Source: Methanoculleus sediminis (GTDB lineage Archaea > Halobacteriota > Methanomicrobia > Methanomicrobiales > Methanoculleaceae). From it: a DNA stretch of 64,000 nt. The position numbers and the translations under genes were made by a program. The stretch is taken from contig NZ_JXOJ01000004.1 of the NCBI RefSeq assembly GCF_001017125.1, positions 62,001-126,000 of the forward strand, in the 5' to 3' direction. The notes beneath the pieces are model-generated. The model was not told the DNA's origin. It made no database searches and saw only the letters and a list, made by a program, of their open reading frames with translations. Below, piece by piece: positions 1 through 64,000 of this stretch. The first letter of the stretch is position 1. Every line of letters begins with the position of its first letter.

Positions 1-1
1 A

Positions 2-379
2 AAGACGAGTTACGTCGGTGCCATGGGCCTCTGGTCGCTCTTCCTCAAGGCAATCGGCTGTAACTGGCTCGTCAACCTTGCTGTCTTGCTCGGTATCTGC
101 GCCGACGACGCGATCGGTAAGATCGTCGGTATCTGGTTCCCGATCTTCGCTTTCGTCGCCAGCGGGTTCGAGCAGTGTGTTGCGAACATGTACTTCATCC
201 CCGCAGGCATCTTCTGCACGGGCATCGACCCCACGAAGGCAGTCGAGACGCTGAACTGGGTGACCATGTGGACCAACAACATCATTGTGGCCACGCTCGG
301 CAACATCGTCGGCGGTCTCTTCTTCGTCGGTGTTCTCTACTGGGTCGCGTTCAGAAAGGAAATTGCAGCCCTTAAGTAA
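2..379 (+). CDS. fdhC: Formate/nitrite transporter family protein, C-terminal part (cut by window start)
   Basis: The reading frame is open from the first bases, so only about the last 125 residues are present. The visible part has the FNT-family layout: the motif CNWLVNLA near its start, then hydrophobic helices separated by short loops, ending in a short charged tail. FNT proteins are pentameric inner-membrane channels for formate, nitrite or hydrosulfide. In a hydrogen/formate-using methanogen, formate uptake (FdhC) is the likely role. The substrate cannot be read from this fragment, and no fdhA or fdhB is visible because the upstream side is missing. Confidence 0.8.
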   Translation, partial: KTSYVGAMGLWSLFLKAIGCNWLVNLAVLLGICADDAIGKIVGIWFPIFAFVASGFEQCVANMYFIPAGIFCTGIDPTKAVETLNWVTMWTNNIIVATLGNIVGGLFFVGVLYWVAFRKEIAALK

Positions 380-391
380 CCCTGATTGACG

Positions 392-901
392 ATGCAAATC
401 GGAGATGTCAAAGTGAGGGTGACGGCCGTTACCGTGGCCGTCTTCCTCTTTTTTATCATCCTGATCGCCGCGTATGTCTTCACAACCGGGGATGTACGCA
501 CGCTGTATTGGGCGGTACCCTCGGCGGTCATGCTGCTTCTCATACCCATGGCACTCAACTACATGAGCCAGAAGCAGTACGCGTCGCTGGTGCCGATATA
601 TGAAGCGGAAGCAAAGAACGCCCGGATACGGGAGATCAACTTGAACAAGCTCGGCGAACCGGTGCGCATAAAGGGTGTCGTCGAGCGGGTTCACTTCCAG
701 TTCCTCAACCGGCCGCAGTACCTCGTCGCCGACCGGACAGGTGAGATATCGGTCAAGATGTTCACCTCACCGGCAGAAGACGTGCAGAAAGGGGACCTGG
801 TCGAGGTGCTCGGAGTCGTCGTCAAACGCTACATCATGACCGGGGATGCGGTCATCAACTGCGTCTCCATACGGAAAGTCGAGAGCGTTCAGCAATCCTG
901 A
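392..901 (+). CDS. Membrane-anchored OB-fold protein
   Basis: This protein of about 169 residues has two hydrophobic helices at the N terminus (roughly residues 12-30 and 38-55). A soluble part follows whose run of beta strands (GEPVRIKGVVERV, then YLVADRTGEISVKMF, then GDLVEVLGVVV) fits an OB fold of the nucleic-acid-binding type. It follows the FNT channel by 12 nt in the same direction and may share its transcript. The start is uncertain: ATG at 392 has no clear ribosome site, while GTG at 413 has GGAG at 401-404 at good spacing. An OB fold on a membrane anchor could also bind a small ligand or protein rather than nucleic acid; the function is unknown. Confidence 0.65.
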   Translation: MQIGDVKVRVTAVTVAVFLFFIILIAAYVFTTGDVRTLYWAVPSAVMLLLIPMALNYMSQKQYASLVPIYEAEAKNARIREINLNKLGEPVRIKGVVERVHFQFLNRPQYLVADRTGEISVKMFTSPAEDVQKGDLVEVLGVVVKRYIMTGDAVINCVSIRKVESVQQS

Positions 902-917
902 CGCCCGCAGGGCGTCA
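899..917 (+). terminator. Hairpin overlapping the stop codon of the OB-fold gene
   Basis: A perfect 8-bp stem with a GCA triloop begins on the TGA stop. It sits between two convergent genes. There is no strong T tract after it, so termination is an inference from position and stem strength. Confidence 0.45.
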
Positions 918-981
918 AGCAATTCAGTGAAGGGACGGCGGAAACGGTACGGTTTCCTGCCAGAATCACCTTCGTGCGTTG

Positions 982-2580
982 TTAAAACGTCTTTTCAAGC
1001 CCGTCGTCTATCGGCTTTGCCGCCGGCTTTCTGTTGAGATCCAGGATATAGTCCTCGAAGAGATGGATCCGGGTGCTCACCGGGAAGGGTATCCCGATGG
1101 TGCTGATGACCGCCTCTCCGCGTTCGAGCGTCTGGATCTCGGAGTCCAGAGCCGAGAGATCCTGTTTTGCGCTGCTTGCGATGGTGTCGCGGTCGCCGCG
1201 ATCGGAGAGCCCCATCACCACGAAGGTGTTCAGCTGCGCAAGAACCCGGGCGTCGATGTTCTTGGGCTGCTGGGTGACCACGCAGAGCCCCACGCCGAAC
1301 TTCCGCCCCTCCATCGCCGCCTCGCGGAACGTCCTGGTGTTCCCGAGCCCCGAGCCGAGCACCCGCTGCGCCTCCTCGATGGTGATCAGCACCTGCTTGG
1401 GCTCCCCCTCGCCCCCGGCCTCCTCGCCCTGGTGGCTGCGCATGATCTTGCGGGTTATGATCGAGAGGACGAAGAGCTCGCTCTGCTCGCTCATCCCGGG
1501 GATGTCGATCAGGACGACCTTGTTCTCGTGGAGCGCCTTCAGGATATCCGGGATCGAGGAGCCCTGCCTCCGGAAGAAGCCCCGATTCCGGTTCATCATC
1601 CCCGCGATGCGCCGCTGCATCACCGAGAGGGTGCTCGGCGAGAAGTTCTTCAGGTCGTTCGCTATCCGGGGGTGCCGGCCGGTGTAGGTCCCGGCGTCGA
1701 AGGTCGCGAAATCGGTGCTCTGGAAGAAGTCGATCACGTCGGAGCCGGGCGTGCTCTCGAGCATCTCCACGACCTCGCGCTGGGGCGGCGAGTGCTCGTA
1801 GAGGAGGAGGAGGTCGGGCGCCCTGAAGTCGTCGTGGTCCAGGTAGAGCTGGTTCAGGTGATACTTCCGCCTGTAATCCTCCGGCCGGGTGGAGAAGACC
1901 TCGAGCCCGTCCCGGCCGGCCTGGTAATGCAGGAGCCCCATGGTGGCCTCTCCGCTCGACGACCGGCCTCCCGCCACGTACTCGCCGTGCGGGTCGACGA
2001 TGAGGAGCCCGAACTCGCGTGCCCTCATGCAGGAGGCGCAGAAGACCTTCATGAAGTTGCTCTTGCCCATGCCGGTCGTCGCGAAGACGCCCATGTGCTG
2101 GCGCATCACCTGTGCATGGAGCGCCACCCTGACGTCTTTTAAGACGCCCTGACCGGTCTTCATCACCCCGACCTCGATCTCGCCCATCACCTGCGCGAGG
2201 AACGCGAAGTCGCGCGAGTCCGGGCGCTCGACGCGGGAGAACTTCGCAGGGATCGTCCGGGGTTTGCGGAACGTGCCGTCGCCCCCGACGTATCCGAGCG
2301 GCGTCGCCTCCACGAGGATGAAGACGTCCTCCCCGATCCCGTAGAAGTGCTCGGTATGGGGTCGGGTATCCCACTTCGGGTCGGAGAAGTTGCAGTCGTG
2401 GAGGAGATCGTTCACCTTCGCAAAGAACGTCAGCCCTTTGATGTCGTCGGTGATCTTCAACACGTCCCCGAGATAGAGTTCCGCGTCGTGGGGGACGGCA
2501 AACCGGTAACCGAGCACCCGGTCACCGATCAGGCGGTATTTCGAGGCGTCGTCGCCGTCAATATCGGTCAAACTCATCAT
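982..2580 (-). CDS. herA: HerA DNA-translocating ATPase
   Basis: HerA is a hexameric bipolar DNA helicase/translocase that works with NurA nuclease and Mre11-Rad50 in resecting double-strand break ends. Visible features are a HAS-barrel-like N terminus, Walker A in GVFATTGMGKSNF, Walker B in GLLIVDPHGEY, and downstream conserved helicase segments (LITIEEAQRVLG, GLCVVTQQP). The length, about 532 residues, suits the family. I chose ATG at 2580 because GGTGA lies just upstream; TTG at 2592 is an alternative. The start lies inside the nurA end (about 23 nt overlap), so it is the last gene of the four-gene operon. Confidence 0.93.
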   Translation of the reverse strand: MMSLTDIDGDDASKYRLIGDRVLGYRFAVPHDAELYLGDVLKITDDIKGLTFFAKVNDLLHDCNFSDPKWDTRPHTEHFYGIGEDVFILVEATPLGYVGGDGTFRKPRTIPAKFSRVERPDSRDFAFLAQVMGEIEVGVMKTGQGVLKDVRVALHAQVMRQHMGVFATTGMGKSNFMKVFCASCMRAREFGLLIVDPHGEYVAGGRSSSGEATMGLLHYQAGRDGLEVFSTRPEDYRRKYHLNQLYLDHDDFRAPDLLLLYEHSPPQREVVEMLESTPGSDVIDFFQSTDFATFDAGTYTGRHPRIANDLKNFSPSTLSVMQRRIAGMMNRNRGFFRRQGSSIPDILKALHENKVVLIDIPGMSEQSELFVLSIITRKIMRSHQGEEAGGEGEPKQVLITIEEAQRVLGSGLGNTRTFREAAMEGRKFGVGLCVVTQQPKNIDARVLAQLNTFVVMGLSDRGDRDTIASSAKQDLSALDSEIQTLERGEAVISTIGIPFPVSTRIHLFEDYILDLNRKPAAKPIDDGLEKTF

Positions 2581-3598
2581 GATAGTCACCAAAGAGGCCG
2601 GTGTAATCGGAAAGGGTCATGCCGAGCCGATCCATGTCGCGGATGATGTCCTGGCGGACCTGCTCGACCGCATCCTTCCCGATCTTGGTGGTGAGGTGGG
2701 CGTCGAGGAGCGGGTAGGGGTAGCCCGTGACCCTCCCGTCGTCGGCGTAGGCCGCGAGCGCCGAGAAGACCCGCTCGACCATCTCCGCGCTGTAGAACGC
2801 GGGGATCTCCACCTTGAACGCCCGCTCCGCCCGCGGGTGCAGCCGGGCGACGTACTGCTCGCCCCGCTGCTTCCAGGAGTGTGTCTCCAGGCGGTCGATC
2901 AGGCCTTCGGCGGCGGAGACGCAGAGGTACCACGGTCCCGGGATGCCGAGATCGCGGGCGAGCCCTTCCGCCGCCGGGACGATCGGGTGTCCGCCGCCCC
3001 AGGTGAGCGACGTCCGTTTCGTCACCGCGGCGATCAGCACCCCCCGGAGGTTGCAGAGGTTCAGGAGGCGCTCGACGACCTCGTCGTGGCTCGCGTGGCG
3101 GACCTGGAGCGTGCCGTCGAGGACGATGAGGTCACCGGCATCGAGCTCCGCGGCCATCTCCATCGCCGCCCAGAACTCAAGGGTATCCCGGATGACGGCG
3201 GTATTCCGAACCGGGTCGTCGTGGTCGAGGTGCACCTTCGGGGTGCAGTGGAAGCAGTCATGATAGATCTCGTCGAAGTCCACGTTCCCCTTCCCCGGGT
3301 TGACCGTGACGATCTGGAGAGGCGTCGTCCGGTGGTGGAGGCGCGAACCGTCCGCGTACGAGCTGACCGATGCCCGGACGGCGGCAACGGCAAAACTGCC
3401 TGCATCGAGGATGACGGTGTTGCTCCCGTCCACCGCACAGACCGCCCCGTCGAACCGGGATGGGCAGCGGCGATACGACGAAGTGTCGAACCCCCCGGCG
3501 GCCGCGAACCGCCCGGCAAGGTCGGGCGGGGCGCACTCGCGGATCCGCCCTGCGATCCGACGGATCGCGTCCCGGTAAACGATATTCGGGTCGGTCAT
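2558..3598 (-). CDS. nurA: NurA 5'-3' nuclease
   Basis: NurA is the nuclease partner of HerA in archaeal end resection. The catalytic acidic motif is seen in GAVCAVDGSNTVI near residue 55, followed by a second aspartate cluster (DLIVLDGTLQ) and conserved C-terminal segments including GYPYPLLDAH. The protein has 346 residues, a normal family length. Its ATG overlaps the rad50 stop as ATGA, and GGGAG precedes it at short spacing, which implies translational coupling. Confidence 0.93.
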   Translation of the reverse strand: MTDPNIVYRDAIRRIAGRIRECAPPDLAGRFAAAGGFDTSSYRRCPSRFDGAVCAVDGSNTVILDAGSFAVAAVRASVSSYADGSRLHHRTTPLQIVTVNPGKGNVDFDEIYHDCFHCTPKVHLDHDDPVRNTAVIRDTLEFWAAMEMAAELDAGDLIVLDGTLQVRHASHDEVVERLLNLCNLRGVLIAAVTKRTSLTWGGGHPIVPAAEGLARDLGIPGPWYLCVSAAEGLIDRLETHSWKQRGEQYVARLHPRAERAFKVEIPAFYSAEMVERVFSALAAYADDGRVTGYPYPLLDAHLTTKIGKDAVEQVRQDIIRDMDRLGMTLSDYTGLFGDYHDEFDRY

Positions 3599-6500
3599 TC
3601 GAACTCCCTGACCCGGCTCGCCTGATCTCCACCCATCTCGACCATCAGCGTCGTCGAGAACTCGTCCTGAACCTCGGTGATATGGGATATCAGGAGGATC
3701 TGGGGGAAGTGAGCCTCCTGGGTCCGGAGCGCCCGGAGAAGGTTGTTGCGCCGTCCCTCATCCTGGCTCCCGAAGATCTCGTCGAAGATCAGGAACGTGG
3801 AGTCGTGCACCTCGTTCACCTCGGCGAGGAACCGGGAGAGCGCCACCCGGAGTGCGATGGCGATATCGTCCTGCTCGCCGCCGCTGAACCGGTCGGCCGG
3901 GTAGTCGTCGCCCATATCGTGGACGAGGACGGTGAAGTCGTCGTCGAGCATCACCGTGCCGTAGCGCCCGTCGGTGATCTCCGCGAGCACCCTCCCCGCC
4001 TCCTCCTCGATCCGGTCCCTGACCACCTGGAGGAGGTAGTCGGCATACTCTTTGATCAGCGACCGGGTCAGTTTCAGCCGCACGATCTCCTCGGTGAGCG
4101 CCTCCTGCTGCCGGATGAGGTCGTCCGCACGCGAGAGTCGCCCGGTCTCTTTCTCGAGATCCATCTTGAGACTGTTTATCCGGAAAGCAACGGCGGATCG
4201 CTGCTCGCGTGCCGCCGCAAGATCCCGTTCGCAGCCCGCGACCCGCTCCTCCGCCGCCGCGACAGCCTCCTCGGTGAACCCGAATTCTTCGACGGCCTCC
4301 CTGGCCCGGAGCAGCGCGCCCTCTCTCTCTGCGAGGAGCGTCCGCTTCGCCTCCAGCGCCTCGACCAGCCTCGGGACCTCTTCGAGGCGGACGCGGAGTT
4401 CGAACGCTCTCCGGTGCGCCGCTTCGGCACGGCCGCATTCCTCGTTGAGGCGTGCGTACCGGTCGGGGTCGAACGAGAGCCGGGCGAGTTCATCCCGGAT
4501 AGCCTGCAACTTCTCCCCGAACTCGTCGATTCGTGCGGAGATGCCCTGCAGTTCCTCTGCCAGCGCCGGCCGCCGCGCGAGCCGGGCCTGTGCTTCCGCG
4601 TAAGCCCGGTAAGACGGCTCGAGCGCCTGCGCCTCGGCCTCCAGCCGCTGCAGGGCCGCCGGGTCGAACCCGAGCCGGGAGATCTTCGTCTCAAGTTCCT
4701 CCTTTCGGGCGAGGTGGTCCTCGACGTCGCCGATGAGCCGCTGCCGCTCCTCCTGGAGGGGGTGGAGACGGCTGCATTCGCCCCGGAGGGTATCGGCCGC
4801 CGCCCGCTTCTCCGAGAGTGCGCGGATCCGCTCCTTGAGAGCGGCGTGCGCCGCCGGGTCGTACTCTTCCACCCCGAGCGCCCGCATCGCCGCACGGTGC
4901 CCCTCCGCCTCGGCCCGCCACCGCTCTCCGACGCTCGCGCTCTGCTCGTACCGGGACGAATACAGCGCGTGCTGCTCTTTTAAGCGTTGCAAGGCGGTGC
5001 GCTGCCCGTAAAGGTCCTTCAGTGCGGCGACGAGGCTCGCGTGCTCGGCGGTCGCCCTCGTATGCCCGCCCTCGAGGTCGGCGAGCGCCTTCTGCATCGC
5101 CGCTGCAGCATTTGCAAGATCGCCGACCAGTTCCTCGTAGTGGTCGCCGAGGCCCTGGTGGCACGTCGGGCACGACCCCTCCGGGCCGGCGGCAAGGATC
5201 TCCGCCCGGTGTTCGGCCAGCCTTCGGATCTCCTCACGGATCGTCTCCTGCCGTTCGGAGCACGCGCTGATCCGCGAGGTCAGGTACTCTTTCCGGCTCT
5301 CCGTTGATTCGATCTGTTCTTCGATGGAGTCCATCCCGGCAAGCTGTCGGGCGAGCCCGGCAATCTCGCTCTCGAGGAGACTCATCTCTTCGGAAGCCGC
5401 GTCGACCTCCCGCAGGCACCGCTCCTCCTGCCGGGCGAGTTCCTGGGCGCGGAGAAACACCTCCTCGCGGGCCAGGAGGGCGTCGTACTCCCCGATCTCC
5501 TCTTCGAGAGCGCGGAGACGCCCGGCCTTCTCCTCGATCCCTTCGATCTCCGTCCGGTTCTCCCCGACTCGCCGCTCGATCTGGGCGAACCGCTCTTCCA
5601 TGCGCGCGAGTTCTTCGCGGAGGGCGTCGTACTCCGGCTGGAGTTCCTTCATCGCAGCGATGCGCTCGCGGAGGGCCTGCCACCCGGCGACTTCGCGGGT
5701 AAGGCCGGCAGCCGCTTTTTCGTCCTCTGCAAGCGCGGCGAGTTCTTTCTCGGCCTTCGTGCGGCGCTCGCCGTGCTCCCGAACCTGCTCCTCCGCAGCA
5801 TTCGCTTCGAGGGTCAGACGTTCGGTGAACTCCTTCTCCCCGGCCATCGCGGCCGTTTCGGCCTTCAGGGCCTCATAGCGGTCGGCAAGGAGAGCGAGTC
5901 CTTCGAGTTCGGCCTGCAGCCGCTGCCGTTCAGCGATCTCCCCTTCCGTCTCCCGGCACTCGCCCTGGAGCCGCTCGATCTCGGCCGCGAGCATCTCCTC
6001 TTCCCGCGAAAGGTGCAGGTAACGCTCGCGCACCGAGAGCAGCCGGTCGCGCTCCTTCCTCGCACCATCGAGTTCCTCCGCGGCAGCCGTCTCTCTCCCC
6101 AGGGCTTTCTCCGCCTCCTCCTCCGCCCCGGCGAGATCTGCGCGGAGCGCCGCAAGGCGGTCGCGAACCCCTTCGGCATCCAGTTCCTGGAGCCGGCCGG
6201 AGAGCTCCCGGCAGCTCCCTTCCCGGGCATCGACGATCAATTTGAGGTGCTCCATGCTGTCTTTCTTGAGGTAATCGATGCCCAGCACCTGCATGAACCA
6301 GTCCTTCCGGGATCCGGCCCTGCTCTCGAGCAGGGCAAGGAGTTCCTTCTGCCCGGCGTAGATGGTGTTGCGGAAATCGCCCGGGCCCATGCCGACAACC
6401 CGCTGCACCTCCTGCCCCACCTTCTGGACGCTGCTCGCGAGGAGTTTCTGGTTCAGGTAGAGATTTGCCTCGTGGAGGTTTGACGAGGCGCGGCGTTTGA

Positions 6501-6768
6501 ATCTGCGGACAACGGCGTACTCGTTGCCGCCGACCGAAAAGTCCAGGCGAACCTCGCAGATGTCCTGCGGCCCCGCAAATGAACTGACGATGTAATCACC
6601 GTCGAGCCCGGTGCCCTGTACGCCGTAGAGGGCGAAGAGGACGGCGGAGACGATGCTGCTCTTGCCGGTCCCGTTGTTCCCGACGATCCCCGTGATGCCG
6701 TCCTGGAAGACGATCTCCTGGTCGCGGAAGCGCTTGAAGTTCCGCATCCGGAGTTTATTCAGAAGCAC
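3595..6768 (-). CDS. rad50: Rad50 double-strand break repair ATPase
   Basis: This SMC-like ATPase partners Mre11 in DNA end processing. The order of parts is canonical: Walker A (IVGNNGTGKSS, residues 29-37), a long coiled coil rich in Glu, Arg and Leu, a CPTC zinc hook at about residues 533-536, the return coiled coil, then the ABC signature DRFSGGEQDD and Walker B in STFLIFDEIFG. It has 1057 residues. GTG at 6768 has a GAGGTG ribosome site and lies 14 nt inside mre11; the in-frame ATG at 6747 is less likely because it would lose the first beta strand. Confidence 0.95.
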   Translation of the reverse strand: MLLNKLRMRNFKRFRDQEIVFQDGITGIVGNNGTGKSSIVSAVLFALYGVQGTGLDGDYIVSSFAGPQDICEVRLDFSVGGNEYAVVRRFKRRASSNLHEANLYLNQKLLASSVQKVGQEVQRVVGMGPGDFRNTIYAGQKELLALLESRAGSRKDWFMQVLGIDYLKKDSMEHLKLIVDAREGSCRELSGRLQELDAEGVRDRLAALRADLAGAEEEAEKALGRETAAAEELDGARKERDRLLSVRERYLHLSREEEMLAAEIERLQGECRETEGEIAERQRLQAELEGLALLADRYEALKAETAAMAGEKEFTERLTLEANAAEEQVREHGERRTKAEKELAALAEDEKAAAGLTREVAGWQALRERIAAMKELQPEYDALREELARMEERFAQIERRVGENRTEIEGIEEKAGRLRALEEEIGEYDALLAREEVFLRAQELARQEERCLREVDAASEEMSLLESEIAGLARQLAGMDSIEEQIESTESRKEYLTSRISACSERQETIREEIRRLAEHRAEILAAGPEGSCPTCHQGLGDHYEELVGDLANAAAAMQKALADLEGGHTRATAEHASLVAALKDLYGQRTALQRLKEQHALYSSRYEQSASVGERWRAEAEGHRAAMRALGVEEYDPAAHAALKERIRALSEKRAAADTLRGECSRLHPLQEERQRLIGDVEDHLARKEELETKISRLGFDPAALQRLEAEAQALEPSYRAYAEAQARLARRPALAEELQGISARIDEFGEKLQAIRDELARLSFDPDRYARLNEECGRAEAAHRRAFELRVRLEEVPRLVEALEAKRTLLAEREGALLRAREAVEEFGFTEEAVAAAEERVAGCERDLAAAREQRSAVAFRINSLKMDLEKETGRLSRADDLIRQQEALTEEIVRLKLTRSLIKEYADYLLQVVRDRIEEEAGRVLAEITDGRYGTVMLDDDFTVLVHDMGDDYPADRFSGGEQDDIAIALRVALSRFLAEVNEVHDSTFLIFDEIFGSQDEGRRNNLLRALRTQEAHFPQILLISHITEVQDEFSTTLMVEMGGDQASRVREFE

Positions 6769-7915
6769 TCTCCACCTCTTTATGGCGCGCGATGACCGAC
6801 CGGAGAACCTCCGTCCCGGTCTTCTTCACGAACTCCTCGTCGCCGGGAGCAAGGTGCTCCCTCTCCACGAACCGCTCGAATTCGGCGGCGTAGTCGAGGC
6901 CGACGAGCGAGTCCTCGTAACAGATCCGGGACGGGTCGTCGACGGCCATCACCTGCAGTTTGAGATCCAGTGCACGGTTCCGGACATCCTGGAGCGCTTT
7001 CTGGTCGAGCGCGCGGAGCGTATCGCGGCGTATCCCATCGAGCGTGACCTGGCAGATCGCATGGTAGATCATCTTCTCGTGGCTCTCGGCAGCGTCGAGG
7101 ATCCCGTCCACGACCTCTCTCGCCGAGAGCCCGTCGCAGTTGATCCGGCCGAGGCTGAACATCGGCGTGCGCGGGAGTTCGATATGCTCGACCTCGCCTG
7201 ATGCAAGGTTCACGGCGAGGCCGCCCTTCTCCTCTGCGATCTCCCCGTAGTTGCAGTGTTCGAGCGAGCCGCTATACCAGGCGTTGTCCGCGACCTGCAC
7301 CTGGCCGTGGAAGTGGCCGAGCGCGATGTAGTCGAACCGGTCGGAGAGGATGGTCGCGTCCAGTTCGTGCTCGGCGACGGTATGCAGCCGTTTGTCCTTT
7401 AAGATGCTTGCAAGGCCGTGGGTGACGAGCACGTTCGTGCCGCCGGAAAACTCGACCTCTTCGAACGCCCTCCGGTAGCCTTCCGCCTCGAGCATATTCG
7501 GTATCAGGTGAAAGACGGTCTCCCCGAGTTCCACCCGCCGGTAGCGGTTGTGGTGGGCGACGTAGAGGTCGCGGGCGCGGTAGCCCCCGCGCTCGAGCAC
7601 CTCGAACGGCGACGCCGTGTACCGGGTCTTGGCCATGCTGTGGTTGCCCGCGACCATGAGCACCGGGATTCCCGCATCGTGCAGGCGGGAGAGGGCGTCG
7701 AGCGCCGTCGTGTAGGCGCGGGTCTTCGGCTTGACCTGGTGGAAGAGGTCACCCGCGTGGACGAGCGCATCGGGCCGTAAGGCAACGATCCGGTCGACGG
7801 CGGCAAGGAAGTTTTCGTAGATGAGTTGCTCACGCAGGTTCATCCCGGTCTCCGGATCCACCCGGTTAAAAGCCGATAATCCGAGATGCGTGTCTGCCAG
7901 GTGAACGATCTTCAT
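6755..7915 (-). CDS. mre11: Mre11 nuclease
   Basis: This is a manganese-dependent 3'-5' exo/endonuclease of the calcineurin phosphoesterase fold, the first gene of the mre11-rad50-nurA-herA operon. The metal-binding motifs appear in order: HLADTHLG (residues 5-12), HAGDLFH, GNHSM, LVTHGLA and ALGHFHGQ. The length is about 386 residues. ATG at 7915 is chosen; TTG at 7921 two codons earlier is possible and has GGAG at closer spacing. A minus-strand TATA element about 25-30 bp upstream suggests an almost leaderless transcript. Confidence 0.95.
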   Translation of the reverse strand: MKIVHLADTHLGLSAFNRVDPETGMNLREQLIYENFLAAVDRIVALRPDALVHAGDLFHQVKPKTRAYTTALDALSRLHDAGIPVLMVAGNHSMAKTRYTASPFEVLERGGYRARDLYVAHHNRYRRVELGETVFHLIPNMLEAEGYRRAFEEVEFSGGTNVLVTHGLASILKDKRLHTVAEHELDATILSDRFDYIALGHFHGQVQVADNAWYSGSLEHCNYGEIAEEKGGLAVNLASGEVEHIELPRTPMFSLGRINCDGLSAREVVDGILDAAESHEKMIYHAICQVTLDGIRRDTLRALDQKALQDVRNRALDLKLQVMAVDDPSRICYEDSLVGLDYAAEFERFVEREHLAPGDEEFVKKTGTEVLRSVIARHKEVESASE

Positions 7916-7941
7916 GCCCAATTAGTCTCCGTGTCGCTTGA

Positions 7942-7949
7942 GTATAAAT
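7942..7949 (-). promoter_or_regulatory. TATA box for the mre11 operon
   Basis: The minus strand reads TTTATACT here, about 27 bp before the Mre11 start codon. That spacing is typical of an archaeal TATA box for a transcript with little or no leader. Confidence 0.5.
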
Positions 7950-8010
7950 GCCTGATCTGCGTGGCGCGAAAGTGGCCGGCACCGGACCGGCGTCCGGAAT
8001 ACGCGTAATC

Positions 8011-8019
8011 TAATATATC
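8011..8019 (+). promoter_or_regulatory. TATA box for the pscS operon
   Basis: TAATATATC lies about 30 bp before the GTG at 8046. Transcription would begin near 8040, inside or just before the GGTGATC ribosome site, so the leader is very short. Confidence 0.5.
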
Positions 8020-8045
8020 TCCACTGATATTTGTATGGTGATCTC

Positions 8046-8228
8046 GTGTCAAAAAGAGCCGTTGATGCAGTTTTTCAGGCACTATTCCTCCTCTCCGACG
8101 TCCGGTTCCTGCTCCGGGAGACCGCTCCCGGGCATGACCTCGACGAAGGCCAGAAGGAGCGCGCCGCAACAACCCTCGAAAAGGTGAAACGGCAGGTTGC
8201 AATCCTCGAAGAGGAGTTGGTACGGTGA
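8046..8228 (+). CDS. Small SepCysE-like (truncated) protein coupled to SepCysS
   Basis: This is a predicted 60-residue, mostly helical, charged protein. It has GGTGATC (complementary to the 16S rRNA 3' end) 3 nt before GTG 8046, and its stop overlaps the pscS start as GTGA. Such tight coupling argues that it is real and linked in function to SepCysS. Surveys of archaeal cysteine coding report C-terminally truncated SepCysE homologues fused or genetically linked to SepCysS; this ORF has the right size and place for one, a scaffold helping SepRS and SepCysS channel Sep-tRNA(Cys). I cannot align it here, so the family assignment is inference. Confidence 0.6.
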   Translation: MSKRAVDAVFQALFLLSDVRFLLRETAPGHDLDEGQKERAATTLEKVKRQVAILEEELVR

Positions 8229-9403
8229 AGTGCGCGGTCGATATCGAGTCCCGCGACGTCGAGGAGATGTATATCAACATCGACCCCATCCAGGCGGGCG
8301 GGCGGCTCACCGCCGATGCGATGAAGGCGGCGATATCCTTTGCTGACGGCTACTCTGTCTGCGACAACTGCCGGAGCCCCTTCAGGCTCGACTACATCAA
8401 GAAGCCACCCATCGCGCAGTTCCACGCGGACCTCGCCGCGTGGCTGAATATGGACGCGGTGCGGGTGGTGCCGGGAGCGCGCCGGGGGTTCCAGGCGGTC
8501 GCGAGCACCTACGTGGAGAAAGGCGACCCGGTCATCGTGACGGCGCTCGCCCACTACACCGAGTTCATGGCGGTCGAGGAAGCGGGCGGGATTCCGCTCG
8601 AGATCCAAAAGGACGTAAAGAACCACATCACCCCCGACGCCGCTGCAGAGAAGATCGAGGCGGTGATCCGGGAGTTCTCGAAGACGCCGCCCCTGCTCTT
8701 CATCGACCACGTCGACTACCAGTTCGGGAACGTCCACGACGTCGCGGGTATCATAAAGGTCGCCCACCAGTATGACATCCCCGTCCTCGTCAACGGGGCC
8801 TACACGGTCGGGATCATGCCGGTTGACGGGAAAACTCTCGGCGCCGACTTCGTGGTCGGGTCGGGCCACAAGAGCATGGCGGCCCCGGCGCCCTCCGGCG
8901 TCCTCGCGACGACGAACGAGCACGCGGAGCGGGTCTTCAGGACGACGCAGGCGAAGGGCGACGTCACCGGCCGGACGTTCGGGATAAAGGAGGTCGAGAT
9001 GATGGGCTGCACCCTGATGGGCGTCACCGTCGTCGGGATGATGGCCTCGTTCCCGCACGTCAGGGAGCGGGTGAAGCACTGGGATACCGAGGTGGCGCAT
9101 TCGCAGGCGGTCACGGACGCCCTCCTCTCCATCGAGGGGACGAAAGTCCTCTCCGACTACCCGCGGCAGCACACCCTGACAAGGATCGATACCCGCGAGT
9201 CCTTCGATAAGGTGGCAGAGCAGCACAAGAAGCGCGGCTTCTTCCTCTCGAGCGACTTGAAGAAGCGAGGCGTCACCGGCGTCATTGCCGGCTCCACGAA
9301 GGTCTGGAAGTTCAACACCTACGGGCTGACGGAGAAGCAGATCCGGCACGTGGGGGAGTCGTTTGTCGGGATTGCGCGGGAGAACGGGTTGAATATTGTC
9401 TGA
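8225..9403 (+). CDS. pscS: O-phosphoseryl-tRNA:cysteinyl-tRNA synthase (SepCysS)
   Basis: This PLP enzyme converts Sep-tRNA(Cys) to Cys-tRNA(Cys), the second step of tRNA-dependent cysteine synthesis in methanogens. Visible signatures are INIDPIQAGGRLT near the start, the paired cysteines C46 and C49 (SVCDNCRSP), the PLP lysine K216 in GSGHKSMAAPAPSG, and a third conserved cysteine at 262 (MMGCTLMG). These are the cysteines thought to carry the persulfide or cluster sulfur. It has 392 residues. The GTG start overlaps the upstream small ORF by 4 nt. Confidence 0.95.
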   Translation: MKCAVDIESRDVEEMYINIDPIQAGGRLTADAMKAAISFADGYSVCDNCRSPFRLDYIKKPPIAQFHADLAAWLNMDAVRVVPGARRGFQAVASTYVEKGDPVIVTALAHYTEFMAVEEAGGIPLEIQKDVKNHITPDAAAEKIEAVIREFSKTPPLLFIDHVDYQFGNVHDVAGIIKVAHQYDIPVLVNGAYTVGIMPVDGKTLGADFVVGSGHKSMAAPAPSGVLATTNEHAERVFRTTQAKGDVTGRTFGIKEVEMMGCTLMGVTVVGMMASFPHVRERVKHWDTEVAHSQAVTDALLSIEGTKVLSDYPRQHTLTRIDTRESFDKVAEQHKKRGFFLSSDLKKRGVTGVIAGSTKVWKFNTYGLTEKQIRHVGESFVGIARENGLNIV

Positions 9404-9428
9404 GGGGCTCCTCGGAATTCTTTTTTTT
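9402..9428 (+). terminator. Hairpin and T8 run after pscS
   Basis: A short GAGG/CCTC stem starts at the stop codon and is followed by eight T residues at 9421-9428. This is the clearest U-tract terminator in the window. Confidence 0.6.
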
Positions 9429-9601
9429 AGAGCAGGTGGCTGTAACCCGGGGCGTAGTTCTCACGCCCAAGAACAGCGTATATACGAGGTAGTCGGGCCC
9501 TGACCCTAGAGTCCACAAATTATCCTTCAAAGTGGACAATGCAGGGTGATCACTTCAATGGTGTTACTGCGCACGTTAAACTGTCAGGAACGTGGGCAAA
9601 A

Positions 9602-9664
9602 CCCGGTACAGTGGACCGTGGGATTATCGCCTTGGGGTGGCGATATCCCCTCAAAATCCGTGCA
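9602..9664 (+). repeat. Minimal (interior-less) copy of the hairpin-array repeat family
   Basis: Bases 9602-9637 match the right-hand end of the element at 47793-48205 in reverse complement (shared GTGGACCGTGGG). Bases 9638-9664 match the other end, seen also at 47793-47819 (reverse) and 52231-52257 (direct). The two ends abut with none of the 350-500 bp interior found in the other copies. A short GTGCAT/ATGCAC hairpin follows at 9660-9673. The copy lies between convergent pscS and thiI; I recognise nothing else in 9429-9848. Confidence 0.6.
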
Positions 9665-9848
9665 TGAATGCACGTGAACACGGAACGTACGAGAACCCTC
9701 CGGGGTTTAAAGTGCGACAGGCAAGGGATGGGGATTCAAACGTCTACCGGTGCAGGGTTTCAGAGACTCAAGGAGCCGCAAAGTTTTGCGAATGGTGTCT
9801 GTATGATTCGGCATGCAAGTATCATCGGGTGGAGTTGCACCTAATTCT

Positions 9849-11027
9849 TCACCCCACCTCCTCAACCACCCCGTTCTTCGCCCGATACCGCCGCACCGTC
9901 GCCGCTGCCCGTTCCGCGAGACCCGCCGCATCGATCTCCTCTTCGAGTTTCACGATCGTCTCCGCGGGCGCCGCCGTCGAGGGGTAGCGGGGGGCGACCG
10001 TGCACCCGACGTCTCCCGGCCGCGCCTGAAACGTCCCGATGGCGCGCGCTCGGTCGACGACCTCCGTCTTGTCGAACCCGATCAGCGGCCGGAGCACCGG
10101 AACGGTCGCCGCAGGAGCAATCACCGCCATGTTCGCCAGTGTCTGGGATGCCACCTGCCCAAGGTTGTCGCCGCTGACCAGAGCGGTGGCTTCCCACTCG
10201 TTTGCAAGGAGGCTCGCCACCCGGAGCATGAACCGCTTGCAGAGAACGCACCGGTAGCGCGGCTCTTTCAGCCCCGTAATCGCCTCAAAGAACGGCTCCA
10301 TCTTCACGACCAGGAGGTCGAGAGGGTGCCCCGGTACCCATGTGGAGAGCCGGGCGTGGTTCTGCAGGACGTTCTTCTCCGCATCGGCACCCCCGAACCG
10401 ACCGCCGTGCATGTTGACGTGCACCATCAGGCACCCCCGGCGCATCATCAGCCACGACGCGACCGGCGAGTCTATTCCTTCCGAGAGCAGGGCCATCACC
10501 TCACCCTGCGTCCCGTAAGGGAGCCCGCCCGGCCCCGCAATCTTCTCGTCGTAGACCAGGCCGCCGAACTCCCGGGCTTCAACGGATATCTCGTAGTCGG
10601 GCGCCGTCAGGTCGACCCTCGCCTCCGGTATCCGGTCGAGGACGGCCGAACCGACCGCCGCCGCGAGCTCCTGGCTGCCGAACCCCTCGACGCCCGACCG
10701 GCGCGCCCTGACCGCAAACGACATCCCTGGCCGTAGACACCTCTCCGCGTGCTCGACGGCCGTGGCCGCGAGTCCCTCGATATCCGCCGCGGTCACCGTG
10801 CAGACGCTGGTGCTCACCACCCCGAACGTTCTCGCGGCCGCCGTGGCAATCCGCCGGGGCTCGTCGCCGTAAATCATGATCCTCCCCCGGTAAGTCTCGA
10901 TACGGTGGGTCAGTCCCTCGCTCTCCAGCGCGAGCCGGATATTCTCCGTCAATATCGATATATACCGGCGTTTCACCGTCTCGCTCTTGAGGAAGATCTC
11001 GCCGTACCTGACCATCACAGCTTCCAC
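9849..11027 (-). CDS. thiI: tRNA 4-thiouridine synthetase ThiI
   Basis: ThiI adenylates U8 of tRNA and inserts sulfur. Visible parts are an N-terminal ferredoxin-like and THUMP region (residues 1-165, beginning VRYGEIFLKS), a PP-loop SEGIDSP (182-188), and C260-x-x-C263, the cysteine pair that archaeal ThiI uses in place of the bacterial rhodanese domain. It has 392 residues. GTG at 11027 is preceded by GGAGGTG 7 nt upstream, an excellent ribosome site, and lies inside the larE 3' end, so the two genes are coupled. Both are ATP-dependent sulfur-chemistry enzymes of the PP-loop class. Confidence 0.92.
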   Translation of the reverse strand: MEAVMVRYGEIFLKSETVKRRYISILTENIRLALESEGLTHRIETYRGRIMIYGDEPRRIATAAARTFGVVSTSVCTVTAADIEGLAATAVEHAERCLRPGMSFAVRARRSGVEGFGSQELAAAVGSAVLDRIPEARVDLTAPDYEISVEAREFGGLVYDEKIAGPGGLPYGTQGEVMALLSEGIDSPVASWLMMRRGCLMVHVNMHGGRFGGADAEKNVLQNHARLSTWVPGHPLDLLVVKMEPFFEAITGLKEPRYRCVLCKRFMLRVASLLANEWEATALVSGDNLGQVASQTLANMAVIAPAATVPVLRPLIGFDKTEVVDRARAIGTFQARPGDVGCTVAPRYPSTAAPAETIVKLEEEIDAAGLAERAAATVRRYRAKNGVVEEVG

Positions 11028-11788
11028 GAATCCGCACCTCCTTCCCGGTAGCCCCCGGCGGCGATCGCCACGTCCTCGAATCCGAGTTCCTTCACCGCAC
11101 CGAGCAGTTCCTCAAGCCTCCGCCGGTGTGCCGGGTCGGCCTCGACGGAAGCACGGTTGCCGCCGGTACACCGGACCCGTATCGTCCCCGGGATCTCGCG
11201 CGCGAGGAGGGCTTCCGCCGCCGCGACGAGCGCGAGGCATTCCCGGGTGACCGGCTCGCCGGTGGGGATGCGGGTTGCAAGGCACGCGGACGGCGGGCGG
11301 ACGGGCACCCCGAGTTCCCTCGCAAGGGCCTCGACATCCGCCTTCCCCATGCCGCACTCGGCGAACGGGCTCCTGATGCCGAGTTCGGAGAGAGCCCGCA
11401 TTCCGGGCCGGGTATCCGCACGATCACCGGCGTGGGTCCCGTCGACCACCGTCCGGCATCCCTGCCGCCGTGCCTCCGCCACGACCGCCTCCATCATCGC
11501 CTGCTTGCAGACATAGCACCGCTCCGGCCGGTTCTCCCGGACAGCGGGGATCTCGAGCATACCGAGCGGTATCACGATGTGTTGAACGCCCAGGCGCTCA
11601 GAGAGTTTGCGCGCCGTCGCGAGCTCCCCCGGCGGTGTAAGGCCGGTATCGACGCTGATGGCGATCGCCTGAACCCTGTGATGCCGGGCGAATGCCAGCA
11701 GAACCGAACTGTCCGTTCCACCGGAGAGCGCGACCGCAACAGGTTCGTACGATCTCAGGAGCGCATCTAGCCCGCGAGCTCTCATCAT
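11015..11788 (-). CDS. larE: LarE-like ATP-dependent sulfur transferase
   Basis: LarE activates pyridinium-3,5-biscarboxylic acid mononucleotide with ATP and donates sulfur to make the nickel-pincer nucleotide. The PP-loop SGGTDSS lies at residues 22-28. The conserved RPPSACLATRIP segment carries C169, aligned with the sacrificial cysteine of Lactiplantibacillus LarE. Two further cysteines (ERCYVCKQ, 91 and 94) could instead hold an iron-sulfur cluster, as reported for some LarE homologues. It has 257 residues. It is the first gene of a two-gene run with thiI; larB lies about 31 kb away in this window. Confidence 0.8.
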   Translation of the reverse strand: MMRARGLDALLRSYEPVAVALSGGTDSSVLLAFARHHRVQAIAISVDTGLTPPGELATARKLSERLGVQHIVIPLGMLEIPAVRENRPERCYVCKQAMMEAVVAEARRQGCRTVVDGTHAGDRADTRPGMRALSELGIRSPFAECGMGKADVEALARELGVPVRPPSACLATRIPTGEPVTRECLALVAAAEALLAREIPGTIRVRCTGGNRASVEADPAHRRRLEELLGAVKELGFEDVAIAAGGYREGGADSWKL

Positions 11789-11902
11789 CTGCTCTTCATA
11801 TGCTCGCTCGTCCTAGATGAATGTTCGCGAATCGCGCCAATTCCCGATTTCTGCACGAAGAGCAAATGATTTTTAACAGAGGCACTCCGAATGTGTACTG
11901 AT

Positions 11903-12529
11903 ATGGCGAAGAAAGCGAGTGCCAAACAGGCAGAACCCATGAAGCTCTTCTATATCTTTTACAATCAGGAGCGCTGGGACAACTGGATCAAGACGCTGGA
12001 AGAAGCAAGTTTCGAGCCCGCCGAGGGCGACGAGGTCTCGGAAGGCGAGCAGATGCTCTACAGTTTCACCGAAGATATCACCCTCTCGGTCCTGAAGATC
12101 ATCCGCCTCTACCAGAACGGCCGGTTCACGAAGGAGGAAGCCATCGAGAAACTCGACGACGTGGAACTCATCGTCATGACCGGGCTTCCCGAGGGAGAAC
12201 TCGAGGAGATCATCGGGTCGCTCCAGCTCTCGCTGCTGGTGCTCTTCACCGCCTGCCGGAAGTACCTCGAGGGCGGGTTTGAGACGGACATCAAGGCCCT
12301 CGTGAAGAAGGGCAAGGGCATCGACGAGGAGAACCTCGAGGAGGCGCTCGAGGTTGCGGCGAATATCGGGGCCGCCGTGGTCGACGGCGCCACCTGCTGC
12401 GCGAAGTACATCAAGGACAACGTGGAGAACCCGGGCCTCTTCGACGAGTGGCTCATCGAGATCGAGACCATGAGCAACGCCATGAAGTCGCTTTCGAAGT
12501 TCGACGAGGAGCCCGGCGAGTCGTCGTGA
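11903..12529 (+). CDS. DUF2150-like archaeal protein
   Basis: This acidic, mostly helical protein of about 208 residues begins MAKKASAKQ. Its core (YNQERWDNWIKTLEEA, then LSVLKIIRLYQNGRFTKEEA, then LQLSLLVLFTACRKYLEGG) resembles the archaeal DUF2150 family, which has no known function. It is divergent from larE. A TATA-like TTTTTAACA at 11870-11878 lies 29 bp before ATG 11903, fitting a leaderless mRNA and favouring this ATG over the one at 11891. The gene is coupled by GTGA overlap to the next one, so the two products probably act together. Confidence 0.6.
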   Translation: MAKKASAKQAEPMKLFYIFYNQERWDNWIKTLEEASFEPAEGDEVSEGEQMLYSFTEDITLSVLKIIRLYQNGRFTKEEAIEKLDDVELIVMTGLPEGELEEIIGSLQLSLLVLFTACRKYLEGGFETDIKALVKKGKGIDEENLEEALEVAANIGAAVVDGATCCAKYIKDNVENPGLFDEWLIEIETMSNAMKSLSKFDEEPGESS

Positions 12530-12978
12530 TTGCGGATAAGGCCCGGTTCCGGGCGGCACGGAAACTTGAGCGGGCAGCAGGGTTCCGGCTCCCGGACCAT
12601 GTCTTCTCGGGCGCGTTTCTTGAGTCGCTCGGGAAGGCAATCGACTTCGAGAACCTCGATCGCCGGACGCACGAGCAGCTCCTGGCCTTCTTCCGCGACT
12701 TCATGGACTGCAAGTGCAAGAACGCACCCTTCTGCGGGTGCCCGGAGAGGAAGTTCACCCTCACCATCATCGAGTTTCGGGAGCTGGGGCTCGATCACCG
12801 CCAGATCAGCGCCCACCTCCTCGACGAATACGGGATTGATCTCTACCCCGCCGACATCCTGAGTTTTCTCGAAGACTCCGTCCACATGCTCGAGGCGATA
12901 CGGGACGTCGCCGAACTGCAGGGGCGGGAGAAACTGGCGGAGAACGCCATCGAGCACATCAAGAAGATCGAGCACTGA
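12526..12978 (+). CDS. Cysteine-rich DUF5814-like protein
   Basis: This predicted 150-residue protein starts at a GTG that overlaps the previous stop as GTGA. Its centre carries a cysteine cluster, CKCKNAPFCGCPERK (about residues 63-77), followed by a helical part ending LEDSVHMLEAIRDVAEL. The CxCxxxxFCGC arrangement resembles the C-terminal domain of archaeal DUF5814 proteins, some of which are attached to superfamily II helicases, but no helicase motif is present here. A metal site, perhaps zinc or Fe-S, is likely. The family assignment is from memory of the motif. Confidence 0.55.
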   Translation: MIADKARFRAARKLERAAGFRLPDHVFSGAFLESLGKAIDFENLDRRTHEQLLAFFRDFMDCKCKNAPFCGCPERKFTLTIIEFRELGLDHRQISAHLLDEYGIDLYPADILSFLEDSVHMLEAIRDVAELQGREKLAENAIEHIKKIEH

Positions 12979-12990
12979 ACCGCTCTTTTG

Positions 12991-13434
12991 CTACTGCGCC
13001 CGATCCCCGGGGTTCCGCATCATGGGGGCGACGTTGCACCCCGCCATCTCCCCGAAGCAGAAGATAAACCGCTCCCGAATACTCGTCGGCAGCCTCGACT
13101 CCGGGATAGGTTCGAACCCGAGCCTCTCGTAGAACCCGATCAGGGGGAGGGTCGAGTGAATGTAGATTGTTTCGGAGCCGCATTCGTCGAGGAGCATCTG
13201 CACGGCCTCCTTTGCATACCCGCTCCCGCGGTACTCGTCCAGGGTGAAGACGCAGTCCATCTCGAGGCCGCCCGAGTGAAGGGTGCAGCGGGCCGTCGCC
13301 GCAAGGACACCGTCGACAAAGACGGCGAAGATCCTCTCCCGCGTCGCGTCGGCCTTCTGGCCGCGGTAGCGCGTCCAGACCTCCTCTGCAAGCGGAAACT
13401 CGCCATGCTCCAGTTCTCGGACCTCCTTCTTCAT
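12991..13434 (-). CDS. GNAT family N-acetyltransferase
   Basis: This protein of 147 residues has the acetyl-CoA binding loop YRGSGYAKEAVQMLL and the C-terminal GNAT segment FYERLGFEPIPES. The acyl acceptor is unknown. ATG at 13434 is preceded by GGGAG; the upstream in-frame GTG at 13458 is less likely. It ends 12 nt from the end of the convergent DUF5814-like gene, leaving almost no space for terminators. Confidence 0.75.
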   Translation of the reverse strand: MKKEVRELEHGEFPLAEEVWTRYRGQKADATRERIFAVFVDGVLAATARCTLHSGGLEMDCVFTLDEYRGSGYAKEAVQMLLDECGSETIYIHSTLPLIGFYERLGFEPIPESRLPTSIRERFIFCFGEMAGCNVAPMMRNPGDRAQ

Positions 13435-13548
13435 CGTCTCCCTCACGTGTAGACACACATTGCAGCATCTGGTATTTCAACCGGACGGGCAGGACATCCC
13501 CGGCGTTCGGGATAAGGCGATTGGTGAACGGGTTGCATATCATCGGAT

Positions 13549-14994
13549 TCAGAGCATGCCGGGCCAGGGGACGCCGAGACCTTCGGTCAGCTCCTTCAGT
13601 TCGTCGTGGATACCCCGGTCGATCTTGAGGAGGACCAGGATATAGACCAGCCCGCCGACCGCGACCGCTCCGAGGACGACGAAGACGTTCGTGAGAGGGA
13701 CGACGAACGAGTAGGCCGCAACAACGGCACCCATCACGAGCGCGGCGAGGACGATGTGCCCCACTGCTCCGCGCTCAATCCGCACGTGGATGCTCCGGGA
13801 GAGGGCGCGATGGGCGAGCGTCGCGTTCAGCACCATGGTCGCGAGCGTGGCCGCCGACGCCCCGACGATGCCGTAAGCCGGGATGAGGAGGATGTTCAGG
13901 CCGATGTTGATGATAACCGCGACTGCCGTTACCCTGAACGAGTCACGCGGCCGGTCGAGGGCGTTCAGGCACATCGTCTGGAGGAACATGAAGACGTGAG
14001 CTACCTGGACAAGCAAAAGTATCGAGAGGGTTGTCGCCCCGGCGGTGGCTGACGCCGTGTAGAAGAAGTAAAGGAGCCGCTCGCCGAGGAGCCATCCACC
14101 GGCGAGGACGGGAACCGCGAGCAGGAGGGAGTAGGTGAAGGCACGGGCAAGCGCACGCTCCACCAGAGGGAGTTCGTCCTGTTTCCCCCAGAAACTGACC
14201 TTTGGATAGAGAGTGGTATGGAACGCTACGGTGACGAACGTCGCAATAGAGGTGAGCTGGAGCGCCACGCGGTAGATGCCGACGTCGGCATCGGTCAGGA
14301 AGTAACCGATCAGGATGGTGTCGGCATACGAGAAGACGAGGTAGCCGCTCGCACTGAGAAATGTCCAGAACGAGAAGGCAAAGAGACTCTGAATGTGTGA
14401 TCGGCGAAATCGTGCTGGGGAGAGTTCGAGGAAACGGAAGTTGAAGAGTCCTGACGCGAGGAGCCCGGCGACGAACCCACCTGCGAGGCCCGCAACGCCG
14501 TAGCCGAGGAGGACCGCGGCGACCTGAACGACTATCCGGATCAGCGTATCAATCAGGCCGCCGATCTGGTTGACGCCGACCTTCCCGGTGCCGTAGACGC
14601 TGTATGATGCGATGTTCGTGAAGACGCTGACGACCAGCGCGATGACCAGCCAGGGAAAGACCCCCGAAGCGGTGAGATCGGTGAGGTAGGGGCGCGCAAT
14701 GAAGAGGAAGCCGACCGAGACAGACAGCAGCATCACCCGGAGAAAGAGAAACGCGGTGAAGAATGCGTTCTGGTCCTCCCCCTCGCTGATCCGCTTTACA
14801 GCAGCGCCCCCGAACCCGCCGTCTCCGATCAGGTTGAAGACGCTGAAGTAGGCGACAAAGATGAAGTACGCGCCCAGTATCGATAGACCGACGGTATGAG
14901 TGAAGAACATCGTGGAGAGAAACCCGACCGCGGTGAGGGTCAGCGTCGAGGCGAGGCTGATGACACTCTGGCGCTGGACGGGGTCGATGCGCAT
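13549..14994 (-). CDS. Oligosaccharide flippase (Wzx-like, MOP superfamily)
   Basis: This is an integral membrane protein of about 481 residues with roughly 12-14 hydrophobic helices. It has the Wzx/RfbX pattern: an early FFTHTVGLSILGAYF helix, a GDGGFGGAAVKR segment after the second helix, and an EKS-type loop near AFTYSLLLAVPVLAGG. Such proteins flip lipid-linked oligosaccharides across the membrane. It opens the glycan island and is divergent from the nucleotide-sugar genes at 15220. ATG at 14994 is preferred because the N terminus MRIDPVQRQS suits the family; a start at 15027 is possible. Confidence 0.85.
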   Translation of the reverse strand: MRIDPVQRQSVISLASTLTLTAVGFLSTMFFTHTVGLSILGAYFIFVAYFSVFNLIGDGGFGGAAVKRISEGEDQNAFFTAFLFLRVMLLSVSVGFLFIARPYLTDLTASGVFPWLVIALVVSVFTNIASYSVYGTGKVGVNQIGGLIDTLIRIVVQVAAVLLGYGVAGLAGGFVAGLLASGLFNFRFLELSPARFRRSHIQSLFAFSFWTFLSASGYLVFSYADTILIGYFLTDADVGIYRVALQLTSIATFVTVAFHTTLYPKVSFWGKQDELPLVERALARAFTYSLLLAVPVLAGGWLLGERLLYFFYTASATAGATTLSILLLVQVAHVFMFLQTMCLNALDRPRDSFRVTAVAVIINIGLNILLIPAYGIVGASAATLATMVLNATLAHRALSRSIHVRIERGAVGHIVLAALVMGAVVAAYSFVVPLTNVFVVLGAVAVGGLVYILVLLKIDRGIHDELKELTEGLGVPWPGML

Positions 14995-15219
14995 GACACG
15001 GGCAAGATACCCGGAGGGGCGGAACACAAGCAGTGGTTTCGCCGTGAGAAGCCTTATTGCTTTTGAACCGGAGAGGAGGCGGCTATGATCCGGCAGGGCG
15101 GATGTTCCTGTCTCGATACGGGAGCCGCGATAACGTCATAGCAGAGCGGTGCCAATGTATAGTATCACTATTCAGTAGTCCGGTAAAGGGCACGTTACAA
15201 TACTATCGGTGGTGAGATA

Positions 15220-16134
15220 TTGGACGTAGGGGTAATCGGTGTTGGAATGATGGGCAGGAACCACGCCCGTGTATACTCGGAACTGAAAGCGGTGGACTCG
15301 CTTCACCTGTTCGATCTCAACGAGAAGGCGGCCCGGGACCTTGCCGGCGCCTTCGGGGCAACGGCCACCCCGACCGTTGAGAGCCTGCTTGAGCGCGTGG
15401 ATGCCGTGAGTGTCTGCGTCCCGACGCCCTATCACTTCGGGGTTGCGGAGACGGTCATCGATGCCGGGGTGCCGCTGCTCATCGAGAAGCCCATCTGCGC
15501 GACGGCGGAAGAGAGCCGACGGCTCATCGCGAAGATCCCTGACGGTCTCGTCGCCGGCGTCGGGCACATCGAGCGGTTCAACCCGATCGTTCCCGAGATT
15601 AAAAAGATCGTCCGCCATCCTCTCTACATCGAGATGAAACGGCATAACCCGGCCTCTTCCCGGGTGAGCGGCTCCTCGGTCGTCGAAGACCTGATGATCC
15701 ACGACGTGGACATCATGCGTAACGTCCTCCTTCCGGCCGGCCCCTATCAACTCGCCGGCAGCGGCAACGAGGATGTCTGCAGCGCCCTTTTCTCATTCGG
15801 AAGGACCCCGGTCTACCTCTCTGCAAGCAGGAAATCCTCAAAGAAGATCCGCATGATCTACATCGAGGAAGAGGAATTCACTGTCGAGGGGGATTTCATG
15901 GCCCAGGAGATCTACATTCACAGAAAACCCGGGCAGTATGCGGTCGAAGACGAGCGCTATGTGCAGGAGAACATCATCGAGAAGGTGCTCGTGAACAAGC
16001 AGGAGCCGCTCAAACTCGAGCTTTCGACGTTCCTCGACTGCGTTGCCCGGAAAAGGGAGTTCCCGGTCAGCCCCGCACAGGCATTGCTGAATATGGAGAT
16101 CTGCGAGAACGTCGCACGGTTTTTTGCGGCTTAA
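15220..16134 (+). CDS. Gfo/Idh/MocA family sugar dehydrogenase
   Basis: This 304-residue NAD(P)-dependent oxidoreductase has an N-terminal Rossmann motif GVIGVGMMGRNHA, the EKPICATAEE signature with its catalytic lysine, and DLMIHDVDIM in the substrate domain. Members beside wecC and wecB often oxidise C3 of UDP-GlcNAc or of the derived uronic acid, so it may make a 3-oxo or 3-amino uronate for surface glycans (inference). The TTG start has GGTGAG 5-9 nt upstream. It heads a run with wecC (15 nt gap) and wecB (2 nt gap). Confidence 0.8.
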   Translation: MDVGVIGVGMMGRNHARVYSELKAVDSLHLFDLNEKAARDLAGAFGATATPTVESLLERVDAVSVCVPTPYHFGVAETVIDAGVPLLIEKPICATAEESRRLIAKIPDGLVAGVGHIERFNPIVPEIKKIVRHPLYIEMKRHNPASSRVSGSSVVEDLMIHDVDIMRNVLLPAGPYQLAGSGNEDVCSALFSFGRTPVYLSASRKSSKKIRMIYIEEEEFTVEGDFMAQEIYIHRKPGQYAVEDERYVQENIIEKVLVNKQEPLKLELSTFLDCVARKREFPVSPAQALLNMEICENVARFFAA

Positions 16135-16149
16135 GGGGTGGTTTTTGCA

Positions 16150-17583
16150 ATGAGCAGCAGATTACAGTTGATCATCGATAGAATTGGGCCCATCAGGAAT
16201 ATCGGCGTGGTCGGCATGGGCTACGTCGGCATTCCCGCCGCGGCGCTCTTTGCGGATGCCCCCGGGTTCGACTTCGTCCGGGGGTTCCAGCGCAACTCCC
16301 CGTCCTCCGGTTACAAGATTGCCATGTTGAACCGCGGCGAGTCGCCGCTCAAGGGCGAGGAGCCGGGACTGGAAGAACTGCTTGGAACGGTCGTCAGCGC
16401 GGGGAAGTTCCGGTGCACCTCGGACTTCTCCGAGATCGCGGAGTGTGACGCAGTGACACTCGCCATCCAGACGCCGTTTAAGGATCCGAAAGACCTGATC
16501 CCCGACTTCTCGGCCCTGATCGAGGGGCTCCGGCAGGTGGGAAGTCACCTCTCGGAGGGCACGCTCGTGGTGCTCGAGTCGACCGTCACCCCGGGCACGA
16601 CCGAGCGCATGGCCCGGGAGATCCTCGAAGAGGAGTCGGGGCTCACCGCCGGCGAGGAATTCTGCCTCGCCCACGCCCCCGAACGGGTGATGGTCGGACG
16701 ATTGCTCCGCAATATCCGGGAGCACGACCGGATCGTCGGGGGGATCGACGAGGTCTCCACGGCGCGTGCAGTGGAATTATACCGGCCGGTGCTCACGACC
16801 GGCAAGATCATCCCGATGACCGCGACCGCGGCCGAAGTGACGAAGACCGCCGAGAACGCCTTCCGCGACCTTCAGATTGCTGCTGCAAACCAGCTGGCTC
16901 TCCACTGCGAGGCGATGGGTGTCAACGTCTACGACGTCCGGGCGGGAGTCGACTCCCTCAAGGGCGAGGGGATCACCCGGGCGATCCTCTGGCCGGGTGC
17001 CGGGGTCGGCGGGCACTGCCTCACGAAGGACTCCTGGCACCTCGAACGGGGAGCGCAGGTCCTCGGTGGGGACCTCTGGTATCCGCACGGGCCAGAATCG
17101 ATCTTCGGCGTCGCACGGATGATCAACGAGTTCATGCCCCGGCACATGGTCCACCTGACCCTCGAGGGACTCAAACGGGCGGGGGAGTCTCCCGAAGGTG
17201 CGAAGGTCGCTCTCCTCGGGTGGGCGTTCATCCAGAATTCGGACGACGCGAGAAACACTCCTGCAGAGCCCTACCTCGCGGCGATGGAGGAGGCGGGTGC
17301 GAAGGTCAGGGTTCACGACCCGTTCGTGGAAAGGTCTCCGGGTATCGAAGTCTTGCACGACCTGGACGCGACCCTTGAGGGAGCAGACGTCGTCACCATC
17401 TTCACCGGTCACCACCATTATGCCTCTCTCGATCCGGTGCGGGTGAAGGAGTTGTCGGGGAAAGTGCACCCGGTCATCGTCGACGGCAGGAACGTCGCCG
17501 ACCCGGACGCCTTCATCCGGGCGGGCTTCGTTTACAAAGGCATCGGCCGGGGCGACAGAAACAGCCATCCGATCCAGGAATAA
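16150..17583 (+). CDS. wecC: UDP-N-acetyl-D-mannosamine dehydrogenase
   Basis: This enzyme of the UDP-glucose/GDP-mannose dehydrogenase family oxidises UDP-ManNAc to UDP-ManNAcA with NAD. Visible features are the Rossmann motif GVVGMGYVGIPAA, the central helix TAENAFRDLQIAAANQLA, and the catalytic cysteine in GAGVGGHCLTKDSW. It has 477 residues. ATG 16150 is chosen because GGGGTGG precedes it by 9 nt; a GTG 12 nt earlier is possible. Its gene directly precedes wecB, which supplies UDP-ManNAc, so the pair makes an activated aminouronic acid for glycans or S-layer glycosylation. Confidence 0.87.
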   Translation: MSSRLQLIIDRIGPIRNIGVVGMGYVGIPAAALFADAPGFDFVRGFQRNSPSSGYKIAMLNRGESPLKGEEPGLEELLGTVVSAGKFRCTSDFSEIAECDAVTLAIQTPFKDPKDLIPDFSALIEGLRQVGSHLSEGTLVVLESTVTPGTTERMAREILEEESGLTAGEEFCLAHAPERVMVGRLLRNIREHDRIVGGIDEVSTARAVELYRPVLTTGKIIPMTATAAEVTKTAENAFRDLQIAAANQLALHCEAMGVNVYDVRAGVDSLKGEGITRAILWPGAGVGGHCLTKDSWHLERGAQVLGGDLWYPHGPESIFGVARMINEFMPRHMVHLTLEGLKRAGESPEGAKVALLGWAFIQNSDDARNTPAEPYLAAMEEAGAKVRVHDPFVERSPGIEVLHDLDATLEGADVVTIFTGHHHYASLDPVRVKELSGKVHPVIVDGRNVADPDAFIRAGFVYKGIGRGDRNSHPIQE

Positions 17584-17585
17584 CC

Positions 17586-18665
17586 ATGAAAATCGCATCG
17601 ATTGTCGGCGCCCGGCCGCAGTTCATCAAGTGCGCTCCCGTCTCGCGGGAGCTCAGGAAAGAGCACGAGGAGATCCTCGTCCACACCGGGCAGCACTACG
17701 ATCACGGCATGTCGGAGGTTTTCTTCGAGGAACTCGCGATACCGAAGCCCGACTACAACCTCGGCATCGGCTCCGGGACCCACGGCCGTCAGACAGGAGT
17801 AATGCTCGGGGCGATCGAGGATGTTCTTGAAAGGGAGAAGCCCGACGTCGTTCTGGTCTACGGCGACACGAACTCGACCTTCGCAGGCGCGCTTGCGGCG
17901 GCGAAACTCCATGTGCCGGTGGCGCACGTTGAGGCGGGGCTCCGGAGCTTCGATCGCCGTATGCCCGAAGAGCTGAACCGGGTGCTGACCGATCACGCAT
18001 CTGACCTCCTCTTCTGCCCGACGAAGACCGCCGTTGCGAACCTCGCCGCCGAGGGGCTCACGAGGGGGGTTCACCTCGTCGGCGACGTGATGGTCGATGC
18101 GATGAACTACAACCGCTCGATCGCGGAAGAGCGCTCCCGGGTCCTTGAGGAAGTCGGTGTCGGGCCGGGGGAGTATCTCGTCGTCACCGTCCACCGGCCG
18201 TCGAACACGGATGATCGCGAAAAAATGGTCGCCATCCTCGGCGCGCTCGGAGAGGCCGGGAAGCCGGTCGTCTTCCCGGTTCATCCCCGGACATGGAAGT
18301 GCCTCACAGGATACGGCCTTCTTACGAAGATGCCGGAGAACATCCGGGTCGTCGAGCCGCTCGGCTACCTCGACATGATCCGCCTGACGGCGCACGCGGA
18401 AAAGATCCTCACCGACTCCGGCGGCGTCCAGAAGGAGGCCTACATGCTCGGCGTCCCCTGCATCACCCTCCGGGAGAACACCGAGTGGGTCGAGACGGTC
18501 GAGACCGGGTGGAACGTGCTTGTGGGGGCGGAGAAAGGAAGAATTACAGATGCTATCCGGCATTTTTCGCCAGGCGTGCGGCAGAGGAACCTCTTTGGGG
18601 ATGGGAACGCCAGTGTTCTGATCGGGAAGATCCTTACCCGCCACCAGAATACCCGATCCGGGTAA
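17586..18665 (+). CDS. wecB: UDP-N-acetylglucosamine 2-epimerase (first copy)
   Basis: This enzyme interconverts UDP-GlcNAc and UDP-ManNAc without NAD. Family signatures are VGARPQFIK at the start, HTGQHYDHGMSEVFFEEL, VYGDTNSTFAGALAA, HVEAGLRSFDRRMPEE, and LTDSGGVQKEAYMLGVPC near the end. It has 359 residues and is intact. It follows wecC by 2 nt in the same operon. A second wecB-type gene lies at 30723 in the same island; this copy is the one physically linked to wecC. Confidence 0.92.
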   Translation: MKIASIVGARPQFIKCAPVSRELRKEHEEILVHTGQHYDHGMSEVFFEELAIPKPDYNLGIGSGTHGRQTGVMLGAIEDVLEREKPDVVLVYGDTNSTFAGALAAAKLHVPVAHVEAGLRSFDRRMPEELNRVLTDHASDLLFCPTKTAVANLAAEGLTRGVHLVGDVMVDAMNYNRSIAEERSRVLEEVGVGPGEYLVVTVHRPSNTDDREKMVAILGALGEAGKPVVFPVHPRTWKCLTGYGLLTKMPENIRVVEPLGYLDMIRLTAHAEKILTDSGGVQKEAYMLGVPCITLRENTEWVETVETGWNVLVGAEKGRITDAIRHFSPGVRQRNLFGDGNASVLIGKILTRHQNTRSG

Positions 18666-18839
18666 CGGTTGGCGGTATGTGAGGTAAATGGAGCGATGAT
18701 CGAGGCCTACACGCTCACGCCTCAAATCCTGGCTATCGCACGACATCTGATCCTGCCCGGTGCATTCACCGTGTTGCAGTTTGCCGGAGTTTCCTTATGA
18801 GTCGGCATGCTCGACGTCTGCCCGGCGCCGCCCCTCCAC

Positions 18840-18853
18840 GATAAAGTATAAGT
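18840..18853 (+). promoter_or_regulatory. TATA-containing element GATAAAGTATAAGT (copy 1)
   Basis: This 14-nt sequence lies about 100 bp before the glycosyltransferase start at 18950. An identical 14-nt sequence lies at 25136-25149, also upstream of a glycan operon. It contains an archaeal TATA-like core. Confidence 0.5.
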
Positions 18854-18949
18854 CTCCCGAAGGACAGTTGGAGTCGTTCAGCCCCCTCATTTGTGCCCGG
18901 TGATACCGGGGAAGGTCCCGGGCAGGGGGGCGCAAACGAACTCCGGATT

Positions 18950-20107
18950 ATGCGTATCTGCATGCTCACCACTACTCACCTCCCCCACGACGGGCGGATA
19001 TTCGAGAAAGAGGCAAAGAGCCTTGCAAAGGTGCATGATGTCACGATCATCGCCCCTTCGGACGGAGAGGGCCTTCGGGAGGATGAAGGCGTGCAGATTG
19101 TCTGCGTCCGAAAACCCTCTTCAAACTTCCTCCACCCCCTGACCCTCTGGCGGGCGTTTTGGGCATGCCTGAGCCGGGAGTGCGACGTCATCCACTGCCA
19201 TGAGCCCGATGCCCTCCTCATCGGCGTCCTTACGAAGTTTCTCAAAGGGCGGCGAGTCGTTTACGACATCCACGAGCACTGGCCGAGCGAGATCCCGTAC
19301 GATATCGGAGTCAGGAATGGGACCTTCTTCACAGGGTTGCTCGAATCCCTGCTTTCCAGAGGGGAGGTCCTGCTGGCACGATTCGCCGATGCAAAGATTG
19401 CCGTCAGCGAGAGCGTCGCGGAGCGGTTCGGTCGGAACGGGGCGGAGCCTGTGATTGTATCCAATTATTCGGTTGCCGGCTCGGTGCCGCCGGCGCCGCA
19501 GGCAGGACGCAGCCGCAACCTGGTCTACATGGCCGGAAACATGCAGTTGTTTCACGGCATCAGGGAGTGCATCCAGGCGATGTCGATCGTGGCGGCAACG
19601 TTTCCCGACGCCTCCCTGACGCTTGTCGGGAATGTCCGCGAGGATATCGGTGCGATCGCGGCGAAGACGGATCCGAGACCGGCGATCACGATGACTGGCT
19701 ACCTTCCTTACCGGGAGATGTACGAGACCCTGCGCGAAGGCAGCATCGGCCTCCTCGTCTTCCAGCCCGACTACTACAACGCGTACATCGGCCTCCCGAA
19801 CAAGCTCTTCGACTACATGCTCTGCGGCCTTCCTGTCGTTGCGAGCGACTTCCCGGAGATCCACAAAGTGGTCGGCGACGCTGATTGCGGGGTGCTGGTC
19901 GATCCGACAAACCCGGATGCGATCGCCTCCGCGATCGTCTACCTGCTCGAGCATCCGGACGAGGTGCGGAGGATGGGGGAGAATGGGCGGAAGGCGATTC
20001 TAGAGCGGTATAACTGGGGGGAGATGGAGAAGAGGCTGCTCGGGGTATACAGGCAGGTTGAGGAGGCGGGAAGGGGCGATCGATTCCGTGGCTGCAAAAC
20101 AGGATAA
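18950..20107 (+). CDS. Glycosyltransferase family 4 protein
   Basis: This GT-B fold transferase of about 385 residues begins MRICMLTTTHLPHDGRIFEKEA. It has the N-terminal HDGRIFEKEAKSLAK pattern and a C-terminal donor-binding half with IGLPNKLFDYMLCGLPVVASDFPEI and an ERYNWGEME tail. The donor and acceptor are unknown. ATG 18950 is chosen by comparison with family N termini; the reading frame extends further upstream without a better start. A decayed relative of its last 60 residues lies at 24664-24845, which suggests duplication within the island. Confidence 0.82.
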   Translation: MRICMLTTTHLPHDGRIFEKEAKSLAKVHDVTIIAPSDGEGLREDEGVQIVCVRKPSSNFLHPLTLWRAFWACLSRECDVIHCHEPDALLIGVLTKFLKGRRVVYDIHEHWPSEIPYDIGVRNGTFFTGLLESLLSRGEVLLARFADAKIAVSESVAERFGRNGAEPVIVSNYSVAGSVPPAPQAGRSRNLVYMAGNMQLFHGIRECIQAMSIVAATFPDASLTLVGNVREDIGAIAAKTDPRPAITMTGYLPYREMYETLREGSIGLLVFQPDYYNAYIGLPNKLFDYMLCGLPVVASDFPEIHKVVGDADCGVLVDPTNPDAIASAIVYLLEHPDEVRRMGENGRKAILERYNWGEMEKRLLGVYRQVEEAGRGDRFRGCKTG

Positions 20108-20260
20108 TTCCGGCCCTGACTGGTGCTCCTATCTCTCGCGTGCAAGATACCCGGCTTTCGCTGTAGATTCCCGGGTTATCACACGAACAGCATCGCTCCG
20201 TGTGGACACGCCTGCCGCAGGGTTGCATGAGCTCGTTTGGCAAAGTCTGGAGGAACTCAC

Positions 20261-21268
20261 GTGAAGGAGCAAACAAGGATATTTCTGGTATCTCCATCCC
20301 CCTCAACATTCACACAACGCGATCTCGAGGCAATCAGACGGGAATACCTGGTCCGGGAGGCCGTCATCAGCAACTACCAGGGGAGAAACGGCCTGAAGCG
20401 CTCTTTTCGGATTGCATTCGAGATCCTTCGGGGGGTCCTCTGGGCCGATCTCACTTACTCCTGGTTCGCCCACAACCACTCCTACCTTGCCGTAATGCTG
20501 GCAAACCTCCTCGGCAAGAGAACTGTCGTCGTCATCGGCGGATACGAGGTCGCAAGAGAACCGGAGATCGGGTACGGCGCCCTCCTCGACCCGAAACTTG
20601 CAAAACGAGTGGATTACATCATCCGGAACGCCGATCACATCCTCGCGGTATCGGAGTTCAACAGGCGGGAGATACTGGAATTGAGCGAACGCCGCCACGT
20701 TGCCGTCGTCTACAACGGCATCGACTGCACACAATTCTGCCCTGACGAGGAGAAAGAAGATCTCATCATCACTGTCTGCCAGATCAGCCGGAGTAACATT
20801 ACGCTCAAGGGTCTCGATACGTTCCTTGAGACTGCGAAACGCCTCCCGGACCTCCGTTTCGCCGTCATCGGCCGCGATCTTGACGGGAGCATCGAGGATC
20901 TGAGACGGGGCGCCCCACCGAACGTTGAGATTATTCCATCCTCTTCTCAGGGCGAACTCCTGCAGTGGTACCGCCGGGCAAAGGTCTACTGCCAGCTCTC
21001 CTACCGGGAATCGTTCGGCGTAGCACTTGCCGAAGCGATGTCCTGCGAATGCGTCCCCGTGGTGACGGACAGGGGCGCCCTCCCGGAGGTGGTGGGTGAC
21101 GTGGGGTTCGTGGTGCCGTACGGGGATGCGGAAGCAGCGGCGGCGGCGATAGTAAGGGCGTCGCAATCCAGCGGGGGGAAGGCGGCGAGAGCAAGAGTTG
21201 AGAAGGAGTTCTCTCTGCAAGAGAGGGTGCAAAAGATCCGGAGCGTCATTGAGGAAAAACCTGTATGA
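20261..21268 (+). CDS. Glycosyltransferase family 4 protein
   Basis: This predicted 335-residue protein has a short N-terminal half (VGSP-like opening RIFLVSPSPSTF, then VVIGGYEVAREPEIGYG) and a Glycos_transf_1 half with VVYNGIDCTQFCP, KGLDTFLETAKRLPDLRF and SYRESFGVALAEAMSCECVPV. GTG at 20261 has GGAGG 8 nt upstream, which decides against the TTG at 20237. It follows the previous glycosyltransferase by about 150 bp and is convergent with the gpsA-like gene. Confidence 0.82.
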   Translation: MKEQTRIFLVSPSPSTFTQRDLEAIRREYLVREAVISNYQGRNGLKRSFRIAFEILRGVLWADLTYSWFAHNHSYLAVMLANLLGKRTVVVIGGYEVAREPEIGYGALLDPKLAKRVDYIIRNADHILAVSEFNRREILELSERRHVAVVYNGIDCTQFCPDEEKEDLIITVCQISRSNITLKGLDTFLETAKRLPDLRFAVIGRDLDGSIEDLRRGAPPNVEIIPSSSQGELLQWYRRAKVYCQLSYRESFGVALAEAMSCECVPVVTDRGALPEVVGDVGFVVPYGDAEAAAAAIVRASQSSGGKAARARVEKEFSLQERVQKIRSVIEEKPV

Positions 21269-21361
21269 TCCGGATCTTTGGGATGTTCGGTGAAGCGGTT
21301 CTTCACGGCGAACGGGACGGTCTTAACCATACGGGGAGTTTTGGAGTTCTTTCGGACCGTT

Positions 21362-22339
21362 TCAGGGCGCTTTCCTGATGAGCGTATCGACCGATTCCCG
21401 CACGTTGTTGTTCCCGCTCAGGACGTCGTAGACGAATCGTGCGATGGGCATACCGATATTATGGTTCTTGGCCAGCTCAACTATCCCTTTAACAGATCTC
21501 GAGCCTTCGAACGTTACGCCTGACTCCAGGTAAGGGGTTTTTACGATCTTCTTTCCGACCATCAGCCCCAGTGTCCGGTTGCGGCTTTTATCTACGTTAG
21601 CGGTCAGGCTGAAATCCCCAAAGCAGCAGAATTTTGTGAATATATCCTCATCAAGAGAAATAGCCTTTAGAAATGTGCACATCTCCTTGTAGCACATGTT
21701 CAGGAAGGTGTAGTGTTCGTTATGGTTGCCGTAAACTGAATCCCACATCCCCGTGCCGATGGCGTATACGTTCTTCAACACGCCGCATAACTCGACCGCC
21801 CTGAGGTCATCCGAAAAATCCAGGATGAATTCACTGAACATATCCGACATTGTTGTTCTCAGTAACGGATCGTCGTCGACGCCTATCGTAGCGCCGGCGA
21901 TATGGCCGTAGGCGATCTCATCGGCGAAGGTCGGTCCCGAGAAACAGGCCAGATCCGGGTTGCCGGTTTCTTCGCGAATAATTTCGCTCATCGTTTTGAG
22001 CGACGGGTACTCCAGCCCTTTGGCTACCGTGATGAGGATCTTGCCGGTAAGTTCGTCGTGGGTAGCGTTAACGATAGCTCGAACCTCGCTGGAGGGCACA
22101 GCGATGATTACGGCCGCACAGTCCGCGATATCCAATCTATCGCTCATCAATCTTGCACGGATATTTGGGTTCAGGCGCAGGCCCGGGAAGTAACGTTTGT
22201 TATAATTGTCGGTGTTTATCGAATCGACAACCTCCTGTCTCCTCCCGAACACGATCACTTCTCCGGCCCTCCTGGATATGCTCTGCGCAATGGCGGTGCC
22301 CATGCTTCCGGCGCCGATGACCCCGACGGCCGGTATCAT
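21362..22339 (-). CDS. gpsA: GpsA-type NAD(P)-dependent glycerol-3-phosphate dehydrogenase
   Basis: This predicted 325-residue protein has the Rossmann motif GVIGAGSMGTAIAQS, the catalytic-lysine helix VLKNVYAIGTG, and the substrate segment GDFSLTANVDKSRNRTLG that matches the GpsA pattern. GpsA makes sn-glycerol-3-phosphate from dihydroxyacetone phosphate. Archaeal lipids use the opposite enantiomer, sn-glycerol-1-phosphate, made by an unrelated enzyme, so this gene probably serves a surface polymer. Its ATG overlaps the nucleotidyltransferase stop as TGATG. GC content is lower than in the flanking housekeeping genes. A related hydroxyacid or polyol-phosphate substrate is possible. Confidence 0.78.
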   Translation of the reverse strand: MIPAVGVIGAGSMGTAIAQSISRRAGEVIVFGRRQEVVDSINTDNYNKRYFPGLRLNPNIRARLMSDRLDIADCAAVIIAVPSSEVRAIVNATHDELTGKILITVAKGLEYPSLKTMSEIIREETGNPDLACFSGPTFADEIAYGHIAGATIGVDDDPLLRTTMSDMFSEFILDFSDDLRAVELCGVLKNVYAIGTGMWDSVYGNHNEHYTFLNMCYKEMCTFLKAISLDEDIFTKFCCFGDFSLTANVDKSRNRTLGLMVGKKIVKTPYLESGVTFEGSRSVKGIVELAKNHNIGMPIARFVYDVLSGNNNVRESVDTLIRKAP

Positions 22340-23085
22340 CAAAACCGCCCCCGTGCACCGACGGCTATGCCCGCAATGCTCTCGGCATACCTGAGGTCCC
22401 GGATATCGTCGATTTCCGTCCATTTCAAGCCGTTCGTGAACGAGTATGCAAGGTTCCCGCTCTTTGACAGGGACTGGTAGATGAAATCGTAGTAGTTATT
22501 CGGGTTGCCTGAAACCAGGATATCCAACAGCCTTTTTACTTCGCCGATGTCCCTGCCGGCGACCTTCGAGATGCCGATAAACTCTCCGGTTGCTCTTTCT
22601 ACCGGGACGGTTTTTCCCATCTCTTCAATCCGGCCGTCTACTATTTTCACTTTAAACGACTCTTCCGTGAGCGGCTTGGTATCGTCGACCGTGATCGCGG
22701 TCTGATGTATCTTCAATAAATTGTCCAGGATAGCACGATCGTACAGCACGTCGCCGTTAAAGATGACGACATCGTCATGTATGTCGGATAGCCCGATATG
22801 GAGGGAATAGGCTGTGTTTGTCGAGAGGTAGTCGCCATTGCGAACCGGATTGAGCCGAACGTCATAGGTTTTCTCCAGTTTCGTGCAGGTCTTCCGAACC
22901 ATATCCGCTTTGTACCCGACGACGATGGTGATCGCGTTTACATCGAAGGATGCCAGATCCGAGACCATTCGTTCCAGTAGAGTGCAATTGTCGATTGTAA
23001 GCAGGCATTTCGGGCCGATTTTCTCGAGATCGATGTCTCTGCCCAATCTTCGCCCACTCCCTGCTGCCAGGATTATGCCGATCAA
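22339..23085 (-). CDS. Sugar- or polyol-phosphate nucleotidyltransferase
   Basis: This protein of about 248 residues has the NTP-transferase opening IGIILAAGSGRRLG, the lysine in IGPKCLLTIDN, and the metal aspartate in DDVVIFNGDVLYD. It looks closest to LicC/choline-phosphate-type or glycerol-phosphate-type cytidylyltransferases. Placed between gpsA and a TagF-like gene, it is a candidate CTP:glycerol-phosphate cytidylyltransferase (inference; TagD itself is a different fold). TTG 23085 is chosen because GGTG precedes it and a TATA box sits about 50 bp upstream; the frame stays open to 23373, but that extension has no family character. Confidence 0.68.
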   Translation of the reverse strand: MIGIILAAGSGRRLGRDIDLEKIGPKCLLTIDNCTLLERMVSDLASFDVNAITIVVGYKADMVRKTCTKLEKTYDVRLNPVRNGDYLSTNTAYSLHIGLSDIHDDVVIFNGDVLYDRAILDNLLKIHQTAITVDDTKPLTEESFKVKIVDGRIEEMGKTVPVERATGEFIGISKVAGRDIGEVKRLLDILVSGNPNNYYDFIYQSLSKSGNLAYSFTNGLKWTEIDDIRDLRYAESIAGIAVGARGRF

Positions 23086-23130
23086 GGTGAAACACCGATC
23101 CGGTTTATCGAGGGTTACACACACCTCCCG

Positions 23131-23140
23131 GTTATAAGAA
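23131..23140 (-). promoter_or_regulatory. TATA box for the nucleotidyltransferase-gpsA pair
   Basis: The minus strand reads TTCTTATAAC, about 50 bp before the proposed TTG start. This supports a short leader and argues against the long upstream extension of the frame. The rest of 23141-23425 shows nothing recognisable. Confidence 0.4.
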
Positions 23141-23425
23141 GATTTGTCTGATGGTTGTGTGTAGCAACCCTGCGTTGTTGGGGTACTTTCAACGGCCTGC
23201 AGGCCTCCGGCATGTCTCGTTCGGAGTGATTCTATGTCGAGTTCTGCCGTGCGGGCCATACCGGGCCGGAAAGCGGCACGGCTTTTCCCGGACGGAATTG
23301 TTGATGAACTGTATTCGACAGATGCATGAGTACCTGGATGCGAACGCAATGAGCGTGAGCACCGGATGTGCAAGCAGGTCTCCTCCCTCCGCCGGATGAT
23401 CCCGGGACGGCCTTACCGGATCACG

Positions 23426-24613
23426 TTAGCGCTGCTCGATCAATCTACAGACTCTTTCGCATGCGAAACCGTCCGCGTGCCTGAAAACCAGCCTTCGCAG
23501 CCTGATCCTCTCCGGTTTCCATCTGTCCTGGTCGGTGAAGGAGTTCGTAAGCGCTTCTATCAGTTCATCGATACTGGTGGAGACCTCCCCCGGTGCCCAG
23601 TCGTGAAACGGTTCGAGAATGAAACCTCTCTGCTTCCGGTAGTCATCAATGTCGGGTACGTGGAAGACGATAGGTCGGTTCAGGTGAAGGTAGTCGAAGT
23701 ACGCCGACGAGTAGTCGGTAACGAGAATATCGACGGCGTTCAGGAAGTCGTAGATGGTATTACCGGCTTTCCGCAGGCCATCATTCAAGAGTATGTGGAT
23801 ATGCTCTCCATTGTACGCCTGAAACGCATCCTCGTCGTGGGAGTGAGGTTTGCAGATGAACAGCAGGCTCTCATCCGCTATGAACCGGCGAAACTTCTCG
23901 CTTGCAAGGATCTCTTCGAGAATTTTACGGCTCGCACCGGCATCGTACTCCCGGAAGGTGGGGAGATACAGCAGGATCTTCTTTTCAGCAATATCGCCCC
24001 GACCAAGAATACGGCACAGTACGCCTACCCCGGAATCCCGGGGACTGTAAAGAGCATCGCAGCGGGGTTGTCCAAAGATCAGGATTTTCCCGGGATCGAT
24101 CAGGAACGCGGAAGAGAAGACCAGCCGCTCGAACTCCGAGGTTGTAATGAGGTAGTCCACGGAACTCGCAAATCGCCGCAGTCTGTATCCTGCGGAGAGC
24201 CTTGCAACGGCGTTCGGGTAGTCGATATCGGCAAAGTACCCGATCGTCTTCAGCGGGAGACCGTGCCATAATTCGATGCTGACCTGGTTTCCGGCCTTCC
24301 AGGCGGGTGTGCCGTGGGTGCTGACGATGTACTTTGCCGTCAGCGCGTGGTAGATATACTCGCGCGATCGGCGGATAACGTGGTTTGCGCGAATGGGTGA
24401 ATAAACGCACCAGATAAGTTGATGAGTATTACCGAAGCCAGATTCGAGCATTCTATCGTAGATGTATTTTGCGTTGTCTGAGTAGTCGGGTGCCGAAAAG
24501 AACAGGATTTTACGTTCGTCTTTCGGTATGAACCGGGACAGTGTCGAAAAAATGAGTGTAGCAATATCATAGGCCACCGATCGAATGCCATTGACAATAT
24601 CGTGAGAGACCAT
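23426..24613 (-). CDS. CDP-glycerol:glycerophosphate glycerophosphotransferase (TagB/TagF-like)
   Basis: The 395-residue protein carries the hallmark segments of teichoic-acid polymerases and primases: SIELWHGLPLKTIGYF (catalytic histidine region), KILIFGQPRCDALY, ILLYLPTFREYD, and VTDYSSAYFDYLHLNRPIVFHV. These enzymes transfer glycerol-phosphate from CDP-glycerol. Only one catalytic domain is present and no long N-terminal extension, so it could be a primase (TagB-like) or polymerase (TagF-like). It is on the same strand as and 340 bp upstream of the nucleotidyltransferase-gpsA pair, making a plausible complete glycerol-phosphate module. Ribitol-phosphate or another polyol is possible. Confidence 0.8.
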   Translation of the reverse strand: MVSHDIVNGIRSVAYDIATLIFSTLSRFIPKDERKILFFSAPDYSDNAKYIYDRMLESGFGNTHQLIWCVYSPIRANHVIRRSREYIYHALTAKYIVSTHGTPAWKAGNQVSIELWHGLPLKTIGYFADIDYPNAVARLSAGYRLRRFASSVDYLITTSEFERLVFSSAFLIDPGKILIFGQPRCDALYSPRDSGVGVLCRILGRGDIAEKKILLYLPTFREYDAGASRKILEEILASEKFRRFIADESLLFICKPHSHDEDAFQAYNGEHIHILLNDGLRKAGNTIYDFLNAVDILVTDYSSAYFDYLHLNRPIVFHVPDIDDYRKQRGFILEPFHDWAPGEVSTSIDELIEALTNSFTDQDRWKPERIRLRRLVFRHADGFACERVCRLIEQR

Positions 24614-24663
24614 CGGATCGAGGAGGGTATACCTACATTCTCATTGTTTAAGTAAACGGTTGA

Positions 24664-24845
24664 GGGTTGCTGATTGATCCGGCGGTTCCGGATGCGGTTG
24701 TCTGCCCGAGCACCTGGATGTGGACGCGGAGGATGAGGAAAACGATCGGAGGGCGGTTCTTGAGAGGTATAACTGGGGGAGATGGGGGGAGACTGTTCGA
24801 GGTGTACCGGGGATCGAGAGACAGGCGGAAACTGTTTGGGTCTGA
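24664..24845 (+). pseudogene. Frameshifted remnant of a family 4 glycosyltransferase C terminus
   Basis: Read across frames this stretch gives LIDPAVPDAV, then EHLD, then RRAVLERYNWG, then VYRG. The intact glycosyltransferase at 18950-20107 ends with LVDPTNPDAI, EHPD, RKAILERYNWG and VYRQ in the same order. At least two frameshifts and a small deletion break it, and there is no N-terminal part. It is the only recognisable thing in the gap 24614-25250 apart from promoter sequences. Confidence 0.65.
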
Positions 24846-25135
24846 CAACGACCGGAAGATCTCCGGATTTCTTGCGCTTTCCACCTCGAGAACCGGTATC
24901 CTCGGGATTGCTGCCTGCATGCCGCTTGGGAGCTCGCGATCATGCTTCCGAGGGATGATCGTAAGGTCATGAATTTGCTGGGATGATCACGATCACGCCG
25001 CCTGGTACCGGTGCCCCGCCGACCTCGTCAGTCCCCGATCAAAAGCGATCCCATTCCTTGATTCTTGATGACTCGCATCATAACCGGCTGAGTCTACCTT
25101 TTATTTCCAACAATGTTGATTTTATGCTATAATTG

Positions 25136-25149
25136 GATAAAGTATAAGT
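25136..25149 (+). promoter_or_regulatory. TATA-containing element GATAAAGTATAAGT (copy 2)
   Basis: This is identical over 14 nt to the element at 18840-18853 and lies about 105 bp before the deacetylase start, nearly the same distance as copy 1 from its gene. It may be a shared promoter of the glycan operons. Confidence 0.5.
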
Positions 25150-25250
25150 TAATACCTGTCAAATCCATTTGTTCGAGTCAGCGTATTCTGGAACCTTCGG
25201 AACCCCGGCGGACATGCAAAGGCCGTACCTCCAAGGAGAGGCACATACAC

Positions 25251-26651
25251 ATGATTGGGATACATTATGACGATGAGTATGCGGTTGAAGAAGTTTTTCA
25301 GTTACTGAAGGTTCCCTGGGAGTGGTATAGCCCTTCATCTGTTTACGATGTTGTCATATCAAAAAACAACCACATTCCAGAAGCCTGCAACGTAATTGAC
25401 CTGACAGAAAATGATATACTGAAAAAGATTGCCGATACGCTCAATGAGGGGCTTCCGCGTAACCGTAAACCGATCTGCGAAGAGTACCTGGACGCGTTGC
25501 GCCAGCAGATCAAGCGTTTCTCTCCGCTGATAGAAATTCCGCCAATCCCCTGGGGATATACCTACTCGCTTGCACTCACGCACGATGTTGATATTGCCTC
25601 TGTCAGGGAACGATCTCTTTTATCCGTCCTCTATGCGACCTACAATTGCTTTCTTCAACGGAGGTTTTTCGAGGGAGTCAAAATCGCGCTCGCGAAATTC
25701 GACCTTGCAAAGGACCCCTGGGACCTCTTCGAGACCTGGAGAGTGCTTGAGGAGAAGGATCAGGTGAAATCCACGTTTTACTTCCTGCCCCAGAACGGTC
25801 ATGCGGGGATCGGGTCCCCGCAGATTCGTGCCGGATACTACTCAATCGATGATGTTCCGATCGAAGAATTGACTGCCGGCGGCTGGGAAGTAGGGGTTCA
25901 CGGCATAGATAACTGGATTGATAAAGCCAGCGCCGCTGCTGAACGCATGTCGCTTCCGGGGGATGCAAGAGTCAGGGTGGGCACACGCGTACACTGGCTG
26001 CATTTCGATGAAGGCACGTGGCAGATCCTCGATGATGCGGGCTATGAGTATGATTCAACATTCGGATACAACGAGGACGTTGGATTCCGGGCCGGGACGC
26101 TGCAGGTTTACCGGCCCCGGGGGGTTGAGAGGCTGCTGGAACTCCCTCTCCACATCCAGGACGTCAGCCTGTTCGGGAGGCACTGCTGGCTTACGACAGA
26201 GAGGGGGTGCGAAAGGGCAGACTGTCTGGGTCTGGATGAGGGGGAGGCGTACCGGACCTGCAACGAGATCCTCGATCAGGCGTTGCAATACGGCGGTGTC
26301 GTCACGGTTCTCTGGCACAGTGACTGCCTGGCTGCCCCCCGCGACTGGGGTGGTGTTTATACGGGTATCATCAACAGGGCAAAGTCAGACAACGCCTGGG
26401 TAACCCGCGCAGTCGATATTGTCGACTGGTTCAGGATGCGCCGTAATGCCAGGTTAGAATATTCGAAGACCAAAGACGGCTTCAAGATCACGGTTGCAGG
26501 TCTCGAGCCGGCCCGGTCGTTGCCGCCGTTGCGTATCCGGGTTCACATCGATCCGGAGCGGGTTCAGCATGTCGATGCTGAGTACATCTGCGGCGAGGGG
26601 TATGTGGATATCAGGTGCGATAGAGAGCAGGTGGGTGTGGTTTTTACATGA
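25251..26651 (+). CDS. Polysaccharide deacetylase (NodB-like) family protein
   Basis: This protein of about 466 residues has an N-terminal alpha/beta region and a central carbohydrate esterase 4-like domain. Motifs seen are LALTHDVDI (paired aspartates), GWEVGVHGID (histidine motif), YDSTFGYNEDVGFRAGT, and GGVVTVLWHSD near the end of the barrel. It lacks a signal peptide, so it may act on a lipid-linked or cytoplasmic intermediate rather than outside the cell. ATG 25251 follows AAGGAGAGG at good spacing. It heads a four-gene run in which each gene overlaps the next. Confidence 0.75.
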   Translation: MIGIHYDDEYAVEEVFQLLKVPWEWYSPSSVYDVVISKNNHIPEACNVIDLTENDILKKIADTLNEGLPRNRKPICEEYLDALRQQIKRFSPLIEIPPIPWGYTYSLALTHDVDIASVRERSLLSVLYATYNCFLQRRFFEGVKIALAKFDLAKDPWDLFETWRVLEEKDQVKSTFYFLPQNGHAGIGSPQIRAGYYSIDDVPIEELTAGGWEVGVHGIDNWIDKASAAAERMSLPGDARVRVGTRVHWLHFDEGTWQILDDAGYEYDSTFGYNEDVGFRAGTLQVYRPRGVERLLELPLHIQDVSLFGRHCWLTTERGCERADCLGLDEGEAYRTCNEILDQALQYGGVVTVLWHSDCLAAPRDWGGVYTGIINRAKSDNAWVTRAVDIVDWFRMRRNARLEYSKTKDGFKITVAGLEPARSLPPLRIRVHIDPERVQHVDAEYICGEGYVDIRCDREQVGVVFT

Positions 26652-27799
26652 GAGTCCTTATCACCGACGGAAACTTTAAACACACGCTGGCATCGGTCCG
26701 GTCTCTGGGAAAAAGGGGAGTCAATGTTACAGTGCTCTCCGACCTGCGCCTGAGCGTATCATTCCACTCAAAGTATTGCTCAAAAGGGATCTTTGCCCCT
26801 AACCCGGAGCATGACACGACTTTTCCGGAATTTGTGTACGATCTGGTCAAACGGGAGCAGTTCGATGCGATCCTGCCGATCAGTTACGCGGCAGTTGTTC
26901 AGATCTCCCAGATTCAGGAAAGACTGGAACCCTACGTCAGGGTACCTCTACCTGATAAAGCCTCGATCGATCTCGCCGGAAATAAAGACAAAACCATGCA
27001 ACTTGCGGAGAGCATCGGCATTGCCATTCCAAAGACCTTCTATCCGCAGTCGCGTGAGAATGCAGAGCGGATTGCAGACTCCCTTTCCTATCCAGTGGTG
27101 GTGAAAGGAGCTCGAGAGAACGGTAATGTTGGATATGCGAACTCTCCCGAGGAACTCATGCTGCAGTACGAGAAAATATCGGCATTTTCACCAATTGTTC
27201 AGGAGTATATCCCCGGAGGGGGATACGGGTTCTTTGCGCTCTACAACCATGGGGAGGCAAGGGCTATTTTCATGCACCGGCGGCTACGGGAATACCCGGT
27301 CACCGGTGGACCGAGCGCTCTTGCCGAGAGCATCTATGATCCCGTACTGATGGAGCGGGGCCTGAAACTACTTGACAGCCTGAAGTGGCACGGCGTGGCC
27401 ATGGTCGAGTTCAAGAAGGATGAGCGGACCGGCGAATACGTTCTGATGGAGATTAACCCGAAATTCTGGGGCTCCCTTGAACTCGCCATCGCATCAGGGG
27501 TGAACTTCCCCTACCTGACCTGCAGGATGGCATGCGAAGGGGATATCGAACCGGTTTTTTCCTATAAAACCGGCGTGAAGTTCAGGTGGCTCTTTCCCCA
27601 GGATATATTCCATGCGGTGACAAACCCGGGAATCCTGCCGCATTTCTTCTCCGATTTTGCGGATAGGACTATCCATTACGACATTGATTCTCATGATATC
27701 GTGCCGAACATTCTACAGATCGGCATGACGGTTGGGGAGTTTGCGCTCCGTATCAAACAGGGGAGATTCTGGAGGCCGCATGGAAGACCTCTACTTTGA
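26648..27799 (+). CDS. ATP-grasp carboxylate-amine ligase-like protein
   Basis: This 383-residue protein has a pre-ATP-grasp domain (MRVLITDGNFKHTLASVRSLG), the ATP-binding lysine strand YPVVVKGARENG, QEYIPGGGYGFFAL, and the metal-binding YVLMEINPKFWGS. It resembles predicted ATP-dependent carboligases found in exopolysaccharide clusters. Such enzymes join a carboxylate to an amine through an acyl phosphate; here the carboxylate could be a uronic acid and the amine an amino acid or amino sugar (inference). Its ATG overlaps the deacetylase stop as ATGA. Confidence 0.78.
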   Translation: MRVLITDGNFKHTLASVRSLGKRGVNVTVLSDLRLSVSFHSKYCSKGIFAPNPEHDTTFPEFVYDLVKREQFDAILPISYAAVVQISQIQERLEPYVRVPLPDKASIDLAGNKDKTMQLAESIGIAIPKTFYPQSRENAERIADSLSYPVVVKGARENGNVGYANSPEELMLQYEKISAFSPIVQEYIPGGGYGFFALYNHGEARAIFMHRRLREYPVTGGPSALAESIYDPVLMERGLKLLDSLKWHGVAMVEFKKDERTGEYVLMEINPKFWGSLELAIASGVNFPYLTCRMACEGDIEPVFSYKTGVKFRWLFPQDIFHAVTNPGILPHFFSDFADRTIHYDIDSHDIVPNILQIGMTVGEFALRIKQGRFWRPHGRPLL

Positions 27800-28445
27800 C
27801 TGTCACATCCACTCGAGTTACTCACATGACTCGTTGATGAGGCCAGGACGGATCCTGAAGCGGGCAAAAGAGGTCGGTTTAACTGGTGTTGCAATAACCG
27901 ATCATGACACCATCCGGGGTTCTCTCGATGCCAGAACACTGGAGAAGGAAGTTGGAGTGACCGTTATCCCCGGCGCGGAGATCCTGACCGACTCCGGCGA
28001 CGTCATCGGCCTTCTGGTCAATGAGGAGATTCGCTCCCGCAGGTGGGATGAGGTTATTGAAGAGATCAGGGAACAGGGAGGCATTGCCGTCCTGCCCCAC
28101 CCGTATCGGGAACATCAGAATATTTCCGAACTGGCAAAAGCGGTCGATCTTATCGAGGTATGGAATGCGAGAAGCACAGTGGAGCAGAACGAGAGGGCGC
28201 TGCAACTGGCCGGGAGGCTTCAGAAGCCCGGGATGTATGGCAGCGATGCGCACACCTATGCTGAGATCGGGAACGTGAGTGCGCTGGTGGATCCCGGCAC
28301 CTGGGAGGTAAAAAGAGTCGTACGTGCGGAGTACTCTTCACAATATATGGTTATTCAGTCTCAGGTAACCCATCACTTGAAACGGCGTGAGTTTTTGCAA
28401 CTGATACAATCCGGATGGCGGTACCTGTGGAAGACTATAGACTGA
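27780..28445 (+). CDS. PHP-domain metal-dependent phosphoesterase
   Basis: This 221-residue PHP protein has the metal motifs in order: CHIHSSYSHD (residues 8-17), AITDHDTI, an acidic PGAEILTD, VLPHPYR, and YGSDAHT. Stand-alone PHP proteins hydrolyse phosphomonoesters or nucleotides. It overlaps the ATP-grasp gene by 20 nt and uses GGAGG at 27771-27775 as ribosome site. In this context it might remove phosphate from a glycan intermediate; the substrate is unknown. Confidence 0.8.
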   Translation: MEDLYFDCHIHSSYSHDSLMRPGRILKRAKEVGLTGVAITDHDTIRGSLDARTLEKEVGVTVIPGAEILTDSGDVIGLLVNEEIRSRRWDEVIEEIREQGGIAVLPHPYREHQNISELAKAVDLIEVWNARSTVEQNERALQLAGRLQKPGMYGSDAHTYAEIGNVSALVDPGTWEVKRVVRAEYSSQYMVIQSQVTHHLKRREFLQLIQSGWRYLWKTID

Positions 28446-29599
28446 TGGTTCTCTCTGACCATTACCTTACATTTGTCAAGGACCAGGTGGAGTTGCTCGC
28501 AAAAACGTTTGCACATACTGACGTGTATGTCAGGTACCACCCGGCAACTGAAATTTCCAGGGTATTTCCGGATCCGCACCTCAAAGCTTTCCGAAAAGAT
28601 TCTCTTATCGATCGGACGGCTCTGCCGGAGAATATATCTATTCACCCCATATCCCTCTTCTACCTGCCCTTCGACTACCTGTTTAAAAGGATTGGAGAGC
28701 GTTATTACAACATTGTCGGTGACAGACTCCAGAGGTCCAGAGCATATCCCGATCTTATTCATGCACATTTTATCTGGCCCAATGGTTTCGTGGGTGCGAT
28801 ATTGAAGAAGGAATACGGGATCCCGTTTGTCGTCACTGCGCATGGGTACGATATCTACGATCTGCCGTTCCGAGATGCGGAGTGGAAGAGGCGAATTGAG
28901 GCCATTCTCAACGCCGCCGATGTAATTATAACCGTTAGTAACAGCAACCGCGAATGCATGAAGAGACTGGATGTGACCACTCCGGTAAATGTCGTGCCGA
29001 ATGGATTCAGACACGACCTCTTCTACCCGGTGCGAACGGAGACCTGCAGAAAAGCTCTTAACCTCCCCATCAATCGGAAGATTCTTCTTAGCGTTGGAAA
29101 TCTGGTGGAAGTCAAGGGTTACACGCACCTGATTGATGCGATCTCCGAAGTTGTTCGAGAGAGAACGGATGTCCTTTGTCTTATTGTCGGTAGAGGAGAG
29201 TTAAAGCACAGGTTAGAAAAAAAGGTGTCATCATTAGGACTTGAACAATACGTGCGATTTATCGGAGGCAAACCACATGGCGAGATTCCGTTGTGGATGA
29301 ACGCCTCCGACCTCTTTGTCCTGCCAAGCCTGAGGGAAAGTTTCGGAATCGTGCAGGTAGAGGCAATGGCCTGCGGGAAACCGGTCGTTGCCACAAAAAA
29401 TGGTGGAAGCGAAGAGATCGTAATACCTGGTAAGACAGGCCTGCTCTGTGATGCTGCAGATCCGCGGGGCCTCGCGGAGAGTATCGTCAGAGCACTCGAC
29501 ATGCCGTGGGATGCCGATGCAATTGCGGACGAAGTCAGGCCCTATTCATGGGAAAGCGTAGGAAGAGAGATCTCTTGGATATATAGCAGCCTTATATAA
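28445..29599 (+). CDS. Glycosyltransferase family 4 protein
   Basis: This predicted 384-residue GT-B protein has an N-terminal acceptor half with DLIHAHFIWPNGFVGA and VVTAHGYDIYDLP, and a donor half with VVPNGFRHDLFYPV, SVGNLVEVKGYTHLI, and LPSLRESFGIVQVEAMACGKPVVAT. ATG 28445 forms TGATG with the PHP stop; an earlier in-frame ATG at 28415 would overlap the PHP gene by 31 nt. It is the last gene of the deacetylase-ATP-grasp-PHP run. Confidence 0.85.
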   Translation: MVLSDHYLTFVKDQVELLAKTFAHTDVYVRYHPATEISRVFPDPHLKAFRKDSLIDRTALPENISIHPISLFYLPFDYLFKRIGERYYNIVGDRLQRSRAYPDLIHAHFIWPNGFVGAILKKEYGIPFVVTAHGYDIYDLPFRDAEWKRRIEAILNAADVIITVSNSNRECMKRLDVTTPVNVVPNGFRHDLFYPVRTETCRKALNLPINRKILLSVGNLVEVKGYTHLIDAISEVVRERTDVLCLIVGRGELKHRLEKKVSSLGLEQYVRFIGGKPHGEIPLWMNASDLFVLPSLRESFGIVQVEAMACGKPVVATKNGGSEEIVIPGKTGLLCDAADPRGLAESIVRALDMPWDADAIADEVRPYSWESVGREISWIYSSLI

Positions 29600-29719
29600 G
29601 GGGAGATCATCGCACCCACCTTTTTACCGATCGTTACTTCTCCATCGCCACATGTCCTCTCCCGTGAACTCACAGGGAGATTGCTGAGAAAGGTCCTCCC
29701 GACATTCTCCCGATCATGA

Positions 29720-30265
29720 CGCTACATGCCGGGTGAATCAATCCCAAGAATGAGTGTTCATAGTATGCGTATCGAGGATTAATCTTCTTGAACGCCGCAA
29801 TCCAGCTGAAGAACCGTTCGACGGCACTGCGCTTCTTGAGAGTTCCCGATAGAACCAGACTGACCTCCCCCGCATCGGATATTTCCTCGATCTCCTGTTG
29901 ACCGGGATATTGCTCTTGATCCCTCGTGGGAGCTCAAATTTTTCAAGGGTTGGCTCGTAGAGCCGGAAATCACGGACATTTTCCTGTGCAACCATACAGG
30001 CAAGCGCGAGCCCGTTTCGATCGACCAGAGTGTTCAGTTTATTTCCCTCTGCCTGCTTATAGCCTCATACCCGGTCGATCCCCTTTTCTGCCGGGACGTC
30101 CTTCGTATTCGTCACACAATGCAAGAGATCGACACGCAAACTTCAGATCAGGCTCCTATCGGGGAAATCTCTGATTTTTCCGTGTCTTTCGGGTCTCATA
30201 TCCGGATCGGAGCATGCCGTTGAACTGTCTGCAGGGGTCGCATCCGGGTCGGCCGATGCGCGGCT
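29720..30265 (-). pseudogene. Broken IS5-type transposase
   Basis: Reading the minus strand across frames gives, in order, RIGRPGCDPC (N-terminal), TKDVPAEKGIDR, NKLNTLVDRNGLALACMVA, RLYEPTLEKFELP, and RSAVERFFSWIAAFKKINPR with the final glutamate of a DDE site. These are in the order of an IS5-family DDE transposase, but stops and at least two frameshifts separate them. I could not find clean terminal inverted repeats. The remaining DNA in 29600-30722 shows nothing else I recognise. Confidence 0.65.
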
Positions 30266-30722
30266 TTGTTGGTGGCTGTAGTGGAGATCTCCGAGATATC
30301 ATCACCGATTGCCCGGAAGGCATTGTACCTATTATTATATGGGGGATCTTATATGTTTAGGACGACCTCTATTTTAGAAGGGCCGTCTCGACATCTCTTT
30401 ATTTACCCAGTCAGTGGATTGGCATCAAGCGTCCTGTTGGTAGTACTCGCATGCACTGCGCCGGATGAGAGGGCTCTTTATGCCTGGGAGATGATATCTT
30501 TCAACAGGGACAGATGCAGGAAGAGGGGCACGAAAATCCTTGTATCGTGTAGATGGATCCATTCCCGCCTGGTATGGATTCATCCCTGGGCCACTTATTC
30601 GGGGTAACGGGGCCCAATCCCCTGTTGAGTAACCTCGACGGTGCGAGCTGTCCGAGAACGTATCTGATAGGTTGAGATATGCACATAGCTACCCTGTGAC
30701 ATCCATAACCGGAGATAAGAAT

Positions 30723-31796
30723 ATGATTGCCGTTGTTCTGGGGACCCGGCCGGAGATTATCAAGATGAGCCCGATAATCCGGCTGTTAAGGGAGAGGCGG
30801 GCAGACTACTTCATCGTTCATTCCGGACAGCACTATTCCTATGATATGGACAAAATATTTTTCGAAGAGTTGAGGTTGCCCGTGCCGGAGTTTCATCTGG
30901 ACGTGGGTTCGGGGAGCCATGGTGAGCAGACCGCAAAAATCCTCACCGGAACGGAGAGTGTTTTCTTGCAAGAGAAACCGGACACGGTGCTGGTCCAGGG
31001 AGATACGAATACAGTCCTTGCAGGAGCTCTGGCGGCGGTGAAACTGCATATCGATGTCGGGCATGTGGAGGCCGGACTCAGGAGCCATGACCGGAGGATG
31101 CCTGAAGAAATTAACAGGATCCTCACCGATCATATGTCCGAATACCTGTTCGCGCCGACCCGGGAGTCGAGGGATAACGCCGTCCAGGAAGGGATCCCCG
31201 CCGACAAGGTATACGTCACCGGGAACACCATCGTCGACTCCGTGCAACAAAATCTTCAGATTGCAGAAGATAACCGGGGCATACTTGACAGGTATTGCCT
31301 CGAGCGGGGGAAGTATTTTCTGGTAACCGCCCATCGGCAGGAGAATGTTGACGACAGATTCCGGCTGCGCAACCTTCTCAAAGCGCTGGAGGCGCTTCAC
31401 GAGGAATACTTGATGCCGATCGTTTTCCCCGTACACCCGAGAACAAAGAGGAGAATGCAGGAGTACCAACTCGAAGTACCGCACAACGTTACCATCATCC
31501 CCCCCACCGGCTTTCTGGAGTTTTTAGTCCTAGAAGCGAATGCACGTCTGGTCCTGACCGATTCCGGAGGCGTGCAGGAAGAGACCTGCATCTTAAAGGT
31601 ACCCTGTGTCACCCTGCGTGAGAATACCGAGAGACCGGAGACGATCGAGGTTGGATCAAATATCCTTACAGGTATAACTCCTAAGGAGATCCTGCAGGCA
31701 GTCGAGATCATGCTTGAGGGAGAGGCAAACTGGACGAATCCCTTCGGAGACGGGCGTGCTGCGCAGCATACTCTCGATTTCATCCGTAATGGATGA
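30723..31796 (+). CDS. wecB: UDP-N-acetylglucosamine 2-epimerase (second copy)
   Basis: This 357-residue paralogue of the enzyme at 17586 has the same signatures: VLGTRPEIIKMSP, HSGQHYSYDMDKIFFEEL, VQGDTNTVLAGALAA, HVEAGLRSHDRRMPEE, LTDSGGVQEETCILKVPC. The two copies differ in many positions, so it is not a recent duplication. ATG 30723 has GGAGAT 7 nt upstream; earlier in-frame starts add an unlikely N terminus. It stands alone next to the IS remnant, convergent with a glycosyltransferase, and may feed a different UDP-ManNAc-using glycan. Confidence 0.9.
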   Translation: MIAVVLGTRPEIIKMSPIIRLLRERRADYFIVHSGQHYSYDMDKIFFEELRLPVPEFHLDVGSGSHGEQTAKILTGTESVFLQEKPDTVLVQGDTNTVLAGALAAVKLHIDVGHVEAGLRSHDRRMPEEINRILTDHMSEYLFAPTRESRDNAVQEGIPADKVYVTGNTIVDSVQQNLQIAEDNRGILDRYCLERGKYFLVTAHRQENVDDRFRLRNLLKALEALHEEYLMPIVFPVHPRTKRRMQEYQLEVPHNVTIIPPTGFLEFLVLEANARLVLTDSGGVQEETCILKVPCVTLRENTERPETIEVGSNILTGITPKEILQAVEIMLEGEANWTNPFGDGRAAQHTLDFIRNG

Positions 31797-31807
31797 AGTC
31801 GAGGCAT

Positions 31808-32977
31808 TTATTCCGTGAGGGAGATTGTTGCCCGGAGATTCAGGAACTTCAGAGCAGCATGGAGCAACTCTTGATGGTGTTCATCGGATACCACGATATT
31901 GCCGAACCCAAGTCGTGCCTCCCTGAGAAGGTGATCGTAGAGAGGGTCCAGAGCACCTCTGCGCATTGCAGCGTGAAACAATCTCGCGTCCTTTCCTGTA
32001 TACCAGGTCTTGCATTTATCGAGCACCTCCGGGGGCAAGTATATCTTCCGCTTTGAAGGGAAGTGCGAATAGAACGCAAGCACCGATGAGAGATAGGGGT
32101 CTGTCTCCAGCTCGTCGTCCCCATAGTAGCACTGAAGGACAGAACGGACCAGTCCGTCATAGGGCCGCGAATAGGGCCGAGTGCTATAGAGCACGAACGG
32201 ACGGTGGAATAATCTTATTGAAAGGAAAGCCAGGGCTCTTGAGATCGAGTACCCGGTGATGTCGTAATGTTCTGCGATTTCAAGGACGGATCTCAGACAA
32301 CCATTGCTTGCCTCAAATTTTCCGGCATCGGAATGGATGTAGTTGCCCTTATATACCCGATAGAGATACCATGGCTCAACCTTGTGCAAATCCAAGACAC
32401 CCATCCCCTGTTGACCGTTGAGGAGCCAGTAGGGCATGTTCCACTGAATGTATCTCTCAACCACGTTTGAGAAGAAAACATCAGATCTGACGAAGAAGAC
32501 GTCTGACACACAGTTGGAGCCACGCAACGCAAGAAGCGTAGCTACGGTCTCCTGCTCTACGGTTGAGATCGTCTTCAGGGTGTTGCGGTTCTCGCCTTCA
32601 CCGTCCATCACGGCGATATCCGCGAAGACACCGTCGCAGGTATGACGTTCCATATACTGCACGAGGCGTTCCAGAGAGTCTTTCGATTTGAATGCATCGT
32701 CAGAGTGGAGCAGGGTGACAAAATCACCTTTAACCGACTGACTGCCGGTATAGAGAGCATTGAGTTGGCCGGAATTCTGCTTCTGCTTGTGATAGCGGAT
32801 TCGGGGATCGTTTAGATACGGGATGATCTTCTCACCGGTGTCATCAGATGAACCATCGTTAATGATGAGCAACTCCCAGTCTCTGTGGGTCTGAGCGAAA
32901 ACAGAATCAATGGCGCTTGTAATATACTCAGCATCGTTGTACGTGGGCATCAGGATGGAAACAAGGGGATTTGACAT
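31808..32977 (-). CDS. Glycosyltransferase family 2 protein
   Basis: The GT-A fold is seen from VSILMPTYNDAEYITSAIDSV at the start, LIINDGSSDDTGE, and the metal-binding LLHSDDAF. The last 200 residues are of an unassigned type. It has about 389 residues. ATG 32977 is chosen because AGGAG precedes it by 8 nt; a GTG three codons upstream would overlap the preceding gene's stop. It is cotranscribed with and just downstream of the family 4 gene at 32983-34197. Confidence 0.82.
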   Translation of the reverse strand: MSNPLVSILMPTYNDAEYITSAIDSVFAQTHRDWELLIINDGSSDDTGEKIIPYLNDPRIRYHKQKQNSGQLNALYTGSQSVKGDFVTLLHSDDAFKSKDSLERLVQYMERHTCDGVFADIAVMDGEGENRNTLKTISTVEQETVATLLALRGSNCVSDVFFVRSDVFFSNVVERYIQWNMPYWLLNGQQGMGVLDLHKVEPWYLYRVYKGNYIHSDAGKFEASNGCLRSVLEIAEHYDITGYSISRALAFLSIRLFHRPFVLYSTRPYSRPYDGLVRSVLQCYYGDDELETDPYLSSVLAFYSHFPSKRKIYLPPEVLDKCKTWYTGKDARLFHAAMRRGALDPLYDHLLREARLGFGNIVVSDEHHQELLHAALKFLNLRATISLTE

Positions 32978-32982
32978 CCTCC

Positions 32983-34197
32983 TCACTCCTGCCGGATGGA
33001 ACGGGCGGCCTCATAAACGTTCCTGACCGTCACCGCGTGCGGGACATAGGAGTGATGCTCAACGACGTATTGCCGCGCCCTTCGGCCCATCAACCCGGTA
33101 TCAACATCGCCTTTGAGGATGCTGTTTATCCTGCCGGCGATCTCTTCCGGGCTCTGCTCGGATACGAGGAACCCGGTCACGCCATCCTGGAGGACCTCCT
33201 GCATGCCGCCGATGCGCGAACATATGACGATCTTTTCACAGGCCATTCCCTCCAGCATGGAGAGCGAAGTGGCTTCCTGGACACCGTGCGACGTGATCGA
33301 AGGGATCAGGACGACGCTCGCAATGCTGTAATACCTGCCGATGGAATCGTGAGGCACAGCGCCAAGGAACTCCACCCTTGCATCTCCCTGCGCCAGTGCG
33401 GCCAGTTCAGGATACTGAGGTCCGTCCCCGAGGATCAGCAGTCTCACGTCTTTGTCCGGGATGTGCTTCATTGCCTGGATGGCAAACCGCACACCGTTCT
33501 TTGGGACGAGGCGCCGGGGTACGATGATGATAAACTGGTCCTCCCGGTAACCGGCCTCCTTGCGTATTCGAATCAGCTCGCCCGCCGGAACAGGACAGAA
33601 TCGATCGGTGTCCGTGGCGTTCGGGATGACCGATGTGCGTACAGAGGGGTACCCGAAGGAGGCGCCGCTCACATAGTCCCTGAGCCTGGTATCCACGCAG
33701 ATTATTCGATCGCTCCAGTGAACACCGTCCTCTTCAACAGCGGCGCAAAAGTCGAAGAACATCCTCCTTGCCTTTTCCGTCCGGATTTTGGAGTAATCAA
33801 CGGCTTCGCGTGCAAAATAACCGTGAAGCGTTAGTATTTTTGGCAATGCCGCGTGGGGAAACGCCTGGTGAAACGCGTATGCTGAGACGACGTCGTGACA
33901 ATGAACCGCTGAATAGGCATTGAGATCGACGGAGGACAGGGCTGCTTGCAGTTGGTTTACAATGGAAGTGACCTGGAGTTTGTCCGGAGGGATAAATTGA
34001 GCTGGATCGCCTGATAACAGTCCCCATTTGATGTATTCGAGGTATCGTGCAACCCGACTATCCGGAAATCGGGGATAAACCGTATCCACCTCGATACCCA
34101 GGGAGGTGAGCCCCTTCTCAAGCAGTAGCAGATGGATATGTTTCCCTCCGATTTTAATTGCATGAGGGTTGTCGCCGGCCACCATGAGTATCTTCAT
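32983..34197 (-). CDS. Glycosyltransferase family 4 protein
   Basis: This 404-residue GT-B protein opens MKILMVAGDNPHAIKIGGKHIH and has ILTLHGYFAREAVDY, VIPNATDTDRFCPV, IIVPRRLVPKNGVRFAIQA, and QEATSLSMLEGMACEKIVI. The donor sugar cannot be told. It is the first gene of a two-gene minus-strand unit with the GT2 gene, separated from the HAD gene by a 390-bp gap. Confidence 0.85.
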   Translation of the reverse strand: MKILMVAGDNPHAIKIGGKHIHLLLLEKGLTSLGIEVDTVYPRFPDSRVARYLEYIKWGLLSGDPAQFIPPDKLQVTSIVNQLQAALSSVDLNAYSAVHCHDVVSAYAFHQAFPHAALPKILTLHGYFAREAVDYSKIRTEKARRMFFDFCAAVEEDGVHWSDRIICVDTRLRDYVSGASFGYPSVRTSVIPNATDTDRFCPVPAGELIRIRKEAGYREDQFIIIVPRRLVPKNGVRFAIQAMKHIPDKDVRLLILGDGPQYPELAALAQGDARVEFLGAVPHDSIGRYYSIASVVLIPSITSHGVQEATSLSMLEGMACEKIVICSRIGGMQEVLQDGVTGFLVSEQSPEEIAGRINSILKGDVDTGLMGRRARQYVVEHHSYVPHAVTVRNVYEAARSIRQE

Positions 34198-34417
34198 CGT
34201 AAAACTCCAGTACAGACTTATGGGAGATCCTACATAACACTATTCCTGCCGTTCAGGGAGTTTAGCCCGTGAAAAACAGATATCTGGTTGAGTTTAGCCT
34301 CCGACATTATTTCTCGACTTACTGAGAGACGTCTGCGGTCGTTCATCTGGGAATTCCAGATATCCAGGCATCCGACAATCCAGGATAAATTGCCGGCACA
34401 GAACATTGCAAGGATGG

Positions 34418-34573
34418 TTGGACCTCTTGAAGGTCGCCACCGCTTATCACATCAAACTCCACAGCGTGAAGATGAGTACCCTTTTCCGACGGGTTTTGGG
34501 TGCGCAGTTCCTCGAGGGTTACCACAATGCATATCGCGATCTCCGGGAAATAACCATACTCCATAAGATCTAA
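34418..34573 (+). pseudogene. Unidentified ORF remnant with coding character
   Basis: An open stretch without a plausible start encodes about 51 residues beginning LDLLKVATAYHIKLHSVK and ending in LREITILHKI before a TAA. Its amino-acid make-up (amphipathic, no proline runs) looks like a real protein C terminus, unlike the alternate frames. I do not recognise the family. It lies in the 390-bp gap before the HAD gene and is probably the tail of a lost gene. Confidence 0.3.
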
Positions 34574-34587
34574 CGGGAACCGATACC

Positions 34588-35295
34588 ATGAAAAGATGCA
34601 GCAGAATACCGGGCAGTCCCCTCACCACCCTCATTCTCGACTTCGACGGCGTCGTCGTCGAATCCCTCCCCTTAAAGACCGCCGCGTTCCGTAAGATCTT
34701 CTCCTTTGCGCCTCCAAAACACCTCGACGAGATCATCGCCTTCCACCTCGAGAACGGCGGGATGTCCCGGTACGACAAATTCCGCCACATCTACGCAAAC
34801 ATCCTCCACGAAGAACTGACTCGCGAACAGGAGGGGCGGCTCGCGGACGAGTACGTCGGACTGATCTTTGAATCCATGCTCACCGTGCCGTGCGTCCGTG
34901 GCGCAGAGGTTCTCCTCCGGGACTGCTCCCGGCGACTCCCGCTCTACATCGTCTCCGCGACCCCGGAGGGCGAGATGCAGGAGATCGCCCGCCGCCGGGA
35001 TCTCACGAAGTACTTCGTCCGGATCTACGGCTCGCCGAAGACGAAGGCCGAGTGCATCAGGGAGATCCTCGAAGAGACCGGTGCCGCGCCAGATGAGGCC
35101 CTCTTCGTCGGCGACGCCCCGAACGATTGGGATGCAGCCCGCGCGACCGGCGTTCGGTTCGTGGCGAGGATCCCGCCCGGCGATCCGAACCGGTTTATCG
35201 GTCGGCCGGGGGTGGAAGGGATCGTGGAGAACCTTCATGAACTCCGGGAGTATCTACGGGGGAGTGTATGCTCATCCCGATCTCGTACCCCCTGA
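34588..35295 (+). CDS. HAD-superfamily phosphatase
   Basis: This 235-residue protein has the HAD motifs: LILDFDGVVVES (motif I nucleophile and acid/base aspartates), IVSATPEGEM (motif II), KTKAECIREIL (motif III lysine), and FVGDAPNDWDAA (motif IV). An alpha-helical cap lies between motifs I and II, as in phosphoglycolate-phosphatase-like C1 members. The substrate is unknown. It overlaps the next gene by 28 nt. Confidence 0.82.
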   Translation: MKRCSRIPGSPLTTLILDFDGVVVESLPLKTAAFRKIFSFAPPKHLDEIIAFHLENGGMSRYDKFRHIYANILHEELTREQEGRLADEYVGLIFESMLTVPCVRGAEVLLRDCSRRLPLYIVSATPEGEMQEIARRRDLTKYFVRIYGSPKTKAECIREILEETGAAPDEALFVGDAPNDWDAARATGVRFVARIPPGDPNRFIGRPGVEGIVENLHELREYLRGSVCSSRSRTP

Positions 35296-35936
35296 ACCGG
35301 GCCGCGCCGCTCTACCCCGGAACGGAACCGCTCACGATCACCCGCACGAGTTCCTTTGAAGGAGGCGACGCAGAGGAGAAGAGCCGGATCTCTTTTTCCA
35401 GCCACGCCGGGACGCATATCGACCTCCCCCGGCATTTCTGCCCGGGCGGAGGTTCGGTCAGGTCTCTTCTCGCCCCGGAGGCGGTCTTTGAGCCCGCGCG
35501 GTGCATCGCGCTCCCGAAGACGGGGGCGGAACCGATCCGGATCTACGACCTCCTTCCCCACCTCGATGCGATCCGGACATCGCGCGCGCTCTTCATCAGG
35601 ACCGGGAGCGGCCGGCTCCGGGAGAGCGACCCGGATGCCTACGCGAGGGAGCATCCCTGGGTACACCACGAGGTTCCGGGCTTCCTCCGCATGGAGAACC
35701 CGGCTCTCAGACTGTTCGGGATAGACACCATATCCATCGCCGTCCCTGCAGAGCCGGAGGAGGGTGCGGAGGCCCACTGCGCGTTTCTCTGTGGTTCCCC
35801 GCACATCTTCCTGCTCGAGGACGTGGACCTCTCGTACGGCAGGCTGCTTGAGGAGCCCTGGACGTTGCGAGTCTATCCGACGGTCTTCGATGACCTGGAG
35901 GGGGTGCCGGCGGTGGCGCTCGCGGAGTTTGGCTAA
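35268..35936 (+). CDS. Cyclase family protein (kynurenine formamidase-like)
   Basis: This 222-residue protein carries the metal-binding SHAGTHIDLPRHF motif (HxGTHxD) of the cyclase/KynB family, along with RALFIRTGSG and GIDTISIAVP. Members are zinc or manganese amidohydrolases. There are no tryptophan-catabolism genes nearby, so formamidase activity is not implied. The ATG follows GGGGGAG and overlaps the HAD gene end, so the two are coupled. Confidence 0.75.
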   Translation: MLIPISYPLNRAAPLYPGTEPLTITRTSSFEGGDAEEKSRISFSSHAGTHIDLPRHFCPGGGSVRSLLAPEAVFEPARCIALPKTGAEPIRIYDLLPHLDAIRTSRALFIRTGSGRLRESDPDAYAREHPWVHHEVPGFLRMENPALRLFGIDTISIAVPAEPEEGAEAHCAFLCGSPHIFLLEDVDLSYGRLLEEPWTLRVYPTVFDDLEGVPAVALAEFG

Positions 35937-36210
35937 TCCTGTACGACTCTGTAACTTAACAATACTCAAGCCGGGCGCTCGATATCTTATTGAGGGTGAG
36001 TGAGGCCCCATAAACGTAGTCAGCGGCCGGCCGAAAGATACTGATGATCTATGACGCCTGCAGAGTAACTCCATTTGAGGGATATGTAGCGATCCTGCAT
36101 ACATCAGTGCATTCGCGGCCTTTGGGCGCATGGATACCTTCTACCCCCTCTTGATGCCTGGAGTGGAGTTGTCTTCGCAAAGATCTGAAAAGAGGATTAA
36201 TTTTTGTAAA

Positions 36211-37392
36211 CTAATCTGCTACTTCTGATTTTTCTGATCGTAGGGATAACTGCACTTTTTGTCGTTGTCTGTAAATAATGTACACGATTGCAGCCCAGTT
36301 CAGTGCCTGGAATGTCAGCGGCAGCAGTATGTTTGAGTTTACCAGTTCACCGTAGTTAAGCCAGAATAAACTGAGCAAAGCGGTATCGACGATCATGAGG
36401 AGGGTAAGTTTTCCAAGTTCTTCGTTAGAGATGAACCAGTAAGCGAAGAATGGAAAGGCCCATAGAAAGTAGTGAGGATAAATGTTTTTATTGAGCATTA
36501 CAAACAAAGCCACAAACAATGCGATGCTTTCAAAAGTACAATCTGCGAAAAGACCGTATTTTTTAATGATTAGATATGCTGCTATGAGCAGAACTGCTTG
36601 AAGAGCGAATGGCAACGTAGTGGATTCTAGCGGGAGAACGTTATAAATGGAGAAAGAATCCGGATATTTTGAGCCGGTCAATACAAGATCCTGCAGTGTT
36701 GCCTGGACATCGAAGTACAGGTAGGGTGCTATGATGGCGGCACAGGTGCCTAGAAGGATGACACCATATACGAAGGTATTCTTCCAGGCTTTTCTTACTC
36801 CAAGGAAAGCCAGCATAGGGATTGCCGCCAAAAAGGGGAAGAATTTATACATCGCTCCAAAGCCGATGAAGAACGATGAGGCAACAAGTGAGTCATAGAG
36901 GAAGTAATGTATTCCGAGTATCATGAGGAAGATGGCAACCGAATCGAAAAGGCCCAGGACATCAGACGTGAGAACGGAGAGGGGCAGCAAGAGATATGCT
37001 AAGGCCATCTGCCTTCCGACAACTTCGCTTGATCGCTTTCCCATGTGATATAACGCCCACGTCAGCGCTGCATCACCGATAATGGCAGGGAGTTTTGCTA
37101 CAAGGATTGTGTCTCCAAGGGTCTTCAGGAGAAATGCCTGAAAATAGGCGTGTAATGGCGGATAAAAAAAGTCCGCATCTACATACAACAATTTTCCTTC
37201 GATAAGGCCGTGAGCACCAACCAGGTGGTCGGTAATGTCGCTGCCGTGATGCCCTGATACGACGGCAATGAGAAGACGAAGTAAGTATAAGGCGATACAT
37301 ACGGCGATAAACACCGTATAATCATTCCAAGATTTTGCAATGACGCTTTTCGTTTTTGTCAGTATGTTGCCTTCATAGTTCATTATAACCAT
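36211..37392 (-). CDS. Polyprenol-linked sugar transferase-like membrane protein (GT-C type)
   Basis: This is a 393-residue, low-GC integral membrane protein with about 9-11 helices. An early extracytoplasmic loop carries VGAHGLIEGKLLYVDADFFYPPLHAY, typical of GT-C mannosyltransferases that use dolichyl-phosphate sugars, and a later segment reads MYKFFPFLAAIPMLAF. It likely acts outside the cell on glycans or lipids. A minus-strand TATA (TTCTATATTT, near 37402-37411) lies about 20 bp upstream of ATG 37392, so a leaderless start at 37392 or 37383 is likely. It ends the glycan island. Confidence 0.7.
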   Translation of the reverse strand: MVIMNYEGNILTKTKSVIAKSWNDYTVFIAVCIALYLLRLLIAVVSGHHGSDITDHLVGAHGLIEGKLLYVDADFFYPPLHAYFQAFLLKTLGDTILVAKLPAIIGDAALTWALYHMGKRSSEVVGRQMALAYLLLPLSVLTSDVLGLFDSVAIFLMILGIHYFLYDSLVASSFFIGFGAMYKFFPFLAAIPMLAFLGVRKAWKNTFVYGVILLGTCAAIIAPYLYFDVQATLQDLVLTGSKYPDSFSIYNVLPLESTTLPFALQAVLLIAAYLIIKKYGLFADCTFESIALFVALFVMLNKNIYPHYFLWAFPFFAYWFISNEELGKLTLLMIVDTALLSLFWLNYGELVNSNILLPLTFQALNWAAIVYIIYRQRQKVQLSLRSEKSEVAD

Positions 37393-37662
37393 GCCCTGGT
37401 TCTGAAATATAGAATCTCTTGGCTGAAATCATTTCAAAATTATTCGAAAGCCAAGGATTTACCTCGATTTGAACAGAGTGTCTGCCGTTCTACCGAATAA
37501 CCTTCAAATGCAAATCCAATCGCGATTTGGCTATACTCTGGTTGCCACCTCATGGATGAGCCCCTGGAATAACGAGAACGCCCTTCTTCACATAATCTCA
37601 GGATGAAAGATAATATATATTGTTAATTTCCATTCGGAAACCGTCTTAAACTCCGGTAAGCT

Positions 37663-37971
37663 CTAAAGATTGTCTGATCGATCCAGGATTTGAGGCTCTC
37701 CTGCAGAAATGCCATGATCTCTTCGTTCTGTAACCGAGGACATGGCATGGTGCGAGTAGGCACCGAATACCTCGGAGCCGACCATGTAGTAGGGTGCGGA
37801 GGTGGTCTCCTCCCCGACCAGCCGGTAACACAACCCGTCAGGTAGCCCGGTCTCCCCGAAGATTACAACGAGAACGATAGCACGCCCAATCTTGGCGAAA
37901 TCGATATCTCCGCTGGCGGCAGGCGCCGGCGGGTCGGAATCGGCGCTGTCGAGGGGGTCGAACCTTGTCAC
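37663..37971 (-). CDS. Unidentified 102-residue ORF after a PEGA remnant
   Basis: The ORF begins at a GTG that overlaps the stop of the broken PEGA-domain reading frame. It has a Pro/Ala/Asp-rich start, a hydrophobic patch (IGRAIVLVVIFGETG), and no motif I know. It may be a frameshifted continuation of the same decayed surface protein rather than a live gene. The flanking DNA from 37393 to 37662 shows nothing recognisable. Confidence 0.25.
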   Translation of the reverse strand: MTRFDPLDSADSDPPAPAASGDIDFAKIGRAIVLVVIFGETGLPDGLCYRLVGEETTSAPYYMVGSEVFGAYSHHAMSSVTERRDHGISAGEPQILDRSDNL

Positions 37972-38140
37972 GGCACCTGTTTTCGAAGCTGTCCGCAGGC
38001 GTCATCGTTCAGGTCTTCTAGTTTCAGGGCCGTGTTCATGACGCTGGTCTGGCCCGAAACAACGGTGACGAACTCCGATGGGGAGTGAATCCCTCTTTCG
38101 TGATCGTAACATTGCGGACGCCAGACGTGACGCCGCTCTT
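37968..38140 (-). pseudogene. Frameshifted PEGA-domain surface protein remnant
   Basis: The minus strand encodes VRNVTITKEGFTPH in one frame and then FVTVVSGQTSVMNTALKLED in the next. Together these match the PEGA repeat pattern (VTITKEGY...VTVVSGQT...N..L) common in methanogen cell-surface proteins. A single frameshift near 38070 breaks it, and no N-terminal signal peptide is found. Confidence 0.5.
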
Positions 38141-38162
38141 CGCGAATTCATCGGAACAGGGT

Positions 38163-38231
38163 GCCGGGTTGTCCTACCCGGCGCCCGAGCCCGTTAAGGG
38201 CCTGTAACACGACTGGAAATGAGTGTGTTAC
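38163..38231 (-). terminator. Three consecutive hairpins downstream of top6A
   Basis: Stems are at 38163-38169/38176-38182 (GCCGGGT), 38189-38192/38198-38201 (GCCC) and 38204-38210/38225-38231 (GTAACAC). They lie 50-120 bp past the top6A stop codon on its strand, so they may end or protect the four-gene mRNA. No U tract is visible. Confidence 0.35.
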
Positions 38232-38283
38232 CCCCAGTGGCCCAAACCCCTTGTCCCCTGGCAGTAAATCTCCAACTCCCGGA

Positions 38284-39372
38284 TCAGATAATCCCCATCT
38301 CCGACAACCTCGTCGGCAGGTACTCCTTCGTCACGAAGTCGAGCCCCCGGCTCGCGAACGCCTGCTGTTCCGACTTCAGCTTCATCTCGAGCTGCAGGTT
38401 GATCTGGTTCCTCCAGTAGTCGGTTGCAAACCTCGGATCGGTCAGCTCCGCCTTTAAAGCACTGACGTCCTGCTCGGTGAGGTGGTCGGCCGGGAGGTTG
38501 TAGTCGGAGATGTCGGAGGGCTGCACCCCGATGAACTGCGCCTGGGGGGTCGCGAGAAGTTCCGACATATGCGCGCTCTTGATCGAGCCGTAGGCGACGC
38601 TCGCGAAGATCCGGTACGACCAGGGGTCGCCGTCGGTGAAGACGACCACCGGGAGGCCGAGCGAGTCGTTGAGCCTCCGCAGAACCCGCCGTGTCGACCG
38701 CGCCGGCTGCCCCTTGAGGTGAACCAGGATCGCCCCGTACTCCTCGTCGAACCCGTTTTCCATCAGACGGGCGTACATACCGCCGGTCTCGATGGCGATG
38801 ACGAACTTCGCGTCGTGGTCGATGAATTCGAGGTTGTCGACGTTGTTCGGGATGGGGTAGCCCGCCTCCCCGACATCCTCCTGGCAGTGCATCTCCTTGA
38901 CGCCGCGCCGGGTGGTCTCCCGGAGCCGCAGGGGGCCGAAGATCGAGGCGCCGTCCTCCTCCGGCCGGAGGTGGAAGGCCTCACGCTGCACCTCGGCGAT
39001 GATCTCGAGGTCCTCGATCAGGAGGTTGCTCTCGTCCTGGGCGGCGAACTTCGCCTTCTTCCAGCCTTCGGAGATGTAATACAACTCTCTCAAGGTCGAC
39101 GACCGGTTCTCCACAAGCTGCTGCTTCAAAAACCCGATGAGGTAAGCCATCTTCAGGAGATGGACCGCGCCTTTCTCGGTCGACGCCGCCCGGGTGCTCT
39201 CCCTCTCGCCGTACTTCCAGACTTCGCTTTCGTCGTCGTACGCGATGTTCCGCTTCGTCCGCGTCGGCAGCCGGATGAACGGCACGATGCCGTCCCGCAT
39301 CTGGTCGTACCAGGCATGGGCGATACCGACGAGCCGCTCTTTTGCCAGCGCATCCATCTCTTCCCTAGACAT
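38284..39372 (-). CDS. top6A: DNA topoisomerase VI subunit A
   Basis: This is the Spo11-like cleavage subunit of the archaeal type IIB topoisomerase. The CAP/winged-helix active site is seen in [13 protein letters not shown] (Tyr98-Tyr99). The Toprim domain is seen in [14 protein letters not shown] (metal glutamate) and [10 protein letters not shown] (DxD). It has 362 residues, a normal length. Its ATG lies 8 nt inside the top6B end, so A and B are translated together and form the A2B2 enzyme. Confidence 0.95.
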
Positions 39373-41167
39373 CGAGATCCACCACCACTTTCACGCCGTC
39401 CTCCACGCCGCGCAGATCGACCGAACCGTCGCCAGAACCCGTGTAGGCGATATGCCAGGCCTCACCGGCGTCGAGCGTGCGCCGCCAGACCTTGTTGTAT
39501 TCTCCGTCCATGTTGTCCACGAAGTCCGGCCGGGGCACCGCGTCCTCCGCCGCATCGCGGGAGAGGTTGTAGAGGACGAGGGTGACTTCCTTCGCGGTGT
39601 AGTTGTTCACGTCGATACGGACCTTCCCGTCGACCGTCCGCTTCTTCGCGACGACTTTCCTCATGATCTTCCCCTCGATCGGGGAGGTGTCGACGAGGGG
39701 GAGTTCCACGATCTCGCTCACCTTTGCGGCGATCTCGGGGATGACCGAGCATATCGCCCGGGCACGATCGTCCTGCTGCTTCTTTTTGTCCCGCCGGTAG
39801 AGATAGGTCTTGAGCTCCCGGCCGAGTTCCTGGAGGACGAGGACGACCTCCCGCTCGATCTCCGGGATGGACGCGACCGCGTCCTTGCTCTCGCTCGTGA
39901 AGGGAACGTTCGTGGACGCCACGTGAACCATGATCAGCACCGGCCCCATGGGAAGGCCCTGCTGCGAGAGGCCGTAACTCTTCCAGTTCACCTGGGAGGC
40001 ACAGCTCGTGATCGCGCAGGCCCCCTGCTGGTAGAGGAGCGGGACGCGGTTTGCGAACCGGAAGAGCTGGGCGGTGCCCTCGGGGGGGACCTTGCCGCCG
40101 TAGCCGATCGCCGCCTCGATGATGAACGAGTGCCCGCCGTAGACGGTGCTCGGGCGGGTGCGGGCCTTGATGAAGTCGAGCTGGATCTCCTTCTCGAGCC
40201 CCTTGCAGATCAGGTCTTCCCCGATGGGGGAGAGGCACTGCTGCGCCGGCGGGGCCGGGACCTTCACGGCCTGCATGGCGTCGAGGAGCCGTTTGAGTTC
40301 TTCCGACTCGAGTTTGTTCACCTTCCGGGTAGGTTTGAGGTTGGCAAGCGCGATCATCTCGTCCGCGGTCTTCTTCCCGACCTTGGAGAAACTGCCGATG
40401 AGGAACTCCTCGACGGTTCCGGTGTTCGCGGCGGCGATTCTCTTCAACGCCCCGAACTCGATCCCGTGCGGGTGGGGGAGGATGGGTTTCGGGCACGGCG
40501 GAACCTCGCCCGACACCCGCTCGAAGACAGTCATCTCGCCGTCGATATCGGCCGTTATCCGGGCGTGCGGGTTGACGATCGCCGTCAGGCGGAGGTAGTC
40601 CACCAGCCGCTTCTTCGCGGCAAGGCTGCTCTTGAACTGGATCTCGATCCGTGTCCCGTGCGTCCGATCCCAGTCGATCTCCTCGTGGCTGACGATCTCC
40701 GGCTCGTTGGTCTCGGTCCGGATCAGCAGCTCGAACCGATGGGCTCTCGCCTTCGCCCCCGTCCGGGAGACGACCTGCGTCGGGATGCCGGTGGTGAGCT
40801 GCGCGTACAGCACCGCCGCCGATATCCCGATACCCTGCTGCCCGCGGCTCTGCCGGATCTGGTGGAACCGGGAGCCGTAGAGGAGTTTCCCGAAGACCAG
40901 CGGGACGTTCTCCGGCACGATGCCGGGGCCGTTGTCCTCGACCGTTATCCGGTAGACCTCGGCGTCGACCTTTTTGATGCCGACGAAGATGTCGGGGAGC
41001 ACCTCCGCTTCCTCGCAGGCGTCGAGCGCGTTGTCCACCGCTTCCTTGATGGTGGTGATGATGCCTCGCGTCGGAGAATCGAAACCGAGCAGATGCTTGT
41101 TCTTCTCGAAGAACTCCGCGACGCTGATGCTCCGCTGCTGCTTCGCCAGGTCTTCAGCAAGCACCAT
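39365..41167 (-). CDS. top6B: DNA topoisomerase VI subunit B
   Basis: This is the ATPase subunit with GHKL fold. Motifs seen are [12 protein letters not shown] (N-box), [12 protein letters not shown] (G1), [22 protein letters not shown] (ATP lid and G2), followed by the helix-two-turn-helix and transducer domains. It has 600 residues. It overlaps hisS upstream by 14 nt and top6A downstream by 8 nt, so the hisS-top6B-top6A run is tightly coupled. Confidence 0.95.
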
Positions 41168-42386
41168 GCCGCGCCACCTCGGCGATGGCCTCCTCGAGGC
41201 TCCTCTCCTGCTGCTCGCCGGAGTGGAGGTTCTTGAGGGTCACCGTGCCTGCCTCGACCTCGCGTTTCCCGAGAACCGCGGCGAAGTCAGCGGTCTTTGC
41301 GGCGTGGGAGAGCTGGGCGCCCATCCCCCGCTGCATCAGGTCGGCCTCGGCCCGGATCCCCGCCGCCCGGAACGCCCGGGCGACCTCGAGCGCCCGCGCC
41401 CGTCCTTCCGGCGTGCTGACGACGCCGACGACGGGTTCGTGCGCGAGTTCGAACTCCCCGATCGAGACCGCGACTCGATCAAAGCCGATGGCAAACCCGC
41501 AGGATGCGACGTCGTCGCCGCCGAAGAGGTGGGCGAGCCGGTAGGTGCCGCCGCCGAGGATCTGGTTCTCCGCGCCGAGGTTCTTCGCGAACCCCTCAAA
41601 GACCATCCCGGTGTAGTAGTCGAGCCCCCGGGCGATCCCGAAGTCGGGCCGGTAGTCGATATTCAGAGAATCAAGAAGCGCAAACGTCTCCTCGATCCGC
41701 GCGCGCTCCGGGACGTCGCCGGCGACCTCGAAGACCTCGGAGACGGTGCGGCACTCACCGAGCGCCGCGAGGGGTTCGGCAAGATGGGTGAGGTTCTTCT
41801 CGACCAGCGCCGCTTCGAGCCCGTTAGGGTCGTGCTTGTCGAGGTACGCCATGATCGCCCGCTGGTCGCCGGGCTCGAGGGCGGAGAGGAGATGCTTCAT
41901 CGGCGCGAGGTGGCCGACGTGGAGATCGAAGGTGACGCCGGTCGACCGGAGGGTATCGTCAGCGAGCATGATCACCTCGGCGTCGGCGCTCGCCGTGTCC
42001 GCGCCGATCAGCTCGACGCCGAACTGCCAGAACTGCCGGTAACGGCCTTTCTGGGGGCGTTCGTAGCGGAAACAGTCGGCAAAGTAGCACCAGCGGAGGG
42101 GTTTCGGGAGCACCTTGCCCTCGTTGACGTACATCCGGAGCACCGCCGCGGTCACCTCCGGCCGGAGCGTCATCTTTCTCCCGCCCTTGTCCTCGAAGAC
42201 GTACATCTCCTGGATGATCCCTTCGCCGGACTTCATCGTGAAGAGTTCGAGGTGTTCGAAGTCGGGGGTGCAGACCTCCCGGTATCCCCACCGGCGGGCC
42301 GCCTCCCGCATCCGCCGCTCGATCAGCCGCCGCCGTTCCATCTCGTCGGGTAAAAAGTCCCGTGTTCCCCGTGGTTTCTGAAGCAT
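41154..42386 (-). CDS. hisS: Histidyl-tRNA synthetase
   Basis: This class II aminoacyl-tRNA synthetase has 410 residues. Motif 2 is seen in WCYFADCFRYERPQKGRYRQF. The histidine-specific segments are IARGLDYYTGMVFEG and, as motif 3, ASCGFAIGFDRV, followed by an anticodon-binding domain (VVGVVSTPEGRARALEVARA). ATG 42386 has GGAG 8 nt upstream and gives the expected MLQKPRGTRDFLP start; an in-frame start at 42446 is rejected. It is cotranscribed with topoisomerase VI. Confidence 0.95.
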   Translation of the reverse strand: MLQKPRGTRDFLPDEMERRRLIERRMREAARRWGYREVCTPDFEHLELFTMKSGEGIIQEMYVFEDKGGRKMTLRPEVTAAVLRMYVNEGKVLPKPLRWCYFADCFRYERPQKGRYRQFWQFGVELIGADTASADAEVIMLADDTLRSTGVTFDLHVGHLAPMKHLLSALEPGDQRAIMAYLDKHDPNGLEAALVEKNLTHLAEPLAALGECRTVSEVFEVAGDVPERARIEETFALLDSLNIDYRPDFGIARGLDYYTGMVFEGFAKNLGAENQILGGGTYRLAHLFGGDDVASCGFAIGFDRVAVSIGEFELAHEPVVGVVSTPEGRARALEVARAFRAAGIRAEADLMQRGMGAQLSHAAKTADFAAVLGKREVEAGTVTLKNLHSGEQQERSLEEAIAEVARHGAC

Positions 42387-42402
42387 TCGGTATTCTCCTG
42401 AA

Positions 42403-42735
42403 TTAAAGTCTCTTGCGCGAACCCTTATCTTTTGTGCGCTCCGCACTGCCGAAGAACCGCTCGCGGGCGCCCTCGCCGTGCCAGACGTTCTCCCTCTCGA
42501 CCCGTCCCTGGAGGTAGAGAGCCAGGAGAACCAGCCCGAGGCCGAGGTACTCCCACGCTTCGGCGTATGCGGTCACGAAGAAGCCCAGCAGGGCGAGCGC
42601 CGTGAAGGGAACCCCGAGGTACGCCGCCTTCCGGTATCCGGAGAGACCTGTACGGGAGAATATCCGCAGGTCCCGGAGCCAGAGGAAAGCGGTGACGGCA
42701 ACGCCGAAGCCTGCGACGTAGGCAAGATAGGACAT
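42403..42735 (-). CDS. Small membrane protein upstream of hisS
   Basis: This 110-residue protein has an N-terminal helix (YLAYVAGFGVAVTAFLWL) and two more hydrophobic stretches (YLGVPFTALALLGFFVT and YLGLGLVLLALYLQG). A basic tail ends KDKGSRKRL. It is of unknown function but begins the transcript that continues with hisS after 16 nt. A TATA element about 15 bp upstream suggests a leaderless start. Confidence 0.6.
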   Translation of the reverse strand: MSYLAYVAGFGVAVTAFLWLRDLRIFSRTGLSGYRKAAYLGVPFTALALLGFFVTAYAEAWEYLGLGLVLLALYLQGRVERENVWHGEGARERFFGSAERTKDKGSRKRL

Positions 42736-42743
42736 GAGATGAA

Positions 42744-42757
42744 GTAATATTATACTT
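42744..42757. promoter_or_regulatory. Near-palindromic TATA element between divergent operons
   Basis: The sequence AATATTATACTT is nearly symmetrical. It lies 15-25 bp upstream of the minus-strand membrane protein and 26-39 bp upstream of larB on the plus strand, so one element may serve both directions. Confidence 0.35.
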
Positions 42758-42782
42758 CCACCCCTATTTTTGTTATCGAACT

Positions 42783-44059
<1,277 letters not shown>

Positions 44060-44103
44060 CGGGCGGAACCCTGATGGGTACGCCCGCCCTAATCAGATGA
44101 ATC

Positions 44104-45393
44104 ATGTTCAAGCAACTGCGAGACCTCTTCCGGCGAGCCGAACCGGAGGAAGAGAGCCTGAAATTCTCGTTCGACGGCCTTCCTGCGTGGCTCGACGCCC
44201 GTGAAGAGGAGATCGGGCACGAACTTTCCGGTGCGACGGCTCCATCGCGTGAGGCGATCCGCGGCACCCTCGAGCGCCTCCGCGAGGCGGTCGCCCGGAT
44301 GGAGACGGCCGAAGGCGACGGGGAGGTTCACCCCCGGCTCCGCGACATCTCGAGAAAAGCGCTTCCGGGATTCACGAAGTCTACAGCGCAGATCCTTTCC
44401 CGCGAGCCAACCGGTGACCCCGAGACGTTCTACGCGACCGCCGCCGAGATCCTGAAGGGATCGCTCAAGGCGCTGAAAGGACAGGGGAAGTACCTCTCCT
44501 CCGTCTATCCGGACGAGATGAAGGAGGTGCGGGCAGCCGTCAAAGATCTGGGGCGGGAGGTCAATACGATGAACGAGCCCCTCGCCCGGGCGCGTGACGG
44601 CCGCCGGCAGGTGGAGGACGTGCGGGAGTCGCATGCAACCCTTTCCCGGATCCGCGAGGAGTATGCCGCCGCCGACGGTCAGGTGCGGGAATACGGGGCT
44701 GCGCTCGCGGAGGCGGAGAGCGCGATCCACAGGGCGGAAGAGGAACTTGCCGCCCTCAAACAGCGCCCGGACTATGCCCGCAAGCTGGAGCTCGAGGAGA
44801 AGATCCGGGCATTCGATGCCACGGACGAGGAGGCCGGACGGGAGATGGCGACTCTCCGGACCACCGCCGTCCATGTCTTGCGGAAGGCCGGGAAGGTGGC
44901 CGAAAAGACGGGGGATAGTACGGCTGCCGCGTCAATCGACCGTGCGCTCGACGCGTATACGGATGACGGAAAAGACCCCGTCGGCCCTACTGAAGAGGCG
45001 ATGCCGGCCGTTCTCGCCATGATCCGGCGGGAGGAACTCCCTCTCAAGAACCAGGACGAAGTCCGCCTCTTCTCCGACGCCGAAACCCTGCCTGCCGCGA
45101 TGAAGCAGGCGCTGGAGAAGCAGCGGGACGTCCGGGTGAAGCGGGCGGCAGAGCAGCAGACCCTGGCCGCGCTCCCGGTGGTTGTCGAGGAGCAGCGTCT
45201 TGCGACCGCGCTCCCGGGGCTGCGCCGGGAGGCCGAGGCAAAGGCCGCCGCGAAGGCCCGGGCGGAGAGCCAGCGGGAGATGCTGCAGGTTTCGTATGCT
45301 GCCGAAAGCGAGGATCTCCGGTCGCGCACGGCTGCTCTCGCCGGCCGGGATGCGGAGGTAGACATACCCGATCTTGTGCCTCCGCCCTCATAA
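44104..45393 (+). CDS. Large coiled-coil protein of unknown function
   Basis: This 429-residue cytoplasmic protein has no signal peptide. It is rich in Glu, Arg, Ala and Lys, with heptad-like stretches about residues 140-245 and 340-415 (for example AAADGQVREYGAALAEAESA). I recognise no catalytic motif. It is followed by a membrane protein and a MATE transporter in the same direction. It may be a structural or SMC-like accessory protein; no ATPase domain is present. Confidence 0.65.
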   Translation: MFKQLRDLFRRAEPEEESLKFSFDGLPAWLDAREEEIGHELSGATAPSREAIRGTLERLREAVARMETAEGDGEVHPRLRDISRKALPGFTKSTAQILSREPTGDPETFYATAAEILKGSLKALKGQGKYLSSVYPDEMKEVRAAVKDLGREVNTMNEPLARARDGRRQVEDVRESHATLSRIREEYAAADGQVREYGAALAEAESAIHRAEEELAALKQRPDYARKLELEEKIRAFDATDEEAGREMATLRTTAVHVLRKAGKVAEKTGDSTAAASIDRALDAYTDDGKDPVGPTEEAMPAVLAMIRREELPLKNQDEVRLFSDAETLPAAMKQALEKQRDVRVKRAAEQQTLAALPVVVEEQRLATALPGLRREAEAKAAAKARAESQREMLQVSYAAESEDLRSRTAALAGRDAEVDIPDLVPPPS

Positions 45394-45457
45394 CCCGGAG
45401 GGCCCGAAGGGAAACCCTGTTTACCCTCTGCAGATAATTATGTTACAAGGACGGTCG

Positions 45458-46294
45458 ATGACGAATACCACCACAACACCCGGAACAGAGTCACGCCTCT
45501 GGATAGCGGTTCCTGCGGTCTCGTTTCTGGGAATCGGGATCGAGCTGCTGCTCGCATCAACCGGCTTTCCCTATGCCATCTGGGCAGGCGTCGCAGGATG
45601 CGTGATCGCCTCGTGCATCCTCTGCTACCAGGCCTACCAAAAACCCCGGCGGGATCTCGTCTCGCTCTTCACGCCGCTCTTCGCGTTTCTCATCCTGGTC
45701 ATACCAAATGAGATCAGTTCGGGCGGCGTAATCGTGCAGACGATCTTCGCGGCAACGATCACCTTCCTTGCAATCCGGGTAGAAAAAGTGTTTAACGCGC
45801 CGAAACTACAGGAGAAGACAATGAAGCAGATGTTAAACGAATATATCGGCAGGATTGAGCCGCTCCTCGCCGTTATCGACGAGGAGGCCGGCCATCTGGT
45901 CGCACAGTCCCTGCTGACGTATAAGTTCGGGCTTTATGCGAACGCAATGGAGAAGAGCACGGAGGCGCTTGCCCGGCTCGATGCGATCACCCCGCGCCCC
46001 CAAACCCTGGAGCGCGCGCTCCTGATCCTCCGGGAGCGTGCCGGCGGCTTCGCCGAGTCCCGGGTGACGACGAACCCGGAGCATGTCTTCAAGGAGGGGG
46101 ACTACGACAATCTCGCCATCCGTCTCGCAAAGGACCAGATCGAAGACCCGACCGTGCTCGACCTCGACAACGCACTGATCCTGCTCTATGCCGTCGGGAT
46201 CGAGACCTCCCCCGAGGACGAGCAGGCGCTGGAGGAACACCAGCGGTTCATCGTCCAGATCCTGGAATCGTATAAAGAAAAACTGACTGCATGA
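45458..46294 (+). CDS. Membrane protein with cytosolic C-terminal domain
   Basis: This protein of about 278 residues has four hydrophobic helices in its first 120 residues (for example WIAVPAVSFLGIGIELLLAS and LFTPLFAFLILVIPNEI). A soluble acidic helical domain of about 160 residues follows. The family is not recognised. ATG 45458 has AGGA 6 nt upstream and is preferred over ATG 45440. Its stop overlaps the MATE start as ATGA, so the two are translated together and may form a functional unit. Confidence 0.6.
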   Translation: MTNTTTTPGTESRLWIAVPAVSFLGIGIELLLASTGFPYAIWAGVAGCVIASCILCYQAYQKPRRDLVSLFTPLFAFLILVIPNEISSGGVIVQTIFAATITFLAIRVEKVFNAPKLQEKTMKQMLNEYIGRIEPLLAVIDEEAGHLVAQSLLTYKFGLYANAMEKSTEALARLDAITPRPQTLERALLILRERAGGFAESRVTTNPEHVFKEGDYDNLAIRLAKDQIEDPTVLDLDNALILLYAVGIETSPEDEQALEEHQRFIVQILESYKEKLTA

Positions 46295-47628
46295 GCGAAC
46301 TGACCGAGGGCGACCTCTTCCGGGGTCTCATAACGATAGCGGCGCCGATCGTCGCCGGGAACGTGCTGCAGAGCGGCCTCGAGCTGGTCGACCTCTTCTT
46401 CGTCGGCCGGCTGGGAGCGGAGGCTATCGCGGGTGTCGCCATGAGCACCTCTATCGTCATGGTGCTCATGACGATCATCATCGGCATCGTCACCGCGAAC
46501 ACCGCCTTCGTCTCGCGCTACTACGGGGCGAAGAATTACGATATGGTGGCGAAGGGCGTCTCGCACACCCTTATCCTCGGGCTCATATTCTCGATTCTCC
46601 TCAGTGTCGTGGGCATCCTCTACGCCGAGGATATGCTCCTTCTCCTCGGCGCCGAACCGAACGTTGCATTGCTCGGGGCTTCCTACCTGACGGTCCTCTT
46701 TACCGGCAGCGTGACGCTGGTCGAGCTCTGGGTGATCAACTCCTCGTTTCAGAGTTGCGGCGACGCCACGACGCCGATGCTCCTCGTGGTTCTCGCGAAC
46801 ATCACGAACATCGCCCTCGACCCGCTCCTGATATTCGGCTACGGGGTAGTCCCCGCCTGCGGCGTCGCCGGGGCGGCATACGCCACCATCATATCCCGGA
46901 GCGTGGCGTTCGCCATAGCGTTTGCCCTGCTCCTCTCGGGGAAAACGCCGATCCCCTTCTCGTTCCGGACGAAGTTCGAGTTCTCGCTCGCGTGGAGGCT
47001 GATCCGGGTTGCCGTCCCGAATTCCGTTCAGTCCGGGCTTCGGAGCGTAACGTTCCTTGCGATGATGGCGATCGTGGCGGTCTTCGGGACCGCGGCCCTC
47101 TCCGCTTACGGCATCGTGGGGAGGCTCGAGCTGGTCGCGCTCATGCCGGGGTTCGGGATTGCGACCGCAACCGCCGTGATCGTCGGCCAGAACCTCGGCG
47201 CGAAGAAACCCGAACGGGCGGAGGCGGGCGTAAGGCTCTCCGCGCTCATGAACGGCGGATTCATGGCGGTCATGGGAGCGGTCTTCTACCTTGCCGCGCC
47301 CGCGATCGTCGAGATCTTCGACCCGAGCGGTGCGAGCACGGATATCGGCGTCTCGTACCTGCAGACGGTCGCACCGTTCTACGTCTTCCTCGCCGTCGCG
47401 ATCATCCTCGGGTTCGCGCTCAACGGAGCGGGGGACACAAAGAAACCCATGTACGCCACGTTCTTCTCCATGGTTCTCTTCCAGGTGCCGCTCGCCTGCA
47501 TCCTCCCGGGTCTCTTGGGGATCGGGATTGCCGGGGTCTGGCTCGCGGTGATCTGCGGAGTCATCCTGCAGACGGGCATACTCTTTACCATGTACCGGCA
47601 CGGGGGCTGGAAATCGACGGCGATATGA
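46291..47628 (+). CDS. MATE family efflux transporter
   Basis: This 445-residue protein has about 12 hydrophobic helices in two halves. Typical MATE segments are seen: NVLQSGLELVDLFFVGRLGAEAIAGVA near the start, RYYGAKNYDMVAKGVSHTL, and NINIALDPLL-like text, with the second half opening VAVPNSVQSGLRSV and IGIATATAVIVGQNLGAKKPERAE. These proteins use H+ or Na+ to expel cationic compounds. The substrate is unknown. Confidence 0.9.
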   Translation: MSELTEGDLFRGLITIAAPIVAGNVLQSGLELVDLFFVGRLGAEAIAGVAMSTSIVMVLMTIIIGIVTANTAFVSRYYGAKNYDMVAKGVSHTLILGLIFSILLSVVGILYAEDMLLLLGAEPNVALLGASYLTVLFTGSVTLVELWVINSSFQSCGDATTPMLLVVLANITNIALDPLLIFGYGVVPACGVAGAAYATIISRSVAFAIAFALLLSGKTPIPFSFRTKFEFSLAWRLIRVAVPNSVQSGLRSVTFLAMMAIVAVFGTAALSAYGIVGRLELVALMPGFGIATATAVIVGQNLGAKKPERAEAGVRLSALMNGGFMAVMGAVFYLAAPAIVEIFDPSGASTDIGVSYLQTVAPFYVFLAVAIILGFALNGAGDTKKPMYATFFSMVLFQVPLACILPGLLGIGIAGVWLAVICGVILQTGILFTMYRHGGWKSTAI

Positions 47629-47792
47629 GGGGGGCGCGGGGGTCCACTGGAGCTCTGCAGGGCAGAGGAGTTTCATGTCTACGTAGCTCGCACCTAGGGA
47701 TGCTCAAACTCCGGACGTCCTGTCAGTCGTACCTTCGGTGCTTGACTTCAGCTGCCGTAGAGCGTCACCCCTCTAAACATCACGTATCCCGA

Positions 47793-48205
47793 TGCACGAA
47801 TTTCGAGGGGATATCGCCACGCACTGCCCCCGCCCCCTGGGGAGGGGAACGACTGCTGGAACAGCAGGAGTTTGAGCACCGTCAGGTGTGAGTTGCGGCG
47901 GGTCGTAGAGCCGGAGCATGAGCACCGAAGGTGCGGGGAACGACTGCCGGAACAGCAGGAGTTTGAGCACCGAAGGTGCGAATGAGGAGGCCGAAGGCCG
48001 GGTGGGGTGCGACGGACGGGACGTCCAGAGCTTGAGAAGACCGAAGGTCTTCGAGTGGGGTTTACAGATATGCCCTAGAGGTGGAGACAGGGGAGGAGGG
48101 CATGCCCCCCTCGCACCTAACGGTGCTCAAGCTCGCTTCGCTCGCACTCCCCGTCAGCCCCTCCCCCCAATGGCGACATCCCCACGGTCCACTACACGGG
48201 ATCTT
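47793..48205 (-). repeat. Hairpin-array repeat element, copy A
   Basis: The left end (47793-47819) is the reverse complement of the right end of copy B; the right end (about 48163-48205) matches the left end of the minimal copy at 9602-9637. The interior holds a dense series of short hairpins with GAA loops, including 47922-47934, 47967-47979, 47989-47999 and 48036-48052, with the palindrome GGGCATGCCC at 48098-48107. The 29-nt block 47812-47840 recurs at 51727-51755. The gap lies between convergent genes; 47629-47792 and 48206-48327 show nothing else. Confidence 0.75.
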
Positions 48206-48327
48206 GCCACGCTCATGTCCATTCAGACAATCGCCCCAAAGCACAACGCGCACCCGAGATCTACAAAAGAGAACCACAACTCCCTGAAAAACCTTAAGCT
48301 GCCCGCCCCCTCTCCCGCCGAAAAAAG

Positions 48328-48648
48328 TCAGAGCGAGTCGAGGCTGATTCCGCTGAACTCGTCGGAGACTGCGTTGATGTCTTTCACGCCGAACGCGGTC
48401 TGGACGGTGACGAGCTCGAGATCACGCGCAACATCGCACATATAATCGATGATATCGACCGAGAGTTCCCGCTTCTGTTTGGACTTGCGGAGCTGGTCCA
48501 CGAGGAACGTCATCCTCTCGGGGGATTCCATGCGGAGCTTGGCGAGGCTCATCACGCACATGTAGATCCGGGTCAGGTTCCTGTCCGTTCCGGTGATGGT
48601 GTCGAAGAAGTTCCGGAGGACCTGCGCCTGGTAGACCTCGCCGCTCAT
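48328..48648 (-). CDS. Conserved hypothetical protein, 106 residues
   Basis: This small, mostly helical, soluble protein begins MSGEVYQAQVLRNFFDTITG and has no motif that I recognise. A minus-strand TATA (ATTTATATG near 48670-48679) lies about 26 bp upstream of ATG 48648, which fits a leaderless mRNA and supports its being real. It may be specific to methanogens, but I cannot confirm that here. Confidence 0.6.
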   Translation of the reverse strand: MSGEVYQAQVLRNFFDTITGTDRNLTRIYMCVMSLAKLRMESPERMTFLVDQLRKSKQKRELSVDIIDYMCDVARDLELVTVQTAFGVKDINAVSDEFSGISLDSL

Positions 48649-48766
48649 GATGATCGAATATTTCTCAAATCCATATAAATGTCTGCCGGTTTATATCGGC
48701 GCACCGGAGGTGCCGGTTCGCTACCCGGGACACGGAGGAGAGACGATCTCTCCCCGTGCCGGGAAT

Positions 48767-49936
48767 TCATTTCCGGACGCTGACGATCTTGATGATGTCG
48801 CCGTTTTTCAGTTCGTGGGTGTCCTTGACCCGCATCCCGGTCTTTGCGTCGATGGCATACAGGAATCCCTCGCCGATATCGGTGTGAACCTGGTAGGCGA
48901 GATCGCGGGGCGTCGACCCGCGCTTCATGAGGAACGCGTCGGGGAGAACCCTGCCCTTACCGTCGGTGAGTTTGTGCTCGTCCTCGACCGGGAAGACGAC
49001 GATCCGGTCGAGGAGGCTGAAGACCGCGGCATCCAGTGCCTTCTGAACCCCGGTGCCGCCGAATGTCTGCATGAAGTCCGCGACCTTCACGAGCCCGGCA
49101 CGCTGCGCGGCGTTGATGCTCGCTTCCGGGCTGATCTCGAAACTCCGGTCGCCGGGAAGGTAGCGGACGAACTTCCCCTCTGCGGCCATCCGGAGCGCAA
49201 GTTCGCCTGCGGCGCTTGCAAAGACGACGTCGTGCTTCGCGAGCCGATCCAGGCATTCCTTCGGCGCCTGGTCGGCCTTGTTCCCGACAATCAGCATCGG
49301 CTTGCTGATCGCCATCAGCTCGCGGCAGAACCGGATCAGGTCCTCCTCCCCCGCCGTCCGGAGCTCGATCCCGACCGCCCCGGTAGCGTCGCGGACGTGC
49401 TCGTAGGTGATCCCGAGGCCGGCGAAGACCTCGGCGATCGCCGCCGCGAGAGAGAAGTCCTTCGCCTGGGCCTGCCGCACGAGTTTCGCCCAGTTCCGCG
49501 AGAGGATGCCGTACATCCACATCGACATCTCGTACTGGAGGAACTCGATATCCTTCACCGGGTCGCGCGAGCCGATATCGATCGGGTTCCCTTCTGCGTC
49601 CGTCGACCCGCTGGCATCGACGATCTGGAGGATGGCGTCCGCCTGCCGGAGATTGTCGAGGAACTGGTTGCCGAGTCCCCGCCCGAGGTGTGCCTCGGGG
49701 ACGAGGCCCGCAACGTCGATCAGCCCGACCGGGATGAACCTGACCCCGTCCCGGCAGTTCTCGCACGGGACGTGCGTCTCCTGGCACGGGCAGGCTGTCC
49801 GGACGTACGCGACGCCGTGGTTTGCGTCGATGGTCGTGAACGGGTAATTGGCAATCTCTGCCTGGGCAAGGGTCGCCGCCCTGAAAAACGTCGATTTCCC
49901 ACAGTTTGGTTTTCCTGCAATGGCCAGTGTGATCAT
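48767..49936 (-). CDS. ychF: YchF/Obg-related P-loop ATPase with TGS domain
   Basis: This 389-residue protein has G1 GKPNCGKSTFF (residues 8-18), G3 LIDVAGLVPEAH, G4 NKAD, and a C-terminal TGS-like part (GSTPRDLAYQVHTDIGEGFLYAIDA). A cysteine cluster CPCQETHVPCENC lies between switch regions, as in archaeal members, and may bind a metal. YchF-type proteins act at the ribosome. ATG 49936 follows GGAG by 5 nt. Confidence 0.9.
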   Translation of the reverse strand: MITLAIAGKPNCGKSTFFRAATLAQAEIANYPFTTIDANHGVAYVRTACPCQETHVPCENCRDGVRFIPVGLIDVAGLVPEAHLGRGLGNQFLDNLRQADAILQIVDASGSTDAEGNPIDIGSRDPVKDIEFLQYEMSMWMYGILSRNWAKLVRQAQAKDFSLAAAIAEVFAGLGITYEHVRDATGAVGIELRTAGEEDLIRFCRELMAISKPMLIVGNKADQAPKECLDRLAKHDVVFASAAGELALRMAAEGKFVRYLPGDRSFEISPEASINAAQRAGLVKVADFMQTFGGTGVQKALDAAVFSLLDRIVVFPVEDEHKLTDGKGRVLPDAFLMKRGSTPRDLAYQVHTDIGEGFLYAIDAKTGMRVKDTHELKNGDIIKIVSVRK

Positions 49937-50088
49937 GAGAACTCCTACCGCACCGTTAGGTTGAGAGTAGTGTTGGGCTATCCACCATTTATCACCTTCT
50001 TTCCCCGCCGTAGCGACCCAGGCCGTGCCGTTGCAGCCCCAATCATCGGTACGGGAGATTCAATTAGGAGCAACGACAACATGACTGC

Positions 50089-50679
50089 ATGGGCTTCGTA
50101 ACCCGGAATACCTACTACTTCGATGCGCCGGGCGTAGAGAACACTCGCGACGCCGCCCGGTTCGCCGTCGAGCGGGCGCGGGAACTCGGCGTCAAAAAGA
50201 TCGTTGTCGCGAGCAGCAGCGGCCGGACGGCGCTTGCCTTCCGGGACGCTATGGCGGGAACCGACCTCGAATTGATCGTCGTCACCCATGCGGTCGGGTT
50301 CTCAAAGCCCGGCGAGTGGGAGTTCTCGCCGGAGGTGGCCGGGACCCTCCGGGCGGAAGGGGCGAAGATCGTCACCGGAACGCACGCGCTCTCCGGGCTC
50401 GAGCGCGCGATATCCCGCTCATCGAGACTCGGCGGGAGTTCCCGCACGGAAGCAATCGCCGAGGCGCTGCGGCGGACGGTCGCGATCGGCCTGAAGGTCG
50501 CGGTGGAGTGCGTCCTCATCGCGGCGGACCAGGGAGCGGTCGGCGTCGATGAAGAGGTGATCGCGGTCGGGGGCACCGCAACCGGCGCCGATACCGTCTG
50601 CGTCATCCGTCCCGCGCATACCGCAACGTTCTTCGACCTGCAGGTGCGCGAGATCGTCGCCATGCCGAGGAACCGGTGA
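50089..50679 (+). CDS. Pyruvate-kinase C-terminal-like domain protein
   Basis: This 196-residue protein resembles the stand-alone version of the pyruvate kinase alpha/beta domain: NTRDAARFAVERARELGVKKIVVASSSGRTA, then LIVVTHAVGFSKPGEWEF, then GTHALSGLERAI. It has no catalytic barrel, so it is not a pyruvate kinase. Archaeal homologues are of unknown function. It precedes a membrane protein by 2 nt. Confidence 0.7.
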   Translation: MGFVTRNTYYFDAPGVENTRDAARFAVERARELGVKKIVVASSSGRTALAFRDAMAGTDLELIVVTHAVGFSKPGEWEFSPEVAGTLRAEGAKIVTGTHALSGLERAISRSSRLGGSSRTEAIAEALRRTVAIGLKVAVECVLIAADQGAVGVDEEVIAVGGTATGADTVCVIRPAHTATFFDLQVREIVAMPRNR

Positions 50680-50681
50680 GC

Positions 50682-51509
50682 ATGACGCTCGAATCGGTCA
50701 CCGGTGCCGCCGGACTCCTCCGAAAACACCCCGTCCTCTGGTCGATCGGCCTCGTCATGGGTGCTCTCGCGGTCCTCAACCTCGTCATCCCCGTCTACGG
50801 TGGGGCGTTCTACACGGAGCCTCTGGCACTCCTGCAGGTGCTCCTGACGCCGTTCTTGGCCGGCGGCGTCTACGGCACGATCCGTGCGGAGAACTTCTCC
50901 TTCAGTGAGTTCGTGCGGTCGGGCAAGACCTACTACTTCCGGATACTCCTGCCGGCCCTGGTCATCTTCTTCGCGGTCATCCTGACCATCGTTCTGCTCA
51001 TGATACCGCTCGCGCTTCTCGGCGCCGGAGCCGCCGCGAACATGGCGGCGCTCCTCTTCGGGGTCATCCTCTCGATCGCCTTCTTCACGTTCTTCTACGA
51101 CACCGTGGCGGTCTTTGAAGAGACGGGCGTCTTTGAGTCGATCCGGCGGAGCATCGAGTTCGTCATGAACAACCTCGGCAGCGTTCTCGTCTTCTACCTG
51201 GTAAACATCGCTGTCTTCGCAGCGCTCGGGTTCGCGGCCCTCTTTGCCTGGACCGCCCTGCTCCTGGACAAACTCGAACCGCTCGTCAGCATGAGTCCCG
51301 AGGAACTCCAGGCGGTGATGCCGGAGGATCTCCTCGCGCTCATCGGGACGGAGGGGATATGGATCACCGCAATCGTCTATGCAGTCGTGATCGTGCTCTT
51401 CTCGGTCTTCCTCTACGCCTACAAGGCGAGTTTCTTCAGGAATCATGCAGGAACTCCGCAGGTGCAGCAGGGGGAGTACGACGAGAAGGGGCGGTGGTAT
51501 AAGTACTGA
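50682..51509 (+). CDS. Multi-helix membrane protein
   Basis: This 275-residue protein begins MTLESVTGAAGLLRKHPVLW and has about six hydrophobic segments, for example IGLVMGALAVLNLVIPV and ILLPALVIFFAVILTIVLLMI. It ends in a polar tail with GEYDEKGRWYKY. The overall form resembles archaeal DUF-type membrane proteins of the glycerophosphoryl diester phosphodiesterase membrane-domain kind, but no enzyme motif is present. ATG 50682 is preferred to GTG 50676, since GGTGAG and GAGGA lie upstream. Confidence 0.6.
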   Translation: MTLESVTGAAGLLRKHPVLWSIGLVMGALAVLNLVIPVYGGAFYTEPLALLQVLLTPFLAGGVYGTIRAENFSFSEFVRSGKTYYFRILLPALVIFFAVILTIVLLMIPLALLGAGAAANMAALLFGVILSIAFFTFFYDTVAVFEETGVFESIRRSIEFVMNNLGSVLVFYLVNIAVFAALGFAALFAWTALLLDKLEPLVSMSPEELQAVMPEDLLALIGTEGIWITAIVYAVVIVLFSVFLYAYKASFFRNHAGTPQVQQGEYDEKGRWYKY

Positions 51510-51702
51510 ACTGGCTGGATGGGACTATATCCCTCTTTTTTCTCTAGTTCCGGGTTTTTGACATCCGGCATCTTCTGCATTTTTCCTGCCCACTGGGACT
51601 GCACCCATGCACAGCTTTCCGGTGGACTGCGCACCCCGCACCTCCGGTGCTTGTGCTCCGGACGTTCTGTCATCGTAAGTTCAAGATCATAGGCTTTCTC
51701 CA

Positions 51703-52257
51703 GCGATGTCCCGTAGGGGCATCGCCTATCGCCACGCACTGCCCCCGCCCCCTGGAGCGGGGTGCGACGGGCCATGGGCCGGAGCATGAGCACCGAAGAA
51801 CGATGTTCCATCAGGAACGGAGTTCGAGCACCGCAGGTGCGAAGGTGCGGGGGAGGAGGCCGAAGGCCGGGCGGGGTGCGATGGACAGAGCGTCCGGAGT
51901 TTGAGAAGACCGGAGGTCTTCGAGTGGGGGTTACAGGCATCCTCGTATCAGGTAGGGACAGGGGAGGGGGGATGCTCCCCCCTCAAAGGCCTTCGGCCTT
52001 CTCGTGCTCCGTTCCTGTCGGAACATCGCACCTCGCACCTCCGGTGCTCAAGCTCGCTTCGCTCGCACTCCGCACCCTTCGGGTGCTCGAGCTCTGCTCC
52101 TTCAGAGCATCGCACTCCCCGTCGGCCCCACCTCGCACCTTCGGTGCTCGAACTCCGCTCCTCGAAGACCTTCGGTCTTCTCGAACTCCTGTCCTGCGGA
52201 CAGTCGTTCTTCGGAGCGTCGTTCCCCCAATGGCGATATCCCCTCGAAATCCGTGCA
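51703..52257 (+). repeat. Hairpin-array repeat element, copy B
   Basis: The right end (52231-52257) matches the reverse complement of the left end of copy A, so B is inverted relative to A. The left half carries hairpins with GAA- or GGA-type loops (51858-51868, 51905-51921); the centre has an 8-bp stem at 51964-51984; the right half has mirror-image hairpins with TTC loops (51986-52000, 52164-52180). A 29-nt block at 52043-52071 is identical to one in copy A. Long open frames across it are judged non-coding. The gap 51510-52406, between convergent genes, holds nothing else I recognise. Confidence 0.75.
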
Positions 52258-52406
52258 CAGGTGTAAGAACCATAATGCCAGACAACATCTGGCAGGTCGT
52301 GTGGTCACAAGGTGGTTATCACAACTTCGCGAGCCCGCACCGGACCGGTTGACCCGGACTATAACATCCATAAATCAAAAAACCGCACCGGAGCCCCCGC
52401 GCCCCC

Positions 52407-53603
52407 TCACCCGAGCATATAGATCAGCATCCCCGAGATCCCGCCCGAGAACGTAGCGACCAGGTTCGTGCCCGAGTTCCCGATCCTGCCGCTGTTCTCG
52501 AGCGTTGCGCCCACCAGACTGTCGACATTGGTGCCGATGAACCCGGCCGCGACCGTGACGACGACCATCCAGGGGTCGGCGACGCCCATCGCCCATGCGA
52601 CGGCGGCGACGAGGACGGATGCGATGACGGCCGCGACCTCGCCCCGCAGGGTCACCCCGCCGTTCGTCCCCCGCGGCACCGGCTTGAGCGTCGTGATCAG
52701 GTACGGCGCCTTCCCCGTGACCCCGATCTCGCTTGCGGCGGTATCGGCGGCCGCCGAGGCGACGCTGCCCATGAAGAGCGCCACAAAAGCCGGCTGGCCG
52801 GTCAGGCCGTAGAGGATGGCGGCGGCGGTCGCCACCAGGCCGTTTGCGAAGACGTTGAAGTATCCGCGCACGCCCCCGTGCTCCTGGGCGACGCCGAGCT
52901 GCTCCTTATCGCCGTAGCGGTAGCGGGTAGCCCCGGCACCGATGATGAAGAAGGTGAGCATGATCAGGAACCACCGGACGTCCGCGAAGACGATGAGGAT
53001 GATCCCGATCATGGCGCCCGAGAAGAGGCCGCTGATATCGGCCACCCGGACACGGTAGGAGGTGTAGCCGAACCCGAACGCTATTACGGCCGCGGCGACG
53101 AGAAGGGTCAGGTCTACCTCGAAGTTGAGTTCCTCGAAGAGGAACATGGTCATCGCGACGCCGAGCGCCTCGATCATCAGAGCATCGTCCCGGCCCCGCA
53201 GGGCCGCCCGGAGGAGCACCGCGACGACCACGCCCATCACGGCGACGAGCGGCGCGGTGTACTGGAGGTAGAGCATCACGGCAGCCGATACGGCGATTGC
53301 GGCAACCAGGTGATGGAGATACGCCGCATGTCGATCTCCGGTGAGCCGGAACGCCACCTCGCCGATCACGACGATGCCGAGCGTGCAGGTGAAGACGAAC
53401 GTCGAGAGCCAGCCGAGCCCGTAAAGCACGGCAAGCACGACGATCGAGAGCGATACGTAGCGTGTCTCTTTGATGAGGGAGAGGACGAGCGAGAACGGAA
53501 CGAGGAAGAGCGTGAGCAGCCACGCCGGCTGGAGCAGGGGGGCAAGGCCTATGAAGACGAGGGTGAGCACCGATGCCAGAACCAGCCCCTGCGGCTTTGT
53601 CAT
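52407..53603 (-). CDS. DUF92/TMEM19 family membrane protein
   Basis: This 398-residue protein has about ten hydrophobic helices. Its C-terminal half has the DUF92 signature: [63 protein letters not shown], and [14 protein letters not shown]. Plant and cyanobacterial relatives (VTE6) phosphorylate phytyl phosphate using CTP, so a polyprenyl-phosphate kinase role is possible in an archaeon. The N-terminal half resembles CTP-dependent lipid kinases. The role here is unproven. It is divergent from valS. Confidence 0.8.
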
Positions 53604-53713
53604 TCATATGTGATTGGAGGTGCAGGGACAAAGCCTTTAGGGTTGAACACCTGCCGCCTTCGCGGTTTTTCGCGGTGGACGTTCCGGGATGCCCGGGCCG
53701 GGGAACGCCCCAA

Positions 53714-53723
53714 CAATATATTT
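53714..53723 (+). promoter_or_regulatory. TATA box for valS
   Basis: CAATATATTT lies about 35 bp before ATG 53754 in the short region between the divergent DUF92 gene and valS. The leader would be about 10 nt. Confidence 0.5.
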
Positions 53724-53753
53724 CACTGGGAAGAGAGAGATTATACGCTGAAA

Positions 53754-56345
53754 ATGTCGCCGTCACATCAACTACCCAAAAACTATGATATCGAAGACGT
53801 GGAGAGGCGCTGGCAGAGTACCTGGCGGGACGAGGACAACTATTTCGACCCCGCCTCGAAAAAACCCCGTTTCATCATCGACACGCCGCCGCCCTACCCC
53901 ACCGGCAACTTCCATATCGGAAACGCTTTAAACTGGTGCTATATCGACTTCATCGCGCGGTACAAGCGTATGCGCGGCTACAACGTCATGTTCCCGCAGG
54001 GGTGGGACTGCCACGGCCTCCCCACCGAGGTGAAGGTCGAGGAGACCTACGGGATCACCAAGAACGACGTACCGCGGGAGAAGTTCCGGGAGATGTGCCG
54101 CGACCTCACGCTCGGCAACATCGAGAAGATGCGGGCGACCATGCGGCGGCTCGGGTTCTCGACCGACTGGAGCCACGAATACATCACCATGCTCCCGGAC
54201 TACTACAAAAAGACCCAGGCGTCGTTCCTGCAGATGCTCAAAGCCGGCGACATCTACCAGAGCGAGCATCCGGTGAACTTCTGCACCCGGTGCGAGACGG
54301 CCATCGCGTTCGCCGAGGTCAACTACGCGCCCCGCACCACCAAACTCAACTACTTCGACTTCGACGGCGTCGAGATCGCCACCACCCGGCCGGAACTGCT
54401 CGCGGCCTGCGTTGCCGTGGCCGTCCACCCCGAAGACGAGCGCTACCGCGGGATGAAGGGGAAGAGGCTCTCCGTCCCGATCTTCGGCCACAATGTTCCG
54501 ATCATCGAGGACGTCGCGGTCGACCCGGAGTTCGGCAGCGGCGCGGTGATGATCTGTACGTTCGGCGACAAGACGGATGTCTACTGGTGGAAACAGCACG
54601 GCCTGGATCTCCGCAAGGCTGTCGACCGGCAGGGCGTCATGACCGCAACCGCGGCTCCCTATACGGGGATGTCGTCCGAGGACTGCAGGAAGGCGATCCT
54701 CGCAGATATGGAGAAGGCCGGGATCCTGAAGCGGCAGGAGGAACTCGAGCAGCGGGTCGGGACCTGCTGGCGGTGCAAGACCCCGATCGAGATCCTCTCG
54801 GAGCGACAGTGGTTCGTCCGGGTCCACCAGGACGAGATCCTGGATTCGGCGCGGAAGATCTCCTGGACGCCGGAGCACATGTTCACCCGGATGGAGAACT
54901 GGGCGAACTCCATGGAATGGGACTGGTGCATCTCCCGGCAGCGGATCTTCGCGACCCCGATCCCGGTCTGGTTCTGCACCGCCTGCGGCGAGATGGTTCT
55001 CCCGGCCGAGGAAGACCTCCCTATCGACCCGACGGTCGATAAGCCCAAGACCCCCTGCCCGAAGTGCGGCGCATCAGATTTCACCGGCGAGAAGGACGTG
55101 CTCGACACCTGGATGGATTCCTCGATATCGGTGCTCCACGTCACCGGGTGGGACGGGGCCGGCAAACCCCCGCTCTTCCCGGCGCAGATCCGCCCCCAGG
55201 GACACGATATCATACGGACGTGGGCGTTTTACACCATCCTCCGGGCGAAGGCGCTGGCCGGCGGCCATCCCTGGGACGAGATCCTGGTGAACGGTATGGT
55301 GCTCGGGGAAGATGGGTTCAAGATGAGCAAGAGCCGGAGCAACATCATCTCCCCCGAAGAGATCGTCGGGCAGTACGGCGCGGACGCGCTCCGGCAGTGG
55401 GGTGCCGGGGGTGCCGCGACCGGTTCGGACATCATGTTCAACTGGAACGACGTCGTCGCGGCGTCCCGGTTCCAGACCAAACTCTGGAATATCTTCCGGT
55501 TCGTCATGGGGCACCTGGAGAAAGGAGCCGATCCTGATGCACCGGTGACGGAACTCACCGACCGGTGGCTGCTCGTCCGGCTCTCCGAGACCGTGGCGGA
55601 GGTCACCGCCGCGATGGAGGGCTACCAGTTCGACCGGGCGCTCAAGGCGATCCGGGAGTTCGCCTGGAACACGCTCGCCGACGACTACATCGAGATCGCA
55701 AAAGGCCGGCTGTATGCGGATGACAGCAGCAGGGCCAGTGCCTGCAACGCGCTCCGGACGACCATGGATATCCTCTGCCGCCTGCTCGCTCCGATCATCC
55801 CCCACTTCGCGGAGGAGTGCTACCATAACCTCGCCGGGGGAAGCGTGCACAAGGAGGTCTGGCCGGACTTTTCGTACGCCGACGACGAGGCACGGCGCCA
55901 CGGCGATCTCCTGGTGAAGACGGTCGCCGAACTCCGGCGCTACAAGCACGACAAGGGCATGGCGCTGAACGCCCCGCTCGGCCACGTCATGATCTATGCG
56001 CCGGAACCGGTCGACGACGCCGGTGACGCCGGGCGTGCCCTCAATGCCGACGCCTACTGGAGCACCGGCACGCCCCGGCTCGAGGAGGTCGTGAGCGGCG
56101 TGGACTTCAACATGGCGGTGATCGGGCCGACGCTCAGGAAGCAGGCGCGGGGGTTCATGCAGGCCGTGGAGGCGCTCCCGCCGGAACTGCTCAAGAACCC
56201 GCCTGCGGCCGTCACGGCCGACGGCGAGGAGATCCCGGTGCCCCCTGGCTCCTTCACGCCGAAGGTCGCCTACCGGGTGGCGGGAGAAGAGGTGGACGTC
56301 CTCACGCTCGGGGACGTCGTCGTGACGATCGGGCACCAGCCCTGA
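53754..56345 (+). CDS. valS: Valyl-tRNA synthetase
   Basis: This 863-residue class I synthetase is of the archaeal type. HIGN lies at residues 54-57 in [32 protein letters not shown] is diagnostic for ValRS rather than IleRS, and FKMSKSRSN carries the KMSKS loop at about 523. Cysteine pairs (CTRCE, CWRCK, CTACGE, CPKCG) indicate zinc ribbons. The editing domain includes [22 protein letters not shown] 53754 is the first codon after the TATA; the reading frame stays open far upstream on the opposite strand of the DUF92 gene, which is not coding. Confidence 0.95.
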
Positions 56346-56940
56346 TTTCGCCCGCGATGAACCGGGCAACTTCTTCTTTTTCGAGCAGCGCATCGACGAC
56401 GACGAACCGCGACGGGTCGGCGGCTGCAAGGTTCAGGTAGTTCTCCTGTACCCGCTCGAGGATCGCGGCATTTTCGAAGTATTCTCTCTTTTTCTCAGGG
56501 TCGAGCCTTTTGACGGCATCCTCTATCGGCAGGACCAGGAGGAACGTCAGGTCGGGCCGGATCGACCACCCCTCGTGGATCCGGCGGAGCCACTGGAGCG
56601 GGTCGGGGAGGACGCCGTCGAGGACGACCGGCTGGTAGGCGAATCGCGAGTCGGCGTAGCGGTCTGATATGACGAGCCGTTCTTCGCCGAGAGCGGGCCG
56701 GATCACCGTATCGATATGCGCGGCGTGGTCGGCGCAGAAGAGGAGCGCCTCGGTGATCGGATCCATCCGCTCGGCAATCGCCCGCCGCACCGATTCGCCG
56801 ACCCAGGTGGCGCCGGGCTCGCGGGTGAAGAGGGGATCGAGGTCGGCGAGCAGTTCGCGGAGACGGGCAAGGAGCGTGCTCTTCCCGCTCCCGTCGATTC
56901 CTTCGATGGTGATCAGCACGGGCGTCCCCTCCGGAGCCAT
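56302..56940 (-). CDS. tmk: Thymidylate kinase
   Basis: This 212-residue protein phosphorylates dTMP to dTDP. The P-loop [15 protein letters not shown] lies near the start, followed by the REPG motif ([13 protein letters not shown]) and the DR(Y) motif in [14 protein letters not shown]. The 3' end overlaps the convergent valS gene by 44 nt, so the last 14 codons of each lie on opposite strands of the same DNA. It is downstream of and overlaps the HisA-like gene by 28 nt. Confidence 0.92.
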
Positions 56941-57593
56941 TCGAGCGGCACCGAGCCGCGGTGAACGGCGGTCGCGATGATCGCCCCGTCGAACCCGGCG
57001 TCGGCAAGAAGACGGATGTCGTCGGTCCCGGCGACCCCGCCCCCGTAGAGGAGGCGGCCGGGGTAGGACGCCCGCATCTCCTCAAGGTCTTCACGGACGA
57101 GGCCCCGTTCCGTTCCCACGGCGCCGATATTGAGGAGGATGCACCCCTCGAACGAGAGTGCCGCCGCACGGCGGAGCATCTCTGCCGGCGGGATGCCCCA
57201 GGGGAGCACCCTGCCGCCTTTGACGTCGATGCTGAGATAGCCTCTCCGGTATTCCGCGAGGCCCTCGATCGCCGTCGCGGCCGTCTCGGTGCCGACGACC
57301 GGCGTCACTCCCTCGACCGCGGCGCATTCGGCGGGCGATCGAATGCCCCGATCCAGGTAGCACCGCTCGACCATGGCGGCGCAACGCCGGACGAGGTCGT
57401 CCTGCGGCGTCCTGCCCTGGAGGCTCTCGAGGTCGGCGATGTAGAGGTACCGGGGCGCGAGAGCGGATAGGTAGGCTTCCGGTTCGGCCGAGGGCGCGAT
57501 CCCCCAGGTCAGCGGCCGGTAGCCCGCGCGGTCTCCGGACTTCCCGTGCACCACAAGGCCGCCTGCCAGATCGACTGCAAGAATCAGTTCCAT
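56913..57593 (-). CDS. HisA-like (beta/alpha)8 barrel protein
   Basis: This protein of about 226 residues is related to phosphoribosylformimino-AICAR ribonucleotide isomerase, but it lacks the full HisA phosphate-binding set. It has ILAVDLAGGLVVHGKSGDRAGYRPL at the start, YLSIDVKGGRVLPWG and RLLYGGGVAGTDDIRLLADAGFDGAIIATAVH at the end. It belongs to the archaeal HisA-related group of unknown function. ATG 57593 is preferred to 57629 because the barrel begins MELILAVDL. It starts 44 bp from, and runs away from, mfnB. Confidence 0.75.
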   Translation of the reverse strand: MELILAVDLAGGLVVHGKSGDRAGYRPLTWGIAPSAEPEAYLSALAPRYLYIADLESLQGRTPQDDLVRRCAAMVERCYLDRGIRSPAECAAVEGVTPVVGTETAATAIEGLAEYRRGYLSIDVKGGRVLPWGIPPAEMLRRAAALSFEGCILLNIGAVGTERGLVREDLEEMRASYPGRLLYGGGVAGTDDIRLLADAGFDGAIIATAVHRGSVPLEWLRRGRPC

Positions 57594-57637
57594 GTCCTCA
57601 ACGTAATCACTATTAGGGTGAAGGATCATTAATTTCT

Positions 57638-58327
57638 ATGCAATTACTCGTCAGTCCAAGCAGCATTGAGGAGGCAAGAAGCTCGCTTTCCGCTGACATC
57701 ATCGACGTGAAGAAACCCTCGGAGGGGTCGCTGGGCGCGAATTTTCCCTGGATCATCCGGGGAATCAAGGAGATCGCCGGCAAGAAGCCTGTCAGCGCTG
57801 CAATCGGGGACAATGAGTATAAACCGGGAACCGCAGCTCTTTCTGCATACGGCGCCGCGCACGCTGGTGCCGATTATATCAAAGTCGGCCTGATGTTCGA
57901 CGGGGACGACCGCGCCCGCGAGGTCATCGAGGCGGTGACCACGGCGGTGAAACGTGAGTTTCCCGAGAAATATGTGGTCATCGCAGCCTATGCCGATTTT
58001 GCGAGGATGGGCACGATCTCGCCGTTCGCGATCAGTTCTCTGGTCGCGGACGCCGGGGCCGACATCGCCATGATCGACACCGGTATTAAAGATGGGAAGA
58101 GTCTCTTTGAGTTCATGGATGAGGAGGCACTGGCCCGGTTCACCGAGCGGAATCGGGAACTCGGGTTGCAGACGGCTCTTGCCGGTTCGCTGAAGTTCGA
58201 GGACCTCGATGCCTTAAAGCGGATCGACCCCGAGATCATCGGTGTCCGGGGGATGGTCTGTGGGGGCGATCGGTCGACGGCGGTCCGGGCAGAACTGGTG
58301 GAGAAAGCAATGATGATGCTCAGGTGA
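57638..58327 (+). CDS. mfnB: (5-formylfuran-3-yl)methyl phosphate synthase, methanofuran biosynthesis
   Basis: MfnB makes the furan ring of methanofuran from two molecules of glyceraldehyde-3-phosphate. The 229-residue protein is of TIM-barrel type with Schiff-base lysine motif [19 protein letters not shown] near residue 25. It has [37 protein letters not shown] and [12 protein letters not shown]. This is strong evidence for a methanogen or close relative. It is followed by guaB, whose ribosome site overlaps its stop. Confidence 0.93.
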
Positions 58328-58330
58328 TGT

Positions 58331-59797
58331 ATGTACATCGAGAAGATGCAGATGGAAACAACGTTTACGTTCGACGACGTGCTGCTTGAGCCCGCCGAAT
58401 CATGGGTCGAGCCCGACGAGGCCGATGTCAGGTCGCGGTTCTCGCGCAATATTCCCCTGACTATCCCTCTCGTGAGCGCCGCCATGGATACGGTGACCGA
58501 GTCGGTGATGGCGATAACCATGGCCCGGGAGGGCGGCATCGGCGTTATTCACCGGAACATGACCCCCGATCGCGAGGTCGCCGAGGTCAGGGTTGTCAAG
58601 CAGGCCGAGGACCTGATCGAGCGCGAGGTCGTGGCGGTCGGCCCCGAGGCCACGGTCACCGACGTGGAGCGTGTCATGCGGCAGTACGGTATCGGCGGCG
58701 TGCCCGTCATCGAGAACGATAAGGTGATCGGCATCGTCAGCCGCAGGGACATCAGGGCGATCCTCCCGAAACGCGGCGAGGCGAAGATCACCGGCTACAT
58801 GACGAAGAAGCTGATCACGGCCACCGAAGATATCACGGCGGAGAACGCGCTCGAGACGATGTATGCGAACAAGGTCGAGCGCCTCCCGGTCGTGGACGGG
58901 GAAGGATGTCTGGTCGGCATCATCACGATGCGGGACATCCTCGAGAAGCGGCAGTATCCCCGCGCGAACCGCGATGCGAACGGGAAACTCCGGGTCGCCG
59001 CCGCGGTGGGCCCCTTCGACTTCAACCGGGCGATGATGCTCGTCGAGGCGGGCGCCGACGCCCTGGTGGTGGACTGCGCCCACGGCCACAACATGAACGT
59101 CGTCAAGGCGGTCGGGGAGATCAAGGCGAGCGTCGCCGTCGACGTGGTGGCCGGGAACATCGCGACGAAGCAGGCGGCCTCGGCCCTCGCCGGAACCGTC
59201 GACGGGCTGAAGGTGGGCATCGGGCCGGGCTCCATCTGTACAACAAGGATCGTCGCGGGCGTGGGCGTGCCGCAGGTCTCCGCGATCGCGAACGTCGCCG
59301 AGGTGGCGCACGGAGCCGGCGTGCCGGTGATCGCCGACGGCGGCATCCGCTACTCGGGGGACATTGCGAAGGCGGTTGCCGCGGGCGCGGACTGTATCAT
59401 GGCGGGCAGCCTCTTTGCCGGCACGGACGAGGCGCCGGGGAGGGTCACGACGATCAAGGGCCGGCGCTACAAGCAGTACCGTGGGATGGGATCGCTCGGC
59501 GTCATGAGCAGCGGCGAGTCGAGCGACCGCTACTTCCAGAAGAAGGAGTTCGGGAGAACCAAGTTCGTTCCCGAAGGCGTCGAGGGGGTCACGCCCTACG
59601 TCGGGCGGGTCTCGGACGTCATCTACCAGCTTGTCGGCGGCCTGAAGTCCGCCATGGGTTACACGGGTTCAAAGACGATAGCGGATCTGAAGAGGAACGG
59701 CAGATTCCTCAGGATCACGCCTGCGGGGTATGGCGAGAGCCACCCGCACAACATCATGATCACCGACGAGGCGCCGAACTACCGCCTCTTCGAGTGA
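58331..59797 (+). CDS. guaB: Inosine-5'-monophosphate dehydrogenase
   Basis: This 488-residue enzyme oxidises IMP to XMP, the committed step of GMP synthesis. The TIM barrel is split by a CBS pair (about residues 95-215, with [12 protein letters not shown] and [12 protein letters not shown]). The catalytic cysteine is in [15 protein letters not shown], and the flap carries [21 protein letters not shown]. It has AGGTGA over the mfnB stop as ribosome site, so it is coupled to mfnB. Confidence 0.95.
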
Positions 59798-59834
59798 TAC
59801 TTTTTTATGTCGGAATCACTAACATTTAGTAAAC

Positions 59835-60458
59835 ATGCTCGAGGGCAGTGAGGTTTCCCGTCTCCTCGATATCCTGGGAAACCGGAACCGGCGGCGAATA
59901 ATACAACTGCTGAGACAGAAACCGTGTTTTGTGACTGAGATCTCCGAGCGCCTGGTGCTCAGTCCGAAAGCGGTGATAGAGCACCTGCAGTTGATGGAGC
60001 GCGAACAGCTCCTCGTATCCTTCCAGGACGAACGCAGGCGAAAGTATTACTATCTCTCGCATGACATCAATGTCATCGTAAACCTGCAGAAGCAGGACGG
60101 GGTTACGCTTCCCTCCGTTGAAGAGAACCAGAGAACACGATTTGCAAGAAACCTCGAGGCATTCCGGAGGATGGTTCGGGCTCGCGACGAACTGCTGGAT
60201 AACCTCGAACAACTGGAGCGGGAGATCGAATCGAGGTTCGCCGAGGTCATGCGCATGCGGGGGAGTTTCGTCACCGACGACGGGGACCTGGAGATCATCC
60301 TCGCGCTCTCCCATGCCGACCTGCGCCTCGCGGAACTCGAGGAAGTGAGCAGCCTGTCCACGGATGAGCTGAAACAGAGACTGAGCAACCTCATGCACAC
60401 GGGGGTTGTCGAGCGAATCAACGACCGATACCGGATACGTGGTACACATGGCGAATAA
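59835..60458 (+). CDS. ArsR-like winged-helix transcription regulator
   Basis: This 207-residue protein has an N-terminal winged helix: ILGNRNRRRIIQLLRQKPCFVTEISERLVLSPKAVIEHLQLME and a beta-wing KYYYLSHDIN. A coiled-coil stretch (DELLDNLEQLEREIESRFAEV) and a second small domain follow. The form is common in Methanomicrobiales and may bind DNA as a dimer. The effector is not obvious. It overlaps the next gene by 11 nt. Confidence 0.82.
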   Translation: MLEGSEVSRLLDILGNRNRRRIIQLLRQKPCFVTEISERLVLSPKAVIEHLQLMEREQLLVSFQDERRRKYYYLSHDINVIVNLQKQDGVTLPSVEENQRTRFARNLEAFRRMVRARDELLDNLEQLEREIESRFAEVMRMRGSFVTDDGDLEIILALSHADLRLAELEEVSSLSTDELKQRLSNLMHTGVVERINDRYRIRGTHGE

Positions 60459-60867
60459 CCCATACGACGAAATGTTTCGAGACATCGCGCGGCTGATGGA
60501 GAAGATCTTAAGCGAGATGCCCGCCCACGACCCGAAGATCATCGGGTTCACCATCATCGGCGGACTGCCCGAGGGGGCTCCCTATCCCGATTTCGCCGAA
60601 GACGAGGATGGAGAGTCCGATGTCGAGGTGGTCGAAGGGGACGACTGCATCTATATCACCGCGGTGGCGGATGCCCGGGCGGACGGTGCCCCATACGTCA
60701 CGTTTCAGGAAGACTCCGTGACCCTCTGCACCGGGGGTGACGAGGAGACGGTCATCGATCTCGACTGCGAGATCGATATACTGCACAGTTTCTACAACGT
60801 GCAGCACGGCGTGATCGATGCCGTCTGCCGGAAGAAGAGCGCACCGGGCGAGGTCGCCCGGTCCTGA
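60448..60867 (+). CDS. Hsp20-like small protein
   Basis: This 139-residue protein starts MANNPYDEMFRDIARLMEKILSEM. Its architecture parallels the Hsp20 protein at 63412: a short amphipathic N-terminal helix that ends in a MEK/MKR motif, a GFTIIGG linker, an acidic spacer, and a beta-rich domain (CIYITAVADARADGAPYVTFQEDSVTLCTG). The beta domain is divergent from the alpha-crystallin consensus and lacks a clear terminal I-x-I. It is translated with the ArsR-like regulator. Small heat-shock function is an inference. Confidence 0.5.
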   Translation: MANNPYDEMFRDIARLMEKILSEMPAHDPKIIGFTIIGGLPEGAPYPDFAEDEDGESDVEVVEGDDCIYITAVADARADGAPYVTFQEDSVTLCTGGDEETVIDLDCEIDILHSFYNVQHGVIDAVCRKKSAPGEVARS

Positions 60868-60954
60868 ACCGTCTTCACTCTTTTACAGCGGGTTCTGGCC
60901 CTCGGAATAGCCTTCCGGCTGAAACCGCTTGGAGATGTCTGAAAAAAAGATGCG

Positions 60955-61296
60955 TTACTCCTGATACTCTTCAAGAGCAAGCTGGTACATCCAGTCGAGA
61001 AGGAGTGCGCACTCTTCCGGGGTGCACTCCTGATCGCAGCCGATGCACGGGAGAACCTCTCCTCCTGCAAGGATGATGCAGGGATCGATTGCGCGTTTCT
61101 TCGCGCGCAGAAGATAGGTCTTGATGCCGTCGCTACGGAACTCGATGCGTTCGATCAACCCGGCATCAAGCAGCCGCTTCACGATCCTCGAGCACTTCCT
61201 GCTGTCGATATCGAGAAGTTTCCAGAGTTCGCTCTGGAGAACCCCCTGACGATGGGACTGGATAACCTTGAGTGCTTCTTCCTCCTGGTCAGACAT
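60955..61296 (-). CDS. Winged-helix regulator with C-terminal cysteine cluster
   Basis: This 113-residue protein has an MarR/Lrp-like HTH (HRQGVLQSELWKLLDIDSRKCSRIVKRLLDAGLIER). It ends in a cluster PCIGCDQECTPEEC (C-x2-C-x3-C-x4-C) that could bind Zn or a redox-sensitive Fe-S cluster. Such regulators of about 110 residues occur in methanogens. It lies 5 nt downstream of the Lsm gene and is probably in the same transcript. Confidence 0.75.
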   Translation of the reverse strand: MSDQEEEALKVIQSHRQGVLQSELWKLLDIDSRKCSRIVKRLLDAGLIERIEFRSDGIKTYLLRAKKRAIDPCIILAGGEVLPCIGCDQECTPEECALLLDWMYQLALEEYQE

Positions 61297-61301
61297 GGCT
61301 A

Positions 61302-61538
61302 TCAGAGCAGGGGCGCAATGGTCAGGATATTGTTGCCGCGGATGACGACGGTCCCGAGGGTGCGGCCCCGCTGTTCCCCGGTATACTCGGTGGTCTCGTC
61401 CATATGCAGATTCAGGTGTTCATCCACCGCCACGAGCCGTCCCTGGAGTTTCCTGCCGTCATCCTTGATCTCAACGGTGATTTTAGAGTCTACGAGCGAA
61501 AAAACCTTCTTTACAGGGAGTACGATACCATTCACCAT
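61302..61538 (-). CDS. Lsm/Sm-like archaeal RNA-binding protein
   Basis: This 78-residue SmAP forms hexa- or heptameric rings that bind U-rich RNA. Sm1 is seen in GRLVAVDEHLNLHMDET and Sm2 in LGTVVIRGNNILTI. The ATG lies near a TATA-like CTTAAT element about 30 bp upstream, and the mRNA is possibly leaderless. It precedes the HTH gene by 5 nt. Confidence 0.9.
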   Translation of the reverse strand: MVNGIVLPVKKVFSLVDSKITVEIKDDGRKLQGRLVAVDEHLNLHMDETTEYTGEQRGRTLGTVVIRGNNILTIAPLL

Positions 61539-61580
61539 CTGTTCTTATATGGTTATGTTCATGCATTAAGTTTTCCTATT

Positions 61581-61754
61581 ACCGACTACCAACCGCCTTT
61601 GGCGGTCGGTAGGAGGTGCGGCCCCGTTAGGTGGCGTTACCGACTACCAACCGCCTTTGGCGGTCGGTAGGAGGTGCGGCCCCGTTAGGTGGCGTTACCG
61701 ACTACCGACCGCCTCCGGCGGTCGATGGGAGGTGCGGCCCCGTTAGGTGACGCT
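61581..61754 (+). repeat. Three tandem copies of a 58-bp unit
   Basis: Units start at 61581, 61639 and 61697, spaced exactly 58 bp. Each contains an inverted repeat (CTACCAACCGCC-TTT-GGCGGTCGGTAG in the first two) followed by AGGAGGTGCGGCCCC, which includes the anti-16S complement GGAGGTG. The third unit has changed both the loop and the right arm, and a degraded fourth start is seen at about 61755. The repeat lies in the gap between Lsm (start 61538) and fbp (end 61865); no other function is visible in 61539-61864. Confidence 0.8.
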
Positions 61755-61864
61755 GCCGGCTGGCGACCGGGTACCGAAAGGCATCATCGGGTGCGGCCGG
61801 AACATCTACGAACAACGGAAAACCGGTGAACCGCCGCGGGCAACCGCTGGCAATAAAAAAAAGT

Positions 61865-62962
61865 TTACTCGGGAAGGTTTTCCCAGCGGTCCTTGAACTT
61901 CTTCTCGACGCCCGGGAGGGTGGTGTACTCCATCTCCTCGAGCGAGAGGCGGTGCGGTTCGAACGGCCCGTGAGCCCGGAGCGCGCTGGAGAGCTCGCAG
62001 CACTGGTCGCGGACGCGGTTGAACGCCGGGTCGTCGAACATGTCTGCAGGGCCGATCAGCTTCCCGTTGCAGACCTGGAACCCGAGGCAGATGACCCGGG
62101 GCGGTCCGTCGAACTGGGTGCAGTTTGCGTCGCAGACGCCGACGGGCATGAACGGTCCGTGGTGCGAGCCCCGCATCCAGCCGGCCACAAGGATGGGCGT
62201 CCTGAAGGGGTCGATGACCTCGCCTACCGCCGGGAATCCGCTCTGTGCCCGAACAATCATGACCGGGTCGTCTTTACCGACGTACCGCCCGGCCATCAGG
62301 TTCAGCCGCTGGGTGCTGGTGGACGCCCCGATCGTGCCGTCCCTCTTCCAGACGTACTTGATGACGTAGCGGCTCGGCGCTCCGATATAGGCAAGGAGAC
62401 TGTAGGACTCTTCTGGCGTGTTGAAGAGGATCTTGCGCTTCTCTATGACGTCGTGAACCTCGAAGGTGAATCCCTCGTGCAGCGACGGGTCGATGACGAG
62501 GCCGGACGTGCTGAAGGGGTCGGCGAACATCTTGTAGAGGAAGTAGTTCCACGCCCCCGGCTCGGTCTTGTCGGCCATGAAGATCAGGACCGGATCGGAG
62601 CCCCGCTCTTCGAACTCCATCTCGGCGACACCGGGTCCCATCCCCTTGACGTTGCCGCTGAACGCATCTCCGAGCAGGTCCTGGCCGGCGCCGTAGAGTT
62701 TCATCTCCTTGGCGAGTTCGGCGCCCTCCATGAAGATGTCCCACGCCAGCTTGTGGATCTCTTCGTTGTCCTCCCCTTTGGTGTGCGTCATGATCAGCTC
62801 GAGATCGTCGCCGCAGTGGGTGACGTACGAGTCGATGAGGATGCTTCCTTCCGCTTCCTTGAGTCTCCGGGCGGCCACCTCGAGGATCTTCGGGTGGGTT
62901 CGGGAGTGCCCCGGGAAACTGCCTATATCTGCTTTAATTACGGACACGGTGGTCTTAACCAT
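61865..62962 (-). CDS. fbp: Bifunctional fructose-1,6-bisphosphate aldolase/phosphatase
   Basis: This archaeal class V enzyme of 365 residues makes fructose-6-phosphate from triose phosphates in one active site. It has SVIKADIGSFPGH at the start (metal ligands), THCGDDLELIMTH, the Schiff-base lysine segment RYVGKDDPVMIVRAQSG, and GWMRGSHHGPFMPV near the end. A ribosome site GGTGAT lies just before ATG 62962, and a TATA near 63020-63029 (minus strand ACATATACAG) is likely the promoter. It is the main gluconeogenic FBPase in autotrophic archaea. Confidence 0.95.
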   Translation of the reverse strand: MVKTTVSVIKADIGSFPGHSRTHPKILEVAARRLKEAEGSILIDSYVTHCGDDLELIMTHTKGEDNEEIHKLAWDIFMEGAELAKEMKLYGAGQDLLGDAFSGNVKGMGPGVAEMEFEERGSDPVLIFMADKTEPGAWNYFLYKMFADPFSTSGLVIDPSLHEGFTFEVHDVIEKRKILFNTPEESYSLLAYIGAPSRYVIKYVWKRDGTIGASTSTQRLNLMAGRYVGKDDPVMIVRAQSGFPAVGEVIDPFRTPILVAGWMRGSHHGPFMPVGVCDANCTQFDGPPRVICLGFQVCNGKLIGPADMFDDPAFNRVRDQCCELSSALRAHGPFEPHRLSLEEMEYTTLPGVEKKFKDRWENLPE

Positions 62963-63411
62963 ATAATCACCACTACCTGGACGGGCGTAGCCCTTACGAC
63001 TAGTAGATAGGTATTACTGTATATGTAGGTGTTGTTGCCTTGAAAAAAGGTTGGCTGCGGCAATCTGTCTCGGGGTCCGTCCTTCCCGGCGATCCTTCGC
63101 GGCGGATGCGCCCGAAGAGGATGCCGGCGCTATTATGTTGCTGTTTGCTCTTTATGTCGTTTCTCGCTGTTTTCCTGACAATCGGGCCATTGTAATGGAC
63201 GGAATTTCTGAAAATTACGCAAGGCAGCCACGGTGGCGCTCGCGCGTCCTCCCGGGGAGGGTTTGACGGAACGGCGCCGTGAAATGGGGCGAAGCGAGAT
63301 GAATACGGGTAGCGGAGGGCAACCTGCCGGCTCCTTCACGTGCGGATGCCGCTGTCGGCGAAAAGTATTGCGGCGCTGCCGGGGAGCCGGGCCGGCAGGC
63401 GCTCCGACGTA
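62963..63411. other. 449-bp intergenic region
   Basis: It holds the fbp promoter near 63020 and a GC-rich inverted repeat (CCTGCCGG at about 63329 with CCGGCAGG at about 63393). The short frames on both strands look non-coding. I see no RNA gene. Confidence 0.4.
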
Positions 63412-63864
63412 TCAGTCGATCCTGATCGACTTGCCCCGCGAGAATTTGACTTCCAGGACGCCGTGCTTGTACCTCGACTGCATGGAGTCGGCGTCCACGG
63501 CCGGTATCTCCACCGAAGTCAGCTGATTGCCGCCGGCAATGATCGTCAGCGTCCCGTTGATGAGTGACAGGTGAATGTTCTCCTTCTCGGCGCCCGGGAG
63601 ATCGATCGCCACCGTCACGTCGTCATCGGTCGTATACATCTCTGCTATCGGCTCGATGGTCCCCTCGGAGGAGGGTTCTTTCGGCTCTGCTACGGGAGCC
63701 GCTTCCGCTGCCGGGATCTCGGCCTTTCCGGCGTCGTGAAGGACGATCTTGAATCCGTAGGCAAACGGCCTGTTCTGATCTCCCTGCTCTTTGAGCCCCT
63801 GCTCCATGAGGCGTTTCATCAGTTCGTTGAGTTGCTCGAAGATGTCTGCTGGGCTGTCACTCAT
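63412..63864 (-). CDS. Hsp20/alpha-crystallin family protein
   Basis: This protein of about 150 residues has an N-terminal helix (IFEQLNELMKRLMEQGLKEQ), an acidic Pro/Ala/Glu linker, and a C-terminal alpha-crystallin-type domain with DDDVTVAIDLPGAEKENIHL, SLINGTLTIIAG and GVLEVKFSRGKSIRID. It probably acts as a chaperone. ATG 63864 is preferred to earlier starts. The N-terminal design matches that of the protein at 60448. Confidence 0.78.
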   Translation of the reverse strand: MSDSPADIFEQLNELMKRLMEQGLKEQGDQNRPFAYGFKIVLHDAGKAEIPAAEAAPVAEPKEPSSEGTIEPIAEMYTTDDDVTVAIDLPGAEKENIHLSLINGTLTIIAGGNQLTSVEIPAVDADSMQSRYKHGVLEVKFSRGKSIRID

Positions 63865-63914
63865 GTGCATCACGTTGTTTCTATCCCTGTTGGCGGGGGC
63901 CGGATGCCCCCGGA

Positions 63915-63944
63915 GGGAGCGCCTCACGGGCAGGGGGCGCTCCC
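63915..63944. terminator. Strong hairpin between two minus-strand genes
   Basis: A perfect 9-bp stem GGGAGCGCC/GGCGCTCCC with a 12-nt loop lies just after the stop codon at 63946-63948 on the minus strand. It probably terminates or stabilises the upstream gene's mRNA. Confidence 0.5.
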
Positions 63945-63945
63945 G

Positions 63946-64000
63946 TCAGAACGCCATGCCCGTCTGGGGCAGCGGGCGTTCCATTTTGGCCTTCAACTCC
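63946..64000 (-). CDS. C-terminal fragment of a gene cut by the window end
   Basis: The minus strand reads ELKAKMERPLPQTGMAF then TGA, an open frame running off the window end. The family cannot be told from 17 residues. The stop is immediately followed by a strong hairpin, which supports a real gene end. Confidence 0.35.
   Translation of the reverse strand, partial: ELKAKMERPLPQTGMAF

Follow-up and report, generated by a model that had tools for sequence, protein, structure and literature searches.

Archaea require sn-glycerol-1-phosphate (G1P), made by EgsA, for their membrane lipids. What, then, is a GpsA-type dehydrogenase doing in a methanogen, when the established product of the GpsA family is sn-glycerol-3-phosphate (G3P), and why does it lie beside a homologue of the teichoic acid transferase TagF? 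We address this question in a window of 64 kb from a Methanoculleus genome (2.49 Mb, 99.97% complete). Methanoculleus cells are covered by an S-layer and lack peptidoglycan.

A three-gene cassette in a glycan island

Along the window the G+C content of ~0.62 drops to mostly 0.47–0.56 between ~20 and 38 kb; this island encodes glycosyltransferases, enzymes acting on sugar nucleotides and a flippase-like protein. Three minus-strand genes within it, encoding a TagF-like transferase, a nucleotidyltransferase and a GpsA-type dehydrogenase, make up the cassette considered here. Pfam matches to all three bear out the original prediction that these genes lie together on one strand between 21362 and 24613.

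20237..21268, plus strand: GT4 glycosyltransferase, downstream of the cassette and convergent with it
21362..22339, minus strand: GpsA-type NAD(P)H glycerol-3-phosphate dehydrogenase, 325 aa (PF01210/PF07479)
22339..23085, minus strand: PntC/IPCT/LicC-type cytidylyltransferase, 248 aa, TTG start (Pfam NTP_transf_3/NTP_transferase)
23132..23137, minus strand: TATA-like box TTATAA, within CCAAATNTTCTTATAACC in most loci (aligned upstream regions of eight loci)
23426..24613, minus strand: TagF/TarF-like CDP-glycerol:glycerophosphotransferase, 395 aa (PF04464 Glyphos_transf)
24660..24850, plus strand: decayed copy of the GT4 gene at 18893–20107, 3' end only (blastn 77% over 112 bp, E 3e-15)

The overall span predicted for the cassette stands, with two gene starts moved by comparison among loci. 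The nucleotidyltransferase had been read as a 344-aa frame from 23373; this was ruled out by a TTG/GTG start codon whose position is kept in eight loci, here the TTG at 23085, and the extension upstream of it is not kept. The TTATAA box lies ~47 nt upstream of this start, is kept in the same number of loci, and is the probable promoter of the cytidylyltransferase–gpsA pair. A 353-aa frame for GpsA was likewise rejected by comparison: the start at 22339 lies inside the preceding stop and gives 325 aa. The cytidylyltransferase stop and the GpsA start thus overlap (TGATG), an arrangement known from translational coupling.

The GT4 glycosyltransferase at 20237..21268 is present next to the cassette at most loci of the genus that have one, and may build the acceptor. 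Together with a flippase-like protein encoded near the cassette at 13549–15027, the GT4 enzymes are candidates for glycan building and export. On the other flank, direct repeats D1 and D2 tie the decayed GT4 scrap to the gene at 18893–20107, and the scrap is possibly a recombination scar. GT4-like scraps of the same kind beside TagF in two other loci (L018 and L025) suggest that recombination occurred there too. The cassette is patchy within the genus Methanoculleus, and this patchiness, with the decayed flank, fits swapping of island genes between strains. Plasmid searches with the three cassette proteins returned only distant relatives (best ~31–34% identity), and therefore no bacterial donor was identified; relatives of the cytidylyltransferase were not found in the viral contigs searched.

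Enzyme assignments and probable substrates

The TagF-like protein matches PF04464 at 249.6 bits (curated cut-off 22.1; E 6e-74) over profile positions 2–366 of 367, and its nearest solved structure is TagF of S. epidermidis (SeTagF; E 1.2e-26). Alignment places equivalents of SeTagF H444 and H584 (numbering counted from that protein) in WHG and KPH motifs kept in the window protein and its relatives; from structural work on TagF, we take these to be the catalytic histidines. The full-length match and both histidines support the predicted TagF-like glycerophosphotransferase at the level of sequence. The protein is about as long as TarF, and misses the NCBIfam equivalog cut-offs for TarF (103 vs 550), TarL (79 vs 1000) and TarB (38 vs 500). 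The genome holds no second PF04464 protein or other second Tag transferase, and no match to the TagA/WecG linkage-unit transferase (PF03808). Of the glycerol-phosphate wall or surface polymer first envisaged, the TagF-type enzyme is thus in place, but a polymer is not implied, because this TagF is short, single and without a TarB partner or TagA. Enzymes of PF04464 also move ribitol-phosphate, as TarL does.

The dehydrogenase carries both GpsA domains, NAD_Gly3P_dh_N and its C-terminal partner (115 and 110 bits against Pfam cut-offs of 23 and 25), and is the sole PF07479 protein in the genome. Aligned with GpsA of T. maritima and C. burnetii, it keeps the Lys of SKG, the Lys of LKN, the Asp of GD, a Thr and an Arg-Asn pair, presumably the catalytic and substrate-binding residues of known GpsA structures. 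It misses the curated NCBIfam subfamily/equivalog cut-offs (best 213 vs 257 bits), and the canonical N-A motif has become N-E-H-Y throughout its clade; for these two reasons a different keto-phosphate substrate is possible. The genome also encodes EgsA (513 bits vs a curated cut-off of 413), the source of G1P, and searches of the genome for the glycerol kinase GlpK and the acyltransferase PlsY found neither. G3P from GpsA would consequently have no evident use besides the cassette: with one PF07479 protein, EgsA present and no GlpK or PlsY found, what is left is a dedicated G3P enzyme beside a PF04464 enzyme. Its families, its conserved substrate residues and the finding of no other G3P source in the genome favour the predicted GpsA-type G3P dehydrogenase, and we infer by analogy with the wider family that the product of this clade is sn-G3P.

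For the nucleotidyltransferase, a sequence search of the PDB matched LicC, PntC and IPCT only. An AlphaFold model built from 12 sequences (pLDDT 88.4) found PntC, T. maritima IPCT, LicC and A. fulgidus IPCT as its best Foldseek matches, and ranks 1–10 were CTP enzymes of the LicC/IPCT/PntC type; sugar nucleotidyltransferases, which have the same fold, for the most part ranked lower. Because PntC, IPCT and LicC are closest in both sequence and modelled fold, the enzyme probably acts on CTP and a phosphorylated alcohol. The idea that this protein supplies CDP-glycerol, and is not of the sugar type, gains accordingly from the model in that its nearest folds are cytidylyltransferases, and an enzyme making NDP-sugars only is unlikely in view of fold and gene neighbours. 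No database gives it a glycerol-phosphate label, and some relatives adjoin aminotransferases or inositol-phosphate synthases, so the family as a whole is not glycerol-specific. We propose that the window protein is a CTP:sn-glycerol-3-phosphate cytidylyltransferase. It belongs to NTP_transf_3 and not to PF01467, the HxGH family of TagD/TarD. PF01467 occurs at three places elsewhere in the genome, one of which scores best as an adenylyltransferase-type protein; a second is the window gene at 43553–44059, NadM-like by eye.

Recurrence of the gene set and its neighbours

In a sample of 150 genomes of the order, counting matches above the cut-off, GpsA occurs in 13: 11 of the 29 from the genus, one other from the family and one from another family. 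A cytidylyltransferase gene lies directly upstream in all 13. TagF is within ~3 kb of the pair in 11 of the 12 genomes that could be judged and ~9 kb away in G016; the thirteenth genome, G112, was left out of this count with its locus split over contig ends. Two loci (L023 and L020) carry a TagF of a divergent lineage (34–36% identity) and keep the pair, with a dehydrogenase still 71–73% identical, indicating that the set is maintained despite the swap of one member. The trio appears again, as cytidylyltransferase–GpsA–TagF, in a distant archaeal family of the phylum (genome G168, locus L090). GpsA of G168 falls in the same clade as the window GpsA (100/100 support). Its cytidylyltransferase belongs to a different lineage in the cytidylyltransferase tree, which has long branches and many weak forks and of which only starred groups were used. 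The same three genes are therefore found together in other archaea, and the recurrence of order and adjacency argues against a chance grouping.

A wider sample of 393 genomes of the phylum contained 30 full-length PF04464 proteins, partial matches being left out. A relative of the cytidylyltransferase lies within 3.5 kb of the TagF homologue in 20 of these, against ~0.1 expected from roughly one cytidylyltransferase-type gene per 2–4 Mb genome; the 20 were counted by hand from search tables, and because some of the genomes are related and hence not independent, a binomial value for the excess is only indicative. The two genes are adjacent in haloarchaea (L078, L079, L083 and a Halorussus plasmid). 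In three haloarchaea (L096, L100 and L101) TagF, a third protein and a cytidylyltransferase-like protein occur together, the third being a glycerophosphodiester phosphodiesterase (GDPD) in the two cases tested, L096 and L100. Loci of one archaeal family (f7; L082 and L091–L094) have TagF nearby and a cytidylyltransferase that overlaps or adjoins an FAD enzyme that matches the anaerobic G3P dehydrogenase GlpA best. The GlpA-type family match is 264 bits for L082 and 284 bits for L085, from a further family; both fall short of the cut-off, which is that of the longer GlpA. An archaeal TagF at L098 has as its neighbour a protein in which a TagD-type domain scores 108 bits (cut-off 165), and a Streptomyces plasmid carries a homologue of glycerol-1-phosphate dehydrogenase (230 bits; cut-off 413) after the gene for a cytidylyltransferase relative. 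One cytidylyltransferase family adjoins dehydrogenases that are not homologous yet serve the same small molecule, which points to glycerol-phosphate as the substrate.

A proposed CDP-glycerol pathway and its alternatives

From this evidence we infer substrates, an enantiomer, an acceptor and a surface location, and consider it probable that the cassette forms one route. GpsA would reduce dihydroxyacetone phosphate (DHAP) to sn-G3P, and the LicC/IPCT/PntC-type enzyme would join this with CTP to yield CDP-3-glycerol. The TagF-like protein would then pass glycerol-3-phosphate from CDP-glycerol to a surface glycan, either decorating it or forming a chain on it; the glycan itself would come from the neighbouring glycosyltransferases. 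Membrane lipids would draw on the opposite enantiomer, from the separate enzyme EgsA. The TagD-type cytidylyltransferases Cps3B and Cps7B can take both glycerol-phosphate enantiomers (PMC8262930). Since such enzymes can accept both, the choice of enantiomer may be set by supply.

The strongest competing explanation, which we hold to be unlikely, is that the cassette makes a CDP-alcohol other than CDP-glycerol, for example from a short polyol phosphate produced by the GpsA-like reductase from a different keto-phosphate, and that TagF transfers this alcohol. The missed GpsA cut-offs and the clade-specific NEHY motif would suit such a substrate, as would the several alcohols handled by the PF04464 and cytidylyltransferase families; however, the protein retains every catalytic and substrate residue of GpsA enzymes, and relatives elsewhere pair with non-homologous glycerol-phosphate enzymes.

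We give much less weight to CDP-glycerol being spent on a soluble compound, such as the glycerophosphoinositol of Archaeoglobus and Aquifex, or on a lipid head group, with TagF a mere neighbour. Archaeal use of CDP-glycerol for glycerophosphoinositol is known from work cited in PMC8262930, and Archaeoglobales-type relatives of the enzyme adjoin CDP-alcohol phosphatidyltransferases. This last arrangement, seen in another family, had prompted the idea of an inositol-phosphate role for the cassette, which was ruled out: the cassette loci contain no CDP-alcohol phosphatidyltransferase and the clades are separate. TagF, moreover, recurs by the pair, and a divergent TagF is present where the usual one is missing. 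Least probable of all is that GpsA serves general metabolism, as a redox shuttle or for bacterial-type lipids, from an incidental place in the island: the gene has a scattered distribution among archaea and may have come from bacteria by transfer (PMC5059525), yet PlsY and GlpK were not found in the genome and every GpsA of the clade found here overlaps or directly follows a cytidylyltransferase.

The proposed CDP-glycerol route shares its chemistry, from G3P through CDP-glycerol to PF04464 transfer, with Gram-positive wall teichoic acid synthesis (GpsA, TagD/TarD, TagB/TagF), and both have a PF04464 enzyme with the two catalytic histidines. The cassette differs in having an unrelated cytidylyltransferase in the place of TagD, no TagA found, one short TagF-like protein rather than a primase and a polymerase, and a host without peptidoglycan. 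Gram-negative capsule systems with TagF-like enzymes (App3/App7 Cps3B/Cps3D; Bcs3) likewise direct CDP-glycerol or CDP-ribitol to a surface glycan, but with TagD-type cytidylyltransferases (Cps3B/Cps7B) and large, multidomain polymerases (PMC8262930). PntC, LicC and IPCT resemble the cassette enzyme in fold and, by inference, in CTP chemistry on phospho-alcohols or phosphonates; they are only ~17–25% identical to it, and they are known to act on aminoethylphosphonate, phosphocholine and inositol-1-phosphate rather than on glycerol-phosphate. The CDP-6-D-glucitol pathway of Campylobacter jejuni HS:5 (HS5.18/HS5.17) also combines a cytidylyltransferase with an NAD(P)H reductase to give a CDP-polyol for a surface glycan (PMC10918830); there an SDR enzyme reduces CDP-6-fructose after activation, whereas GpsA is expected to act before it.

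GpsA and TagF homologues are both reported in Methanobacteria. Methanobrevibacter ruminantium M1 is, like Methanoculleus, a methanogen with a TagF homologue, for which a teichoic-acid-like glycopolymer was proposed (PMC2812497, 2010; PMC5816558), and it differs in having pseudomurein. GpsA is listed in Methanomicrobia with no role given in the accessible part of PMC5059525. Thus neither TagF homologues in methanogens nor the presence of GpsA in Methanomicrobia is a new finding. What appears, provisionally, to be new is the coupled trio, the supply of G3P inside an organism with G1P lipids, and the non-TagD cytidylyltransferase; a literature search on Methanoculleus with CDP-glycerol, with most subscription journals outside its scope, found no relevant paper.

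Taken at its fullest, the cassette would be a self-contained archaeal route to CDP-sn-3-glycerol, in which a LicC/PntC-type enzyme replaces TagD and feeds a surface glycopolymer with glycerol-phosphate of handedness opposite to that of the cell's own lipids, the same pathway having been assembled more than once with GpsA-type or GlpA-type dehydrogenases. We put the chances of this broader view at about even. The proposal gives a possible defined role to a puzzling enzyme, the G3P dehydrogenase of some methanogens with G1P lipids, and it puts forward an additional candidate family of glycerol-phosphate cytidylyltransferases. One archaeal cell may hold both glycerol-phosphate enantiomers, in separate pathways, and Methanoculleus species that have the cassette, set against those that lack it, offer a direct test for archaeal teichoic-acid-like polymers. 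If true, the recruitment of GpsA-type enzymes in some archaea and GlpA-type enzymes in others would mean that the same pathway was built more than once.

Other genes and remnants of the glycan island

Besides the cassette encoding TagF-like, cytidylyltransferase and GpsA proteins, the island in the window contains the following features:
17586-18665, UDP-GlcNAc 2-epimerase-like gene
18893-20107, GT4 gene
24660-24850, degenerate relic matching that GT4 gene's 3' end (77% identity over 112 bp)
25113-26651, gene for a 512-aa protein
30672-31796, second UDP-GlcNAc 2-epimerase-like gene
Both epimerase-like assignments are based on mutual similarity and inspection by eye. The 512-aa protein had no Pfam match, and its match to the deacetylase VimE was weak (44 bits vs a cut-off of 440).

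Variation in cytidylyltransferase loci

Two cytidylyltransferase/TagF sets lie ~10 kb apart on a single contig of G168, a genome from a distant archaeal family, one arranged as cytidylyltransferase-GpsA-TagF (L090) and the other as cytidylyltransferase-GlpA-like-TagF (L082), with cytidylyltransferases belonging to separate lineages. Fusions were also found beside TagF. At L095 (4595-7647), from another family of the phylum, a class I aminotransferase is fused to the cytidylyltransferase 12 bp from a TagF homologue, perhaps for an amino-alcohol phosphate replacing glycerol. At L098 (4624-7228), the protein beside TagF combines a GFO/IDH oxidoreductase and a TagD-type cytidylyltransferase domain in one fusion. 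Three haloarchaeal loci (L096, L100, and L101) cluster TagF with a putative glycerophosphodiester phosphodiesterase, assigned by family match in L096 and L100, and a cytidylyltransferase-like protein, the last fused to a HAD-IIA phosphatase domain in L096. The verrucomicrobial locus L039 (7107-11680), with genes assigned by eye, looks like an aminoethylphosphonate activation cluster: alongside a PEP mutase-like/cytidylyltransferase fusion it encodes an aminotransferase and two further proteins, one decarboxylase-like and one of PntC type.

Possible dedicated glycerol-phosphate dehydrogenases on plasmids

On Streptomyces fungicidicus plasmid p1 (L107, 6001-7802), a glycerol-1-phosphate dehydrogenase homologue (230 bits to PRK00843, missing the cut-off of 413) is overlapped by a bacterial cytidylyltransferase relative, and CDP-alcohol phosphatidyltransferases adjoin the pair. 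Judged by homology, this pairing would be the mirror image of the archaeal cytidylyltransferase and G3P dehydrogenase pairing. On a Dinoroseobacter plasmid (L117, 2941-6358), a HAD hydrolase and glucosylglycerol-phosphate synthase adjoin GpsA, which may be a further example of a dedicated G3P source feeding a special product.
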